Positions 1-50,703 of a DNA stretch of 50,703 nucleotides are shown here, piece after piece. Made by a program: the position numbers and the translations under genes. Numbering within the stretch: the first letter of the stretch is position 1; each line of letters starts with the position of its first letter. The stretch covers positions 1-50,703 of the forward strand of contig JABWAT010000019.1 in the NCBI GenBank assembly GCA_013360915.1. Direction: 5' to 3'. A model generated the notes under the pieces. The model saw only the letters and a program-made list of their open reading frames with translations, was not told the DNA's origin and made no database searches. Origin of the DNA: Bacteroidota bacterium. GTDB lineage: Bacteria; Bacteroidota; JABWAT01.

Positions 1-349
1 TTGTCGGGTTCATGGTTACGTCCTGTGACAAAATGCAAAAAAAAAAAAATGAGATGTCAAGGTCTGGTATAAAAATAGCGTTTTGGGAGAAGGAACACAG
101 GAGCCAGTAGCCAGTAGCCAGTAGCCAGAATTTCGCCTCCTCCGCCGGTGAGGGTCTGTTTCCTGGTTTTTCCCATCACCACTCACCCATCACCAATCCC
201 CAATCACCTGACTTCCTGCCTGTTACAACTTGTTACCGGCACTCTGAAACGAACCGGTCCGGTTTGGCGTTTATTAGTTGCACGTTACACAACCGGATCT
301 GGCTTTTCCGGCCGGATCAGAATCCGCTTCCACTTCTAATTCAAGTTTT
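1..349. other. Non-coding region upstream of the ABC transporter genes
   Basis: No convincing gene is visible in this stretch. It holds a run of 13 A at 37-49, a heptamer tandem repeat at 103-128, and a C/A-rich stretch at about 170-210 made of imperfect CATCACC/AATCACC-like units. An open frame from a TTG at 278 joins the ABC ATPase frame, but its residues before position 350 do not resemble the family. I could not find a clean TTG-N19/20-TAnnTTTG promoter here, although the operon at 350 needs one. Confidence 0.6.
103..128. repeat. Heptanucleotide tandem repeat (GCCAGTA, 3.7 copies)
   Basis: Three exact copies of GCCAGTA occupy 103-109, 110-116 and 117-123, followed by the partial copy GCCAG at 124-128. 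This is a period-7 simple sequence repeat in non-coding DNA, prone in principle to slipped-strand length change. No function can be read from it. Confidence 0.9.
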
Positions 350-1027
350 ATGATCTCCATTTCAAACCTGACCAAATCTTTTCCTTCGGGTGAATCCACG
401 CTGACCGTTCTGGACCAGGTCTCCTTTTCGGTAGAACAAGGAGAATTTATTTCCATTCTCGGTCCGAGCGGATCGGGAAAATCGACCTTACTCGGGCTGA
501 TGGCCGGATTGGATCGTCCCACAGCCGGATCGGTTTCTCTGGCCGGACGCAACCTGAATGAACTTTCCGAAGACGATCTGGCGGTTTTCCGGAATCAGAC
601 GGTCGGGTTTGTTTTTCAGTCTTTTCAACTGATTCCAACGCTGACTGCTCTTGAAAATGTCATGGTTCCGCTCGAACTCCTTCGCCGTCCGGATGCAGAA
701 ACCACCGCACAAAAATTGCTCGATCAGGTTGGGCTGGGTTCCCGGCTCGATCACTATCCGGTTCAGCTTTCGGGGGGAGAGCAGCAGCGGGTGGCCATTG
801 CACGCGCATTTTCGGGTTCACCCAAAATTCTGTTTGCCGATGAACCCACCGGCAACCTGGATCAGAAAACGGGTCAGCGGATTTTCGACCTGATGACCAG
901 CCTGAATCGTGAACATGGCACCACGCTGGTGATGGTCACTCACGATCAGAGTCTGGCCAACCGGTCTGGACGGATTATTCGTCTGGCCGATGGCAAACTG
1001 GTGAGTGACGAACGGGTGGGTGACTGA
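350..1027 (+). CDS. ABC transporter ATP-binding protein, YbbA/LolD-like
   Basis: This 225-residue protein is the ATPase of an envelope ABC system of the YbbA/LolD/MacB class, which couples ATP hydrolysis to an FtsX-like permease in the inner membrane. Visible motifs are Walker [10 protein letters not shown], the signature LSGGEQQR, Walker B with [12 protein letters not shown], and the H-loop histidine in VMVTHD. I chose the ATG at 350, which gives the usual LolD length (about 225-235) and starts with a typical first beta strand. The frame is open upstream to a TTG at 278, but those residues are unlike the family. The permease start at 1029 follows the stop by one base, so the two are translationally coupled. 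The substrate cannot be read. The YbbA/YbbP pair is known elsewhere next to a lysophospholipase, which is not present here. Confidence 0.9.
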
Positions 1028-1028
1028 G

Positions 1029-3554
1029 ATGCGTTTACACTTTATCAGAAAACTGGCTGTTGAGGAATTCCGTTCGCAAAAATCCAGAATCGGCTTCCTG
1101 GTCCTGTCGGTATTTCTTGGTGTGGCTGCCCTGGTGGCAGTCAGTTCCTTCAGTGATAACCTGAAAGAATCGGTTGAACTTCAATCGCGGAAATTAAAAG
1201 GATCCGATCTGAGTTTTTCGGCTAACCGCGAGTTTCCCGATAGTCTTTCGCAGGTCTTTGATTCGCTTCGTTCGGCCGGCATGGAAGAATCACGGATTAC
1301 TCAGTTCCTCAGCATGGCCATCAATCCGGAAGATATGAACAGCCGGTTGGTACAGGTCAGGGCCATGAGCGGAGGCTATCCCTGGTATGGGGATGTGGTG
1401 ACCGAACCGGCCGATGCATGGTCGACCTTTCAGGATGGAAAGAAGGCCGTTGCCGATGAGAGCCTGCGGTTTCAGCTGGGACTTGAACCAGGTGATTCCA
1501 TAAAAATCGGACAGGCAAAGTTTGCCATTGCGGGATTTGTAAAGAAAATGGCCGGGGATGCCGGTTTTGGTTTTGGAGTATCTGCGCGGGTGTACCTGCC
1601 CGACCGGTATCTGCCCGAAACGGGTCTGATTCAATATGGCAGCCGGGTCCGTTATATATCAGAATGGAAAGGCGTGCCGGGTCAGGACATTGCTGCACTC
1701 ACCAACCGGATGGAAAACCAATGGCGCGAGGCCGACATCCGGGTCTCGAGTTACCTCAGCCGCGAGCAACGGCTGGGAGAAAACATCGACCGCGTGGGGA
1801 CCTTCCTCGGTCTGGTCAGTCTGATCGCCTTGCTGTTGGGTGGTATCGGGGTGGCTTCCTCCATCAATGTTTATATCAGGCAAAAGATGGATACCGTTGC
1901 CATTCTTCGCTGTCTGGGTGCAACCGGACCTGAGGTAGCCACCATTTATCTGTCGGTTTCTCTGATGATGGCCTCTGCCGGAATTATCGCCGGAGTGCTG
2001 GCTGGTATCGGGATCCAGTTTCTGATTCCGCTGGCCATCCAATCTTATCTGCCGGTTGAACTGGTGACCACTCTTTCCTGGCCGGCGATTCTGAAGGGGA
2101 TTCTCACCGGTCTGGTTGTAACTGTCACCTTCAGCTTGTTCCCGCTCAGCCGCCTGCTGCTGGTCTCTCCGCTTCATGCGCTCCGCCGCGATGTGGCACC
2201 TGCCGGAAGTCTTCGCAGGTCCCGGTTGATGACTGCTATTGTATCGGTATTGTTTCTGGGCACCTTGTGGACCATGTCGGTGATTCATGCGGGCAGTCTT
2301 CTGATCGGGTCGGTTTTTCTTGCCGGTATTCTGCTGGTGCTCGGGGTCTTGTACCTGATGTCACTGGTCATTGTCCGCGGAGCACGTCTGCTGAGGATCC
2401 GCCAGTTTTCCTACCCGGTGCGCCAATCGGTTTCGAATCTGTTCCGGCCGAATAATCAGACGGTGACGCTGGTTCTGGCTCTCGGTTTCGGTGTATTCCT
2501 TCTGCTGACCATTTATCAGCTGCAGAAAGGATTGCTCGATGAAATCACCTTTTCAGATGCCGGATCCCGGCCAAATCTGATTCTGTTCGATATTCAAAAG
2601 TCTCAGGTGGAACCATTGACGGCGCTGCTTGACAGCACACAGTGGTCCTATACCACTCCGCTTCCCCTGATTCCGGCACGGGTCTCGTCAATAAACTCGG
2701 TCTCGGCCCGCAGTCTGACCGATTCGGTCGGAAGGTCGGGTCCCAGAGGTGAGTTCATGGCCACTTACCGGTGGGATCTGCTCAGTACCGAAACCATTAC
2801 CGACGGAGCGTGGTGGACCGCCGGTAATAATGATCAGACCCCGGAAGTCTCCCTTGAAGTCATGTATGCCCGCCGGCTGGGTCTGAAAATCGGTGATCAG
2901 GTCGAGCTGGAAATTCTGGGCGCCAGGCGATCATTCACGCTTACTTCGATGAGGGAAGTGAACTGGATCGGAATGAGTCCCAATTTTATGGTTGTGGTAA
3001 AGCCCGGATCACTCGAACAGGCTCCTCAAACATTCCTGACCAGCCTGCACATTGATGGAGTGGAAACCAGAAGTGATTTCCAGCGGAAGCTGGCTGCCCG
3101 ATTTCCCAACATCATGGCCATTGATCTGACTCTGGTGATTGAAACGGTCGATTCCGTGCTCGATAAAATCGGACTGGTGATCCGTTTCATGGGTCTGTTC
3201 AGCATACTCACCGGGCTGATTGTGGTGGCCGGTGCCATTTCGAACGGAAAACTGCACCGGATTCGTGAAACAGCCCTGCTGCGGACGCTGGGTGCGGTCA
3301 AGTCCGTCATCCGGCAGATATTCACCCTCGAATTTATCATCCTCGGTGCGCTTGCATCAGTCACCGGTCTGGGATTGTCGGTCCTGGCCTCACAGCTGAT
3401 TCTGCGGGAGGTATTCTCAATTGCAGCGGCCATTCCTTTCACACTGATCGGGAATGGACTGCTGATCACCATTCTGCTGATGACCGGGGCCGGTTGGCTG
3501 ATCAACGGAAACCTGTTCCGGCTGAAACCGCTCGAGGTGTTGCGGCAGGATTGA
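1029..3554 (+). CDS. FtsX-like ABC permease, YbbP-type
   Basis: This 841-residue permease is the membrane partner of the preceding ATPase. It has a transmembrane segment near residues 18-40, a MacB-like periplasmic domain to about 250, a first FtsX block of three helices (about 255-390), two further helices (about 405-455), a second extracytoplasmic domain, and a second FtsX block (about 713-835). This two-FtsX layout with extra central helices is that of the YbbP family and differs from single-FtsX LolC/MacB proteins. The ATG at 1029 lies one base past the ATPase stop; an upstream in-frame GTG at 1005 would overlap the ATPase and is less likely. No membrane fusion protein or outer-membrane channel is encoded nearby, so export or lipid/protein extraction at the inner membrane is more likely than tripartite efflux. 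The substrate is unknown. Confidence 0.85.
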   Translation: MRLHFIRKLAVEEFRSQKSRIGFLVLSVFLGVAALVAVSSFSDNLKESVELQSRKLKGSDLSFSANREFPDSLSQVFDSLRSAGMEESRITQFLSMAINPEDMNSRLVQVRAMSGGYPWYGDVVTEPADAWSTFQDGKKAVADESLRFQLGLEPGDSIKIGQAKFAIAGFVKKMAGDAGFGFGVSARVYLPDRYLPETGLIQYGSRVRYISEWKGVPGQDIAALTNRMENQWREADIRVSSYLSREQRLGENIDRVGTFLGLVSLIALLLGGIGVASSINVYIRQKMDTVAILRCLGATGPEVATIYLSVSLMMASAGIIAGVLAGIGIQFLIPLAIQSYLPVELVTTLSWPAILKGILTGLVVTVTFSLFPLSRLLLVSPLHALRRDVAPAGSLRRSRLMTAIVSVLFLGTLWTMSVIHAGSLLIGSVFLAGILLVLGVLYLMSLVIVRGARLLRIRQFSYPVRQSVSNLFRPNNQTVTLVLALGFGVFLLLTIYQLQKGLLDEITFSDAGSRPNLILFDIQKSQVEPLTALLDSTQWSYTTPLPLIPARVSSINSVSARSLTDSVGRSGPRGEFMATYRWDLLSTETITDGAWWTAGNNDQTPEVSLEVMYARRLGLKIGDQVELEILGARRSFTLTSMREVNWIGMSPNFMVVVKPGSLEQAPQTFLTSLHIDGVETRSDFQRKLAARFPNIMAIDLTLVIETVDSVLDKIGLVIRFMGLFSILTGLIVVAGAISNGKLHRIRETALLRTLGAVKSVIRQIFTLEFIILGALASVTGLGLSVLASQLILREVFSIAAAIPFTLIGNGLLITILLMTGAGWLINGNLFRLKPLEVLRQD

Positions 3555-3599
3555 ACCCGTAAGAAATGGGTAAAATTGCGGTTACGGATGGCATTCTGG

Positions 3600-3629
3600 T
3601 TGAAAAACAGAACGGACCTCCTATCTTTG
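3600..3629 (+). promoter_or_regulatory. Bacteroidota-type promoter (TTG-N19-TATCTTTG)
   Basis: TTG at 3600-3602 is followed after 19 bases by TATCTTTG at 3622-3629, which fits the known Bacteroidota sigma-ABfr pattern TTG-N17/23-TAnnTTTG. Transcription would begin near 3636, giving a leader of roughly 115 bases before the ATG at 3752. The site lies inside the upstream extension of the open frame, which supports the downstream start. Seen by pattern only. Confidence 0.6.
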
Positions 3630-3751
3630 CAGGTTCTTTAACGGTACTCTATCCCGGGCCCGCAGTTGTTTCGCCGGTAACCACCAAATGGTCATCCGGT
3701 CTCCTGCTCTGGCCTGGTCTGACAACGGGGACGATCTCCGGAAAGGCGGCT

Positions 3752-4978
3752 ATGACCATTGACAATCTGATTCAGGAAATGCAGGACCTCAAGACGCTTG
3801 AGGCGACTTTTCTCGCAGGTAAGCTGGAAAAAAAACACGACTATTGGAATAAAGTCACCACCATTCAGCAATTGCTGGTGAAAGTTCCTGAATTAAAAGC
3901 AGCCGACTACGAAAAGTACAAAGCAGAAGTCGAGGCCTCGGTTGCCACGATCAAGACCTTCCAGGCAGAACGCGAACGGCGTTACATTGCCATGAAGGAG
4001 CAGATGCATTACAATCAGGTACAGATTGAAAAGGAACTGGAACCCCTCGAGGTTTCTTTCCGCACCTTCCAGGAAGATCCTTCCCAGAAACCTGATATTG
4101 ACTATTTCAATACCATTAACCGCCTTGCCAAGCGGATTCAGACGGTTCGTCCGCTCGAAAACGAGGTTCGTGAGTCGCTGACCGCGCGTGTTACCACCAT
4201 CCTTTCCACACTCGATGAACAGCGTCAGGCGGCTCGTGAGCAACGCATTCAGGAATCTGAAGCGGTCAGAAGTGCGGTTCAGGCTAAGATCGATGCAGCC
4301 ATGCTGGCCCTCACATCGGCACCTGATGAAAGAAAACAAACGGCCTACGACGAATTTTTCGCCATCATGGAAGCATTGAAATCCGAACTGGATTCTGAAA
4401 CCATGGTGAAAAAGCACGTCGATTCCCTCTGGAAATACTGGAAGAAGGTCAAGGAGGATGCCAAGGACCTGCTGACCACGCTCTACACCACCAATTATGA
4501 GCAATTAACAGCCGATATTGATGCCTTTGTTGCCCGTCTGGAAACCATCGACAACCCGAAAGAGGCGGTCAACCAGTACAAGGCCATTCAGAAAAAAGCC
4601 ATCGCTGCTGTGATCAAACGCCGGCAGAAGGATAAGGTTTTCAAGCGCTTTAAGGAAATCTGGACCACCATTCAGACCCGGTTCGAATCCCACTATCAGG
4701 AAATGGAAGCTCAGCGGAAATACCGCGATGAGCAACGCCAGAAGGAACAGGAACGCCGGTCTTCTGAAAAGGACCGCCAATCCGATCAGCTTCGTGAACA
4801 ACTGGCTATCCATGAAGAAGCGGTGGTTCGTCTGAAAGCCGATATCAAGGTTTCCAAGAGTGAGACCTTTATCAGAAAAGCAGAAGAAGTGCTGATGGTT
4901 CAGGAGCAGATGATTGCCGAAATTCAGAAGAAACTGAGCAGGGTCGGCACATCAGAAGACAAACCATCCCGTAAATAA
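3752..4978 (+). CDS. Cytoplasmic coiled-coil protein, weakly DUF349-like
   Basis: I do not recognise this gene with certainty. The product, 408 residues from the ATG at 3752, has no signal peptide or membrane segment. It is rich in Lys, Glu, Gln and Arg in long heptad-like helices, especially at about 60-250 and 340-395. Tryptophan-containing segments such as LWKYWKKVKED and FKEIWTTIQTRFE loosely recall DUF349 repeats of Bacteroidota proteins, but the match is weak. The frame is open back to 3566; I prefer 3752 because the stretch before it is low-quality protein, a promoter sits in it, and an AAAGGCGG sequence precedes the ATG. It stands alone, 197 bases after the permease and 126 before hisD. 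Function unknown. Confidence 0.7.
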   Translation: MTIDNLIQEMQDLKTLEATFLAGKLEKKHDYWNKVTTIQQLLVKVPELKAADYEKYKAEVEASVATIKTFQAERERRYIAMKEQMHYNQVQIEKELEPLEVSFRTFQEDPSQKPDIDYFNTINRLAKRIQTVRPLENEVRESLTARVTTILSTLDEQRQAAREQRIQESEAVRSAVQAKIDAAMLALTSAPDERKQTAYDEFFAIMEALKSELDSETMVKKHVDSLWKYWKKVKEDAKDLLTTLYTTNYEQLTADIDAFVARLETIDNPKEAVNQYKAIQKKAIAAVIKRRQKDKVFKRFKEIWTTIQTRFESHYQEMEAQRKYRDEQRQKEQERRSSEKDRQSDQLREQLAIHEEAVVRLKADIKVSKSETFIRKAEEVLMVQEQMIAEIQKKLSRVGTSEDKPSRK

Positions 4979-5008
4979 TTCAGCCGGTCCGGTTAAGCAG
5001 TCATCAAA

Positions 5009-5046
5009 CCGGAGGTGCACTCCGGCCGGACTGCAGCGGTCCGGCC
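5009..5046 (+). promoter_or_regulatory. Two overlapping, mutually exclusive hairpins before hisD
   Basis: Two perfect GC-rich inverted repeats share two bases. CCGGAG (5009-5014) pairs with CTCCGG (5020-5025), and GGCCGGAC (5024-5031) pairs with GTCCGGCC (5039-5046). Both cannot form fully at once. They lie between the coiled-coil gene and hisD. Neither is followed by a T tract and no leader peptide rich in His codons is evident, so a his attenuator is only a possibility. They could also be a simple intergenic structure or a weak terminator of the gene before. Confidence 0.35.
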
Positions 5047-5104
5047 TGATCTGCCGGCCATCACACGCTGATACCATTTTTCAGGAAAAGCTGGCAAATC
5101 CGTT

Positions 5105-6409
5105 ATGATGCTACCGGTTTATCTTCCCGCCAACAGGGAAGACTACTTCAGAAAACTTCAATCCCGTCGTCTTTTCGATTCTACCTCTCTCAACGAGCAG
5201 GTTTCCTCCATCCTCCGCGAAGTCAGGGTTCACGGCGATGCGGCGGTTCGTGCCTTTACCCGTCGCTTTGATGGTTTTGATCCCGACCCGATCCGTGTGC
5301 CGGAATCTGATTGGACCGGGGCGGCTTCCCGACTGGAACCGGGAACCCGGGAAATTCTCGGCCTGGCCATTGAACGGATCCGTAATTTCCACCTGAATCA
5401 GCAGGAACAAAGCTGGACAGTGGCTGGTCCTTACGGTGAGATTCTGGGTCAGAAAGTGACGCCGCTGGAAAGGGTGGGCGTTTATGTGCCCGGGGGGAAG
5501 GCCTTTTATCCATCGTCCCTTCTGATGAATGTGATTCCTGCTCAGGTGGCAGGAGTCGATGAAATTGTAGTGGTGACGCCTGCCGGTAAGGATGGACGCC
5601 TGAGTCCGGTGCTGCTGGGGGCATGCGATTTACTTGGAATTAAGGAAATCTACCGGATCGGTGGGGCACAGGCCGTGGCAGCCCTTGCCTTTGGAACTGA
5701 ATCGGTCCGCCCGGTCGATATGATAACAGGGCCAGGGAATCAATATGTGGCCAAAGCGAAGCAGCTTGTTTTCGGATTTGTGAAAATTGACAGCATAGCA
5801 GGTCCCAGTGAAGTGACCATTATTGCCGATGACACAGCCGACACCGATGCCCTGATTCTTGATCTGTTCAGTCAGGCCGAACATGACGAGCAGGCTGCCG
5901 TAACCCTGATCAGTCTGGACCCCGCCCTGCCCGGGAAACTGCAGGAACGCTTACCCGCCCTTCTTGAAATTCAACCGAGGAAAGCAATCATTGCCGCCTC
6001 GCTTCAATCCTTTGGCGGTTTGTTACCCGTTGATTCGGTGGAAGAAGCTTTTGAACTGGCTAACCGGATTGCTCCCGAACATCTGGAACTGCTGCTGGAC
6101 TTTCCTGAATCGCATTTGTACCGGGTACGGCATGCCGGGGCGGTGTTCATTGGGCACTGGTCGCCCGAAGCAGCAGGTGACTATCTGGCGGGACCGAATC
6201 ACGTGCTGCCGACCTGCGGAACCGCCCGGTTCTTTTCTCCGCTTGGCGTTTATGATTTTATGAAACGAACCTCGGTAATCCATTTGAATGAAGAAGCGAT
6301 GAAAGCCATCGGCCCGGCTGTGGCTGCATTCGCTGATCTCGAAAGCCTGACTGCACATGGCGATTCTGCCCGATTAAGAACCGGTAAAACCGGCCAATCA
6401 GGCTCATGA
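5105..6409 (+). CDS. hisD: Histidinol dehydrogenase
   Basis: This enzyme performs the last two oxidation steps of histidine synthesis, L-histidinol to L-histidine with two NAD+. The 434 residues match the usual length. Family signatures are visible: the VPGGKAFYPSS segment, the IGGAQAVAALAFG segment, the TGPGNQYVAKAK segment, the zinc-site SQAEHDEQA region, EHLELL, and the AGPNHVLPT motif near the C-terminus. The start is the first of two adjacent ATG codons. It overlaps hisC by four bases (ATGA). The other usual his partners hisG and hisB are not in the window, so this is a partial his cluster, followed unusually by electron-transfer flavoprotein genes. Confidence 0.96.
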   Translation: MMLPVYLPANREDYFRKLQSRRLFDSTSLNEQVSSILREVRVHGDAAVRAFTRRFDGFDPDPIRVPESDWTGAASRLEPGTREILGLAIERIRNFHLNQQEQSWTVAGPYGEILGQKVTPLERVGVYVPGGKAFYPSSLLMNVIPAQVAGVDEIVVVTPAGKDGRLSPVLLGACDLLGIKEIYRIGGAQAVAALAFGTESVRPVDMITGPGNQYVAKAKQLVFGFVKIDSIAGPSEVTIIADDTADTDALILDLFSQAEHDEQAAVTLISLDPALPGKLQERLPALLEIQPRKAIIAASLQSFGGLLPVDSVEEAFELANRIAPEHLELLLDFPESHLYRVRHAGAVFIGHWSPEAAGDYLAGPNHVLPTCGTARFFSPLGVYDFMKRTSVIHLNEEAMKAIGPAVAAFADLESLTAHGDSARLRTGKTGQSGS

Positions 6410-7485
6410 CCACCGAACACTTCTTCCGGTCGGTCGTTCTCCGTGAAAAGGCCTATCACGTCAGTGATGATTCAGCACCGGTTAAACTGAATCAGAACGA
6501 AAATCCCTATTCGCCTCCGGCTGAACTGACAGAGGCCTTGGTGGCCGATTTCAGGCAGTTTGCACTGAACCGGTACCCATCGGTTTTCCCCGATGAACTG
6601 AATAAAAAGCTGGCTGAACATCTGGGGGTTCACCCCGACTGCATTCTGACCGGACACGGCAGCAATGAACTCATATATTCCTCTCTGTGGGCGATTCTGG
6701 GTTATGGGGACCGGGTCTTTATTCCGTCACCCTCCTTCTCACTGTATGGAACTGTGGCCGGTTTCTGCGAGGCATCGGTTCTGTCGGTTCTGCCCGATGA
6801 ACATACACTCCGTCATGATCCGGTGGTGCTGGAAGAAGAACTGATCAGGCATCAGCCCAAACTGACCATTCTCTGCAATCCGAATAATCCATCTGCGCAG
6901 GTTATTCCGCATGCCGACCTGACCAACCTGATTCAAAAGGCAGCGGGACTGGTGTGGCTGGATGAAGCGTACATCGATTATTCGGTGAATCCCACGCTGG
7001 TTCCTGTTCTTGATGACTACCGGAACCTCATTATTCTGCGCACTTTTTCAAAAGCTTACGGATTGGCCGGAATCCGGCTTGGCTATCTGCTGGGTTCTCC
7101 TGAGGTCATGATTCAGCTCAGAAAAACGAAGGTTCCCTTTACGGTGGATGCCTTCAGTCAGCGGGTGGGAATCCGCCTTCTCGAGCATCAGGACTGGGTG
7201 GAATCGGTCACCCGGCAGATTCTGGCTGAGCGGTCCAGACTTGCTTCGGAACTGAGCCGGTTATCAGGGCTCCGTTTATTTGAAACCGATACGAACTTTT
7301 TTATTTTTAAAGTTCTGGAAAAAACGGCCGCAAGCGTGTTCCGGGAACTGGTAAATGGCGGTGTGCTGGTCCGGAATGTCAGCGGATATCCGGCAATGGC
7401 AGACTGCCTGAGAGTCAATGTGGGAACACCCGAAGAAAACGACCATTTTCTTAAGACCATGAAGATGATTTTTCCAGCTAATTAG
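6406..7485 (+). CDS. hisC: Histidinol-phosphate aminotransferase
   Basis: This PLP-dependent class I/II aminotransferase converts imidazole-acetol phosphate to histidinol phosphate with glutamate as donor. Its 359 residues are normal for HisC. Recognisable features are the LNQNENPYSPP N-terminal motif, LTGHGSNELI, LCNPNNPSAQ, LDEAYIDY, the Schiff-base lysine in RTFSKAYGLAGIRLGY, and the late GYPAMADCLRVNVGTPEEN region. The ATG overlaps the hisD stop by four bases, so the two are co-translated. A related aromatic aminotransferase function cannot be excluded by sequence, but the pairing with hisD makes HisC by far the best reading. Confidence 0.95.
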   Translation: MTTEHFFRSVVLREKAYHVSDDSAPVKLNQNENPYSPPAELTEALVADFRQFALNRYPSVFPDELNKKLAEHLGVHPDCILTGHGSNELIYSSLWAILGYGDRVFIPSPSFSLYGTVAGFCEASVLSVLPDEHTLRHDPVVLEEELIRHQPKLTILCNPNNPSAQVIPHADLTNLIQKAAGLVWLDEAYIDYSVNPTLVPVLDDYRNLIILRTFSKAYGLAGIRLGYLLGSPEVMIQLRKTKVPFTVDAFSQRVGIRLLEHQDWVESVTRQILAERSRLASELSRLSGLRLFETDTNFFIFKVLEKTAASVFRELVNGGVLVRNVSGYPAMADCLRVNVGTPEENDHFLKTMKMIFPAN

Positions 7486-7489
7486 GAAA

Positions 7490-7495
7490 AGGAGA
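7490..7495 (+). promoter_or_regulatory. Ribosome binding site selecting the GTG start of etfB
   Basis: AGGAGA at 7490-7495 lies seven bases before the GTG at 7503 and fixes this non-ATG start. It follows directly on the hisC stop. Confidence 0.7.
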
Positions 7496-7502
7496 CCAAC
7501 CT

Positions 7503-8249
7503 GTGAATCTGTTTGTTTGTGTCAGTCAGGTTCCCGATACCGCCACCCGGATTAAAATCAGGGATGACGGCCGGACCATCGACCCTGCTGACGTTAATTT
7601 TATTCTGAATCCCTTCGATGAGTTTGCCGTTGAGGCAGCCCTGAAACTGAAAGAAGCTCATGGCGGAGAAGTGACCATTCTCTCGGTGGGCGATGACTCG
7701 GTGATCAACACCATCCGCAAGGCCCTTGCCATGGGAGCCGACAAAGCCGTTCACATCAAAGCCGCCGGTGAGTTTGATGGGTATCAGGCTGCCGAAGCGG
7801 TAGCCGCCTATCTGAAAGATAAACAGGCCGATCTGGTGCTGACCGGTAAAGAATCGGTAGATACCAACAGCGGGCAGTTTGCCACGTTTCTGGGCGCAAT
7901 GCTCGATTTTTCGGTGGTGAATGTGGCTGTTACCCTTACTCTGGAAGGAACAGTTGTAAAGGCTGAGCGTGAGATTGAAGGTGGTCGCGAAGTGGTTCAT
8001 GCACAGCTTCCGGCTGTGGTTTCCTGTCAGAAGGGACTCAATGAACCCCGCCTGCCAACCCTAAAGGGAATCATGGCAAGCAAAACCAAAAAGCCCGAGG
8101 AACTGGCATTGCCAGCCGGGGACTCTGCCTCCAGGATTGAAAGTCTGGCCAAACCACCGGCTAAAGCAGCCGGGAAAATCGTTGGATCGGATGTGTCGGC
8201 AGTGCCGGCATTGGTCGATCTGTTAATGAACGAAGCCAAAGTGATCTGA
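7503..8249 (+). CDS. etfB: Electron transfer flavoprotein, beta subunit
   Basis: EtfB forms with EtfA a soluble FAD/AMP heterodimer that passes electrons from acyl-CoA and other dehydrogenases to a quinone reductase. The 248 residues fit the family. The N-terminal MNLFVCVSQVPDT strand, NPFDEFAVEAALKLKE, the AMP-region segments around DKAVHIK and LTGKESVDTNSGQ, and the PAVVSCQKGLNEPR motif are all characteristic. Translation starts at a GTG behind AGGAGA. It is followed after 12 bases by etfA. The pair sits between hisC and a nuclease-domain gene with short gaps throughout, suggesting one transcript. No acyl-CoA dehydrogenase or ETF:quinone oxidoreductase is encoded in the window. Confidence 0.95.
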   Translation: MNLFVCVSQVPDTATRIKIRDDGRTIDPADVNFILNPFDEFAVEAALKLKEAHGGEVTILSVGDDSVINTIRKALAMGADKAVHIKAAGEFDGYQAAEAVAAYLKDKQADLVLTGKESVDTNSGQFATFLGAMLDFSVVNVAVTLTLEGTVVKAEREIEGGREVVHAQLPAVVSCQKGLNEPRLPTLKGIMASKTKKPEELALPAGDSASRIESLAKPPAKAAGKIVGSDVSAVPALVDLLMNEAKVI

Positions 8250-8261
8250 GGGGAGCCAGTC

Positions 8262-9236
8262 ATGTCATCCATTCTGATATTTGCTGAACAACGAAACGGT
8301 AAACTGAAAAAAGCAGCGGCAGAAGCCATCAGCCGTGGCCGCGACCTGGCCAACCAGATGGGACTGAAAGCCCATGTGCTGCTGATCGGGGGACCCGGTG
8401 TGGAATCTCTGGCGATTGAAGCAGCCAGGTTTGGTGTTGCATCGGTCCTGACGGTTGCTCATCCCGATCTGGGTTCATACGTGAACAAGGCTTATGCTAA
8501 AGCCATTTCCCAGGCTGCCCGTGAACAATCGGCCAGCGTGGTGCTGATGAGTGCCACTGCCATGGGTAAAGAACTTGGTGCTTTTGTGGCGGTCTATCTG
8601 CAGGCATCTTTCGCCACAGACTGTACCGATCTGGTCGTTTCGGGATCGGGCGTGAAGGCCATCAGACCGGTATTTACGGGAAAGGCCCTTTCTACTGTGT
8701 CGCTTAACCGTCCGGTTGCCGTTCTGACGCTGCGTCCCAATGCTTTCCCCGCAACGGAATCACCGGTCAGTGCCTCTGTGACACCCGTTCAGGTGGCTTT
8801 TTCTGCCGGAGATTTTGCTTGTAAAGTCACCGACGTCATTCAATCTGGCGGAAAACTGGATGTGGCCGAGGCTGATATCGTGGTTTCCGGCGGTCGTTCG
8901 CTCGGCAGCGCAGAGAATTTTAAAATTCTCGAAGAACTCGCCGCCGCTCTCGGTGGGGCCGTGGGTGCCAGCCGGGCGGCCGTTGATTCCGGTTACCGTC
9001 CGCACGAAGATCAGGTCGGACAAACCGGCAAGGTGATTTCGCCGAAATTGTACATTGCCTGCGGTATTTCCGGTGCGATTCAGCATCTGGCAGGCATGAG
9101 TTCATCGAAAGTGATTGTGGCCATTAATAAGGACAAGGATGCCCCGATTTTCCAGGTCGCCGACTATGGAATTGTAGCCGATCTGTTCGAAGTGGTGCCC
9201 GCACTCACCAGGGAAATTAAAAACAGGTTATCCTGA
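8262..9236 (+). CDS. etfA: Electron transfer flavoprotein, alpha subunit
   Basis: EtfA supplies the FAD-binding half of the ETF heterodimer. The 324-residue product has the N-terminal domain shared with EtfB (residues about 1-190). It also has the C-terminal FAD domain with the family run VVSGGRSLGS, SRAAVDSGY, QVGQTGKVISPKLYIACGIS and the following AINKDKDAPIF segment. A GGGGAG-type ribosome site precedes the ATG. It is co-directional with etfB (12-base gap), and the next gene starts 12 bases after its stop. The composition is ordinary and the FAD-domain motifs are intact, so the protein is expected to be functional. Confidence 0.95.
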   Translation: MSSILIFAEQRNGKLKKAAAEAISRGRDLANQMGLKAHVLLIGGPGVESLAIEAARFGVASVLTVAHPDLGSYVNKAYAKAISQAAREQSASVVLMSATAMGKELGAFVAVYLQASFATDCTDLVVSGSGVKAIRPVFTGKALSTVSLNRPVAVLTLRPNAFPATESPVSASVTPVQVAFSAGDFACKVTDVIQSGGKLDVAEADIVVSGGRSLGSAENFKILEELAAALGGAVGASRAAVDSGYRPHEDQVGQTGKVISPKLYIACGISGAIQHLAGMSSSKVIVAINKDKDAPIFQVADYGIVADLFEVVPALTREIKNRLS

Positions 9237-9248
9237 TCAGGAGCAAGT

Positions 9249-9887
9249 GTGGAACAGATACCGGTCCGGGTTGCCGGCCTTTCCTCGAGTCCGTCAACGT
9301 TGGGCAGTTTTGCTCTGGTATTGGCCGAGGCTCATGGAAACCGGCGGTTACCGATCATCATCGGTAATTCAGAGGCACAGAGCATTGCCATTGAGCTCGA
9401 GAAAATCAAGTCAGCCCGGCCGCTCACCCATGATCTGTTCATTCTCCTGTTGGAAAAACTGACTGTATCCATCCGGAAGGTCGTCGTGGACGACCTGAAG
9501 GATGGCGTTTTCTTTGCCAAAATTTACCTCGACACGACCTCGGGCCTTTCGATCCTCGATAGCCGGCCGAGTGATGCCATTGCCCTGGCCGTAAGGGCAA
9601 AATGCGACATTTTTGTAATGGATCACGTGCTCAATGAAGCCGGGATTGAAGTTCAGGAAGATGAACCGGCTTCCGATCCGGATAAGGGACAGGAAGAAGA
9701 GGAAAGCCCCGATTCCCTGCCCGACCTGCCCGGACTTGAACCGGAAGAGGCCGATGAGCCGGTTACGCCGCCTGCCAGTGAACTGGACCGGTTACAGACC
9801 GAACTCTCCAAAGCCATCGCCGATGAAGATTATGAACGGGCTGCCCGTTTACGTGATTCCATTAACCGGCTTCGCGGAGGTTCCTGA
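9249..9887 (+). CDS. Bifunctional nuclease domain protein with C-terminal UVR motif
   Basis: This 212-residue protein begins with a bifunctional nuclease (DUF151/BFN) domain at about 1-135, seen in ALVLAEAHGNRRLPIIIG, the EAQSIAIELE segment, RPLTHDLF, and the LDSRPSDAIALAVR motif. An acidic, Pro-rich linker at about 140-175 follows. A UvrB/UvrC-type helical motif closes the protein (residues about 178-210, with KAIADEDYERAARLRD). BFN-domain proteins have been linked to RNase/DNase activity and stress responses; UVR motifs mediate protein contacts in UvrABC and in Clp-related proteins. The start is a GTG 12 bases after etfA. The same fusion is known in Bacteroidota/Chlorobi-type genomes. The exact substrate is not deducible. 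Confidence 0.85.
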   Translation: MEQIPVRVAGLSSSPSTLGSFALVLAEAHGNRRLPIIIGNSEAQSIAIELEKIKSARPLTHDLFILLLEKLTVSIRKVVVDDLKDGVFFAKIYLDTTSGLSILDSRPSDAIALAVRAKCDIFVMDHVLNEAGIEVQEDEPASDPDKGQEEEESPDSLPDLPGLEPEEADEPVTPPASELDRLQTELSKAIADEDYERAARLRDSINRLRGGS

Positions 9888-9910
9888 TACCTCTGGCCGC
9901 ACCTGTAACT

Positions 9911-12900
9911 GTGAGTCTACTTCATTTCCTTCTTTCCGCATTTCTTCTGTCGGCAACCCCGGCAAATGACCAGCCCCGAACGGGCACAGAAACCCGTCAC
10001 CTCAGGGTGCTCACAGCGGTATATCCTCCTTATGTGATTCAGGATTCGACGGGTTTCTCTGGTTTCGACGTGGATCTGCTGAAACTGGTCTGCCAGCTCA
10101 ACAACTGGACGTATGAGATCCGGACGGTCCCCTTCCCAACACTGCTTCCATTGCTGGCGGCTGACTCTGCTGATCTGGCGATCGGTGCCATCTATTATAC
10201 AAGAGAACGTGAAAAAGAGGGAACTCCGTTCTCGGCTTATTATCATGAAACCGGGTTGGTAGCCATTTCCAGGCCCGGTGTCGAACTTTCCACTTACCGC
10301 GATTTGCCAGACTTCAGGGTGGCGGTAAAAACGGGTGCAACCGGTGAAGGATTCATCCGAGCCATCATCCGGGACCGCGGCCTGAACATTCCGCTGCTTT
10401 CCCATTCGTCAACGGACACCTGTCTGAAATGGGTTTCTGAAGGGAAAGCCGATCTGACGCTCAATGATGTGCAGAATTCCCTGTACCTGATCTCAAACAA
10501 CTATACCGGAAAACTGCTGGTAAACACCGGCATTGCCTCTTCGGGAATTTTGCTTCGCTACCCGTTGGGATTTCCCATGAGCCCCTCATTTGCGGCTGAA
10601 CATGGTGAGGCTCTGAATTCAGCCATTGATCAGCTGGATGAGTCCGGACTGCTGGAATCCATCAGAAAACGCTGGCTGCCAGCCATTCAGCCGGCAGGCG
10701 TTTCTTATTGGTGGCTGCTGGTGTGGCTACCGGTGGTGATCCTGATCATCTGGGCTGTGTTCGTTTATGTTCAGCGCCGGACCACGGCCCGTCTGAGAAG
10801 GGAATCGGCTAAACTTTCCGCAGCCGTTGATCAGACCACCATTCAGATCCTGATTCTTCGCCGGACCGGTGAAATTGAATTGTCCAATCCGGCTTTCCGG
10901 TCAGCGGCCGGCCCCGGTGACTGGACGGGCAAGGTCTGCCCGTACCTGACCGGACCCTTCATGGATCCCGACACACGTGAGCGTCTGCTGAACCGGGCGC
11001 TTAACGGAGAGGTGATCCGCCAGACCGTATCAGCTTCCTATCGTGAAAAGGCTTCTGTTCACATCGAGGTACAACTGTCACCCGTCCGGTCCAATGGTGA
11101 CGACATCACACATGTGGTGGTTTTTGCCCGCGACATCACCGGCATTGTACAGACCGAAGATGCACTCAGACAGGCAGAAGAACGTTACCGTCATTTTCTG
11201 AAACAATCTGCCGATGGAATCCTGATTGTGAATCCGTCATCCGGACTGATTGAGGAAGCGAACCGGACTGCCGCTCAGATTCTCGGGTACACCGACACAG
11301 AATTGATGATGCTGAAACTGGATCAGCTGATTGGCTCCGACCGGATTGCCCAGCTGAACCGTCAGGTGAATGAAACGGGCAAGGCCTGGGGGGAATATGA
11401 CCTGGTTCACCACATTGGTTACCCTGTCCATTGCGATGTTCGGGTTACCTCGGTGGAACTGCAAACCCAGACCGTCTGGGTGGTGACGCTGAGGGATATT
11501 TCTGAACGCAAATCGGTGGAAGAAGCGCTGAGAAGCAGTGAAAGCCTGTACCGCACCCTGTTCGGTCAGTCACCCTTGGGCATTTTCTCAACCGATTCCC
11601 GTGGAATGATCACCAACGTGAATCCGCGGCTGGTCGAATTGCTCCGGTTGGCTGATCCGTCGGTGCTATTGGGAAAATGGATTTCGGATATTCCCTATAT
11701 CACCCGAAATGGATTGGATGAGCGTTATAACGAGGTCTTAACCCAGTTAAAGCCTGTGGTGGCTGCGACTACCTCCCGACTCACTGAATCCACTATTCTG
11801 AATTTACGGATCCGGATTTCGCCCCTGATGAATCCGGATGGATCCTGTGCAGGGTCCCTGTCGGTCATTGAAGACGAAACCGACAACCACCGCACCATCC
11901 GCGCACTCAGTCTCAGTGAAGAACGATTCCGCACACTGGTGGAATCCATTCCGGCACCCGTCATGATTTCCAGAATGACCGATGGAATGATCATTTACGG
12001 GAATGATTACACCGGAGGGGCCATTGATACACCGGTGTCGGCCTTTGTCGGGCAGCCAATCACCGCCTTTTATGCCAATCCATCCGAACGGAGTGCCCTG
12101 ATTGCCATGCTGCAGGAAAAAGGGAAGCTGGATGGATATGAATTCCGGGCCCGCATGCCCGATGGCCGGGAAGTGGACATATTGCTGTCTGTTTCCATGA
12201 TCCGGTTTGATGATTCTTCGTGTTTCCTGTCGATACTGACCGACATCACCGGCCGGAAACAAGCCGAGTTAAAATTGAAGACAAGCGAGGAACAATACCG
12301 GTCCATCGTTGAAAACATGTCTGAAGGTATTTTTCAGGTATCCGAAAAAGGACAATTCCTATCGGTCAATGGTGCCATGTGTTCGATACTTGGCTATCAG
12401 CGTCAGGATTTGCTTGCATTAAATTATTCCACCGGTTTTTTCTATCATTCACGTGACCTGATCACCGTCATGAGGCATGCGACCACTCCTGGCGAACGGC
12501 GTTTTGTCGAGGTGGAGTTGCGTCATCAGAATGGTTCTCCCGTCGCCGTCCAGCTGAAACCACGGGCCATCAGGGATGAGAGCGGCCGGTTGCTGTATTA
12601 TGAAGTGCTGGTGATTGATGTGTCGGATCTGAAGGCTTCCGAGAATGAAAAACGGAAACTGGAAGAGCAACTCATCCAGAGTCAGCGTCTGGAATCACTG
12701 GGAACCCTTGCCGGCGGAATTGCCCATGATTTTAACAATGTGCTTTCCATGATTCTGATGGCATCGGAATCGATGAAGATTCTGGCTGGTGATGATGAAA
12801 AACTGAACCGGTATGCCGATATCGTGGCTTCCTCGGCTGAACGGGGAGCCGCCATTGCCCGTCAGTTGCTGCTTTTTGCCCGCGATGAAACCATCGATCT

Positions 12901-13819
12901 GCAACCGGTGAATCTGTTGTATATCATCCGGGAAGTCACTGAACTGCTCTCACACAGTTTCCCGAAATCCATCCGTCTCACTGCCGATTTCGGCACCCGT
13001 TCAGGTATTATTCTCGGCAATGCCGGACAGATTCAGCAGGTTCTCATGAATCTGTGCATCAACAGCCGCGATGCGATTCAGCAGGTCAATGAAGAAAATC
13101 CCCAGGGCGTGGTTTCGATTCATCTGAATGAACGGAACGGGGAGGAACTGGCTGCCTTTCTTCCCGGTGTGGTCACCGGAACCTGGCTGGAGCTGGAAAT
13201 CCGCGACAATGGATCCGGAATGGATTCTGTGACCCTTCAGCGGATTTTTGAGCCCTTCTTCACCACCAAAAGCCGGGGAAAGGGGACGGGGCTCGGACTA
13301 TCGATTGTACATGGTATTATCCGTGCGCATCAGGGTCATATCCGGGTAGAATCGGTTCCGGGATCGGGCACCTCTTTCTTTGTTTACCTTCCAAATCTGA
13401 AAACCCGCGAACTGATGGACAATCCCTCAGCAGGTTTTGATCACCCGGATCTGAAAGGGACGGTTCTGGTGGTGGATGATGAGGAACTGATCAGGGAAAC
13501 CCTGCACGAAATCCTTCGTTCAACCGGATTTCAGGTCCTGCTTGCACCGAACGGCATGGAGGCGCTGGAACTCTATCGGGAAAAAGGCAGTCAGATCGAT
13601 CTGGTCATCACCGATATGGGTATGCCACAGATGAACGGTGGCGAATTATTCAAGCGTCTGAAAGAATTGAAACCCGACATACGGGTGATTTTCTGTACCG
13701 GCTATATGGAGCAGGCTTCCAAATCGGATCTTCTGAAAAGAGGGGCCTGTGACGTGATTTATAAGCCGTTTAAAGTACAGGAACTGCTGGCTTCCATTTC
13801 AACCGTTCTGAAGTCCTAA
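9911..13819 (+). CDS. Hybrid sensor histidine kinase with SBP sensor, five PAS domains and receiver
   Basis: This 1302-residue membrane hybrid kinase has a signal sequence, then an extracytoplasmic amino-acid-binding-protein-like domain (SBP_bac_3, about 30-250), and one transmembrane helix (about 266-289). Four clear PAS units start near 423, 541, 668 and 790, with a weaker one at about 300-415. The HisKA H-box (AGGIAHDFNN, near 930) is followed by an HATPase with N box NLCINSRDAI, G1 DNGSGM, F box FEPFFTTKSRGKG and G2 GTGLGLSIVHGI. The C-terminal receiver (about 1183-1302) has VVDDEE, the phospho-acceptor Asp in VITDMGMPQMNG, and the Lys in YKPF. The SBP sensor suggests binding of a small solute, perhaps an amino acid. 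It starts at a GTG 23 bases after the nuclease gene and ends overlapping the opposite tsaC by four bases. No separate output regulator lies adjacent. Confidence 0.92.
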   Translation: MSLLHFLLSAFLLSATPANDQPRTGTETRHLRVLTAVYPPYVIQDSTGFSGFDVDLLKLVCQLNNWTYEIRTVPFPTLLPLLAADSADLAIGAIYYTREREKEGTPFSAYYHETGLVAISRPGVELSTYRDLPDFRVAVKTGATGEGFIRAIIRDRGLNIPLLSHSSTDTCLKWVSEGKADLTLNDVQNSLYLISNNYTGKLLVNTGIASSGILLRYPLGFPMSPSFAAEHGEALNSAIDQLDESGLLESIRKRWLPAIQPAGVSYWWLLVWLPVVILIIWAVFVYVQRRTTARLRRESAKLSAAVDQTTIQILILRRTGEIELSNPAFRSAAGPGDWTGKVCPYLTGPFMDPDTRERLLNRALNGEVIRQTVSASYREKASVHIEVQLSPVRSNGDDITHVVVFARDITGIVQTEDALRQAEERYRHFLKQSADGILIVNPSSGLIEEANRTAAQILGYTDTELMMLKLDQLIGSDRIAQLNRQVNETGKAWGEYDLVHHIGYPVHCDVRVTSVELQTQTVWVVTLRDISERKSVEEALRSSESLYRTLFGQSPLGIFSTDSRGMITNVNPRLVELLRLADPSVLLGKWISDIPYITRNGLDERYNEVLTQLKPVVAATTSRLTESTILNLRIRISPLMNPDGSCAGSLSVIEDETDNHRTIRALSLSEERFRTLVESIPAPVMISRMTDGMIIYGNDYTGGAIDTPVSAFVGQPITAFYANPSERSALIAMLQEKGKLDGYEFRARMPDGREVDILLSVSMIRFDDSSCFLSILTDITGRKQAELKLKTSEEQYRSIVENMSEGIFQVSEKGQFLSVNGAMCSILGYQRQDLLALNYSTGFFYHSRDLITVMRHATTPGERRFVEVELRHQNGSPVAVQLKPRAIRDESGRLLYYEVLVIDVSDLKASENEKRKLEEQLIQSQRLESLGTLAGGIAHDFNNVLSMILMASESMKILAGDDEKLNRYADIVASSAERGAAIARQLLLFARDETIDLQPVNLLYIIREVTELLSHSFPKSIRLTADFGTRSGIILGNAGQIQQVLMNLCINSRDAIQQVNEENPQGVVSIHLNERNGEELAAFLPGVVTGTWLELEIRDNGSGMDSVTLQRIFEPFFTTKSRGKGTGLGLSIVHGIIRAHQGHIRVESVPGSGTSFFVYLPNLKTRELMDNPSAGFDHPDLKGTVLVVDDEELIRETLHEILRSTGFQVLLAPNGMEALELYREKGSQIDLVITDMGMPQMNGGELFKRLKELKPDIRVIFCTGYMEQASKSDLLKRGACDVIYKPFKVQELLASISTVLKS

Positions 13820-14781
13820 ACGTGGACATGACCAGCGACGGCCCGTTTTAAACGGTCCATGATGGCTCTCCCGAGTCCGGTTTCGGGCACCCGCTCAACC
13901 ACAATCCGCTTCAATCCGGCCCGATCCAGATCATGCAATATGCTGAACAAACGGGCTGCTGCTTCAGTCAGGTCCTGATGCTCTGATAACCGGAAGACCC
14001 TTACTGCCGGATCTTCCGGAAGGTGGGACCAGGAAATAAATCCGGTTTCTGAACCGGTCACCGGCTGGCCCTCCCAGAAAGCGAGCGGAGTGGAAGGACT
14101 GTAATGGACGGCCAATTGCCCGGGAGCCAGTGGCTGATGGTGGGCCGAAGGGGCATGACGTTCTTCCAGATCGGGAAGAAACTGCCTGAGGGCATCGGTC
14201 GACAATCCACCATGACGTAACAGCACCGGAACCGGACCAAGCAGAGAAACGATGGTGGATTCCACCCCGACCCGGCAGGGTCCGCCATCGAGGATAAAAT
14301 CGATCCGGTCCGATAGCTGATGCTCCACGTGGTCAGCGCGCGTGGGTGACAGGTAATTGGAAGGGTTTGCCGAAGGAGCAGCCAGAAACCCGCCTGCCGC
14401 AGCAATGAGATGACGGGCAATGGGATGTGCAGGAACCCTCACTGCGACCGATTCCCGGTCACCGGTTGTAATGCCGGGAACAACGGACCGTTTGGGAACC
14501 ACCAGCGTGAGCGGGCCGGGCCAGAACCGGTGAATGAGCGAATCAATTCTGGAAAGATCAATGGTGGAAATGAGGGGAAGCAGACCCGCATCGGGCATGT
14601 GAACAATGAGCGGATTAAACACCGGTCTGTTTTTTGCCTCGAAAATACGGGCCACGGCGATGGGATTCAGCGCGTCTGCCGCCAGTCCGTAAACCGTCTC
14701 GGTTGGAATGGCGCCGATGCCACCCCGTTTGAGAATATCGGCTGCTTCATTCAGTTTTTGGGCAGTGGGTAACCAGATCAT
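13816..14781 (-). CDS. tsaC: Threonylcarbamoyl-AMP synthase, Sua5 (long) type
   Basis: This enzyme makes threonylcarbamoyl-AMP from threonine, bicarbonate and ATP, the first step of the universal t6A37 modification of ANN-decoding tRNAs. At 321 residues it is the long Sua5 form: a YrdC catalytic domain (about 10-200) plus the C-terminal Sua5 domain. Visible are GGIGAIPTETVYGLAADA, the KNRPVFNPLIVH motif, PGPLTLVVPK, SVAVRVPAHP, the APSANPSNYLSPT segment, and GVESTIVSL. The start ATG overlaps the stop of the upstream membrane protein by one base, so it is translated as part of the minus-strand operon. Its 3' end overlaps the convergent hybrid kinase by four bases with no terminator visible between them. 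Confidence 0.94.
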   Translation of the reverse strand: MIWLPTAQKLNEAADILKRGGIGAIPTETVYGLAADALNPIAVARIFEAKNRPVFNPLIVHMPDAGLLPLISTIDLSRIDSLIHRFWPGPLTLVVPKRSVVPGITTGDRESVAVRVPAHPIARHLIAAAGGFLAAPSANPSNYLSPTRADHVEHQLSDRIDFILDGGPCRVGVESTIVSLLGPVPVLLRHGGLSTDALRQFLPDLEERHAPSAHHQPLAPGQLAVHYSPSTPLAFWEGQPVTGSETGFISWSHLPEDPAVRVFRLSEHQDLTEAAARLFSILHDLDRAGLKRIVVERVPETGLGRAIMDRLKRAVAGHVHV

Positions 14782-16262
14782 CAGTGAAAATTCCCGATTT
14801 GCCGGGTCCAGTTCAGAAAGCCGGTCTGTTTATCGGTCCGGATCAGTTTGGTGAGAGCAAGCAATCCCAGATACACCACCAGATAGGCGGTGAAGACCAG
14901 GCTGATCCGCTGGGTGATCTGGCTGACCAGATAACCGCTGATGAGCGCCGTCAGGCTGATCAGGATAAACTGACCGAGTTTCCGGTAGGGAAAGATGTAC
15001 TTGTAATCGCAGCTCAGCAATTGCTGAATCTGACTGTTGACTCCCACCCAGTAAACCAGTCCGGCTGCAAGAGGGGCCAGAAACCATCCCCAGACACCAT
15101 GTATGGAAGTAAATAGCCACCCGCACAGAAGGAAGATCACGAGACTGGTTACCGAAAACAGCATCAATTCCCGTTGCCGGTCCAGCAGCACCAGCAGTTC
15201 TGCCATCGGATTACTAAAACAAAAGGCTCCGGCAGCAAGCGCCGTCATCGAGAGGATGAGCATGGGCCAATCCATTGGAAGCTGATACCCACCCATTTCA
15301 AATTCAATCAGCGGAGTGAGAAGGAGAAGAAACAGGGGAATGACCGAGAAAAACAAGGCCACATGCCAGATATTCAGGTGTTGAACATACAGAATAAACT
15401 GGCTGTCAGCCCCCAGCCGGATAAAATTCTTAAAAATGAGCGACCAGAGGGACAACATCTGGGCTGCCACCATGATAAAAACCACAAACAACTGACTGCC
15501 AACCAGCCAGATCATCCGGTAGCCGGGACCTGCCTGCATCCAGATCAGGAAGACCAGCAAAATCAGCACCAGCCAGAGTGAGGCATCAGCCAGCAGAACC
15601 CTGGCCGACTGTGCCAGTGTATGCGCCCAGGAAATGACAGGACGGGTAAACGCATCAACCAGCTGATAGTGAACCAGAAGCACGAAAAACAGGAGCAGCC
15701 TGATGGCAGCCAGACCAATCAGCAGATTTATCAGAGACAATGCATCGACCGGAAAAAAGAACAGACCTGTGGTGATTCCGGGGATTCCCAGCCGGCTGAC
15801 GACCCGGAACAAGGCGGCGGTGGATGACTCACTGATGGTGGCCATGGCGGGCTCGGTCAGCAGGGGTGGAATCATCAGGGCAAGCCAGATGCCGGTACGG
15901 AAACAAGCCGAGGAAATCCATCCGTCATATCCCGAAAGAGAAAGACTCACAGAAACAGCCAGACTGAGCAGGACGACCAGCACCGATACAAGGAGGATCA
16001 GGGCCAGGTCTCGGGTGATCCATCCGGCGGTCCGGGCGGGGTTGTCTGATGGATAGTGAATGTAAAAGAGCCGGCGTATTCCCGATTTCATCATCAGAAG
16101 AACCAGAAATCCGGTAAAGAAAAGCATCCCGAGAAATTCGGCAGGTTCCTTTCCGACCAGATGGACCAGGGAAAGGGTCAGGTAGACGAAGGAAAAAACC
16201 AGAAAGAGATAATCTGAAAATTCGCGCCGGACGAAGAGAAGAAAATGCTGAAGGTGTAACAC
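14781..16262 (-). CDS. Polytopic membrane protein of unknown function (possibly flippase-like)
   Basis: I do not recognise this 493-residue protein with confidence. It is almost entirely hydrophobic, with roughly 12-14 predicted helices and short charged loops. Size, helix number and the last third (FPYRKLGQFILISLTAL followed by two more helices) are reminiscent of Wzx/MATE-fold polysaccharide flippases. A longer cytoplasmic loop with an RLFYIHYPSDNPA segment near residue 65 is unlike them. It lies between a FemAB-like acyltransferase gene, whose stop is one base upstream of its own start, and tsaC, which overlaps its stop. The acyltransferase neighbour makes a role in cell-surface polymer assembly conceivable, but this is inference. 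Confidence 0.6.
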   Translation of the reverse strand: MLHLQHFLLFVRREFSDYLFLVFSFVYLTLSLVHLVGKEPAEFLGMLFFTGFLVLLMMKSGIRRLFYIHYPSDNPARTAGWITRDLALILLVSVLVVLLSLAVSVSLSLSGYDGWISSACFRTGIWLALMIPPLLTEPAMATISESSTAALFRVVSRLGIPGITTGLFFFPVDALSLINLLIGLAAIRLLLFFVLLVHYQLVDAFTRPVISWAHTLAQSARVLLADASLWLVLILLVFLIWMQAGPGYRMIWLVGSQLFVVFIMVAAQMLSLWSLIFKNFIRLGADSQFILYVQHLNIWHVALFFSVIPLFLLLLTPLIEFEMGGYQLPMDWPMLILSMTALAAGAFCFSNPMAELLVLLDRQRELMLFSVTSLVIFLLCGWLFTSIHGVWGWFLAPLAAGLVYWVGVNSQIQQLLSCDYKYIFPYRKLGQFILISLTALISGYLVSQITQRISLVFTAYLVVYLGLLALTKLIRTDKQTGFLNWTRQIGNFH

Positions 16263-16263
16263 G

Positions 16264-17244
16264 TCAGACCTGCCGGTTTCTCTGGTAACGAAGGTTGTTG
16301 GCCCTGATCAGCAGTCTGATAAACGGATTAGGGCTGGTCAGCAGGTGAAGGCCATGACGCTTCACTCCGCCAAACCGTTGCTTGAATTCTGCAATTCCTG
16401 CAGTGTTGATTCCGCCGAGATCCAGTCCGGTGTAATGATTCAGACGGGCATATTCCAGGGAATGGGTGACCAGGTGGTACCCGGTTGGTTCCGGTGCGTT
16501 TGAACGGTCGATGGCAGACAGCCAGTCGGTCAGCCACCCGCGCGGATCGGAGATCCAGAGCCGCCAGGCAAGAGTACGGTCCGACTGACGGTAACGGAGG
16601 GCCGTCACCCGTCCGTCCGGAATCCGGGAAAGAACGCCAAACAATTCTTCTGGGGCAAAAGGTGGTTTTCTTCCATGAGCCAGATAACTGCCGGTGAGAA
16701 GAGACAGTTCCTCCATGGATAGCTGACGGGCGGGTACCCAGTCAAAGTGGCCGGGAACCGATTTCCGGATTTGCCTTTTTGCCTGTTCAGAAAATGATCG
16801 GATCTGGCGGTCAGGATCGGGATGGACCGGCAGATAAAGGCCGGTTCTCACAGTGCCGCCTGCCGGTATCGGATAGGGTTCATCCTGCCAGGGAAACATC
16901 CAGTTGACCAATGAAAAACCCGACTTCCACGCAAGAGCCGAATACCAGTCGGGAATTGAACGATCGCCCGCTGTTCCAACCGGGGAAGTAAGGTACAAAA
17001 GGGCATGACGTTTCGGGTAACGCATACCAGCCCGTTCAACCAGCCGGGTGACATACAAAACCTGCCGGTTACCCGACTGATCAGCAAATTCAAGAACATC
17101 GGGTTCTGCATTCCAGACAGCCCGGTGGGCCTCAATGGTATGAAACCAGGTTCCGCCCGGAGTGGACATGATCCAGTGATCCAGTTCCTGTGCGGATGGG
17201 TGGCTGACCGGGGAAATGGTGGTAAAATGAGGGGTTTCCGGCAT
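16264..17244 (-). CDS. FemAB/BioF2-like GNAT-fold acyltransferase
   Basis: The product, 326 residues from the ATG at 17244, resembles FemAB-related (BioF2/GNAT_6) acyltransferases, which transfer acyl or aminoacyl groups in peptidoglycan bridge or exopolysaccharide formation. The strongest evidence is the C-terminal signature LDLGGINTAGIAEFKQRFGG, preceded by the SLEYARLNHYTGLD helix. SEQAKRQIRKS near residue 135 matches the basic segment of the first domain. No signal peptide is seen, as expected for a cytoplasmic enzyme. An in-frame TTG at 17253 is possible but overlaps a TACCTTTG promoter-like sequence. It is the first gene of the minus-strand trio with the membrane protein and tsaC. The acceptor molecule is unknown. 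Confidence 0.75.
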   Translation of the reverse strand: MPETPHFTTISPVSHPSAQELDHWIMSTPGGTWFHTIEAHRAVWNAEPDVLEFADQSGNRQVLYVTRLVERAGMRYPKRHALLYLTSPVGTAGDRSIPDWYSALAWKSGFSLVNWMFPWQDEPYPIPAGGTVRTGLYLPVHPDPDRQIRSFSEQAKRQIRKSVPGHFDWVPARQLSMEELSLLTGSYLAHGRKPPFAPEELFGVLSRIPDGRVTALRYRQSDRTLAWRLWISDPRGWLTDWLSAIDRSNAPEPTGYHLVTHSLEYARLNHYTGLDLGGINTAGIAEFKQRFGGVKRHGLHLLTSPNPFIRLLIRANNLRYQRNRQV

Positions 17245-17411
17245 GGGATTCAAAGGTAAACCAAATCAGGGTGAATAAAAACCGGTTCATGCCCTCAGAA
17301 GCATGTGCCGTGTTCCCGGTTTTGGTTGTTTTCACCTGCGTACTTCGTATATTGAAAACTTGTTAATTTCCTTAAAAATATCAGGTTGGAACCACAAATC
17401 GTGATCCCCGA

Positions 17412-19517
17412 ATGCTGAGTTTACGCGTCCAGATTATTGCAGCCGGAATTATTCTGGTCCTGTCATCCACCTTGATTTTCTGGTTTCTGATCCGACCGGC
17501 GATCAGTGAATCGGTGATCAGTGAACGGATGACTGTGATCAGTCAGCTGCACCGAAATTTTGTGGCACGCTGTGATGCCTGGTTCCTGAATTCTCAGGTG
17601 GTAACCGATGCGTTGCTGCCGTTGCTTGGTGACGGACAGGTGGCTTATGAACAGGCCTTCGGATTGTCAGCCTCCATCCACCCCGATCTGGCAGGCCAGG
17701 ATGTTTATCCCGATGAATCGGATGATGTGCTGTCCGTCCGCAATAACCGGTATTCTGATGTTAATCCAGACCCCATTAATCTCACTTATCTTCCCGTTCC
17801 CGGCCGCGAAGATCAGGCCTTGTCGGTGGTTCACCAGGGCAATTCCCGCATTCTGGTGATCAGAACCATTGGAAGCATGGACCGTGTTGGCATTACTGTG
17901 TACACGTATTTCGATATGAATTCGATGATCAGGGTTCTGGCCGGGTATCGTTTGGGAACCGAGGCCGGAATGGTGCTTTCCGGGTCAAAAGAGGTGATTT
18001 TCCGGGCCGGTGAATTACCGGATTCCCTGGTGTTGGCAGGGGCAACTTACCAGCTGGATGAAATCGCCCCGGTTTCCATCGGGCAAGATGTGTATTACCT
18101 GGTTAACGGATCACTCAGTTCGGCCCCTTACCGCCTGACGTTGATGATTCCCCAAACGGTTCTGACCGGACCCGTTGAAACCCTGTTCCGGTGGATTGTG
18201 GTGATTCTGGTGGTGATGATTGGTTTGTCGGTGGTGGCTGTCCTGATCTTCTCGAACACGATTACCCGACCGGTCCACCAGCTGGTCCGCAGCCTTACTC
18301 CGATAAGGTCCTTTGACTTTTCCAAACCGGTTCACCCGGTCCGGTTACCCGATCTGAGACCCATTTCGGAAAGCCTGGAGTCGATGCGGGTGGCCTTGTA
18401 TGAATATGACCTGCTTAAAACCCGTCAATTGATTCTGGCTGAATCAAGAAATCAGTTTATGATCAATTACATTGATGATCTGCTGGTCTTTGGTGATGAA
18501 GAAGGTCGGTTCCGGTTCATGAATAACCGCATGAAGGAATGGCTGGCGGGTAACCCTGAAACAGGGTCCATCGGTGACATTCCCGGTCTGGTAAGTATAC
18601 TGACCGGGTCAGCAGCGGGCGAACCGCTGACGGTTGCCCATTCCGATGAGGCATTCCGGATCACCATAGAAAAATCGGAAAGCAATCTGGTCTTTCCCGG
18701 AAAACCCGACAAAGAAGTGTTCTCCTGGCAGTTTATCACCATTGCCGAGCGGGAAGGTCAGACACCGCTTGGTTACCTGCTTTTGCTTCATGATATGACA
18801 CTGGACCGTCAGGTGGAGGAAGTAAAACGGGATATGATGTCGATCATGGTGCATGAACTCAGGAATCCCATTACATCCATTATGGGATTCACACAACTGA
18901 TGATGGATGACAAATCGCTCAGTACCGAGAATAAAGCCTGGCTTGATATCATGCTGACCGCTTCTCAGAAACTGGCCTCATTGATCAACCGGTTCCTGGA
19001 TGTTCAAAGACTCGAATCGGGACGGATGGAAGTTGATCTGGTGGATGCCGACCTGGTGTATGTCTGGTCCGAAACAATCAGGTCCTTCACACCTCAGCTG
19101 CAGGAAAAACAACTAACCGTCACTTTTCAGCCGCCGGCTGGTTTGTCGAAGGCACGGGCCGATTATGTTCTGATGGGGGAAGTGGTGCAGAACCTGCTGT
19201 CTAATGCGATTAAATACGGTGATCCGGGCCGCAACATCCTGGTTTCCATGGGAGAGTCGGCCGATCAGATCCTGATGTCTGTCACCGATTTTGGCTATGG
19301 CATCTCACCGGCTGATCAGCAGAAGCTGTTCACCAAATTTTACAGAGTCAGATCGCATCCGAAAGCCGCTCAGCAGGTGGGAACCGGTTTGGGACTGGCC
19401 TATGTGAAGGAAATCATCAGCCGGCATCACGGATCGATTACACTGGAGTCCACCCCCGAAATCGGATGTCGTTTTACCATCCGGATTCCGAAAGCAAAAC
19501 CTGGTGGTGCAACATGA
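17412..19517 (+). CDS. Membrane sensor histidine kinase with Cache-like, HAMP and PAS-like regions
   Basis: This 701-residue inner-membrane kinase has a transmembrane helix at about 5-27, then an extracytoplasmic region at about 30-245 with Cache-like character. A second helix (about 258-281) is followed by a HAMP linker whose start is marked by ITRPVHQLVRSL. A degenerate PAS-like region lies at about 350-465. HisKA has the phospho-histidine in MSIMVHELRNPIT (near 481). The HATPase has VVQNLLSNAIKYGD (N box), DFGYGI (G1), LFTKFYRV (F box) and GTGLGLAYVKEI (G2). All catalytic boxes are intact. Its stop overlaps the next start as ATGA, tying it to the FecR/Ig protein and PKD protein downstream. 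No response regulator is encoded beside it. The upstream 160 bases are AT-rich and divergent to the acyltransferase operon. Confidence 0.9.
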   Translation: MLSLRVQIIAAGIILVLSSTLIFWFLIRPAISESVISERMTVISQLHRNFVARCDAWFLNSQVVTDALLPLLGDGQVAYEQAFGLSASIHPDLAGQDVYPDESDDVLSVRNNRYSDVNPDPINLTYLPVPGREDQALSVVHQGNSRILVIRTIGSMDRVGITVYTYFDMNSMIRVLAGYRLGTEAGMVLSGSKEVIFRAGELPDSLVLAGATYQLDEIAPVSIGQDVYYLVNGSLSSAPYRLTLMIPQTVLTGPVETLFRWIVVILVVMIGLSVVAVLIFSNTITRPVHQLVRSLTPIRSFDFSKPVHPVRLPDLRPISESLESMRVALYEYDLLKTRQLILAESRNQFMINYIDDLLVFGDEEGRFRFMNNRMKEWLAGNPETGSIGDIPGLVSILTGSAAGEPLTVAHSDEAFRITIEKSESNLVFPGKPDKEVFSWQFITIAEREGQTPLGYLLLLHDMTLDRQVEEVKRDMMSIMVHELRNPITSIMGFTQLMMDDKSLSTENKAWLDIMLTASQKLASLINRFLDVQRLESGRMEVDLVDADLVYVWSETIRSFTPQLQEKQLTVTFQPPAGLSKARADYVLMGEVVQNLLSNAIKYGDPGRNILVSMGESADQILMSVTDFGYGISPADQQKLFTKFYRVRSHPKAAQQVGTGLGLAYVKEIISRHHGSITLESTPEIGCRFTIRIPKAKPGGAT

Positions 19518-21268
19518 GATCAGTTGTGATTTTTCTGCTGATTTTGTTGCCGGTCGGAGCAATTTCCCAGACGAACCGGTTTTCTGCTGCAGCTTTGTCG
19601 TCCCGTGCAGCTGCTCTGCTGGGTGATTCCCTGGCATGGCCGGTTCTGGCTTCCGTGGCTGTTTATGATAACCGGAGCAACACCTTTTCCATTCCGGTGA
19701 CAGCCAGTCCCGCTTTACAGACTTTCCGGCTTTATCACCAGAAAGTCCGGGTTGTTACTGAACAGCTTCCGGTACAGGTAAAAGCAGGGGCCGGTTTATT
19801 TGGGCCATCCGAACTGAAGGCCTTGGAAAATGCGTTAAACCGTTATCAGTTGAACCTTTCGGCTGGCAATGTGGATAGCTGCCTGAAACTATCGGCCACT
19901 GTTTCATCTCTGGCTCTCCGGCTTGAATCGGCCATAGAACGGAACCGGTTGTCGGCAGTTGAAGCCCGGCTGGAGGAAAAAACGGGAATTGTGGGTCAGC
20001 GAAAAGGGTTGCTGGGGGCATGGAAACCGGTTGAAACCGGCACTTTGTATGAAGAAAACGACGGGGTCAGAACCTATGCAGACAGCCGGGCGGCGTTGGG
20101 ATTCCGCGATGGATCCAGGGTGATCATGGGTGAACACAGCATGGCCACCATATCCCGCTCCCGGCTCGATAACCTGACCCGTGCTGTGAAAACCGATGTG
20201 ACACTGGTGAATGGTAGTTTGCTGGCAAGGCTTTCCGAGCAAAGTAAACAACGGGCCGATTTCCGGTTGTCGGTTGGTAACGCCAGATCTGAGTTGCAGA
20301 CCAACCGCTTCTGGGCCAATCGGGATGGTGACAAGCGGATCCAGGTTTCCAATTATGACGGTGAAGCCAGACTGACCGCTTCGAATGTGACGGTGACCCT
20401 CCGCAGGAACCAGGGAACGGTGGTGGTGGAAGGAAAACCGCCGGCTTTACCGGTGGATCTGCTCCCATCCCCCAGACTGGATTGGAATACGCAGGATTCG
20501 GTCATTTACACCAACCAGTTTACCTTTAACTGGTCACCGGTCCGGGGGGCAACCCGATACCAATTGGAAATGGCCCTTGATCAGGATTTTACACGGCTGG
20601 TTTTCCGGCGTGAAATGGCGGGCACCCGGTTTTCCGGTACGTTTGAACTTGAACAACCGGTATACATCCGGTTACAGGCTTTTGATAATGACGGATTGCG
20701 TGGAACCGACAGCCCGACGTACCGGCTGGTTAAAAACACCGATGACATTCCGCCGGCTCTGTTCCTGTTTGGTGTGACCGGTGACGCCCTGATCATCCCG
20801 GGAACGGCTTACCGGGTGACCGGACAGACAGAACCATTCAGCCGGTTGACGGTTAATGGCAATCCGTACCCGGTGGCAGGCGATGGTTCTTTCGAACTGT
20901 CGGGAGACACCGGTAAGGAACAGTTGAAATTTGTACTGGAAGCAACGGACCGTGCAGGGAACAGCCGCCGGCAAAACCTGATGGTGATTCCCATCGATCC
21001 CGTCGTACTGAGGACCATCCGCTGGAACGTTCCGGTTAATGGCACCACCATTGATGGACAGGGAACGGCACTTTCTGCCAACGGAATGGCCTATCCCGGA
21101 ATGGAAATCCGGTACCGGGCCGGAAATCTGACCGGTTCGGTGGGAACTGCTTCCAACGGTGAATGGGCCGTTTCCCTGCCAGCAGGAGAAGGTCCCGCCC
21201 TGACATTTGATTTTATTCACACGGGGTCAGGTGACACCGTGTTAACCTTGACATTCACTATCAGGTAA
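19514..21268 (+). CDS. Exported FecR-domain protein with Ig-like domains
   Basis: From the ATG at 19514 this is a 584-residue protein with a clear signal peptide (about 1-20, ending near AISQ). A mature helical region (about 25-160) is followed by a FecR-type beta domain at about 170-305, with RVIMGEHSMATISR and the VTLVNGSLLARL segment. A Fn3/Ig-like domain with WSPVRGATRYQLEMA comes next (about 320-410), and two bacterial-Ig-like modules lie at about 420-584 (TVNGNPYPVAGDGSF). Stand-alone FecR modules of this kind, as opposed to FecR anti-sigma proteins, occur in exported proteins together with LysM or Ig repeats. I see no transmembrane anti-sigma architecture. The ATG overlaps the kinase stop by four bases, and a PKD-repeat protein follows after six bases. 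No T9SS tail is present. Role unknown, probably periplasmic or surface structural. Confidence 0.75.
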   Translation: MRSVVIFLLILLPVGAISQTNRFSAAALSSRAAALLGDSLAWPVLASVAVYDNRSNTFSIPVTASPALQTFRLYHQKVRVVTEQLPVQVKAGAGLFGPSELKALENALNRYQLNLSAGNVDSCLKLSATVSSLALRLESAIERNRLSAVEARLEEKTGIVGQRKGLLGAWKPVETGTLYEENDGVRTYADSRAALGFRDGSRVIMGEHSMATISRSRLDNLTRAVKTDVTLVNGSLLARLSEQSKQRADFRLSVGNARSELQTNRFWANRDGDKRIQVSNYDGEARLTASNVTVTLRRNQGTVVVEGKPPALPVDLLPSPRLDWNTQDSVIYTNQFTFNWSPVRGATRYQLEMALDQDFTRLVFRREMAGTRFSGTFELEQPVYIRLQAFDNDGLRGTDSPTYRLVKNTDDIPPALFLFGVTGDALIIPGTAYRVTGQTEPFSRLTVNGNPYPVAGDGSFELSGDTGKEQLKFVLEATDRAGNSRRQNLMVIPIDPVVLRTIRWNVPVNGTTIDGQGTALSANGMAYPGMEIRYRAGNLTGSVGTASNGEWAVSLPAGEGPALTFDFIHTGSGDTVLTLTFTIR

Positions 21269-21274
21269 CTGGTT

Positions 21275-24200
21275 ATGGCAACACGCTGTCTGTTCCTGTT
21301 TTTTATACTCATCCTGCCCGGATTGCCGGCTATTGCGCAGCAATCGACCTATTTTATTGTCAGCGGACCCTCGGCACCAGTGACCGCCGGTGAACCCTGG
21401 GAGGTGCAGGATTTCTGGCTGGTTCCCCCGGCCGGGCAGGGAGTTCCTGTTTCCATCGATCTGTTCGATGCCGGATTGGGTAGTCCCATGGATCTGGTAA
21501 CCGGCCCGGTCAATACCATCATTTCAGCAGAACTGATCCCTTTCGCTCAGGTTTATGCGATCCGGGATGGCAAGTTGGTTTCCCTTGGTACATCTCCGTC
21601 CGCCTCAGGAAAACCCATCGCCAATGATGAATCGACCGTGAACCGGTGGATTACCTGGCCGGAATCGGCCACCCCGCGCGAAGGAGGCTGGATATTCAGA
21701 ATCAGGGCGACCGGCGGGAATGATGTAAACGCCTTTCAGATCAGGTTGTCACAGGGAACCGGATGGACACTCCGTGCCATTAATCTCGGATTAAACGCCT
21801 TTGGTGTTGGTTCCGGGCAGGAAGTCCAGATTCCGGCTAACCAGCAATTGCATCCGTCCCCTGAACCAATGGTGGTTTCGGGTGAGGAAGATTCTCCCGT
21901 GAACCTACGGGATGCATTCGGAAATTCATATTCGCCCTCTGCGAGTGACATTGCCTGGGAACCCACCGTGAACGGATTACCGAATGAATGGGGATTGGTG
22001 GTCAGAGGATCTTCTTTCAGTATCAACAATCTGGTGATCAGGGGCAGCAACCATCCGGTGGTGTTTGATTTACCGGTAACAGTGGTTACCGTTCCGGTTC
22101 AGCCCAGACTGTCCATCCGCCCCGACTATCTCGGGGACTGCTTCCGGTTCTCTCTTCAGTTAAACCAGCGTTCGGTCATGGCCGGAGGGACCGGAGTCTC
22201 CTGGTTGGCCGATGGGAAAAAATTACAGGGAAATCCGGTTGAACTGGTCACCCGGGGCGCTGGTGATTTTCCCATCACGGCTTATGCCGAAACACAAGGG
22301 TTTCTCTTTCCGCGGTATTGGGTGGTTCAGTCGGTTCTGAACGTGAATGCACCACCCACCGCCATGATCAATCAACCCGACAGACGGCTTGCTACCGGCG
22401 AGGTGTTCTCCTTTCTTTCGGCAGGATCGACCGATCCCGATGGAGAGCCGTTAGTGTATCAATGGCTGGTGGATGGTAAACCTGCCGGGTACCAGCAGGG
22501 ATTTTCCTTCAGTTCATCGGTCCCGGGCGGATTCACCGTTTCCCTGATCGTGACCGATGTGTCGAATAAGCTGGGATGCAATGCAGACACCGCCTCGGTC
22601 ACTGTTCGTGTCAATGCACCCCCTTTTGGAGTGATCGAGCCCGTCCTTGTTTTTTCTCCCGATGAACCCGTGACCTTCCGGTCGGTCCGTCAGCAGGACA
22701 GTGATGGTGATTCGCCGCTGTACCTGTGGACCGGTGAAGGGGTGAATGATGAAGGCAACAGTGCTTCTGTCAGAATTCTCCATGAGGAACCCGGCACCTA
22801 TTCGATTCGGCTGCGTGTGGATGACCAGCAGGGAACGCCGAATTCGGTGTATCAGACCAATGCCACCTACCGTGTAAACGCGCCACCGGTACCAAGGTTT
22901 ACGATACCGGTTCAGTCGGCCCCCGGGGTGTCACTGACGTTGAATGCAAATGCAACTACTGATGCCGACACCAGATCGCTGACGTACACATGGAAAATAT
23001 CGGATGGCCGGTCTTTCCAGGGTCCGGTTCAGCCTCTGACGTTCGAACGACCCGGTTCCTACACAGTCACCTTGTCGGTCGATGACCGTGAGGGTGTGAA
23101 AAATTCGGTGCAATCCATCAGCCGCGACATTCAGATCAATGCTCCGCCGGTCCCGGTCATCACAGCTAATTCACTTTCAGCAGACGGACTTCAGACTTTT
23201 TCAGCGCAGAAAAGCCGTGATCCCGACCATTCAATTGTCTCCTATCGTTGGGAGTTCGGGGATGGAAACCGGGGTAGCGGGTCCGAGGTTACCCATCTTT
23301 ACGCATCAACCGGCCGTTATACCATCCGCCTAACGGTGGATGACGGGCAGAATCAGCCGAACAGTATCCAATCAACCACGCATCAGCTGACCATCACCAG
23401 ATTCCCGATCGCCCGGTTCGACCAGCCGCCGGCCACAGAACCCGGGGTACCCGTGTCCCTTGATGGGTCCTTCAGTTCAGATCCGGATGGGAAAATCACA
23501 CGCTATGCCTGGACCGCTAACGGAAAACCCATCGGAACCGGAGCAGCAGTTTCTTTCAGGCCAGACCAACCGGGGCAGTATGCCATTGCCCTGCAGGTGA
23601 CCGATGATTCCGGTTTTGAAGAGTCAACCGCCATTCTGTCACGCACGTTGGTGGTGAACCATCCTCCCGTCATCAGAACCTCGGTCACTCCCGAGGCACC
23701 GGCACCCGGAGAACCGACCACGTTTTCATCGGCAGGTTCCTTTGATCCCGATGGAAAAATCGGATCGGTCAGCTGGACCTTCAGCGATGGACTCCGTCTG
23801 ACAGGTCCGGTCATTAACCGGTCTTTTAAGTCGTCGGGTCCGCAGATGGCCATTGTCACCGTTTCCGATGGAACCACCTTCAAAAATGGAACCCGGTCAG
23901 ATACCATCCGCTTTGTGGTCAACCATTCACCCATCATTGTTACTCAACCGTTTATCCGCAGCAACATCCGCTCGATCCGGTTGGATGCCACCGATTCGTA
24001 TGACCCCGATGGCCATCCTCTGAAACTGGAGTGGATTTTACCCGATGGTTCCCGCCGGTCAGAAGCCAGCCTGATCTGGCAGGCCCCTTCAGGCGGTACC
24101 CACTTTATCAGTCTGCAGGCGGATGACGGGCAGGGAAGACCCAACAGCCGGACTTCCCAACGGATTGAAGTGAAAGTAAACCGTCCGCCGGTTGCGGTGG

Positions 24201-25972
24201 TCGATTCTCTCATCCGGGCTTGTACAGGTCAGACCATTCTGTTCAGCGGATCGGCCTGTTATGATCCCGATGGGGATGGATTTACCACGCGGTGGGATTT
24301 TGGTGACAGCACCACGAGTACCGAAACCAATCCGGTGAAGGTGTTTTACCGGCCGGGGACCTATCAGGTGACCATTACGCTGAGTGATGGCTTTACCGAT
24401 GTTCCTGTTCTGGCCACCATCCCGGTAGTTATTAAAGGATCCCCTGTTGCCCGCATCAATTTTGCCGATACCACCATTTGCGTCAATACCATCCTGAATC
24501 TTGAGGGAACCCATTCCACCGATCCCAATGGTCCGATCGGGGCGTACTCCTGGGATTTCGGAACCGGAGATCGTGATTTTGGTCCTTCTGTGAATTACAT
24601 CTTTAAGGAAAAGGGTGTGTACGTGGTTTCTCTGACGGTTGTCGGGAGTCCGGCCGGATCCTGCAGCAATATCAGTCAGGCTGTGGCCCGAGTAACGGTC
24701 ATTGAAGGACCTGTGGCCGATTTTAAAACCACCGACTGGATCGCCGATGGAGAGACCCTCACTTTCAGATCCGATTCAAAGGCACCAGAACCGGGTATCA
24801 GGGAATGGACCTGGCAGATCTCGGGACCGGGTGAGCCGGTTACCCTGACAGGGGCCACGGTTTCTCACCGGTTTACATCACCCGGCACGTACACCATCAC
24901 TCACCGCATTGTGGCTGAAGGAAAATCAGGTTGTAACACAGCCTCCCTTGCCCGGATTATCCGGGTAAATGCACCTCCGGTCATCAGATGGATGGTAGCC
25001 GATTCAACAGAAGCCGGAAGCCAGCTGAAACTGGATGCCTCTGCCAGCACAGATCCCGATGGTCTGATCCGTGACTTTCAATGGAAAATTAATGGAAAAG
25101 TGGTTGGAACTGATCCGGTCTTTTCCGTTCCGGTATCCTGGACCGATTCCATCCGGGTCAGCCTGACCATCCGTGACGAATCTCCGACCGCCAACCGGCA
25201 GGTATCGGTAACCAAACGGATTCTGATTAATCAGGCGCCTGATCCGCAGTTTACTCTTCCGGGCACGGTCTTCGAAGGTCAGGTGGTTCGGTTGACGCCT
25301 GCCGCCACCCGAGATGCCGATGGTGATGTGTTGCTGACCACCTGGCTGGTCAACGGTTCCGCTCTTAAGGAACCGGTTCTGAAGGTAACAGCCCAGCCGC
25401 AGACCGTCACACTCAGACAATCCGATCAGAGGGGATTTAAAAATTCGGTTGTTGAATTTTCACGACAAGTGACCGGCGAAAAGGCCCCGGTGGTTTCTCC
25501 GGCGGTCCCGGGAGTGCTTGTGACAGGTCATAAAGTTACTGTTCAGTCACTCGGACTTCCGGAATTAGTGAAAGTGGTGGCTCCTGAGCCGGTGAATGGT
25601 ACCATCCGTTGGGATCAGAGTGGAAATCAATCTCTCCGGCTGGCCTGGGTACCTGCAGGAGAAACACTGAAGACCTGGACTCAGCCGGTCACCGTTCTCG
25701 ATCCGCTTCGGTTTCTCAGCCAACCCGCACCGGTCGATCTGGTCTGGAATCCGGCCAATCCCTCTGTGGTGCAGACTGCACCGGCACTGAACCGGAATGA
25801 CCTCACAGCGGTGACAGTTAACTGGACGGTAAATGGTCAGCCATTGGGTGCAGGACTGACGAAAACACTTCCTCTGAAAAAAGGTATCAACCGGGTGACG
25901 GTTATTGCTGGCGAAGCAACGGTTCCGGGCAGCCAGCCGGTGACAGTTGCATGGGAGATTCGCTGTAACTGA
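21275..25972 (+). CDS. Large exported PKD-repeat protein
   Basis: This 1565-residue protein starts with a signal peptide (about 1-22, ending at AIAQ). A region of about 330 residues that I do not recognise follows. By eye count there are then about twelve tandem PKD-type beta-sandwich repeats between about 357 and 1400. Each opens with a variant of NAPPV, carries a SxDPDG turn and a WxxxDG motif, and closes near YTVTLxVDD. The C-terminal 165 residues resemble Ig/He_PIG-like modules and end without a T9SS sorting domain or membrane anchor. PKD arrays serve as extracellular spacers or adhesion modules. It is the last gene of the kinase-FecR-PKD operon. Two cysteines recur in a few repeats (for example DSLIRACTGQ...GSACYDPDG), suggesting disulfides and an extracytoplasmic location. 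Confidence 0.85.
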   Translation: MATRCLFLFFILILPGLPAIAQQSTYFIVSGPSAPVTAGEPWEVQDFWLVPPAGQGVPVSIDLFDAGLGSPMDLVTGPVNTIISAELIPFAQVYAIRDGKLVSLGTSPSASGKPIANDESTVNRWITWPESATPREGGWIFRIRATGGNDVNAFQIRLSQGTGWTLRAINLGLNAFGVGSGQEVQIPANQQLHPSPEPMVVSGEEDSPVNLRDAFGNSYSPSASDIAWEPTVNGLPNEWGLVVRGSSFSINNLVIRGSNHPVVFDLPVTVVTVPVQPRLSIRPDYLGDCFRFSLQLNQRSVMAGGTGVSWLADGKKLQGNPVELVTRGAGDFPITAYAETQGFLFPRYWVVQSVLNVNAPPTAMINQPDRRLATGEVFSFLSAGSTDPDGEPLVYQWLVDGKPAGYQQGFSFSSSVPGGFTVSLIVTDVSNKLGCNADTASVTVRVNAPPFGVIEPVLVFSPDEPVTFRSVRQQDSDGDSPLYLWTGEGVNDEGNSASVRILHEEPGTYSIRLRVDDQQGTPNSVYQTNATYRVNAPPVPRFTIPVQSAPGVSLTLNANATTDADTRSLTYTWKISDGRSFQGPVQPLTFERPGSYTVTLSVDDREGVKNSVQSISRDIQINAPPVPVITANSLSADGLQTFSAQKSRDPDHSIVSYRWEFGDGNRGSGSEVTHLYASTGRYTIRLTVDDGQNQPNSIQSTTHQLTITRFPIARFDQPPATEPGVPVSLDGSFSSDPDGKITRYAWTANGKPIGTGAAVSFRPDQPGQYAIALQVTDDSGFEESTAILSRTLVVNHPPVIRTSVTPEAPAPGEPTTFSSAGSFDPDGKIGSVSWTFSDGLRLTGPVINRSFKSSGPQMAIVTVSDGTTFKNGTRSDTIRFVVNHSPIIVTQPFIRSNIRSIRLDATDSYDPDGHPLKLEWILPDGSRRSEASLIWQAPSGGTHFISLQADDGQGRPNSRTSQRIEVKVNRPPVAVVDSLIRACTGQTILFSGSACYDPDGDGFTTRWDFGDSTTSTETNPVKVFYRPGTYQVTITLSDGFTDVPVLATIPVVIKGSPVARINFADTTICVNTILNLEGTHSTDPNGPIGAYSWDFGTGDRDFGPSVNYIFKEKGVYVVSLTVVGSPAGSCSNISQAVARVTVIEGPVADFKTTDWIADGETLTFRSDSKAPEPGIREWTWQISGPGEPVTLTGATVSHRFTSPGTYTITHRIVAEGKSGCNTASLARIIRVNAPPVIRWMVADSTEAGSQLKLDASASTDPDGLIRDFQWKINGKVVGTDPVFSVPVSWTDSIRVSLTIRDESPTANRQVSVTKRILINQAPDPQFTLPGTVFEGQVVRLTPAATRDADGDVLLTTWLVNGSALKEPVLKVTAQPQTVTLRQSDQRGFKNSVVEFSRQVTGEKAPVVSPAVPGVLVTGHKVTVQSLGLPELVKVVAPEPVNGTIRWDQSGNQSLRLAWVPAGETLKTWTQPVTVLDPLRFLSQPAPVDLVWNPANPSVVQTAPALNRNDLTAVTVNWTVNGQPLGAGLTKTLPLKKGINRVTVIAGEATVPGSQPVTVAWEIRCN

Positions 25973-25978
25973 GCTGAA

Positions 25979-26011
25979 ATAAAAAAAGAAAACCCGGTTG
26001 GGAAACCGGGT
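25979..26011 (-). terminator. Rho-independent terminator for the zinc-ribbon gene
   Basis: ACCCGGTT (25992-25999) pairs perfectly with AACCGGGT (26004-26011) around a four-base loop. On the minus strand the stem is followed by TTTTCTTTTTTT. It lies about 85 bases beyond the stop of the minus-strand zinc-ribbon gene. On the plus strand there is no T tract after it, so it serves mainly the minus strand. Confidence 0.75.
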
Positions 26012-26094
26012 CGTTCAGGAACCCTGGATGAAAGGCTGTCAAGCAGCCAGTTCATAAAACCGGCTGGATGACAGACCAACGGTTGGACGGTTGG

Positions 26095-26370
26095 TCAGAA
26101 ATCAAAAATCTCGCCGAGGATACTTTTTTTCTTGTATGGTTTCTGATAGTAACCGTGTTCAGCCTTGTGATGGTAAACCGGTTGCGGCTGGGGCGATGTA
26201 TATACCTGTTGCGGCGGTGGTGCTGCCTGATAGGGTTGAGCTGACCGCTCGATCAGTTTATCCAGCTCACCCCGGTCCAGCCAGACTCCCCGGCATTTGG
26301 GGCAATAATCGATTTCAATTCCCTGACGGTCTGTTATGACCAGATTTACCTGACATACCGGACAGTTCAT
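26095..26370 (-). CDS. Small TFIIB-type zinc-ribbon protein
   Basis: The product is 91 residues. An N-terminal zinc ribbon of the zf-TFIIB (COG3809-like) kind has CPVC at residues 3-6 and CPKC at 18-21, followed by the conserved GVWLDRGELDKL helix. A Pro/Gln/Tyr-rich linker (about 44-70) and a basic tail ending in GEIFDF complete it. Such proteins are widespread and of unknown role; the ribbon presumably binds zinc, and nucleic-acid or protein contact is inferred only. The start is fixed by an AAGGAG at 26378-26383 seven bases upstream. It is a single-gene unit, convergent with the PKD gene, with its own terminator. Confidence 0.85.
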   Translation of the reverse strand: MNCPVCQVNLVITDRQGIEIDYCPKCRGVWLDRGELDKLIERSAQPYQAAPPPQQVYTSPQPQPVYHHKAEHGYYQKPYKKKSILGEIFDF

Positions 26371-26516
26371 AACGGCACTCCTTATACATTTTTTCTACTT
26401 AACCATCTCAGCGTTGGTGAAATTCCCGGACAGGTTGCGACTAAAAATAACGACAATGATATCTTGAAAGTAAAAACAAATCATGTTAAATTGTTTTCAG
26501 ATTCCCGGAGGGCTTC

Positions 26517-28679
26517 ATGAAACGTCTTTTTTTCTTCTTTTTACTGGTTGGTCTGTTTGTTCAGGCGCAGGGGCAGCATCCGTCGTTTTTGCCAGGTAAA
26601 CAATGGGGTAAGGGACCATTTAACGGAATCCAGGTTGTCGATTCACTTGCTTGGTATCTGGAAGGTAGTGTGTTAGTTTCCGCAGTTATTCAGCCGGATT
26701 TACACCTTGCCCAGCTTGCGGAAATGGAATTGAATATGGCACCAGGCAACCTGAGTGCGTTTCACGATTATCTGGTTGTATATGGCAACGAACTGGTGGT
26801 CCTTAAAAGAGAACTTAACGGGGGGCTTATTGAAGTACTCCGGGAAACACGGGAATTCGATAACGCATGTATGGCAGGAAAGGTCCTTTATCTTGGAACT
26901 GACTATGAATTTACCGCTTATCTGGAGCTAAATGAACAAACAGAAGTGCAATTGGGGCAACTGACCGTACCTATTGACTATGAATACCCCATTTCAAGTG
27001 ATCTTGGTTTATTTGTTGCTGACTGGAACGGGATTGTTCGTTGGTTTTCTACAGTAAATCCGGTCGAGCCAGAATTATTGGATACATTGAATTGCTCAAA
27101 TAATTATCGTTCCGCTGTGACCTTTATAGATTCCCGCCTGGTTTATCTGAGGGACACGAGTCTGATTGTTATAAGTCCAAATTCTGATAATGACCTGATC
27201 CGAACCGATACAGTTGGAATTCAATCATTGTTGGGGGATTTGTGGGAAATTGATTTTATACAATCGCACGGAGATCTGATTTTCGCTGGTTCGCAAAATA
27301 TTGTAGGAAGTGTCTGGAGTGTTGCCCGTGTTTCTGCAGGCCTTTCCATCTCAGCCTTTTCAAAAACCTTTTACTTTACCGATCCGGTCTTCTTTTCAAT
27401 AAACAATGGCTTCCTGGTTTATGATTCCGGATTCTTAAGTTATAAACTGGAGGGTCAGTCTGACCCAGTCCTGACCTCTGTGTTAATTCCATCAATTGGA
27501 TATCTGGGACAACCCTTCTTCAACCCAAATCAGCCGGAATTTATCAGTTTCTATGAACAGGGAGAAATTTTGTTGGTAAATAATCTCAGCACTGTACCAG
27601 AAGTGAAGTTCGAACTTCCCTACCATCTTACGGATGTTTTATATGATGGTTATTCTGCATGCAGTCTTGAAAATGGTCTATTATTTATTACTCAATATTC
27701 CGAATTCGGGTTCCTGGATTTTACATCCGAACCGATAAAATGGCAGCCAGTAAATTTCTGGCTTGAGGAAGCTCCATTCTGTGATCTGGAATTGAATGGA
27801 AAAATCTTATTGGCAAGAACGGAATCCTGGGGATGGGAAGCTGAAAACCGACTATATAAATTAAGATTAAATCAACTTGAGTCTATTGTCATTGAAGATA
27901 TCTATTTGGGAACAGGACAAAATAGCATTTCGGATGTGACTTGGTTAGGTGATCGAATCATCATTTCAGAATCAGATTCTGGAATAACGGTTACCGATAC
28001 CACCTTTCAACTCATCCAGAGAATCAGAAACATCGGAAGGGTTAATCAGGTAAAAACAATCAAAGGCGGTGTAGCTGCCTTACTTGGAAATGGGACTATT
28101 CAAGTCTTTTATCAGGAAGAATCGGGTTTCCTGAAACAAGCAGAAACGACCATTTCAGTTGGGTCGCCAAATGTGATTATGGAGATGGCTGATGATTTCC
28201 TCTTGGTCATTTCTGGTCGGACTCTTTTCGTAATTGATGTTAAAAATGCCTTTCACCCGGTTCTTGCTGGGCAAATTTCTTTGCTGTTTGAAAGCACCGG
28301 GATGGTATTTACCGGGGAAAAGCTGGTTATTTCCCATGGTCGCTACGGTTTCACCCTGTACGACTATACAGGCTATCAAGTCGGTGTGGAAAATCCAAAA
28401 GAAGGAAATCCTGCTGGATTTGCCATTGAATCGGTGTATCCGAATCCGTTTAATCCAATGGCGACGATTGCCTACCGGGTACCAGTGGCTGGCGAAGTGA
28501 CCATGACGGTGTATGATCTGACCGGCCGGGAGATCGCCAGGCTGGTTAATGGAAAAGTAGGAGCCGGGTATCATGAGGTCCCGTTTCATGCCCCCGGTCT
28601 GGCATCGGGAGTGTATCTGGTGCGGATTCAGCTTGCCACCGGGCAACAGGCAACTGCCCGGATGATGCTGGTGAAATAA
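26517..28679 (+). CDS. Secreted protein with type IX secretion C-terminal sorting domain
   Basis: This 720-residue protein has a signal peptide (MKRLFFFFLLVGLFVQAQGQ), a long body without recognised motifs, and a C-terminal Por/T9SS type A sorting domain from about residue 632 (YPNPFNPMATIAY, YDLTGREI, LASGVYLVRI). The body has repeated beta-strand-rich stretches with aspartates, compatible with a beta-propeller, but I cannot name a family. T9SS cargo is carried across the outer membrane and then released or attached at the surface. A GGAGGG site precedes the ATG. The body is clearly more AT-rich (about 40% GC in the lines I counted) than the tail (about 55-60%) and the neighbours, and has few CCGG words. 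This suggests that the body was acquired from elsewhere or evolves under different pressure. A strong terminator follows. Confidence 0.8.
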   Translation: MKRLFFFFLLVGLFVQAQGQHPSFLPGKQWGKGPFNGIQVVDSLAWYLEGSVLVSAVIQPDLHLAQLAEMELNMAPGNLSAFHDYLVVYGNELVVLKRELNGGLIEVLRETREFDNACMAGKVLYLGTDYEFTAYLELNEQTEVQLGQLTVPIDYEYPISSDLGLFVADWNGIVRWFSTVNPVEPELLDTLNCSNNYRSAVTFIDSRLVYLRDTSLIVISPNSDNDLIRTDTVGIQSLLGDLWEIDFIQSHGDLIFAGSQNIVGSVWSVARVSAGLSISAFSKTFYFTDPVFFSINNGFLVYDSGFLSYKLEGQSDPVLTSVLIPSIGYLGQPFFNPNQPEFISFYEQGEILLVNNLSTVPEVKFELPYHLTDVLYDGYSACSLENGLLFITQYSEFGFLDFTSEPIKWQPVNFWLEEAPFCDLELNGKILLARTESWGWEAENRLYKLRLNQLESIVIEDIYLGTGQNSISDVTWLGDRIIISESDSGITVTDTTFQLIQRIRNIGRVNQVKTIKGGVAALLGNGTIQVFYQEESGFLKQAETTISVGSPNVIMEMADDFLLVISGRTLFVIDVKNAFHPVLAGQISLLFESTGMVFTGEKLVISHGRYGFTLYDYTGYQVGVENPKEGNPAGFAIESVYPNPFNPMATIAYRVPVAGEVTMTVYDLTGREIARLVNGKVGAGYHEVPFHAPGLASGVYLVRIQLATGQQATARMMLVK

Positions 28680-28681
28680 AA

Positions 28682-28712
28682 AAAAGGGCTGTCCGGTGAA
28701 GACAGCCCTTTT
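28682..28712. terminator. Bidirectional rho-independent terminator
   Basis: A perfect 12-base-pair inverted repeat, AAAAGGGCTGTC (28682-28693) against GACAGCCCTTTT (28701-28712), has a seven-base loop. T-rich DNA follows on the plus strand and the complementary A-rich flank gives a T tract on the minus strand. It separates the convergent T9SS-cargo gene and mdh and should stop both transcripts. Confidence 0.9.
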
Positions 28713-28733
28713 CGTTTAAGTGAGTGACGGAAC

Positions 28734-29663
<930 letters not shown>

Positions 29664-29692
29664 TCATCTCCTTTGACTTGTAAAAACCGATA

Positions 29693-29700
29693 CAAAGGTA
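29693..29700 (-). promoter_or_regulatory. Promoter -7 element of mdh (TACCTTTG)
   Basis: The minus strand reads TACCTTTG at 29700-29693, an exact TAnnTTTG match, 32 bases before the mdh ATG. Transcription would start near 29686. A clear TTG at the expected upstream distance is not present, so this is half of the consensus. Confidence 0.5.
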
Positions 29701-29711
29701 GAAAACCCCAT

Positions 29712-29728
29712 CCGGTTATAAAAACCGG
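29712..29728 (-). terminator. Possible weak terminator after msrA
   Basis: CCGGTT (29712-29717) pairs with AACCGG (29723-29728) around a five-base loop. On the minus strand it is followed by a modest T-run (GGTTTTC). It sits between the msrA stop and the mdh promoter element. The six-pair stem makes this a weak call. Confidence 0.35.
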
Positions 29729-29777
29729 TGAATCCGGCTTAATTGATTTATAATTGATACGATGACCCGACCACCGG

Positions 29778-30392
29778 TTATGATCCCGGTTTCAGTTTTT
29801 CCTTAAAAACCGCTTTGAATTTCTCAACCTTGGGTTTGACCACGAAAGCACAGTATCCCTGTCCGGGATTCCGGTTGAAATAGTTCTGGTGGTAGTCCTC
29901 GGCAGGCCAGAAAGGGGCCGCAGAGGATATCTCGGTTACCACCGGTTTGCTGTAAACGCCGGCTTTGTTCAGCTGATCCAGATAGAAACGGGCTTGTTTC
30001 TCCTGATCGGCGGTGTGATAGAAAATCACCGACCGGTATTGCGTTCCGATGTCATTTCCCTGACGGTTCAGTTGGGTCGGATCGTGGGTCCGGAAGAAAA
30101 TCTCGAGAAGCTCGGCGTACGAAATGACCCCGGGATTGTAAGTGATCTGAATAACCTCGGCATGACCGGTGGTGCCAGTGCACACTTGTTCATAGGTTGG
30201 GTTGTTGCGGTGGCCACCCATGTAGCCCGAAACGACCGTTTCCACACCAATGACCCGTTGAAACACGGCCTCGGTGCACCAGAAGCATCCCGATCCGAAT
30301 GTGGCGGTTTCCAATTTGTTCCCTCCTGCCTGTATGACGCCGGTTGTTGCCATAAGAAGAAAGCCGGCGAGTATGATTGTGAGTCTGTTCAT
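29778..30392 (-). CDS. msrA: Exported peptide-methionine (S)-S-oxide reductase
   Basis: MsrA reduces methionine-S-sulfoxide in proteins and repairs oxidative damage. The 204-residue product carries the catalytic motif GSGCFWCTEAVF, the VVSGYMGG segment, YEQVCTGTTGHAEVIQI and the DPTQLNRQGNDIGTQYRS region, all diagnostic. The N-terminal 22 residues form a signal peptide (ending near VIQAGG), so the enzyme should work in the periplasm. No MsrB domain is fused and no msrB gene is present. It lies 64 bases downstream of an ECF sigma factor gene on the same strand, so it may be co-transcribed with it and belong to its regulon. Confidence 0.95.
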   Translation of the reverse strand: MNRLTIILAGFLLMATTGVIQAGGNKLETATFGSGCFWCTEAVFQRVIGVETVVSGYMGGHRNNPTYEQVCTGTTGHAEVIQITYNPGVISYAELLEIFFRTHDPTQLNRQGNDIGTQYRSVIFYHTADQEKQARFYLDQLNKAGVYSKPVVTEISSAAPFWPAEDYHQNYFNRNPGQGYCAFVVKPKVEKFKAVFKEKLKPGS

Positions 30393-30456
30393 GGTTTGAT
30401 TCCGTTCTGTTACCCTGGCATAGTCGTATTGGCCGGGTAAACCTTACAACCGGAAT

Positions 30457-31050
30457 TCAGGTCAGTTTGGTTTCCAGGCATTTACGAAGGGATTTCCGTG
30501 CCCGGTGGAGCAGCACCCACAAGTGGTTGTCGGTGATACCAAGCGTAAGGCAGATGTCAGCGGTGGGGAGATCATCATATTCCCGCATACGGATCAGTTC
30601 CTGCATGGCCGGATTCAGTTGTGCGATGCAGTCCTGCAGAAAGCGGATCCGCTCAGCCCGTTCGGCCTGTTCATCCGGCAGAAGGTCCGGATCTCCCGGT
30701 AAAGAATCGGCCGACCAGTGCCCGGGAAACGGTCCGTTATCTGAAAAGTCCGTGTCATGGTCGGTTGAATCTGCCAATCGCTGCCAGGAGTGCCGGTATT
30801 TATTTCTGAAATGATCGGCAATTTTCCGTTTCAGGATGCTGGTCAGCCAGGTCCGTTCAGAACTGGATCCGCTGAAACGCTCCCGGGACTTCATGGCTGC
30901 GAGAAAGGTGTCCTGAACCAGATCACGTGCCAGATCTTCATCCTGTACCCGGAAAAATCCAAACCGGAAAAGGTAGTCTCCATGTTCATCCACCCAACGG
31001 GAAGGATCGGTTTTTGACACTCGTCCGGAAATTATACTCAGGAAAATCAT
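30457..31050 (-). CDS. ECF-family RNA polymerase sigma factor
   Basis: This 197-residue sigma-70 relative has region 2 at about 20-85, with ARDLVQDTFLAAMKSRERF and the WLTSILKRKIADHFR promoter-melting segment. A 40-residue acidic insert (DSTDHDTDFSDNG...) separates it from region 4 (about 130-195), which has LNPAMQELIRMREYDDLPTA and the recognition helix area ICLTLGITDNHLWVLLHRAR. The long inter-domain insert resembles the sigma-70 family often labelled TIGR02943. Such factors usually have an anti-sigma gene beside them; none is visible here. The next gene on the strand is exported msrA, hinting at an envelope oxidative-stress regulon. Confidence 0.88.
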   Translation of the reverse strand: MIFLSIISGRVSKTDPSRWVDEHGDYLFRFGFFRVQDEDLARDLVQDTFLAAMKSRERFSGSSSERTWLTSILKRKIADHFRNKYRHSWQRLADSTDHDTDFSDNGPFPGHWSADSLPGDPDLLPDEQAERAERIRFLQDCIAQLNPAMQELIRMREYDDLPTADICLTLGITDNHLWVLLHRARKSLRKCLETKLT

Positions 31051-31129
31051 GCAGTCAAAGTAGCCAGCGAGGGCGGTTTTTCAAAACAGGAATTGCCTTG
31101 TAAGGTTTGTTTTTAGATTTTCCAAGCCT

Positions 31130-32623
31130 ATGAAAACACTTTCCTGTTCTGCGGTATTGGTAACCGTATCACTGATCCTTCTGTCCGGATGTGAACGTGA
31201 ACCACTGACCATTCTTCACTGGAACGACGCCCATTCCAACAACCTTCCGTTTAAAACCAAACGGTCACCCTCCGATCCCCAACTGGTCGAAGTGGGTGGT
31301 TATGCGTGGTTAAAAGCCGCACTGGATTCCATCAGGGATGCCAGACCCGTTAACCTCACGGTCTTTGCCGGTGATGAGTTTCAGGGGACACCGATTTCAT
31401 CTGAAACGGCCGGCAGGTCTCAGATCCCGATGCTTCAGGCCCTCGCCCCCGATTTTCTGGTTCCCGGCAATCACGAGTTCGATTATGGAGATGATCATTT
31501 TCTCCATCTGGCCGATTCTTCCGGATTGAACTGGCTGGCTGCCAACCTGATTGATTCCGTATCGCGGCAACCGGTCTTCCAGTCTGGTCAGCTGATCAAT
31601 CGCGGTGGGTGGAAAGTCGCTGTGGTAGGAATCACCACTCCCGAATTGAAGGAAGTCTCGCTCCCCGTCAATGTGGACCGTTTTTCAATGATTGGTCACC
31701 TGGAGGCGATCCGTCAGACAATTGACAGTCTCAACCGGATCGGGAAACCCGATTTGTACATTCTTATTTCTCATGCCGGCCTCGATATGGACAGCACCAT
31801 TGCACGTGCCATCCCAGATTTTGATCTCATCATCGGCGGGCACACCCATTCTGTCATGGCTGAACCCTCGGTTATCGGGAAAACCCGCATTGTCCAGTCG
31901 GGAAGCCGTGGCCGTTTCCTCGGGGAAATCACCATTTCAGAAAAACAGGGACTCCCGGATGTGGCGTTTAAGGTTCATGAGATCGGCCCCGGAAACCAAA
32001 AGCCAGACAAGAAGTTTCAGGCCCGGATCGATTCAATGGAAGCCGGTCTGCAGGAACGTCTCAAAGTGGTCATAGGCGAGTTTACCACCGAACTTCCCCT
32101 TCCGACCACAGGAGAAAATGCCCTGGCCAACTGGATCACCGATGCGTACCGTTGGAAAACCGGTGCAGAAATCAGCATGATGAATGCGGGAGGAATCAGA
32201 CGCGGATTTCATCCCGGACCGGTTTCCCGCCGCGATATTTGGGAACTGGCTCCGTTTGGAAACTATCTGGTCGACCTTTTCTTTACCGGTCAGCAACTTG
32301 AGGCAGCCATCCGTCACAGCCTGAACCATGCGGAAACGCCTCTGCATTTTTCCGGACTTCAACTGACCATCCGTCAGAAGAGAACGGGTTCGGACCTGAT
32401 CCGGGTGTCGGTGAATGGACAACCGGTCCGTAAGGAGACTGTCTACCGGGTCACCACCAATAATTTTGTGGCACTGCAGGCCCGGGCCATGTTTGGGATC
32501 GATCCCGCCTCGCTCCGGACTAAACAAACCGGTCTGGTCGATCGCGATGTGCTTATGGAACGAATTCAGACATCGGGATCCATGGGACCAGTGACTGATG
32601 GCCGATTGAAAGTCATTCCTTAA
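31130..32623 (+). CDS. Lipoprotein 5'-nucleotidase / metallophosphoesterase (UshA family)
   Basis: This 497-residue envelope enzyme probably hydrolyses nucleotides or related phosphoesters. The signal peptide ends in the lipobox LLSGC, so the mature protein is lipid-anchored at Cys21. The dinuclear metallophosphatase motifs are present: HWNDAHSNN (D, H), AGDEFQGTP (D), PGNHEFDYG (N, H), ISHAGLD (H) and GGHTHS (H, H). The C-terminal 5'-nucleotidase substrate domain (about 305-460) shows NAGGIRRGF and the FGNYLVDLFFTGQQL segment. Length and order match UshA/YfkN-type enzymes. The antiporter gene begins four bases after the stop, so they share a transcript. Exact substrate specificity cannot be deduced. 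Confidence 0.9.
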   Translation: MKTLSCSAVLVTVSLILLSGCEREPLTILHWNDAHSNNLPFKTKRSPSDPQLVEVGGYAWLKAALDSIRDARPVNLTVFAGDEFQGTPISSETAGRSQIPMLQALAPDFLVPGNHEFDYGDDHFLHLADSSGLNWLAANLIDSVSRQPVFQSGQLINRGGWKVAVVGITTPELKEVSLPVNVDRFSMIGHLEAIRQTIDSLNRIGKPDLYILISHAGLDMDSTIARAIPDFDLIIGGHTHSVMAEPSVIGKTRIVQSGSRGRFLGEITISEKQGLPDVAFKVHEIGPGNQKPDKKFQARIDSMEAGLQERLKVVIGEFTTELPLPTTGENALANWITDAYRWKTGAEISMMNAGGIRRGFHPGPVSRRDIWELAPFGNYLVDLFFTGQQLEAAIRHSLNHAETPLHFSGLQLTIRQKRTGSDLIRVSVNGQPVRKETVYRVTTNNFVALQARAMFGIDPASLRTKQTGLVDRDVLMERIQTSGSMGPVTDGRLKVIP

Positions 32624-32627
32624 TACA

Positions 32628-34655
32628 ATGCATGATCACCAGTTTCTGAGGGATATTCTGGTCTTGCTGGCAGTGGTGATTCCACTGTTGTTTATTGCTG
32701 AACGACTCAAGTTCCCGTCGGTGATTGGGTTTATGCTGGCCGGTATCCTCATCGGTCCGTCGGTTTTCGGTTGGGTGTCCAATCAGGAATCCATTACTCA
32801 GTTATCAGAGGTCGGCATTGTCCTGCTTCTGTTTTCCATCGGACTTGAATTTTCCATTCAGAAAATTGCGGCTTTAAGAAATTATCTGCTCATCGTGGGT
32901 GGCGGTCAGGTGATTCTGACCATTGGTCTGGCCTGGTTGTTATCGGCTCTGGCGGGCATGGATCATCAGAAAGGGATTGTAATCGGATTTCTGATCAGTC
33001 TCTCTTCCACCGCCATCATGATAAAAATCCTGCAGCAGCGAAAAGAACTCGACACCCCGACAGGGAGACTCACCCTTTCCATTTCTCTTTTTCAGGATCT
33101 GGCCATCATTCCCATGGTCCTGATTCTTCCTTTATTGGGATCCGGCGGACCCATAGACCGCTGGGAAGTCACCCAGACGCTGGCACTTTCAATTATGGGA
33201 ATCGGCATCATTCTGGTTGGGGCACGGCTGGTGATTCCTCGCTTACTCGATCTGGTTGTTAAAACCAACAACCGGGAGTTGTTTCTGGTCACCATTTTAT
33301 TTGTGGTGGTTCTGGTGGCGTGGGTGTCATCTCTGGTCGGACTTTCTCTGGCATTGGGAGCCTTTCTCGCCGGTCTGATTGTCTCTGAATCGGACTATTC
33401 CCATCAGGTTCTTGCCGATGTGTTTCCCATGCGTGATGCGTTGGTTGCCCTGTTTTTTATTTCCATCGGGATGATGCTGAATCTGACCAATCTGGTTGCA
33501 GACTGGGAATGGGTCCTGCTGATCTCAACCGGGATTATTCTTTCCAAGTCACTGATTGTGGCCGCCTTTACCTGGGCGCTGGCTTATCCCATCCGCATCG
33601 GTCTGGCAGTCGGTCTGATGGTGGCTCAGATCGGTGAATTCAGCTTTGTTCTGGCCGGAACCGCCCTTACTCTGCAAATTCTGACCGAATCTGATTACCA
33701 GATTTTTCTCGGAGCCAGCATTCTGACCATGCTGATGGCACCTTTTCTGATTACTCAGGCCAATCCGATCGGGAACTGGCTTCATCAGAAGTTTCACTTT
33801 AAACCAGCCGGAAAACCAGCCTTCAGACGACTGAGCCGACTGGTTACCACCGGAAACCTTGAATCAACCGGCATGAAAGCCGATGTGAAGGGTCATGTAA
33901 TCATCATCGGATATGGTAAAACCGGCCAGCACCTCTCTCATGTTCTGAAGGAAACAGGTATTCCGTTTGTGATTTCTGAACTGCAGCATGTCCGGTTTAG
34001 TCAGGCGCGGTCCGAAGGCCACCCGGTGGTGTTTGGCGATGCCACCACACAGGAAATTCTCGATGAGCTGAAAATCAGAAAAGCGTCTGTTCTGGTTATT
34101 TCCACCGGGGATGTATACTCAACCACCCGCATTGTGCAGGTTTCGAGAACGTTGAATAAAGGCCTGCACATTATCGCCCGGACCCGTTACATCAATGACC
34201 TGGGCCCGCTTTATACAGCCGGAGCAGATCAGGTGATTCCGGAAGAATTTGAAACATCCATCGAGATCTTTTCCCGCACACTCCGGTATTTCCATATTCC
34301 CAGAAATATCATTGCTTCCCAGATTGCGATCATCCGTAAGGAACGGTATGGAACTCTTGAAGGACAATCGGTCAGCAAGGAGACGCTGGGCCAACTTCCC
34401 TATATTCTGGCTGCAACCACCACCGAGTCGGCAGTTATCCTCGAAGGGTCGCCCGTCAGCGGAATAAGTCTGGGTGATAGTGGTCTCACCTCCCGGGCTG
34501 GCATTCACGTGATTGCCGTTATCCGTGATGGGGCATCGGTCAACACGCCATCGCCGGATTGGGTATTCGCTCCGGGTGATGTAATTGTCATGGTCGGAAA
34601 TCATGCCGAAATCGATGCCGCTCTGGGAATACTGGGAACCGACCTGGCCAGTTAA
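32628..34655 (+). CDS. CPA2-family cation:proton antiporter (KefB/C-type) with RCK domains
   Basis: The 675-residue inner-membrane protein has about 12 helices (residues 5-390) of the Na+/H+ exchanger fold, including PSVIGFMLAGILIGPS, LLLFSIGLEFS and FLAGLIVSESDYSHQ. A cytoplasmic RCK_N/TrkA-N domain follows (about 420-545, nucleotide motif IIGYGKTGQHLS, then VFGDATTQEIL), and a TrkA-C domain (about 570-670, ending in FAPGDVIVMVGN). This is the layout of KefB/KefC K+ efflux systems and of YbaL-like antiporters. Ion specificity is not readable. It is directly downstream of the 5'-nucleotidase (four bases) and 48 bases upstream of the sigma-54 activator. Confidence 0.92.
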   Translation: MHDHQFLRDILVLLAVVIPLLFIAERLKFPSVIGFMLAGILIGPSVFGWVSNQESITQLSEVGIVLLLFSIGLEFSIQKIAALRNYLLIVGGGQVILTIGLAWLLSALAGMDHQKGIVIGFLISLSSTAIMIKILQQRKELDTPTGRLTLSISLFQDLAIIPMVLILPLLGSGGPIDRWEVTQTLALSIMGIGIILVGARLVIPRLLDLVVKTNNRELFLVTILFVVVLVAWVSSLVGLSLALGAFLAGLIVSESDYSHQVLADVFPMRDALVALFFISIGMMLNLTNLVADWEWVLLISTGIILSKSLIVAAFTWALAYPIRIGLAVGLMVAQIGEFSFVLAGTALTLQILTESDYQIFLGASILTMLMAPFLITQANPIGNWLHQKFHFKPAGKPAFRRLSRLVTTGNLESTGMKADVKGHVIIIGYGKTGQHLSHVLKETGIPFVISELQHVRFSQARSEGHPVVFGDATTQEILDELKIRKASVLVISTGDVYSTTRIVQVSRTLNKGLHIIARTRYINDLGPLYTAGADQVIPEEFETSIEIFSRTLRYFHIPRNIIASQIAIIRKERYGTLEGQSVSKETLGQLPYILAATTTESAVILEGSPVSGISLGDSGLTSRAGIHVIAVIRDGASVNTPSPDWVFAPGDVIVMVGNHAEIDAALGILGTDLAS

Positions 34656-34703
34656 TTCCGCCTCGGGAATGAAATACCGGCAGCACTTAAGTATTTTTAA
34701 TAC

Positions 34704-36329
34704 ATGAACCCAGATATAAAAGCTCAATTACAGAAAATTCAGGATCACCTTCGTTCCCTTGGAAACCACCCGCTGGATGAACCCATCCGCCTGTCGGTGC
34801 AGAAGGCATTCCATGATGTGATGATTCTGGAGGCTTTGCTGATGAAATCTGCAGGATCACCGGACCGGGGAACTCCAGATACACGGCTGGAACAGGCTCG
34901 TACCATCCTGGGTGAAAAGGATCTGGGGAAACTACTCGATTTTGCCCTTGATACCCTGGTTGCAATGACCAGTGCAAACCGGGGATTTCTGACCACTCTG
35001 TCTGCTGATGGGGCCGTTGATGTGTTCACCGCCCGCCGGATCGGTCATCAGGAGGTGATGGATCCGGGCTCGCAGATCAGCAGGGCCATTTTATCCGATT
35101 CACTTCGTCAGTCACCGGGACAGCCCCTGATCATTTCTTCCAGGGATCAGCCCGGACGGTATGAAACCATTCAACGACTCGAGGTTGGCTCGGTCCTGGC
35201 ATTTCCCATTCATTGGGAAGGCGAATTGGTGGCGGTTCTTTACCTCGACAGGGATGAAACGGCCGAACCCTTTCAAACCGGATTTCTTCCTTCTCTCATG
35301 GAATTCTGCAGCATGCTGGCTCCGCGTCTTTTCCAGCTCAGACGTTTGCGGGATCTTGAAACCATGGCAACTCCTGCCATCCCTGAAAACGAATTTATCT
35401 ATGAAGGGGTGATTGGTAACTCAGGTGTATTCCGCGATACGATCCGCATTACCCGCCGGGTGGCCCCCAGTGAAGCAACGGTTCTGATTCTGGGTGAAAG
35501 TGGTACCGGAAAAGAACTGATTGCAAGGGCCATTCACAGAAATTCACGACGGAAATCGGGTCCTTTTGTTGCCGTGAATTGCACGGCCATTCCAGCCGAC
35601 CTGATTGAATCGGAACTCTTTGGACATGAAAAAGGAGCCTTTACCGGTGCCCTTCAGCGCAAGCCGGGGAAATTTGAACAGGCAGCCGAAGGAACCATCT
35701 TCCTCGATGAAATCGGTGATCTGCCACTCGATCTGCAGGGAAAACTGCTAAGAGCCATTCAGGAACGGACCTTCGACCGGGTTGGCGGAACCCAGCCGGT
35801 TCAGGTCGATGTAAGGGTCGTTGCCGCCACAAACCGCAACCTACGATCGATGGTTGAGACTCAGCAATTCCGCGAAGATCTGTACTACCGGTTGAATGTG
35901 ATTTCACTCCACCTGCCTCCGTTGCGGAACCGCAAAACCGATATTCCATTGCTCGTCCGGCACTTGTTGCCTGCACTTGAACAAAAGAATGGCCTCAGCG
36001 GAACGGTTGTGGCCGATGAAGCGATGGAAGCGCTGGTGACCTGGGGGTGGCCCGGTAATATCAGAGAGCTCGAGAATGTTCTGGAACGGGCCATGATTCT
36101 TTGCGAAAATGGCGTGATCAGACTTCGGGACCTTCCTCCGGAAATCCTGGATGATGCACCAGACATCCGTCCCTCCGGTGAAATGAATCTTGAAGCACAA
36201 CTGGCTGCTTTCCGTCAGCAATTGCTCCTTCAGGCGCTTGAAAAATCGGCCGGGAACAAGTCTCAGGCTGCCCGTCTTCTTGGTATTTCCCGCAATTATC
36301 TTCATCAGTTGCTGAACCGACAGGTGTAA
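34704..36329 (+). CDS. Sigma-54-dependent transcriptional activator with GAF sensor
   Basis: The 541-residue bacterial enhancer-binding protein has a short N-terminal region and a GAF domain at about 75-215. The AAA+ sigma-54 interaction domain spans about 230-465: Walker A GESGTGKE, the sigma-54 loop KGAFTGA intact, Walker [13 protein letters not shown], and the arginine-containing LYYRLNVI segment. A C-terminal Fis-type helix-turn-helix (about 500-541, [19 protein letters not shown]) closes it. With GAFTGA intact it should open sigma-54 promoters in response to a ligand or redox cue sensed by GAF. A sigma-54-like -24/-12 sequence lies 220 bases beyond its stop, before the LuxR-type regulator. 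rpoN itself is not in the window. Confidence 0.93.
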
Positions 36330-36546
36330 ACTCCAGATTACACCTGTCACCGGATGTGAACGGACCCTGCATTTAACCACTAGAACTCCTCTGCAGCAAA
36401 TACCACCAGTCTTAAAAAGAGTGTTAAGGCCTTTTCCTTAAAACCCGCAATAACCGCTTTACAGCATAATCTTTCAGCCTTTTTATGCCTGGCCTGTACA
36501 GGTTTGAAGGAAGATTCTTCAACATCCCATGACTGCCCGGGAAAAG

Positions 36547-36573
36547 TGGCACACCCTGTGCAGAAGACAGGGT
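36547..36573 (+). promoter_or_regulatory. Sigma-54-like element overlapping a perfect inverted repeat
   Basis: TGGCACACCCTGTGCA (36547-36562) has the sigma-54 GG-N10-GC spacing and matches TGGCAC-N5-TTGCA at all but one of the informative positions. Overlapping it, ACCCTGT (36553-36559) is repeated inverted as ACAGGGT (36567-36573) around seven bases. The ATG of the LuxR-type regulator is at 36575, so a start of transcription about 12 bases after the GC would leave almost no leader. That argues for caution. The repeat alone could be an operator. The activator gene ends 217 bases upstream. Confidence 0.35.
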
Positions 36574-36574
36574 C

Positions 36575-37268
36575 ATGGAACAGACACAACACGAACGGAT
36601 TCTCATTGTTGCTCCCGATCTGCAAACATTAAAAGCGCTCAGGGTTCAACTGGCTCCCGATTCGGCCGACATCTTTACCGCCACCAATCCGGCAACGGCC
36701 TGCCGCTTGCTGAAAGGAATGACTCAACCGGTTCAGACCGTTTGGGTAGACCAGTCAGTCAGTGAAGACGATTTCCGTTTGGTACGGACCGAAGCGATGG
36801 CCCATTCTGCTGCCGTCCGGCGGTTTTCCAGGTCAGTGTCTGGTCGTTTTATTCCCGATGGAGATTTCTGAAATGCCTGCTGCACGATTGTCCACCCCAC
36901 AACTCCGGAAACCGCTCAGCGAACAGGACATGGTGTTCTTTGCCGTGCCCGCCGATTACCTGATGCATATTAAAACCTTCATGCTCATGAATAACATCCC
37001 GTTCCAGCAATCGGGTCTTCATCCCATGGTAATTCAGCCCGACAGTGTGGAACCCGCTACCACCCGTCTCTGGAACCGGGTTTCAGGACTGGATCTCAGC
37101 AATCGGGAAAAAGAAGTGCTCACCGAATTGGTTCGAGGCGGTGACTACCGGACCATCGCCTCAACCCTTTGCATCTCGGTTGAAACCACCCGGACTCACC
37201 TGAAATCGATCTACCGGAAACTGGGTGTTAAAAACCGTTGCGAGGCGGTGGCGTTCCTTCTTCGTTAA
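36575..37268 (+). pseudogene. LuxR-type (receiver-like plus HTH) regulator split by a frameshift
   Basis: Two overlapping frames together make one regulator. The first (36575-36871) encodes a receiver-like start (RILIVAPDLQTLKAL, then VQTVWVDQSVSEDDF) and ends in unrelated residues. The second contains CLVVLFPMEIS, then a C-terminal LuxR/GerE helix-turn-helix (DLSNREKEVLTELVRGG, then ISVETTRTHLKSIYRKLGV). Removing one T from the TTTT at 36824-36827 joins them as ...RRF-PGQCLVVLF..., giving one protein of about 230 residues with beta strands in the right places. The cause may be a sequencing error, a true mutation or recoding. The receiver part lacks the usual acidic pair and may be degenerate. 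It lies between the sigma-54 activator and a small lipoprotein gene. Confidence 0.7.
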
Positions 37269-37285
37269 CCCGTCTGTTGCCGGAA

Positions 37286-37316
37286 TTGATCGGTAATCGC
37301 ACCCTGCGTATGTTTA
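37286..37316 (+). promoter_or_regulatory. Possible promoter of the lipoprotein/LEA-like pair (TTG-N20-TATGTTTA)
   Basis: TTG at 37286-37288 and TATGTTTA at 37309-37316, 20 bases apart, match TTG-N-TAnnTTTG except for the last base. Transcription would start about 17 bases before the lipoprotein ATG, which agrees with a compact leader holding the AGGAGG site at 37330-37335. Confidence 0.4.
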
Positions 37317-37329
37317 GTCCGCTTTTCAC

Positions 37330-37335
37330 AGGAGG
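37330..37335 (+). promoter_or_regulatory. Ribosome binding site choosing the lipoprotein start
   Basis: AGGAGG at 37330-37335 lies four bases before the ATG at 37340. It decides this start over the upstream in-frame codon at 37238, which overlaps the regulator gene. Confidence 0.8.
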
Positions 37336-37339
37336 AATC

Positions 37340-37519
37340 ATGCGCTATTTGTTTTCATTTTCTTTTCTGATAGGTCTTCTGGCCTGTTCATCACCCGATA
37401 AACAACCCGAACCGGCAGCAATAGCCGATTCCGTGGCAGTTATGGAAGCCGATACGCTATCCGCCGAAATAGATTCCGTCTCTGCAGACGTTGACGACAT
37501 TCTGAAGGAACTGGAATAA
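37340..37519 (+). CDS. Small acidic lipoprotein
   Basis: The 59-residue product begins with a signal peptide and lipobox (FLIGLLAC), so the mature part is about 40 residues, lipid-anchored and strongly acidic (Asp, Glu, Ser, Ala). The start is set by AGGAGG four bases upstream. Its stop shares one base with the start of the next gene (TAATG), so the two are translationally coupled. No family is recognised. The opposite charge of the lysine-rich partner encoded next suggests that the pair could interact electrostatically; this is inference. Confidence 0.75.
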   Translation: MRYLFSFSFLIGLLACSSPDKQPEPAAIADSVAVMEADTLSAEIDSVSADVDDILKELE

Positions 37520-38130
37520 TGAAAAAGATTTCTGCCCTGTTGAGTTTAACATTATCTCTGGTCATTCCTGCGGTCCTTGCCACTGCACAGGTCCCCGATC
37601 CTGCAAAGGAAAAAATGCAGGCAGCAAAGGAAAAAGCCGAAAAGGCAGCGAAGAAAGCAACAGAGGACGCAAAATCGGTCGTTGAAAAATCCGGAAAACG
37701 TCCTGACTCTGAAAAATCAGGTAAAAAGGGTGATGACAAACCTTCTCATCCTGGCAGACCTGATGGAAAACCCATGGGACCCAAAGATGATAAACCGTCA
37801 AAGGGGGAATCATCTGAATCCAAAGGATCCGATCATGGCCAGGTTCATGCCTACGGTCAAAACAAAGGGGATCTGGCTGGCAAAGAATTTGGTCAGGCCC
37901 GTGCCGATTCTGCCCGGGCAAAACATCCCGGAATGGCCAGAAAACAGGACCGGGTTAAGGAAGCCCGGGAAAAACTGAATCTGGCTAAAGAGAAACTGGA
38001 AAAGGCAAGGAAGAACAAGACGATGCCTTCCGATAAGCTCAAAGCCAGCGAAGAGAAAATCAAAGCAGCGGAAGAAAAGCTGACTCTTCTTGAAAAACGG
38101 GTCGATGAAGCCGTAGAAGAAATCAGATAA
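37519..38130 (+). CDS. Exported Lys/Glu/Ala-rich LEA-like protein
   Basis: The 203-residue product has a signal peptide (about 1-24, ending ATAQ). The N-terminal part (about 27-62) has 11-residue-like repeats of the AAKEKAEKAAKK type, recalling group 3 LEA (desiccation) proteins. A Lys/Gly/Pro/Ser-rich disordered middle follows (about 62-105). A more specific-looking segment lies at about 108-135 (HAYGQNKGDLAGKEFGQARA). The C-terminal helix is K/E-rich and coiled-coil-like (about 143-203). It is hydrophilic and probably disordered until dehydrated or bound. Coupled to the acidic lipoprotein before it. LEA similarity is compositional, so confidence in function is low; an envelope-stress or structural role is possible. 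Confidence 0.7.
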   Translation: MKKISALLSLTLSLVIPAVLATAQVPDPAKEKMQAAKEKAEKAAKKATEDAKSVVEKSGKRPDSEKSGKKGDDKPSHPGRPDGKPMGPKDDKPSKGESSESKGSDHGQVHAYGQNKGDLAGKEFGQARADSARAKHPGMARKQDRVKEAREKLNLAKEKLEKARKNKTMPSDKLKASEEKIKAAEEKLTLLEKRVDEAVEEIR

Positions 38131-38233
38131 ACGCCTGATATCCTTTTCTTTTGGTTACTCAGCCAATGCCTGAACCCCGGGCAATCGCCAGCCTGGTCAA
38201 GCTGATTATGGCGAACAACCCGGGAACCGGTTC

Positions 38234-38881
38234 ATGACACTCCGTGAAAAAATCAGCAAACTCACCGACCGTTTCGGGCAACTGATTCCATCGCCCCAGA
38301 CGGAACTGGAGTTCAATACTCCCTATCAGCTGCTGGTGGCAACGGTCATGGCTGCGCAGGCCACCGACCGTCAGGTAAATGTGATCACCAGAACGCTTTT
38401 CCGCGTGGCTCCTGACCCAACAAGCATGGTGTCTCTGGGTGAGGAAGGCATTTTTCATTATATCCGGTCCATCAATTACAACCGCACAAAGGCCGGTCAC
38501 ATCTATTCACTTTCTGTACAATTGATTGATGAATTTGGTGGTGAAGTCCCCGCTTCCATGGAGGACCTTCAGCGGCTTCCCGGAGTTGGCAGAAAAACAG
38601 CCTCTGTGGTGTTGATCTGTGCTTTCAACATTCCGGCCTTTCCTGTCGATACCCATGTGTTCCGGGTATCAAACCGATTGGGAATTGCGAAAGCCTCCAA
38701 CGTCAGTAAAACAGAGGAACAGTTGCGGAAACGACTACCTGAATCGGACTGGTACCGGTTTCATCATTACCTCATCCTGCATGGCCGGTACACCTGTAAA
38801 GCAAAAAATCCTTCTTGCGAAACCTGCCAGGTCCGTGACTTGTGCAGTGAATATTCCGGCCGTACCCGCCCGGATCGCTGA
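38234..38881 (+). CDS. nth: Endonuclease III (DNA glycosylase/AP lyase)
   Basis: This base-excision-repair enzyme removes oxidised pyrimidines and cleaves the abasic site. The 215-residue protein contains the helix-hairpin-helix LQRLPGVGRKTASVVL with the catalytic Lys, the catalytic Asp in FPVDTHVFRVSNRLG, and the C-terminal [4Fe-4S] cluster motif C-X6-C-X2-C-X5-C (CKAKNPSCETCQVRDLC). All expected active residues are intact and the length is standard. It starts at the ATG at 38234. The 100 bases before it show no clear promoter. It is followed, after about 70 bases, by the GH2-like membrane protein. Confidence 0.97.
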   Translation: MTLREKISKLTDRFGQLIPSPQTELEFNTPYQLLVATVMAAQATDRQVNVITRTLFRVAPDPTSMVSLGEEGIFHYIRSINYNRTKAGHIYSLSVQLIDEFGGEVPASMEDLQRLPGVGRKTASVVLICAFNIPAFPVDTHVFRVSNRLGIAKASNVSKTEEQLRKRLPESDWYRFHHYLILHGRYTCKAKNPSCETCQVRDLCSEYSGRTRPDR

Positions 38882-38950
38882 TTCCGGATTAAATTGATTT
38901 TACAGGCCCTGTTAAGTACCTTCGGCAACTTTTTAACCACCTCATCCTTC

Positions 38951-41431
38951 ATGAATTTTTTCTCAAAACGGGCCATTTTCGGGCTGATTGCCGCATTTCT
39001 GATATTGACTTCAGGCCTGGCACAGACCCCTGCTTCCACCCAGCAGACCCTTCGTCTCGGATCGGGCTGGTTGCTGCTGTCTGCTGAACCTGCACAACCG
39101 ATTGATCTTCCTTTCTTTACGGGTCCGGCCGGCCAGCTGATTCTGCAAACCAGTTTCGACACACCCGACCTGATCAATAAAACCGTGATCCTGCGGTCTG
39201 CAGGCATCAATTTCCAATCCAGATTGTATCTGAATGATCAGCTGATCGTCCTTCACCCGGGCGGATACCTACCGCTCGAGGTTCCCATTCCCTCCGAATT
39301 TTTTAACGGTCCTGTTTCTGTCCTCAGGATCGAAATGGAAACTTCACCAGATTATAAGGGCACGGTTCCTCTGATCAGCAAACCGGGTGGTCCGCGTCCG
39401 GTCGCAGGAATTTTTTCGGTACCAGAATTGGTCATATCTGGTCCGGTCTCAATCGGATCGGTCTCCCCGGCTTATTCGATTAGTGGTGATCAGGTCGTTT
39501 TTTCTCCGACCGTTCGCTTGAGGGTGTCTCAAGCCTTCGGCGAGGGAGAAAAACCGGTTAGCGTTCGGGTGACCGTCAGTGACTCAACCGGGAAAATGGT
39601 TTGGTATGATCAGTCCATGACGGCCGGATCGGCCTCTGCACAGACCGGAGAGCTCCGTTTTCCAACACTTTCCTTTGCAGGTCCTCAGTGGAAACCTTCA
39701 GCACCCTCGGTTCAGCGTGTTTCGGTCACGGTAAGCCGTGATACCACGATCATTGATCAGGCCGATCTCTTCACCGGATTCAGGCAATTGACCGCATTGA
39801 AAAATGCCTGGGTGATTGGTACTGATACGCTGAAAATCAAGGGAGTTGAGTATTACAATCACCACCGGTCGGCCGATGCATTGGCGGCCGCCCGCAAAGA
39901 TTTGCTGGCCATGAAACGGGCAGGGGTCAATACAGTCCGGTTTGCGGGCTATCCACCCACACACGATGTCCTGGCTCTATGTGATTCTCTTGGACTGATG
40001 GTCTTTTCCGGATTACCTGTGTCAGATGTTCCTGTCTCGTTTATGAGTGACCCGGGTTATCAGCAGGTGCTGGCCAATCAGGCAACCCGTCAGCTTGAAA
40101 CGGAATCCCTTCACCCCTCAGTGGTGGCATTTTCACTGGGCGGCCCGGTTCTTTCTACTTCCGATCTGAGCTGGTATAACGAATGGGGTCAACTGATCGC
40201 GGGATCCTGGCCGCATTTAAAACCAGCCGTCACCATTCCTGCCGGTGAATTGGTTCCCCTTCTGGCTCCGGGGATCCTTCCGTTTATTGATGTGACCGGA
40301 TTGAACCTGCAGGAGACCAGACAATTTCTCACCGATTTTTCTGACGATCGTCCTTCCTTAATAACCGGTCTTGGAATCCAGTTTAACCCGGCCAACCATC
40401 AGGGCTATGCCGATCCTTACAGCGTACAGCATCAGGCCAAATATCTGATGGATACCTGGCCACTGATCCGGGATTCAAAACAGGCCGCAGGGGCCGTCAT
40501 TCGCTCCTGGAATGATAAACCTGCAGGTGCCGTCAGCATGAAATCGGGTTTCTCTGATGATCAGCTGGTTTACACCGGATTGGTTTCATCAGATGGTCAG
40601 GTACGGCCAGCCATGGATTATCTGAAATCGCTCTTTGCCGGAGAAGTGGTTTTTAATCCGTCCGTGGGTCGGTTTCAGAATGATATTCAGGTCGTTTTTC
40701 CTGTGGTCGGTGTACTGATCATTTTCTTCTTTTCGTTTCTGTACAGTTCAAACCGTCGGTTCAAGGACAATCTGACCAGAAGTTTTGTGCGGTCATTTAA
40801 CTTTTTCTCCGATGTCAGAGAGCAGCGGGTTATGCTCGGATTCCAGTCACTTGGCCTCCTGATCATGATCACGGCCACCTTTGCCTCCCTGCTGATCAGT
40901 GTGCTGTATGCGTTCAGAAACGATTCCTCGGTCGACTTTCTCCTCAGTATTCTCCTGCCTTGGGAATCCATCCGGTCGGTTCTCATTGGTCTGGTATGGA
41001 ACCCGGTGGTGGGAATTCTGTCTCTTTCCGGCTTGATAGTTCTGATTTTAATCATCGGGGTTGGAATCGGAATCGCGTTTGCCTGGCTTTTCCGTACACG
41101 GGTGGGTTTTTCTCAGGTGATGATCGCCATGACCTGGTCCTCGACCCCCGTGCTGCTGCTTGTGCCGGTTCCAATGATATTTGAACAGGTTGCCGGGGCA
41201 GGATCTGACTGGATCTGGCTGACCTTTCTGGTAATCGGTCTTGTGCTGATCTGGCTGTTTTTCAGAATTTTAAAAGGACTTTCGGTCATCCTCATGTCCG
41301 GAGCAGGTAAAGTGTACCTCAGTGGGCTTCTTTTACTGGTGGCAGCGGTGGCATTGACAGTGTTTCACTACCATTATCACTATCAGGCCTTTGCTTACTG
41401 GGATTATTGGGTGAATACGGTCCGGTGGTAA
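38951..41431 (+). CDS. GH2-like pseudoenzyme fused to a multi-helix membrane domain
   Basis: From the ATG at 38951 this 826-residue protein has a signal peptide (ending GLAQ). Beta-sandwich regions like the sugar-binding and Ig domains of GH2 glycosidases occupy about 25-280. A TIM-barrel-like domain follows (about 283-566; LKIKGVEYYNHH, LLAMKRAGVNTVRF, LCDSLGLMVFSG). About six transmembrane helices lie between 578 and 815. In GH2 enzymes the barrel carries Asn-Glu after the HPSV...SLG strand and a TExG motif for the nucleophile. Here the sequences are HPSVVAFSLGGPV (Gly397-Gly398) and TGLG (Gly473), so both catalytic glutamates seem lost. The membrane part resembles Yip1/DUF-type domains only loosely. 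It is four bases before smc. I infer a non-catalytic glycan-binding or scaffold role. Confidence 0.7.
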   Translation: MNFFSKRAIFGLIAAFLILTSGLAQTPASTQQTLRLGSGWLLLSAEPAQPIDLPFFTGPAGQLILQTSFDTPDLINKTVILRSAGINFQSRLYLNDQLIVLHPGGYLPLEVPIPSEFFNGPVSVLRIEMETSPDYKGTVPLISKPGGPRPVAGIFSVPELVISGPVSIGSVSPAYSISGDQVVFSPTVRLRVSQAFGEGEKPVSVRVTVSDSTGKMVWYDQSMTAGSASAQTGELRFPTLSFAGPQWKPSAPSVQRVSVTVSRDTTIIDQADLFTGFRQLTALKNAWVIGTDTLKIKGVEYYNHHRSADALAAARKDLLAMKRAGVNTVRFAGYPPTHDVLALCDSLGLMVFSGLPVSDVPVSFMSDPGYQQVLANQATRQLETESLHPSVVAFSLGGPVLSTSDLSWYNEWGQLIAGSWPHLKPAVTIPAGELVPLLAPGILPFIDVTGLNLQETRQFLTDFSDDRPSLITGLGIQFNPANHQGYADPYSVQHQAKYLMDTWPLIRDSKQAAGAVIRSWNDKPAGAVSMKSGFSDDQLVYTGLVSSDGQVRPAMDYLKSLFAGEVVFNPSVGRFQNDIQVVFPVVGVLIIFFFSFLYSSNRRFKDNLTRSFVRSFNFFSDVREQRVMLGFQSLGLLIMITATFASLLISVLYAFRNDSSVDFLLSILLPWESIRSVLIGLVWNPVVGILSLSGLIVLILIIGVGIGIAFAWLFRTRVGFSQVMIAMTWSSTPVLLLVPVPMIFEQVAGAGSDWIWLTFLVIGLVLIWLFFRILKGLSVILMSGAGKVYLSGLLLLVAAVALTVFHYHYHYQAFAYWDYWVNTVRW

Positions 41432-41434
41432 TGC

Positions 41435-44400
41435 ATGTATCTCAGTAAACTCGAACTGCACGGATTCAAATCCTTTGCACAGAAGACCACGGTCCGTTTC
41501 GATCAGGGAATCACCTCGATTGTCGGGCCCAACGGCTGCGGAAAGACCAATGTCGCCGATGCCATCCGCTGGGTGCTCGGGGAACAGAAGGCCTCCACCC
41601 TCCGGTCCGATAAAATGGAGAATGTGATCTTCAACGGAACCCGGACCCGTAAGCCACTTGGTATGTCAGAGGTCTCTCTGACCATCGAAAACACCAAGAA
41701 TATCCTCCCTACTGAATACTCAGAAGTTATTATCACCCGCAGACTTTACCGGTCGGGTGAATCTGAATACCTGCTTAACAAAATTCCCTGCCGCCTGAAG
41801 GATATTGTTGATCTCTTTATGGATACCGGAATGGGCCCCGATGCTTATTCCGTCATCGAGTTAAAGATGATCGAGGATATCCTTTCAGAACGGTTCGATG
41901 ATCGCCGGAAATTATTTGAAGAAGCCGCCGGGGTGACCAAATACAAAGTCCGCCGCAAACAGGCTCTTAAGAAATTAGAACAAACCCGGCATGATCTGGA
42001 ACGGATCAATGACATCATTGCCGAGGTTCAGAAAAGTGTTCAGTCGCTTGAGCGGCAGGCCAAAAAGGCCGAGTTGTATGAAGTGTACATGAAGGAACTG
42101 AGGGATCTCGATCTGAACCATTCAGAACGTGAATACTCTGCACTCCGTCTTCGTCTGGATCCGCTGAAAGAAGCCCTGAATAAGCTGATTCATGAGCTGG
42201 AAACCGAATCAACTGCTGTAATAACCGAGGATGCTGCCCTCGAAAAGACCAATCTGGAACTGACCGTTATTCAGAATGAACTTTCCATCCGCCAGAAGGA
42301 AATGAATGTTCAGATTCAGTCTATTCAGCGTGAAGAAGAAGGCATTTCGGTCCGCAGGGAAAGAAAAAGAAGCAACGAGGAGAGCATCCGGCGGCACGAG
42401 CAGGAAATTGCTGAAATTCATCAGACCCTGGACAGCCTGAAAAGTCCGGAATCTGAAACCGAAGCCCGGCTGGAAAACCTGACCAAACTGGCTGCCTCTG
42501 CCGAAACGGCTTTCCAGTTGGTACAGGAAACCTTTTCTTCCTTTGAGCAATCGGTCAGTGAAAAACGCCGTGAAGTCGGTGCAGCCCTGCAAAAGGTTCA
42601 GACACTGAACCGGGACCTCTCACAGATTGAGACGGAGCGTGAAAGACTGGTGGCCCGCCGCGATGCCGCTCAGAACCGGATTGGTGTTCTCAGAAAGGAA
42701 ATCAGTTCCTTCACCGAACAATCCGATGACCTGACTTCTGAGCTGGATGAAATCCGCTTCGAACTGAAACGTTCCCAGGAACAGGTTGCAGCAGAGGAAG
42801 CCCGGTTGCAGCAGGTCGAATCGCAGATCGAAGAAACCCGGAAACAGATCGATGCTGCCCGGACCTTGCTTAATGCCTCCGATCTGGAAATACGGACTCA
42901 CGAAAACCGGAAATCCTTCCTCCTTTCCGTTCTGGAAAGTCATGAAGATCTTCCCGAAGGAACCCGGCTGCTGATCAGACAGGGAAAACTGAAGAAAAAG
43001 AAAACGCTGGCCGATCTGCTGGTGGTTTCAGATGACCGGTATGTCCCTGTCATTAACCGGTGGTTGGGCGATCGTGGCTCCCTGCTGGTTGCCGACTCGG
43101 CCGAAGATGCTCTGGAACATCTCAGTTGGCTGAAATCCGAGAAAAAGGGTCTTGCGGGATTTATCCTCACCGACCGGGTCACCTCTGGTCCCGATCAGTC
43201 AATGCCGGTCCTGAAAGGGGCCCGTCCTCTGCAGGAGGTGGTTTCCTCCCGGTCGCTGCCCGACGGATTGCTGGCGGTTCTGTGTTGGGGTGTTTACGTT
43301 ACCGATGACAGGGAAACAGCAGCCAATCTGCAGAAACAGCATGGATCCCTGACGTTTCTGACTTCTGACGGTTTCATCTTCAGCGATCAATCGGCCATCC
43401 GGGGAGGCGCCTCTGCAAACGAGAAGGAATCCAGACTCGGGGTGGAAGCAAAACTGAATGATCTGGAAAGGATCATTTCCCAATGGAAAGAGAAGAAGGA
43501 AAAATCGGCAGGAGAGATCACTCAACTGCAATCGGGACTGGATGCCCTGCTGCTTTCCCGTTCTGATCAGGTGGTTCGCGATATCAGAAAACGGGTTTCA
43601 GAACTGGAAAAACAGGCCGCTCAGTTAGATGCCTCCATTCAATCTTCGAAGAAACGTGCCGGTTATGATGAACAGGAAATCCTTCGTCTGGAACAGGAAA
43701 CCCGGCTGCTGAATGGACAGATAGAAGACCTGCTCCCCGATATCGATGAAAAATCTTACGAGCTTAAAAAGCTTCAGGGATCTTCTGCCACCATGCAGGA
43801 GTCGCTGCGTCAGCTGGAATCCGAATGGACGTCTCAATCGGCTCAGTTGCAGGATGCACGTGCCAAATGGATTACCTTCCAGAGTCAGGCAGAAAATGCT
43901 GCCAATGACCTGAAACGACTTCGGGAACAAAAGACAGACCTTTCCGACCGGATTACCCGCCGGCTATCCGATATTCAAAACTCCAGACAACAGATTGACC
44001 TGATCATCAGGGAAATCAGTGAAGCTGAAACCCGGCTGGTGTCGCTTTACGAAACCCGTGATCAATCCAGGGTGACCATCGATCAGCTCGAGGTCCGGCA
44101 ATCTGAATTACGGGGCGATGTCAACCGCATTGAATCACGTCTGAGGGACCTCCGGATCCGCAAAGAAACTCTGTTGAACCTCCGGACAGGGCATGAACTT
44201 AAAATTCAGGAAACCGAGTTTTCTATCACCAGCCTTGAACGCCGGATTCTTGACGATTACAATGTTGAACTGGCAGTTAAAACCTTTACCGATCAGTCCG
44301 ACATGGATTCCGCCCGGCTTGCCGACGAAGTGAAACGGTACCGCGAACGGATCAGAGGTCTTGGCAATGTGAATACCGGAGCCCTTGAAGAGTATAAGGC

Positions 44401-44971
44401 TGCCAGGGAACGATTCGAGTTCATGTCTTCTCAACGCGAGGATCTGGTCGGAGCCGAAGCCAACCTGAAACAGGTGATTGATGAGATAAATCAGACCGCA
44501 CAGACCCAGTTTCAGAATGTGTTTACCCAGATCCGGGATAACTTTCATTCAACCTTTGCGACCCTGTTCGAACCCGGCGATGAAGCCGATCTTATCCTCG
44601 AAGACAATCCGGATCCGCTGGAAGCCAAAATTGAAATCATTGCAAAACCACGCGGGAAAAGACCTCAGTCCATCACCTTGCTGTCAGGCGGAGAGAAAAC
44701 GCTGACGGCAATCGCGCTTCTGTTTGCCATCTATCTGGTAAAACCGTCACCTTTCTGTATTCTTGATGAAGTGGATGCACCACTGGATGATGCCAACATT
44801 GATCGTTTCTCAAAAATCATCCGGCGGTTCAGTAAGGACACCCAGTTTATCATCATCACCCACAATAAAAAAACCATGGAAGTAGCCAATACCCTGTATG
44901 GCGTTACCATGGAAGAAAAAGGGGTGTCCAAGTTGGTCTCAGTCCGGTTTGATGAAGATGTCCCTGCCTGA
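41435..44971 (+). CDS. smc: Chromosome segregation ATPase SMC
   Basis: SMC homodimers with ScpA/ScpB organise and segregate the chromosome. The 1178-residue protein has the N-terminal head with Walker A GPNGCGKTN, a long coiled coil (about 170-500), a hinge (about 520-650, GSLLVADSAEDAL region), a returning coiled coil, and the C-terminal head with signature LLSGGEKTLTAIAL and Walker B FCILDEVDAPLDDANI. Length and motifs are standard. It starts four bases after the GH2-like gene, and its end overlaps the start of lpxB by 20 bases. scpA and scpB are not in the window. Confidence 0.97.
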   Translation: MYLSKLELHGFKSFAQKTTVRFDQGITSIVGPNGCGKTNVADAIRWVLGEQKASTLRSDKMENVIFNGTRTRKPLGMSEVSLTIENTKNILPTEYSEVIITRRLYRSGESEYLLNKIPCRLKDIVDLFMDTGMGPDAYSVIELKMIEDILSERFDDRRKLFEEAAGVTKYKVRRKQALKKLEQTRHDLERINDIIAEVQKSVQSLERQAKKAELYEVYMKELRDLDLNHSEREYSALRLRLDPLKEALNKLIHELETESTAVITEDAALEKTNLELTVIQNELSIRQKEMNVQIQSIQREEEGISVRRERKRSNEESIRRHEQEIAEIHQTLDSLKSPESETEARLENLTKLAASAETAFQLVQETFSSFEQSVSEKRREVGAALQKVQTLNRDLSQIETERERLVARRDAAQNRIGVLRKEISSFTEQSDDLTSELDEIRFELKRSQEQVAAEEARLQQVESQIEETRKQIDAARTLLNASDLEIRTHENRKSFLLSVLESHEDLPEGTRLLIRQGKLKKKKTLADLLVVSDDRYVPVINRWLGDRGSLLVADSAEDALEHLSWLKSEKKGLAGFILTDRVTSGPDQSMPVLKGARPLQEVVSSRSLPDGLLAVLCWGVYVTDDRETAANLQKQHGSLTFLTSDGFIFSDQSAIRGGASANEKESRLGVEAKLNDLERIISQWKEKKEKSAGEITQLQSGLDALLLSRSDQVVRDIRKRVSELEKQAAQLDASIQSSKKRAGYDEQEILRLEQETRLLNGQIEDLLPDIDEKSYELKKLQGSSATMQESLRQLESEWTSQSAQLQDARAKWITFQSQAENAANDLKRLREQKTDLSDRITRRLSDIQNSRQQIDLIIREISEAETRLVSLYETRDQSRVTIDQLEVRQSELRGDVNRIESRLRDLRIRKETLLNLRTGHELKIQETEFSITSLERRILDDYNVELAVKTFTDQSDMDSARLADEVKRYRERIRGLGNVNTGALEEYKAARERFEFMSSQREDLVGAEANLKQVIDEINQTAQTQFQNVFTQIRDNFHSTFATLFEPGDEADLILEDNPDPLEAKIEIIAKPRGKRPQSITLLSGGEKTLTAIALLFAIYLVKPSPFCILDEVDAPLDDANIDRFSKIIRRFSKDTQFIIITHNKKTMEVANTLYGVTMEEKGVSKLVSVRFDEDVPA

Positions 44972-46112
44972 AAAACCACCCGCAGTCATGATACTGGCGG
45001 GGGAAGCCTCGGGTGATCGGCATGGTGCAGACCTGGTTCGTGAACTCAAAGCTCTCAATCCTCAGCTAACCTTCTTCGGAATGGGCGGTGACCGGATGAA
45101 GGCAGAGGGTGTTGAACTGTTTTTTCATATCAGCCAGACTTCGATCATGGGCTTTACCGAGGTGATCCGGCACCTGCCCTTCATTTTTCAAATGAAGAAA
45201 ACACTCGAACAGGCGGTAGCCGATCGCCGGCCGGTGTATGCCGTTCTGATTGATTATCCGGGGTTTAATCTCCGGTTTGCCCGGTTTCTTCATCAGAATA
45301 ATGTTCCCGTCATCTGGTACATCGCCCCTCAGGTCTGGGCTTGGGGGAAGGGAAGACTCAAGGACATCAGACGGTATGTCGATCTGATGCTTTGCATCCT
45401 GCCCTTTGAGGAACCGTTTTTCAGAAAAGCAGGAATCCGTGCTCACTTTGTGGGCCATCCACTTGTCGAGCAGATTGAGGTATCGGGCTCCTCATCCGCT
45501 TTTCTTTCCTCAATTTCGCTCCCAGACGACCGGCCGTTGATCGGTCTTCTGCCTGGTTCCCGCAGCCAGGAAGTCAGTGCCCTTCTGCCGGTAATGGTCA
45601 ATGCTGTTCTTCCTCTGATCCAACAGGGCAGGGTATCTGCGGCTGTGGCGGGTGTTAATCATCTGCCGCCAGATGTTTATAAACCTGCCGGAGAGGCAGG
45701 AATTCCGGTGGTTTTCGGTAAAGTACATGATCTCATGGGACATTCCACCCTGTCGGTGGTGGCCTCCGGCACAGCCACCCTTGAAACAGCTTTATGTGGA
45801 ACTCCTCTGATCGTCGTCTATAAAACCAGCTGGCTTACCTACCTGATCGGGCGCTTCATTCTGCGCCTCGACCGAATTTCACTCGTGAATATCATCCCCG
45901 ATGAACAGCTTGTTCCCGAACTGATTCAGCATGAAGCCAATCCGGAATCCATCCGGAAACAGATACTCTCCTGGCTGGATCAGCCTGCCGGACGCGAAAT
46001 GGTTATCGAAAAACTGGCCCGGCTGAGAAAACAACTGGGAAGTCTGTCTGCAAGCCGCGAGGCTGCAAGTCGGATTCAGGGCCGGGTTTCAGGCAACGGC
46101 AGCTGGGAATGA
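44952..46112 (+). CDS. lpxB: Lipid-A-disaccharide synthase
   Basis: LpxB condenses UDP-2,3-diacylglucosamine with lipid X to form the beta-1,6 disaccharide of lipid A at the inner membrane. From the ATG at 44952 the protein is 386 residues, the family length. An ATG at 44958 would do equally well; the frame upstream lies within smc and is unlike LpxB. Diagnostic motifs are LAGEASGDRHGADLV, FFGMGGDRM, the SIMGFTEVIRHLP segment, IDYPGFNLRFA, YIAPQVWAWG, LPFEEPFF, FVGHPLVE and LLPGSRSQEV. GT-B family, GT19. It overlaps smc and lpxK, so it is translationally coupled to both. Confidence 0.96.
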   Translation: MKMSLPEKPPAVMILAGEASGDRHGADLVRELKALNPQLTFFGMGGDRMKAEGVELFFHISQTSIMGFTEVIRHLPFIFQMKKTLEQAVADRRPVYAVLIDYPGFNLRFARFLHQNNVPVIWYIAPQVWAWGKGRLKDIRRYVDLMLCILPFEEPFFRKAGIRAHFVGHPLVEQIEVSGSSSAFLSSISLPDDRPLIGLLPGSRSQEVSALLPVMVNAVLPLIQQGRVSAAVAGVNHLPPDVYKPAGEAGIPVVFGKVHDLMGHSTLSVVASGTATLETALCGTPLIVVYKTSWLTYLIGRFILRLDRISLVNIIPDEQLVPELIQHEANPESIRKQILSWLDQPAGREMVIEKLARLRKQLGSLSASREAASRIQGRVSGNGSWE

Positions 46113-47149
46113 AGCGGTTCGGGACAGCCTGGCAATGGATCATGCTTCCGCTGACCGCCTTGTACGGTCTGGCCATCTGGTGCAGAAATCTGGCCTGGCA
46201 GACCGGATGGCTGAAACCTGAAAAGGTGCCGGTGACGGTTATCTCGGTCGGAAATCTCACCGCCGGTGGTACAGGAAAAACCCCGGTTACTGCCTGGCTG
46301 GCAGGTATCCTGATCAGAGAGGGATTCACCGTCGGATTGGTTTCCAGAGGTTACGGCAGGTCAACCCGCGGTTTTGTATTGGTTTCTGATGGAAGATCCG
46401 TCCTCGTAACTGCCGATCAGGGAGGCGATGAACCTGTCGAACTGGCTCGATCCCTTCCCGGACTTCTTGTGGCGGTATCCGAAAAACGGCTGATTGCAGC
46501 CAACCACTTGTGCGCTCATTTTAAACCCGATGTTCTCATTATGGATGATGGCTTTCAGCACCGGGCCTTACACCGGGATATGGACATTGTGGTTCAGGAC
46601 TACCCGTCCTGGATTGGAACTCACTGGCTGTTGCCTTCCGGTCCCTTCAGAGAACCCGTGTCAGGTTTAAATCGCGCCCATTGGCTGGTCTGGACAAGGA
46701 CTGCCCCGGGAGAGTGGCCGGTCTTCCGAAGAACGGAACCCGTTCATCAGGCGCTTTTCGCTCAGGAACCCGCCACACTCATCGAGTGGAGCACCGGAAA
46801 TCAGTGGCCCGTTTCCTCCTTGCCGTTCAGGCGGGTTGCCGCCATTGCAGGTATTGGTGATCCTGACCAGTTTTTCTTGTCCCTGCAGAAATCGCGGCTT
46901 CCCGTGGTGGTAACCCGGGCCTTTCCTGATCATGAACCGTACCCCCAACCTGTAAAATCAGATGTGGTTCAATGGATGCTTAAAGCTGGTTGTGAGGCAC
47001 TAATCATGACGGCCAAAGATGCGGTGAAATGGTCTGCCGTGGATCTTCCGGCCGGAATTACCGGACTGATGGTCCTTTCCCGTGTGGTTCCCGATCCGTC
47101 CCTTGCCCGATTATCCGGTGAGGTCATCCAAAGGGTGCGCCCATCGTGA
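46109..47149 (+). CDS. lpxK: Tetraacyldisaccharide 4'-kinase
   Basis: LpxK phosphorylates the 4' position of the tetraacyl disaccharide to give lipid IVA, a membrane-associated P-loop kinase step. The 346-residue product has an N-terminal hydrophobic anchor (about 10-28), the P-loop in GNLTAGGTGKTP, SRGYGR, GDEPVELAR, IMDDGFQHRAL with the catalytic Asp/His, and the late MTAKDAVKW segment. All are normal for the family. The ATG overlaps the lpxB stop by four bases. It ends the operon that begins with nth or the GH2-like gene. About 105 AT-rich bases separate it from queA. Confidence 0.95.
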   Translation: MKRFGTAWQWIMLPLTALYGLAIWCRNLAWQTGWLKPEKVPVTVISVGNLTAGGTGKTPVTAWLAGILIREGFTVGLVSRGYGRSTRGFVLVSDGRSVLVTADQGGDEPVELARSLPGLLVAVSEKRLIAANHLCAHFKPDVLIMDDGFQHRALHRDMDIVVQDYPSWIGTHWLLPSGPFREPVSGLNRAHWLVWTRTAPGEWPVFRRTEPVHQALFAQEPATLIEWSTGNQWPVSSLPFRRVAAIAGIGDPDQFFLSLQKSRLPVVVTRAFPDHEPYPQPVKSDVVQWMLKAGCEALIMTAKDAVKWSAVDLPAGITGLMVLSRVVPDPSLARLSGEVIQRVRPS

Positions 47150-47254
47150 TCAGCTTGGTGTCGCTGGTTTTGTTCGTTGTAATAAATTGTTTATTTTTAT
47201 AAGGTTAGGGGTTTTGGAAAGTGTAAAATCCCGGGTCTTGTCACGAGGAAACGC

Positions 47255-48292
47255 ATGAAATTATCCGACTTCAGGTTTACAATCCCCAAAGAACTTGTCG
47301 CCGAATTCCCGTTAGCAAACCGGGATGAAGCCAGAATGATGGTTCTCAACCGCGAGAAAAAGACCATCGATGGAAAGACCTTTAAAGACCTTCCTTCCTA
47401 CTTTAAGTCGGGTGATGTCCTCGTTATCAACGATACCCGCGTATTCCCGGCACGATTATATGGGTACAAGGAAAAGACCGATGCCCGCATCGAAGTCTTT
47501 CTGCTCCGTGAGCTTGATAAGAAAAATAAACTGTGGGATGTCGTTGTCGATCCGGCCAGAAAGGTCAGGATTGGTAACAAAATTTATTTTGATGAAGGGC
47601 TGATTGCCGAGGTCATCGACAATACCACCTCCCGGGGCCGCACCATCCGCTTCCTCTACGAAGGGGATGATATTTTCGAAATTATCACCCGGATCGGGAA
47701 TACACCGCTCCCTCCATACATCAAACGGGATGCCGTTGAATCTGATAAAACCGATTATCAGACGGTTTATGCACGCGAAACCGGAGCAGTGGCTGCCCCG
47801 ACTGCAGGCCTGCATTTTACCAGCGAACTGATGGAACAGCTCCGCGCCAAAGGGGTTCATATTGTGCCGGTCACCCTTCATATCGGACTCGGAACCTTTC
47901 GCCCTGTTGAAGTTGAAGACCTGACCAAGCACCGGATGGATTCAGAATATTACCGGATCCCTGACAGCACTGCCCAGGTGGTAAATAAAGCCATTGATGC
48001 AGGAAAAAATATTGTGGCTGTGGGAACCACCGTTGTCCGGACTCTCGAGACCAGTGTGACCGCAGAAGGGAAACTGAAAGCCAGTGAAGGATGGACCGAT
48101 AAGTTCATTTTTCCCCCATATGAATTCAAAATCGTCGATAAACTGATTACCAATTTCCATCAGCCGGAAAGTACGCTTATCATGCTGGTATCTGCCTTTG
48201 CTGATCCTGAGTTTATTACCAAGGCGTATAAAAAGGCAGTTAAGGATGAATACCGCTTTTTCAGTTATGGCGATGGAATGCTGATTATCTGA
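47255..48292 (+). CDS. queA: tRNA preQ1(34) S-adenosylmethionine ribosyltransferase-isomerase
   Basis: QueA transfers and isomerises the ribosyl part of SAM onto preQ1 at tRNA position 34, giving epoxyqueuosine in tRNAs with GUN anticodons, including the tRNA-Tyr(GUA) encoded at 50262. The 345 residues fit the family. Motifs are MKLSDFRFTIPKELVAEFP, VINDTRVFPARLYG, RIGNTPLPPYIKR, YQTVYARETGAVAAPTAGLHFT, HIGLGTFRPVEVED, ITNFHQPESTLIMLVSAFAD and YRFFSYGDGMLI. A GAGGAA site precedes the ATG. The AT-rich 105 bases upstream probably hold its promoter, though no exact TAnnTTTG is present. ispD follows after ten bases. Confidence 0.97.
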   Translation: MKLSDFRFTIPKELVAEFPLANRDEARMMVLNREKKTIDGKTFKDLPSYFKSGDVLVINDTRVFPARLYGYKEKTDARIEVFLLRELDKKNKLWDVVVDPARKVRIGNKIYFDEGLIAEVIDNTTSRGRTIRFLYEGDDIFEIITRIGNTPLPPYIKRDAVESDKTDYQTVYARETGAVAAPTAGLHFTSELMEQLRAKGVHIVPVTLHIGLGTFRPVEVEDLTKHRMDSEYYRIPDSTAQVVNKAIDAGKNIVAVGTTVVRTLETSVTAEGKLKASEGWTDKFIFPPYEFKIVDKLITNFHQPESTLIMLVSAFADPEFITKAYKKAVKDEYRFFSYGDGMLII

Positions 48293-48302
48293 CGGCCTGC
48301 GG

Positions 48303-48998
48303 ATGTCAGAACCCACTCTTGCTGCAATAATCGTTGCCGGTGGCTCCGGTAAACGGTTTGGCAGTGACACCCCGAAACAGTACCTTCTTATTGGCAATGA
48401 CCCGGTGATCGTTCATACCGTCCGCCGGTTCGTTGTGGCTGGTGTTTTTTCCCGTATTATCCTGGTGGTTCATCCCGATTACCATTCTGTGGTCAGGCAA
48501 TGGATGGAGGATGAAGGCGTCTCGGTTGAAGTGGTTGAATCGGGCCCGGAACGACAGGACTCAGTGGCGAACGGACTGGAAGCGGCATTGTCTTCGTGTG
48601 ACCGCGTGCTGATTCATGATGCGGCCCGCCCTTTGGTCGATCCTAAAACCATCCGCCTGTGTGCAGAAGTGCTTCTCACTCATCCGGCTGTGGTTGCGGG
48701 GTATTATTCTCGTGATACGGTTAAACAGGTTTCCGATTCGGGAGAGGTGCTGGGCACGATTCCCAGAGCCGGTGTGTTTCTTGCTCAGACCCCTCAGGGG
48801 TTTAACCGTAAGACAGGTCTTGAGGTTTTAAGGCAGATCCGCCAATCGGGCCTGGCCGGAACCGACGATGTGTTTTTTGCAGAGAAAGCGGGTGTTCCCG
48901 TTCAATGCGTGCCAGCTTCTCCTTACAATCTGAAAATAACCACCAGAGCCGACTTTGATCTTGTCTCTACCCTGATTACCCATGACATCCATTTATAA
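48303..48998 (+). CDS. ispD: 2-C-methyl-D-erythritol 4-phosphate cytidylyltransferase
   Basis: IspD makes CDP-methylerythritol from MEP and CTP in the non-mevalonate isoprenoid pathway. The 231-residue protein shows the nucleotidyltransferase motif IIVAGGSGKRFGSDTPKQYL, ESGPERQDSVANGL, VLIHDAARPLV, the TIPRAGVFLAQTPQGF segment, and GTDDVFFAEKAG. Active-site Arg and Lys of the glycine-rich loop are intact. The ATG is ten bases after queA. Its 3' end overlaps ispF by 17 bases, the common ispDF arrangement, which suggests coupled translation. Pathway neighbours ispE, ispG and dxr are not in the window. Confidence 0.96.
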   Translation: MSEPTLAAIIVAGGSGKRFGSDTPKQYLLIGNDPVIVHTVRRFVVAGVFSRIILVVHPDYHSVVRQWMEDEGVSVEVVESGPERQDSVANGLEAALSSCDRVLIHDAARPLVDPKTIRLCAEVLLTHPAVVAGYYSRDTVKQVSDSGEVLGTIPRAGVFLAQTPQGFNRKTGLEVLRQIRQSGLAGTDDVFFAEKAGVPVQCVPASPYNLKITTRADFDLVSTLITHDIHL

Positions 48999-49476
48999 CC
49001 TTCGCACAGGCATTGGCTACGATGTTCACCGGCTTGTTCCCGGCAGAGACCTTATTATCGGAGGTGTTAAGATCGATTTCCACCTTGGATTGCTTGGTCA
49101 TTCCGATGCCGATGTGCTCCTGCATGCCATCACCGATGCCATTCTGGGTGCATCCGGGCTGGGTGATATCGGTCAGCTGTTCCCCGATTCGTCCGCTGAC
49201 TGGAAAGGAGCCAACTCACTGGAACTTCTCAGGTATTCCCATCAAAAAATTCAGGCAGCCGGCTTTTCCATCATCAGTCTGGATTCTGTCGTTATCTGTG
49301 ACCGGCCTAAACTGCTTCCGCATGTTCCCGCCATGAAGAAAAATATCTCGGATGTCCTTGGGCTGGAGGTTTTCAGGATCGGTATCAAAGGAAAAACATC
49401 TGAAAAACTGGGTTTTGTCGGAGCCGAAGAGGGGATTGAAGCCTATGCAACGGCCTTGCTGGTGAGTGGTTCATGA
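48982..49476 (+). CDS. ispF: 2-C-methyl-D-erythritol 2,4-cyclodiphosphate synthase
   Basis: IspF cyclises CDP-ME-2-phosphate to MEcPP with release of CMP; it is a trimer with a zinc site between subunits. The 164-residue product has RTGIGYDVHRLVPGR with the zinc-binding Asp and His, IGGVKIDFHLGLLGHSDADVL with the third zinc ligand, LGDIGQLFPD, and the KGKTSEKLGFVGAEEGIEAYA C-terminal motif. Length is standard. The start overlaps ispD by 17 bases, and the stop overlaps the DedA start as ATGA. It is the second MEP-pathway gene of the pair. Confidence 0.97.
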   Translation: MTSIYNLRTGIGYDVHRLVPGRDLIIGGVKIDFHLGLLGHSDADVLLHAITDAILGASGLGDIGQLFPDSSADWKGANSLELLRYSHQKIQAAGFSIISLDSVVICDRPKLLPHVPAMKKNISDVLGLEVFRIGIKGKTSEKLGFVGAEEGIEAYATALLVSGS

Positions 49477-50096
49477 CCGATTTCTTCAACGATCTCATCA
49501 ATCAGCTGGCCGACCTCAAGGATACCTATATTTATCTGACCATCCTGGTGGTTTCCTATCTTGAAAACATTTTCCCTCCCATCCCCGGAGACCTTCTGAT
49601 TGTCTTCAGCGGCTACCTGGTCGGCGTGGGAGTGATCAGTTTCTGGGAAGCCCTGTTTTTTTCCACGCTTGGCTCACTCCTCGGATTTATCCATCTCTAT
49701 GGCATCGGACGCTGGCTGGGCGATAGCATCATGAAGACCGGCAGGATGAGTTTCCTGCCGAAGAGCCAGATTCTGACTGTTAACGAGAAATTTGCCCGTT
49801 TTGGCTACTGGCTGATCATTTTCAACCGGTTTCTGACGGGTATCCGGGCGGTGATTTCCCTGTTTGCCGGCATCGGAAACCTCTTCTTCTGGAAAACAAC
49901 CCTGGCTGCACTCGTCTCCGCTTTGGTCTGGAACGCACTCCTTCTCGGACTCGGGCAACTGCTTGGACGGAATTGGAGGGTGATTGGCGATTACCTCCAG
50001 TCCTGGTCCGTGGCTGTTCTTATCCTGGCCGGTGTGGTTGCCCTGACCTGGTTCACCATCTGGTGGTTCCGTCGTAAAAAAAATCCGCCAGCCTGA
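49473..50096 (+). CDS. DedA-family membrane protein
   Basis: This 207-residue inner-membrane protein belongs to the DedA/SNARE-associated (VTT) family. Members have been implicated in lipid-carrier or phospholipid scrambling, and in membrane homeostasis. Typical segments are LENIFPPIPGDLLIVFSGYL, FSTLGSLLGFIHLYGIGRWLG, and the FGYWLIIFNRFLTGIRAVISLFAGIG motif with its conserved Arg residues. These are followed by a GLGQLLGRNW region and a C-terminal helix with a basic tail (WWFRRKKN). It is coupled to ispF by a four-base overlap. The tRNA-operon promoter begins two bases after its stop. Confidence 0.92.
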   Translation: MTDFFNDLINQLADLKDTYIYLTILVVSYLENIFPPIPGDLLIVFSGYLVGVGVISFWEALFFSTLGSLLGFIHLYGIGRWLGDSIMKTGRMSFLPKSQILTVNEKFARFGYWLIIFNRFLTGIRAVISLFAGIGNLFFWKTTLAALVSALVWNALLLGLGQLLGRNWRVIGDYLQSWSVAVLILAGVVALTWFTIWWFRRKKNPPA

Positions 50097-50097
50097 C

Positions 50098-50128
50098 TTG
50101 CATTCTTTCTGATCCCGTTCTAAATTTG
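50098..50128 (+). promoter_or_regulatory. Promoter of the tRNA-tuf operon (TTG-N20-TAAATTTG)
   Basis: TTG at 50098-50100 and TAAATTTG at 50121-50128, exactly 20 bases apart, match the Bacteroidota consensus TTG-N17/23-TAnnTTTG. Transcription would start near 50135, about 40 bases before the first tRNA. It is the clearest promoter in the window and fits a strongly expressed operon. Confidence 0.75.
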
Positions 50129-50173
50129 CAGTCCGTTTGTTTTTAAAAGCGGCAAAACTATTTTTTTTCAGCC

Positions 50174-50246
50174 GCTGGCATAGCTCAATTGGTAGAGCAA
50201 CTGATTTGTAATCAGTAGGTTGCGGGTTCGAGTCCCATTGCCAGCT
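50174..50246 (+). tRNA. tRNA-Thr (anticodon UGU)
   Basis: A 73-nucleotide cloverleaf has acceptor GCTGGCA (50174-50180) paired with TGCCAGC (50239-50245), discriminator T, a D-arm with GGTAGAG, anticodon stem ACTGA/TCAGT with loop TTTGTAA (anticodon TGT), and T-loop TTCGAGT. No CCA is encoded. It reads ACA/ACG. Confidence 0.97.
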
Positions 50247-50261
50247 CGAAAAAAACAGCAC

Positions 50262-50344
50262 GCGCAGGTGGCCGAGTGGTTAATGGCAGCAGACTGTAAA
50301 TCTGCCGACGCGAGTCTACGGAGGTTCGAACCCTTCCCTGCGCA
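50262..50344 (+). tRNA. tRNA-Tyr (anticodon GUA)
   Basis: An 83-nucleotide class II tRNA with a long variable arm has acceptor GCGCAGG (50262-50268) paired with CCTGCGC (50337-50343), discriminator A, anticodon stem GCAGA/TCTGC and loop CTGTAAA (anticodon GTA), and T-loop TTCGAAC. Its G34 is a substrate for queuosine formation by the queA product. Confidence 0.97.
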
Positions 50345-50354
50345 CGCTGATTTT

Positions 50355-50426
50355 GCGGGAGTAACTCAGTGGTAGAGTCACAGCCTTCCAAGCTGTTGGT
50401 CGCGGGTTCAAGTCCCGTCTCCCGCT
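50355..50426 (+). tRNA. tRNA-Gly (anticodon UCC)
   Basis: A 72-nucleotide cloverleaf has acceptor GCGGGAG (50355-50361) paired with CTCCCGC (50419-50425), discriminator T, anticodon stem ACAGC/GCTGT with loop CTTCCAA (anticodon TCC), and T-loop TTCAAGT. It reads GGA/GGG. Confidence 0.97.
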
Positions 50427-50436
50427 CAGTGACCGG

Positions 50437-50476
50437 TAAGATTGTCAGGTGGTAATCCGTCTGGCAGATTCGAATC
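50437..50476 (+). other. tRNA-like T-arm remnant or processing hairpin
   Basis: The 59 bases between tRNA-Gly and the next tRNA-Thr contain GGTGGTAATCC, then GTCTGG (50459-50464) pairing with CCGGAC (50476-50481) around a loop with TTCGAAT, the hallmark of a T-loop. No complete cloverleaf can be drawn. It may be a decayed tRNA or a hairpin used in processing. Confidence 0.35.
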
Positions 50477-50485
50477 CGGACTCAT

Positions 50486-50558
<73 letters not shown>

Positions 50559-50586
50559 CTAACCCAGTAACATTAGAATCCTTTAG

Positions 50587-50703
<117 letters not shown>

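Follow-up and report, generated by a model that had tools for sequence, protein, structure and literature searches.

The gene found at positions 26517 to 28679 (forward strand) of the window, a contig of 50,703 nucleotides (C19) from a 3.65 Mb Bacteroidota genome (G000), raises the question of how an AT-rich coding region comes to end in a secretion tail of ordinary composition. The original prediction was that the body of the gene had been replaced or imported while the host-specific tail was kept, possibly through a cassette mechanism for new surface proteins. The open reading frame runs from ATG to TAA and encodes 720 amino acids. Residues 640-716 are a T9SS type A sorting domain, recognized above the curated cut-offs of both Pfam (Por_Secre_tail domain, PF18962; 30.9 bits versus a cut-off of 27, E 3.5e-7) and NCBIfam (TIGR04183; 33.9 bits versus 23, E 2.3e-8), and the tail to which this domain belongs extends from 28413 to 28676, or to 28679 with the stop codon. 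At the other end, a hydrophobic segment of about 20 residues (26517 to 26576; helix predicted at residues 2-19), noticed by eye in the translation, is a probable Sec signal peptide. The body, of 632 amino acids (26517 to 28412), has no match above cut-off to any family of Pfam or NCBIfam, the protein has no sequence match in the PDB, and an AlphaFold2 model made from three sequences, which is poor (mean pLDDT 45), presents the body mostly as strands in repeated blocks. The genome encodes SprA (1354.8 bits, at G000:C4) and several proteins matching PorV_fam above cut-off, which makes a working T9SS likely. Judged from its sequence, the product would be a T9SS type A cargo protein in which a surface body rich in strands is placed between a signal peptide and a type A sorting tail.

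Downstream of the gene, a spacer (28680 to 28733) with a terminator-like inverted repeat, seen by eye, separates it from a convergent open reading frame (28734-29660, from the list of open reading frames) that is malate-dehydrogenase-like (mdh). The mdh-like gene is 89-91% identical in G001, G002 and G003, three further genomes of the same bacterial family, in which its surroundings are rearranged. Directly upstream of the cargo gene, a 1565-amino-acid protein of many PKD domains, with no T9SS sorting-tail match, is encoded at 21275-25972. Neither this gene nor the cargo gene lies beside mdh in G001-G003, and positional orthology through mdh was discarded as an approach. Also present in the window, at 9911-13819, is a gene for a hybrid sensor of 1302 amino acids with an extracellular solute-binding domain (SBP_bac_3), several PAS domains, a histidine kinase and a receiver.

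GC, GC3 and GC at 4-fold sites are 0.418, 0.383 and 0.424 in the body of the cargo gene, and 0.564, 0.580 and 0.714 in its tail, in agreement with the AT-rich body on a genome-typical tail that had been described. A recount gave 24 of 60 G+C in each of the two body lines originally counted (27061-27120 and 27181-27240), and 33, 37 and 33 of 60 in the three lines over 28501-28680, within the 33-37 reported for the sorting domain. The GC minimum of the entire 50.7 kb, calculated in 500-base windows, falls inside this gene (0.38 near 27501). A change point was located at codon 648 (nucleotide 28461) for GC, with none of 2000 permutations giving an equally strong one, and at codon 647 (nucleotide 28458) for GC3 (permutation P 0.0025), the 2-log-unit interval being 28410-28485. 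The break that had been expected near 28400 is significant, its best point lying further downstream, at about 28458, directly behind the codons for the motif PNPFNP (28440-28457). The step is synonymous: with the codon usage of the gene's own body, the same amino acids would give the tail a GC3 of 0.392 instead of 0.580, which rules out amino-acid composition as its cause. The idea that a conserved domain simply has higher GC3 was likewise ruled out, the 4-fold GC in bodies being lower at conserved residues (0.543 versus 0.575), and windowed identity not tracking GC3 (rho 0.06). The scarcity of CCGG, on the other hand, is a weak sign of foreign origin. The 5 copies counted in 26821-27720 were confirmed, 22 rather than 21 were found in 19981-20880, and the contrast was overstated, since a 900-nt window contains 12.6 copies on average, and 24 of the 499 windows have no more than 5.

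With the tail as a query, 91 tails were found in G000, of which 82 were analysed after dropping nine that were too short or located at a contig edge. Among these 82 genes, the one studied here ranks first for the difference in GC between tail and body (0.147) and third for that in GC3 (0.197), and has the fifth most AT-rich body. For the 80 genes with bodies long enough, mean GC3 was 0.550 in the tails, 0.514 in the bodies and 0.513 in the block of equal length preceding the tail, the mean of 102 other genes being 0.559; total GC did not differ significantly between tails and bodies (P 0.25), and only the third codon position differs. The slope on body GC3 was 0.35 for tail GC3 and 0.68 for the preceding block (bootstrap P 0.0018 for the difference), which indicates that the composition of a tail is partly uncoupled from that of its gene. 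Tail GC3 was also higher than body GC3 in G001 (P 0.058), G002 (P 2e-6) and G003 (P 4e-5), and, in each of the four genomes of the family, exceeded the value expected when amino acids are matched, the overall effect in G000 shrinking to 0.549 versus 0.528 under this comparison. In G000 to G003, T9SS bodies lie below the other sampled genes in GC3, clearly so in G000, G002 and G003. No significant step was detected in the sampled genes of G012, G014, G018 and G020, all from other families, and in partial samples of G005, G007 and G009, also from other families, the GC3 of tails and bodies, compared as means only, was nearly equal.

Besides the genome of the window, homologues of the body were found in two of 148 genomes, G001 and G003, which belong to a different genus of the same family. 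A scan of contigs with peptide patterns from the window protein gave no further body homologue, and a scan with the G001 protein matched only G001 itself. Each homologue is of full length, its body having 21-24% identity with that of the window gene, and both carry the same gradient, with a GC3 of 0.288 in the body and 0.482 in the tail in G003 (mean of sampled non-T9SS genes 0.415), and of 0.388 and 0.541, respectively, in G001 (mean 0.481). Since the gradient is the same in hosts that differ in GC3, the AT bias is a property of the lineage of the body, one that is kept in hosts of differing composition. Full-length relatives with the same gradient had been named beforehand as the observation that would speak against an exchange; those now found speak against the recent replacement or import of the body, which is not supported.

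Recombination of tails was analysed in pairs of genes with homologous bodies within the same genome, from G000 (82 genes) and from the partly sampled G001 (53), G002 (29) and G003 (46). Tail and body were compared for identity at 4-fold sites in the 357 pairs that were testable, out of 360, with Bonferroni correction. Eight pairs have tails far more alike than their bodies, and all of them lie in tandem clusters, conversion confined to the tail being found in six clusters of the four genomes. At P<0.01, the same was observed for 23 of the 93 pairs located within 8 kb and for 5 of the 264 others. The strongest pair, L092/L093 (tandem, G000 C1:841500-846660), combines saturated bodies (4-fold identity 68/180) with 97% identical tail DNA (48/49), and both of its members also have an AT-rich body and a typical tail. 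The G001 homologue itself (L205:8001-10205) follows a diverged second copy (L205:5761-7998), near G001 C21:189-194 kb; the bodies of the two are 24% identical (4-fold 15/53) and their tails 98% identical (47/52), with DNA identity running from just before the PNPFNP codons to the stop codon (tract -241 to +2). Such likeness of tails is not due to constraint on the DNA, since tails compared between genomes are near saturation (mean 4-fold identity 0.355). Outside the family, a pair of G018 shows the same contrast (body 34/86, tail 29/30). In 12 pairs the tracts, 77-99% identical, were mapped: in six of them the 5' edge lies no more than about 20 nt upstream of the NPFN codons, and in the other six it lies farther up, within the body. 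On the 3' side, the tracts end anywhere between 16 nt ahead of the stop codon and the far end of the 90 nt analysed behind it.

A mirror image of this situation was seen cleanly once, in L181, two adjacent T9SS genes of G001 (C21:305000-324900) whose bodies are near-identical and whose tails differ. Between these neighbours, 26-30 of 30 bases are identical per block up to and through the PNPFNP codons, and 13-23 of 30 in the tails past them, so that similarity switches at the motif. This is the one clean case that fits a body copied while the tail was kept, as first proposed, the direction being ambiguous there. The data support a recombination of tails with bodies within this family, with the boundary where it had been predicted, and to this extent the cassette mechanism is supported in part, although the direction that is better documented is the exchange of tails between neighbours. 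Two other candidates were set aside, L165, which was significant in the opposite direction and in which similarity stops short of the region before the tail, and L186_578, an apparent tail swap for which the full-length alignment was uninformative.

With regard to the gene in the window, the best match of its tail in its own genome is 51% identical in amino acids, no partner with a near-identical tail is present in the assembly, and no tandem T9SS gene adjoins it; a recent exchange is therefore not demonstrable for this gene. The comparison with other T9SS tails, which the original prediction had suggested, yielded no donor, and revealed that this tail is not the counterpart of those of the homologues, which rank 35th of 53 in G001 and 42nd of 46 in G003 among the sampled tails. 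Such poor ranks fit an exchange but could also reflect great age. Where bodies are as little as 21-24% identical, tails might seem unrelated even if inherited vertically. Exchange is not universal, given that 13 of 50 reciprocal-best body pairs keep each other's tail as the best sampled match; in others the partner's tail is far from the best, and in the pair L073/L167, for example, the bodies are 69% identical and the tails 31%, with a tail rank of 34 out of 53. Among the clusters sampled from G005, G007 and G009, whose genomes are nearly closed, and among four more genes of G018, no tail conversion was found in a comparison of 526 pairs, which included G005-G009 cross pairs and of which 48 had a tail identity of at least 0.5, and there was no strong case in sampled G012, G014 and G020. 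Thus, exchange is frequent in this family and patchy elsewhere, and among the genomes sampled the composition step and nearly all the conversions were seen in this family only.

We consider it rather probable that body and tail have had separate histories. The body would descend from a gene lineage that is old in this Bacteroidota family and biased towards AT. The tail would be one of a pool of about 90 in the genome, which T9SS genes, for the most part neighbours in tandem, would renew among themselves through homologous recombination (gene conversion), their tails being similar enough for this and their bodies not. Homologous recombination between tandem T9SS genes is the most likely process as far as sequence comparisons can tell, and the tract maps suggest a junction limited by homology, the tract often starting at the PNPFNP-coding DNA because paralogous bodies would cease there to share enough sequence, and ending near or beyond the stop codon. 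Through repeated exchange, tails would acquire the composition of the pool and bodies would retain their own. The exchange of tails between neighbours would probably explain an AT-rich gene with a tail of ordinary composition, and we infer that the gene in the window itself went through such an exchange, an old event that gave its tail the composition of the pool.

It might be instead that no exchange took place in this gene, and that a body lineage made AT-biased by weak codon selection or low expression carries a tail with genome-typical codons, the step having been inherited whole. This is a doubtful explanation, albeit one of some weight. The gradient common to both full-length homologues, the lower GC3 of T9SS bodies as a class (0.514 versus 0.559 in other genes) and the lack of a donor tail are all in line with it, but neither homologue has a tail that corresponds to the one in the window, the G001 homologue shares its tail with a neighbour, the step coincides with the exchange junction found elsewhere, and conserved body residues do not have higher 4-fold GC. 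That a resident tail recently received its body by horizontal transfer from an AT-rich donor is very improbable, even if the GC of the body is among the five lowest of the 82 genes and the gene does not adjoin mdh in G001-G003. Homologues of the same bias exist in two genomes of the family and in none of the 146 other relatives searched, the peptide-pattern scan of genome contigs found none, and the bias amounts to 9-18 GC3 points under the other genes of the host in all three genomes, whose GC3 differs.

A GC-biased gene conversion might raise the GC of tails as they recombine often, either adding to the averaging within the pool or replacing it. The evidence on this point is mixed. Tail GC3 is above body GC3 in all four genomes of the family (G001 alone, P 0.058), and in G000 the difference between them rises with closeness to other tails (rho 0.39, P 3e-4), but tail GC3 itself is weakly correlated with closeness (P 0.09) and the other families lack a significant rise in GC3 (means only for G005, G007 and G009). 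Such a bias could be an added source of the GC excess; as an account of the step we regard it as unlikely. It is very unlikely, finally, that the near-identical tails of neighbouring genes are artefacts of draft or metagenome assembly. Every positive pair is indeed from a draft assembly, and there were none in the nearly closed genomes sampled; however, the copies differ, identity in the mapped tracts being 77-99%, a result that a collapse would not produce, and the pattern was found again and again, in four genomes of the family as well as in G018 of another one.

The number of T9SS cargo genes ranges from tens to more than a hundred in many Bacteroidota genomes. Conversion confined to the tail, with a recurring junction, represents a testable mechanism for placing one secretion tail on many bodies, and implies that the past of T9SS proteins cannot be reliably traced from trees of their tails or from the composition of whole genes. 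More tentatively, the PNPFNP-coding DNA may be a shared crossover point at which these Bacteroidota join different bodies to resident tails and renew tails on resident bodies, through gene conversion between T9SS genes, which, if true, would be a general route to new surface proteins.

The window protein is by sequence a member of the T9SS type A cargo (TIGR04183/PF18962), a membership that is silent on tail exchange, so that the latter is an added finding. No description of gene conversion confined to T9SS tails was found in the literature searched, most subscription papers lying outside it; the accessible part of one article on T9SS (PMC7323717) deals with components of the machinery, not with cargo tails. 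In Porphyromonas gingivalis, modular recombination and allelic exchange have been reported among T9SS surface proteins, the gingipains and adhesins (PMC5266723). There it is the adhesin and catalytic domains that vary, the C-terminal domain being called conserved, and the available portion of that work describes no conversion confined to the tail. The KLIKK proteases of Tannerella forsythia, encoded in two gene clusters, have differing protease bodies and a nearly identical T9SS C-terminal domain, for which the authors, in the part of their article available, suggested the fusion of bodies to a common, relatively recently acquired tail, adding that its origin 'requires further research' (PMC4404884). 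As in the pairs described here, unlike bodies share a near-identical tail; the portion available of that article contains no analysis of synonymous sites or tracts, whereas here tracts were mapped, in tandem paralogues, with an edge often at one motif. A crossover at PNPFNP, if true, would account for common tails of the kind that the KLIKK proteases have.

Follow-up and report, generated by a model that had tools for sequence, protein, structure and literature searches.

Within the window analysed here, a stretch of 50,703 nucleotides from a Bacteroidota bacterium, the open reading frame at 38951..41431 encodes a barrel of the glycoside hydrolase family 2 (GH2) type that lacks both catalytic glutamates and is fused to a membrane domain. 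This raises the question of what a cell would gain from keeping such a protein. An earlier note on this DNA had proposed a membrane-tethered pseudoenzyme that binds glycans or serves as a scaffold. The present analysis supports the pseudoenzyme and the tether, but not glycan binding by the old pocket, since the pocket residues vary among family members that have lost both glutamates. On balance, we hold it to be moderately probable that the protein is a non-hydrolytic envelope pseudoenzyme whose dead GH2 barrel acts as a scaffold or signalling partner, with a possible tie to the cell cycle. In the accessible parts of the open-licence literature we found no description of a fusion between GH2 and Yip1, of a membrane-bound GH2 protein lacking activity or of a GH2 protein of Kryptonia. 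What this analysis adds is the size of the family, the existence of intact relatives, the estimates of selection, the Yip1-like domain, and the linkage to smc and ftsZ.

The GH2 module and its membrane domain

The reading frame was confirmed, and from its ATG start it translates into 826 residues. An alternative TTG start at 38894 is possible, but would extend the protein beyond the signal peptide. All features described below lie on the + strand, as does the gene itself. Hydropathy places the signal peptide at residues 1-25 (MNFFSKRAIFGLIAAFLILTSGLAQ; 38951..39025), with a putative cleavage site and low model confidence at residues 22-28. An AlphaFold model of the window protein, based on a 75-sequence alignment (pLDDT 88, pTM 0.85), shows a jelly roll, an Ig-like domain and a TIM barrel, followed by helices. 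Model and Foldseek together delimit the N-terminal jelly-roll domain (residues 30-165; 39038..39445), the Ig-like domain (residues 166-284; 39446..39802) and the TIM barrel (residues 285-575; 39803..40675). The barrel was also recognised by Pfam GH2_C (36.9 bits at residues 295-397, with a cut-off of 21) and by comparison of the family profile with the PDB, where the best match was the beta-glucuronidase 6ncy (3e-68). The top Foldseek matches of the model, a comparison that had been suggested beforehand, were all GH2 proteins and mostly beta-glucuronidases, including 5uj6 at 8e-33. The GH2 fold that had been read from the letters is thus borne out by sequence and structure. With GH2 enzymes of the beta-glucuronidase/beta-galactosidase type (5uj6, 6ncy) the window protein shares the order of the three domains and the beta-2 Arg. 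It differs from them in that the acid/base and nucleophile Glu and other pocket residues are gone and a six-helix membrane domain has been gained.

About six transmembrane helices had been expected in the C-terminal part, and six were found by hydropathy and in the models (residues 578-600, 630-654, 685-713, a bundle at 720-750, 753-781 and 785-811). The charge pattern (positive-inside) fits, and together with hydropathy suggests, a topology with the barrel outside and loops 1, 3 and 5 inside. TM1 (residues 578-600; 40682..40750), which is also present in the model, would then cross from the periplasm to the cytoplasm. It is followed by a cytoplasmic juxtamembrane motif (residues 601-626; 40751..40828), which in the family reads RRFRExxxRSLxRPYNFFADVRDQR, and by a Yip1-like five-helix domain (residues 627-826; 40829..41428).

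The five helices after TM1, which are present in the models as in the Yip1 domain, matched Pfam Yip1 (PF04893) in 47 of 75 relatives (E≤0.01, best 9.5e-9), and one relative exceeded the curated gathering cut-off. The window protein's own membrane domain had no Pfam Yip1 match, and a Foldseek search of the membrane domain alone against the PDB gave no match. When the family's membrane domain was compared by profile with the free-standing Yip1 proteins that these genomes encode, the match was weak (hhalign E 0.003), and the Yip1 assignment therefore rests on Pfam. Compared with Yip1 proteins, the family adds the extracytoplasmic GH2 module, the extra TM1 and the conserved juxtamembrane motif. 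Eukaryotic Yip1 members have a role in Rab-linked trafficking. Four of the stand-alone Yip1 proteins encoded in the same genomes as the family (L129, L144, L145 and L146) carry an N-terminal CxxC zinc-ribbon-like stretch, and their Yip1 domain aligns in register with the family's membrane domain. The accessible part of a survey of GH2 (PMC12243196) makes no mention of membrane-fused members; its secretion-signal analysis used TMHMM to remove proteins containing transmembrane segments.

Catalytic columns and the pocket

In the alignment, the GH2 Asn and acid/base Glu columns of loop 4 are occupied by Gly398 and Pro399 in the window protein (40142..40147), and the nucleophile Glu column of loop 7 by Gly473 (40367..40369). 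In ordinary GH2 proteins encoded by this genome and by others of the phylum, the aligned columns read NE and E-x-G almost throughout, which indicates that the catalytic columns were placed correctly. The earlier note had put the first substituted pair at Gly397-Gly398 and the second loss at Gly473. Both losses stand, and Gly473 falls exactly in its column; the first position is one residue off, because Gly397 is the Gly of the SLG strand. The residues considered as shaping the GH2 pocket, most of them as named in the accessible part of PMC12243196, were the loop-1 His, the loop-2 His, NE, the loop-6 Tyr, the nucleophile, the loop-8 Trp and the beta-2 Arg. Only the last, Arg330 (39938..39940), is retained in the window protein, and it is present in 99% of the family.

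Conservation of the two Gly residues had been considered a possible functional feature. This was rejected, as both catalytic columns are mixed across the 97 family members aligned: the acid/base column holds G in 36, E in 22, N in 15, D in 7, S in 7 and others in the remainder, and the nucleophile column S in 22, R in 19, K in 15, E in 12, A in 9, G in 8 and others in the remainder. The nucleophile Glu is therefore missing in 85 of the 97.

Could the protein still be an enzyme, working through other residues or a substrate-assisted mechanism? GH2 subfamilies with a replaced acid/base that are active or possibly so are described in the accessible part of PMC12243196 (SD in GH2_16, Trp or others in GH2_21), and the members of GH2_19 and GH2_21 with a replaced NE resemble the window protein in that the acid/base motif was swapped within the GH2 fold. 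Furthermore, some relatives from Kryptonia retain the full residue set, as detailed below. However, the same text calls the nucleophile Glu invariant across GH2, whereas the window protein has Gly at this position and most relatives have S, R, K, A or G. Moreover, no conserved compensating acid appears in the barrel, as D317, D447 and D522 are fold residues that are common in ordinary GH2 proteins. We therefore regard continued catalysis as very unlikely.

A second alternative, which was part of the original proposal, is a lectin-like glycan sensor in which the old pocket binds sugar without cutting it. The retention of Arg330 and the good conservation of jelly roll and barrel would be in line with this. 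However, the residues that hold the sugar (loop-1 and loop-2 His, loop-4 NE, loop-6 Tyr and loop-8 Trp) are gone in the window protein, and these positions also vary among the double-loss members: across 57 of them the loop-1 His, loop-2 His, NE, nucleophile and loop-8 Trp drift, whereas the fold residues D317, N327, R330, G348, D447, D522 and G543 are almost fixed. This pattern argues for a structural or interaction role of the barrel and against a sugar-binding pocket, and we consider the glycan sensor rather unlikely.

Stepwise loss of the catalytic residues under continued selection

An initial scan of genome contigs with the single sequence gave no relatives; a subsequent search with the family alignment identified 324 proteins with the fused barrel and membrane domain in one genome collection. 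The same fusion is present in an 18-member alignment. The full-length form occurs in 109 of 394 genomes of the phylum, with one copy each, across 23 taxonomic families. Eighty of the 324 loci were kept for close examination, and their titles name Ignavibacteria, Kapabacteria, Kryptonia, Chlorobi and 'Bacteroidetes'. One of them (L099), from a metagenome-assembled genome labelled Armatimonadetes, nests within the family and is probably mislabelled. At all 80 loci a long open frame spans the profile, except in copies cut at contig ends. Homologues with the same fusion had been sought by the earlier note, and the identical architecture in all 80 examined relatives indicates that the fusion is more than chance. 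A lone in-frame stop was seen in one otherwise full-length copy of the long form (G151:C40), which may represent a sequencing error or a recent inactivation.

Of the 97 aligned members, 66 have neither catalytic Glu, 19 only the acid/base, 9 only the nucleophile and 3 both, with realignment shifting one borderline row from the first of these classes to the nucleophile-only class. Some members with a single Glu could thus have kept partial chemistry. Homologues that keep the Glu pair at shifted positions had been named as grounds for refutation; homologues with the pair do exist, but the three proteins concerned, all from Candidatus Kryptonia, have both Glu at the same, unshifted columns. These proteins (L048, L049 and L052) also retain the loop-1 His, HYP, EEIP, N-x-Y and loop-8 Trp motifs, and the one Kryptonia member tested matched GH2_C with 170 bits over nearly its whole length. 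By their sequences they are candidates for active membrane-bound GH2 enzymes. Their Glu pair shows the ancestry of the family and not an activity of the window protein.

In a tree with canonical GH2 proteins as outgroup, built by a quick method and with long outgroup branches, Kryptonia is among the early-branching lineages, which part at an unresolved fork. The tree implies a minimum of 11 changes in the acid/base column and of 5 in the nucleophile column. The simplest reading of these sequences is that the ancestor would have been an active membrane-bound GH2 enzyme that was silenced several times. In a clade of 43 rows (including L011, L041 and L053) the nucleophile is mostly replaced by Arg or Lys, often in an RYGKE-like context.

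Selection on the barrel was estimated from pairwise dN/dS values, some of which involve dS values close to saturation. Pairs of double-loss members from two clades (L055/L058/L062 and L036/L037, the latter being the nearest kin of the window protein) gave values of 0.036-0.049, other catalytically incomplete pairs values of up to 0.10, and intact Kryptonia pairs values of 0.058-0.076. Pseudogene decay was rejected on account of these low values and the full-length frames. The low dN/dS of the dead barrels implies that a folded barrel is still needed; as judged from the substitutions, it is the fold that is required and not the chemistry. The series from intact Kryptonia proteins through single to double losses, with selection on the fold unchanged, represents a natural experiment in the evolution of an enzyme into a pseudoenzyme. 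It also has a practical side: because of their GH2 domain, these genes are likely to be labelled beta-galactosidase or glycoside hydrolase, a misnomer for the majority of family members.

These values also bear on the view that the membrane domain alone is functional and the barrel a decaying passenger. TM1 with the juxtamembrane loop (residues 576-626) is indeed the most conserved stretch, with a mean pairwise identity of 0.50 versus 0.36 for the barrel, and the two beta domains have been dropped in a short form of the protein, described below. However, a decaying barrel would not be expected to show a dN/dS of 0.04-0.10 in dead members, the examined copies are full-length except at contig ends, and the barrel is retained even where the beta domains are missing, in the short form. 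A mere passenger is therefore highly improbable.

The favoured reading, a non-hydrolytic envelope pseudoenzyme, can be put as follows. An active membrane-bound GH2 protein, as may still exist in Kryptonia, would have lost both Glu and most pocket residues. A Sec signal peptide would direct the three-domain GH2 module across the inner membrane to its periplasmic face, where TM1 and the Yip1-like five-helix domain would anchor it. The folded barrel would have been kept as a binding or scaffold surface, and we infer that its partner is most likely an outside protein or another component of the envelope. The membrane domain, together with the conserved motif on its cytoplasmic side, could then relay the state of the barrel to the inside or organise it there.

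Linkage of the long form to smc and of the short form to ftsZ

The gene order in the window is nth (endonuclease III; 38234..38881; TIGR01083 above cut-off), the GH2-like gene, smc (41435..44971; TIGR02168 above cut-off), lpxB (44898..46112) and lpxK (46109..47149), the latter two being assigned by NCBIfam equivalogs. The placement directly before smc-lpxB-lpxK, noted previously, is thus correct, with smc starting 3 bp downstream. Among the 80 examined relatives, 52 have smc as the adjoining downstream gene in the same orientation, mostly with gaps of 0-25 bp. The genes upstream differ by clade (tpiA, nth, patatin or pfkB-like), as do those after smc (HAD/PEMT or lpxB), and a Kapabacteria-like clade carries the gene without smc.

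The short form of about 560 residues consists of the barrel and the membrane domain only, and was found in 44 other genomes, whose 13 taxonomic families are all distinct from those carrying the long form. The two forms are homologous (hhalign 100%, 2e-45, 489 columns). Neither catalytic Glu was present in the 38 short-form copies examined (L164-L201), one of which was not alignable at these columns. At 18 of these 38 loci the gene follows ftsQ-ftsA-ftsZ in the same orientation, either immediately or nearly so, and murC was also seen in 17 of the 18, within the stretch fetched; smc was not found beside the short form. Pfam searches with five short-form copies matched no family. The short forms tested are thus proteins without a Pfam assignment, several of which adjoin ftsZ.

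The positions of the long form beside smc and of the short form beside ftsZ, two cell-cycle loci, are suggestive, and it is this linkage that points to a possible role of the family on the envelope side of the cell cycle. There is about an even chance that both linkages represent inherited gene order without functional meaning, which would be compatible with the envelope pseudoenzyme favoured above. The linkage tracks clades, the Kapabacteria-like clade lacks smc at this position and the short form does not adjoin it. Against this, the pairing with smc was kept while the flanking genes changed on both sides, and the short form adjoins another cell-cycle operon. More tentatively, the family may represent an undescribed envelope factor, deeply conserved in the part of the Bacteroidota that comprises Ignavibacteria, Kapabacteria and Kryptonia, which combines a dead GH2 barrel with a Yip1-like membrane domain and functions in segregating chromosomes or dividing the cell; the long form would make one unit with smc, and the short form would end a murC-ftsQ-ftsA-ftsZ operon. 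The linkages to smc and ftsZ make a cell-cycle role directly testable in a bacterial branch whose cell-cycle biology is little studied. Lastly, two short-form copies (G324:C2 and G178:C1) contain a single in-frame stop each, which may reflect either sequencing errors or recent inactivation.
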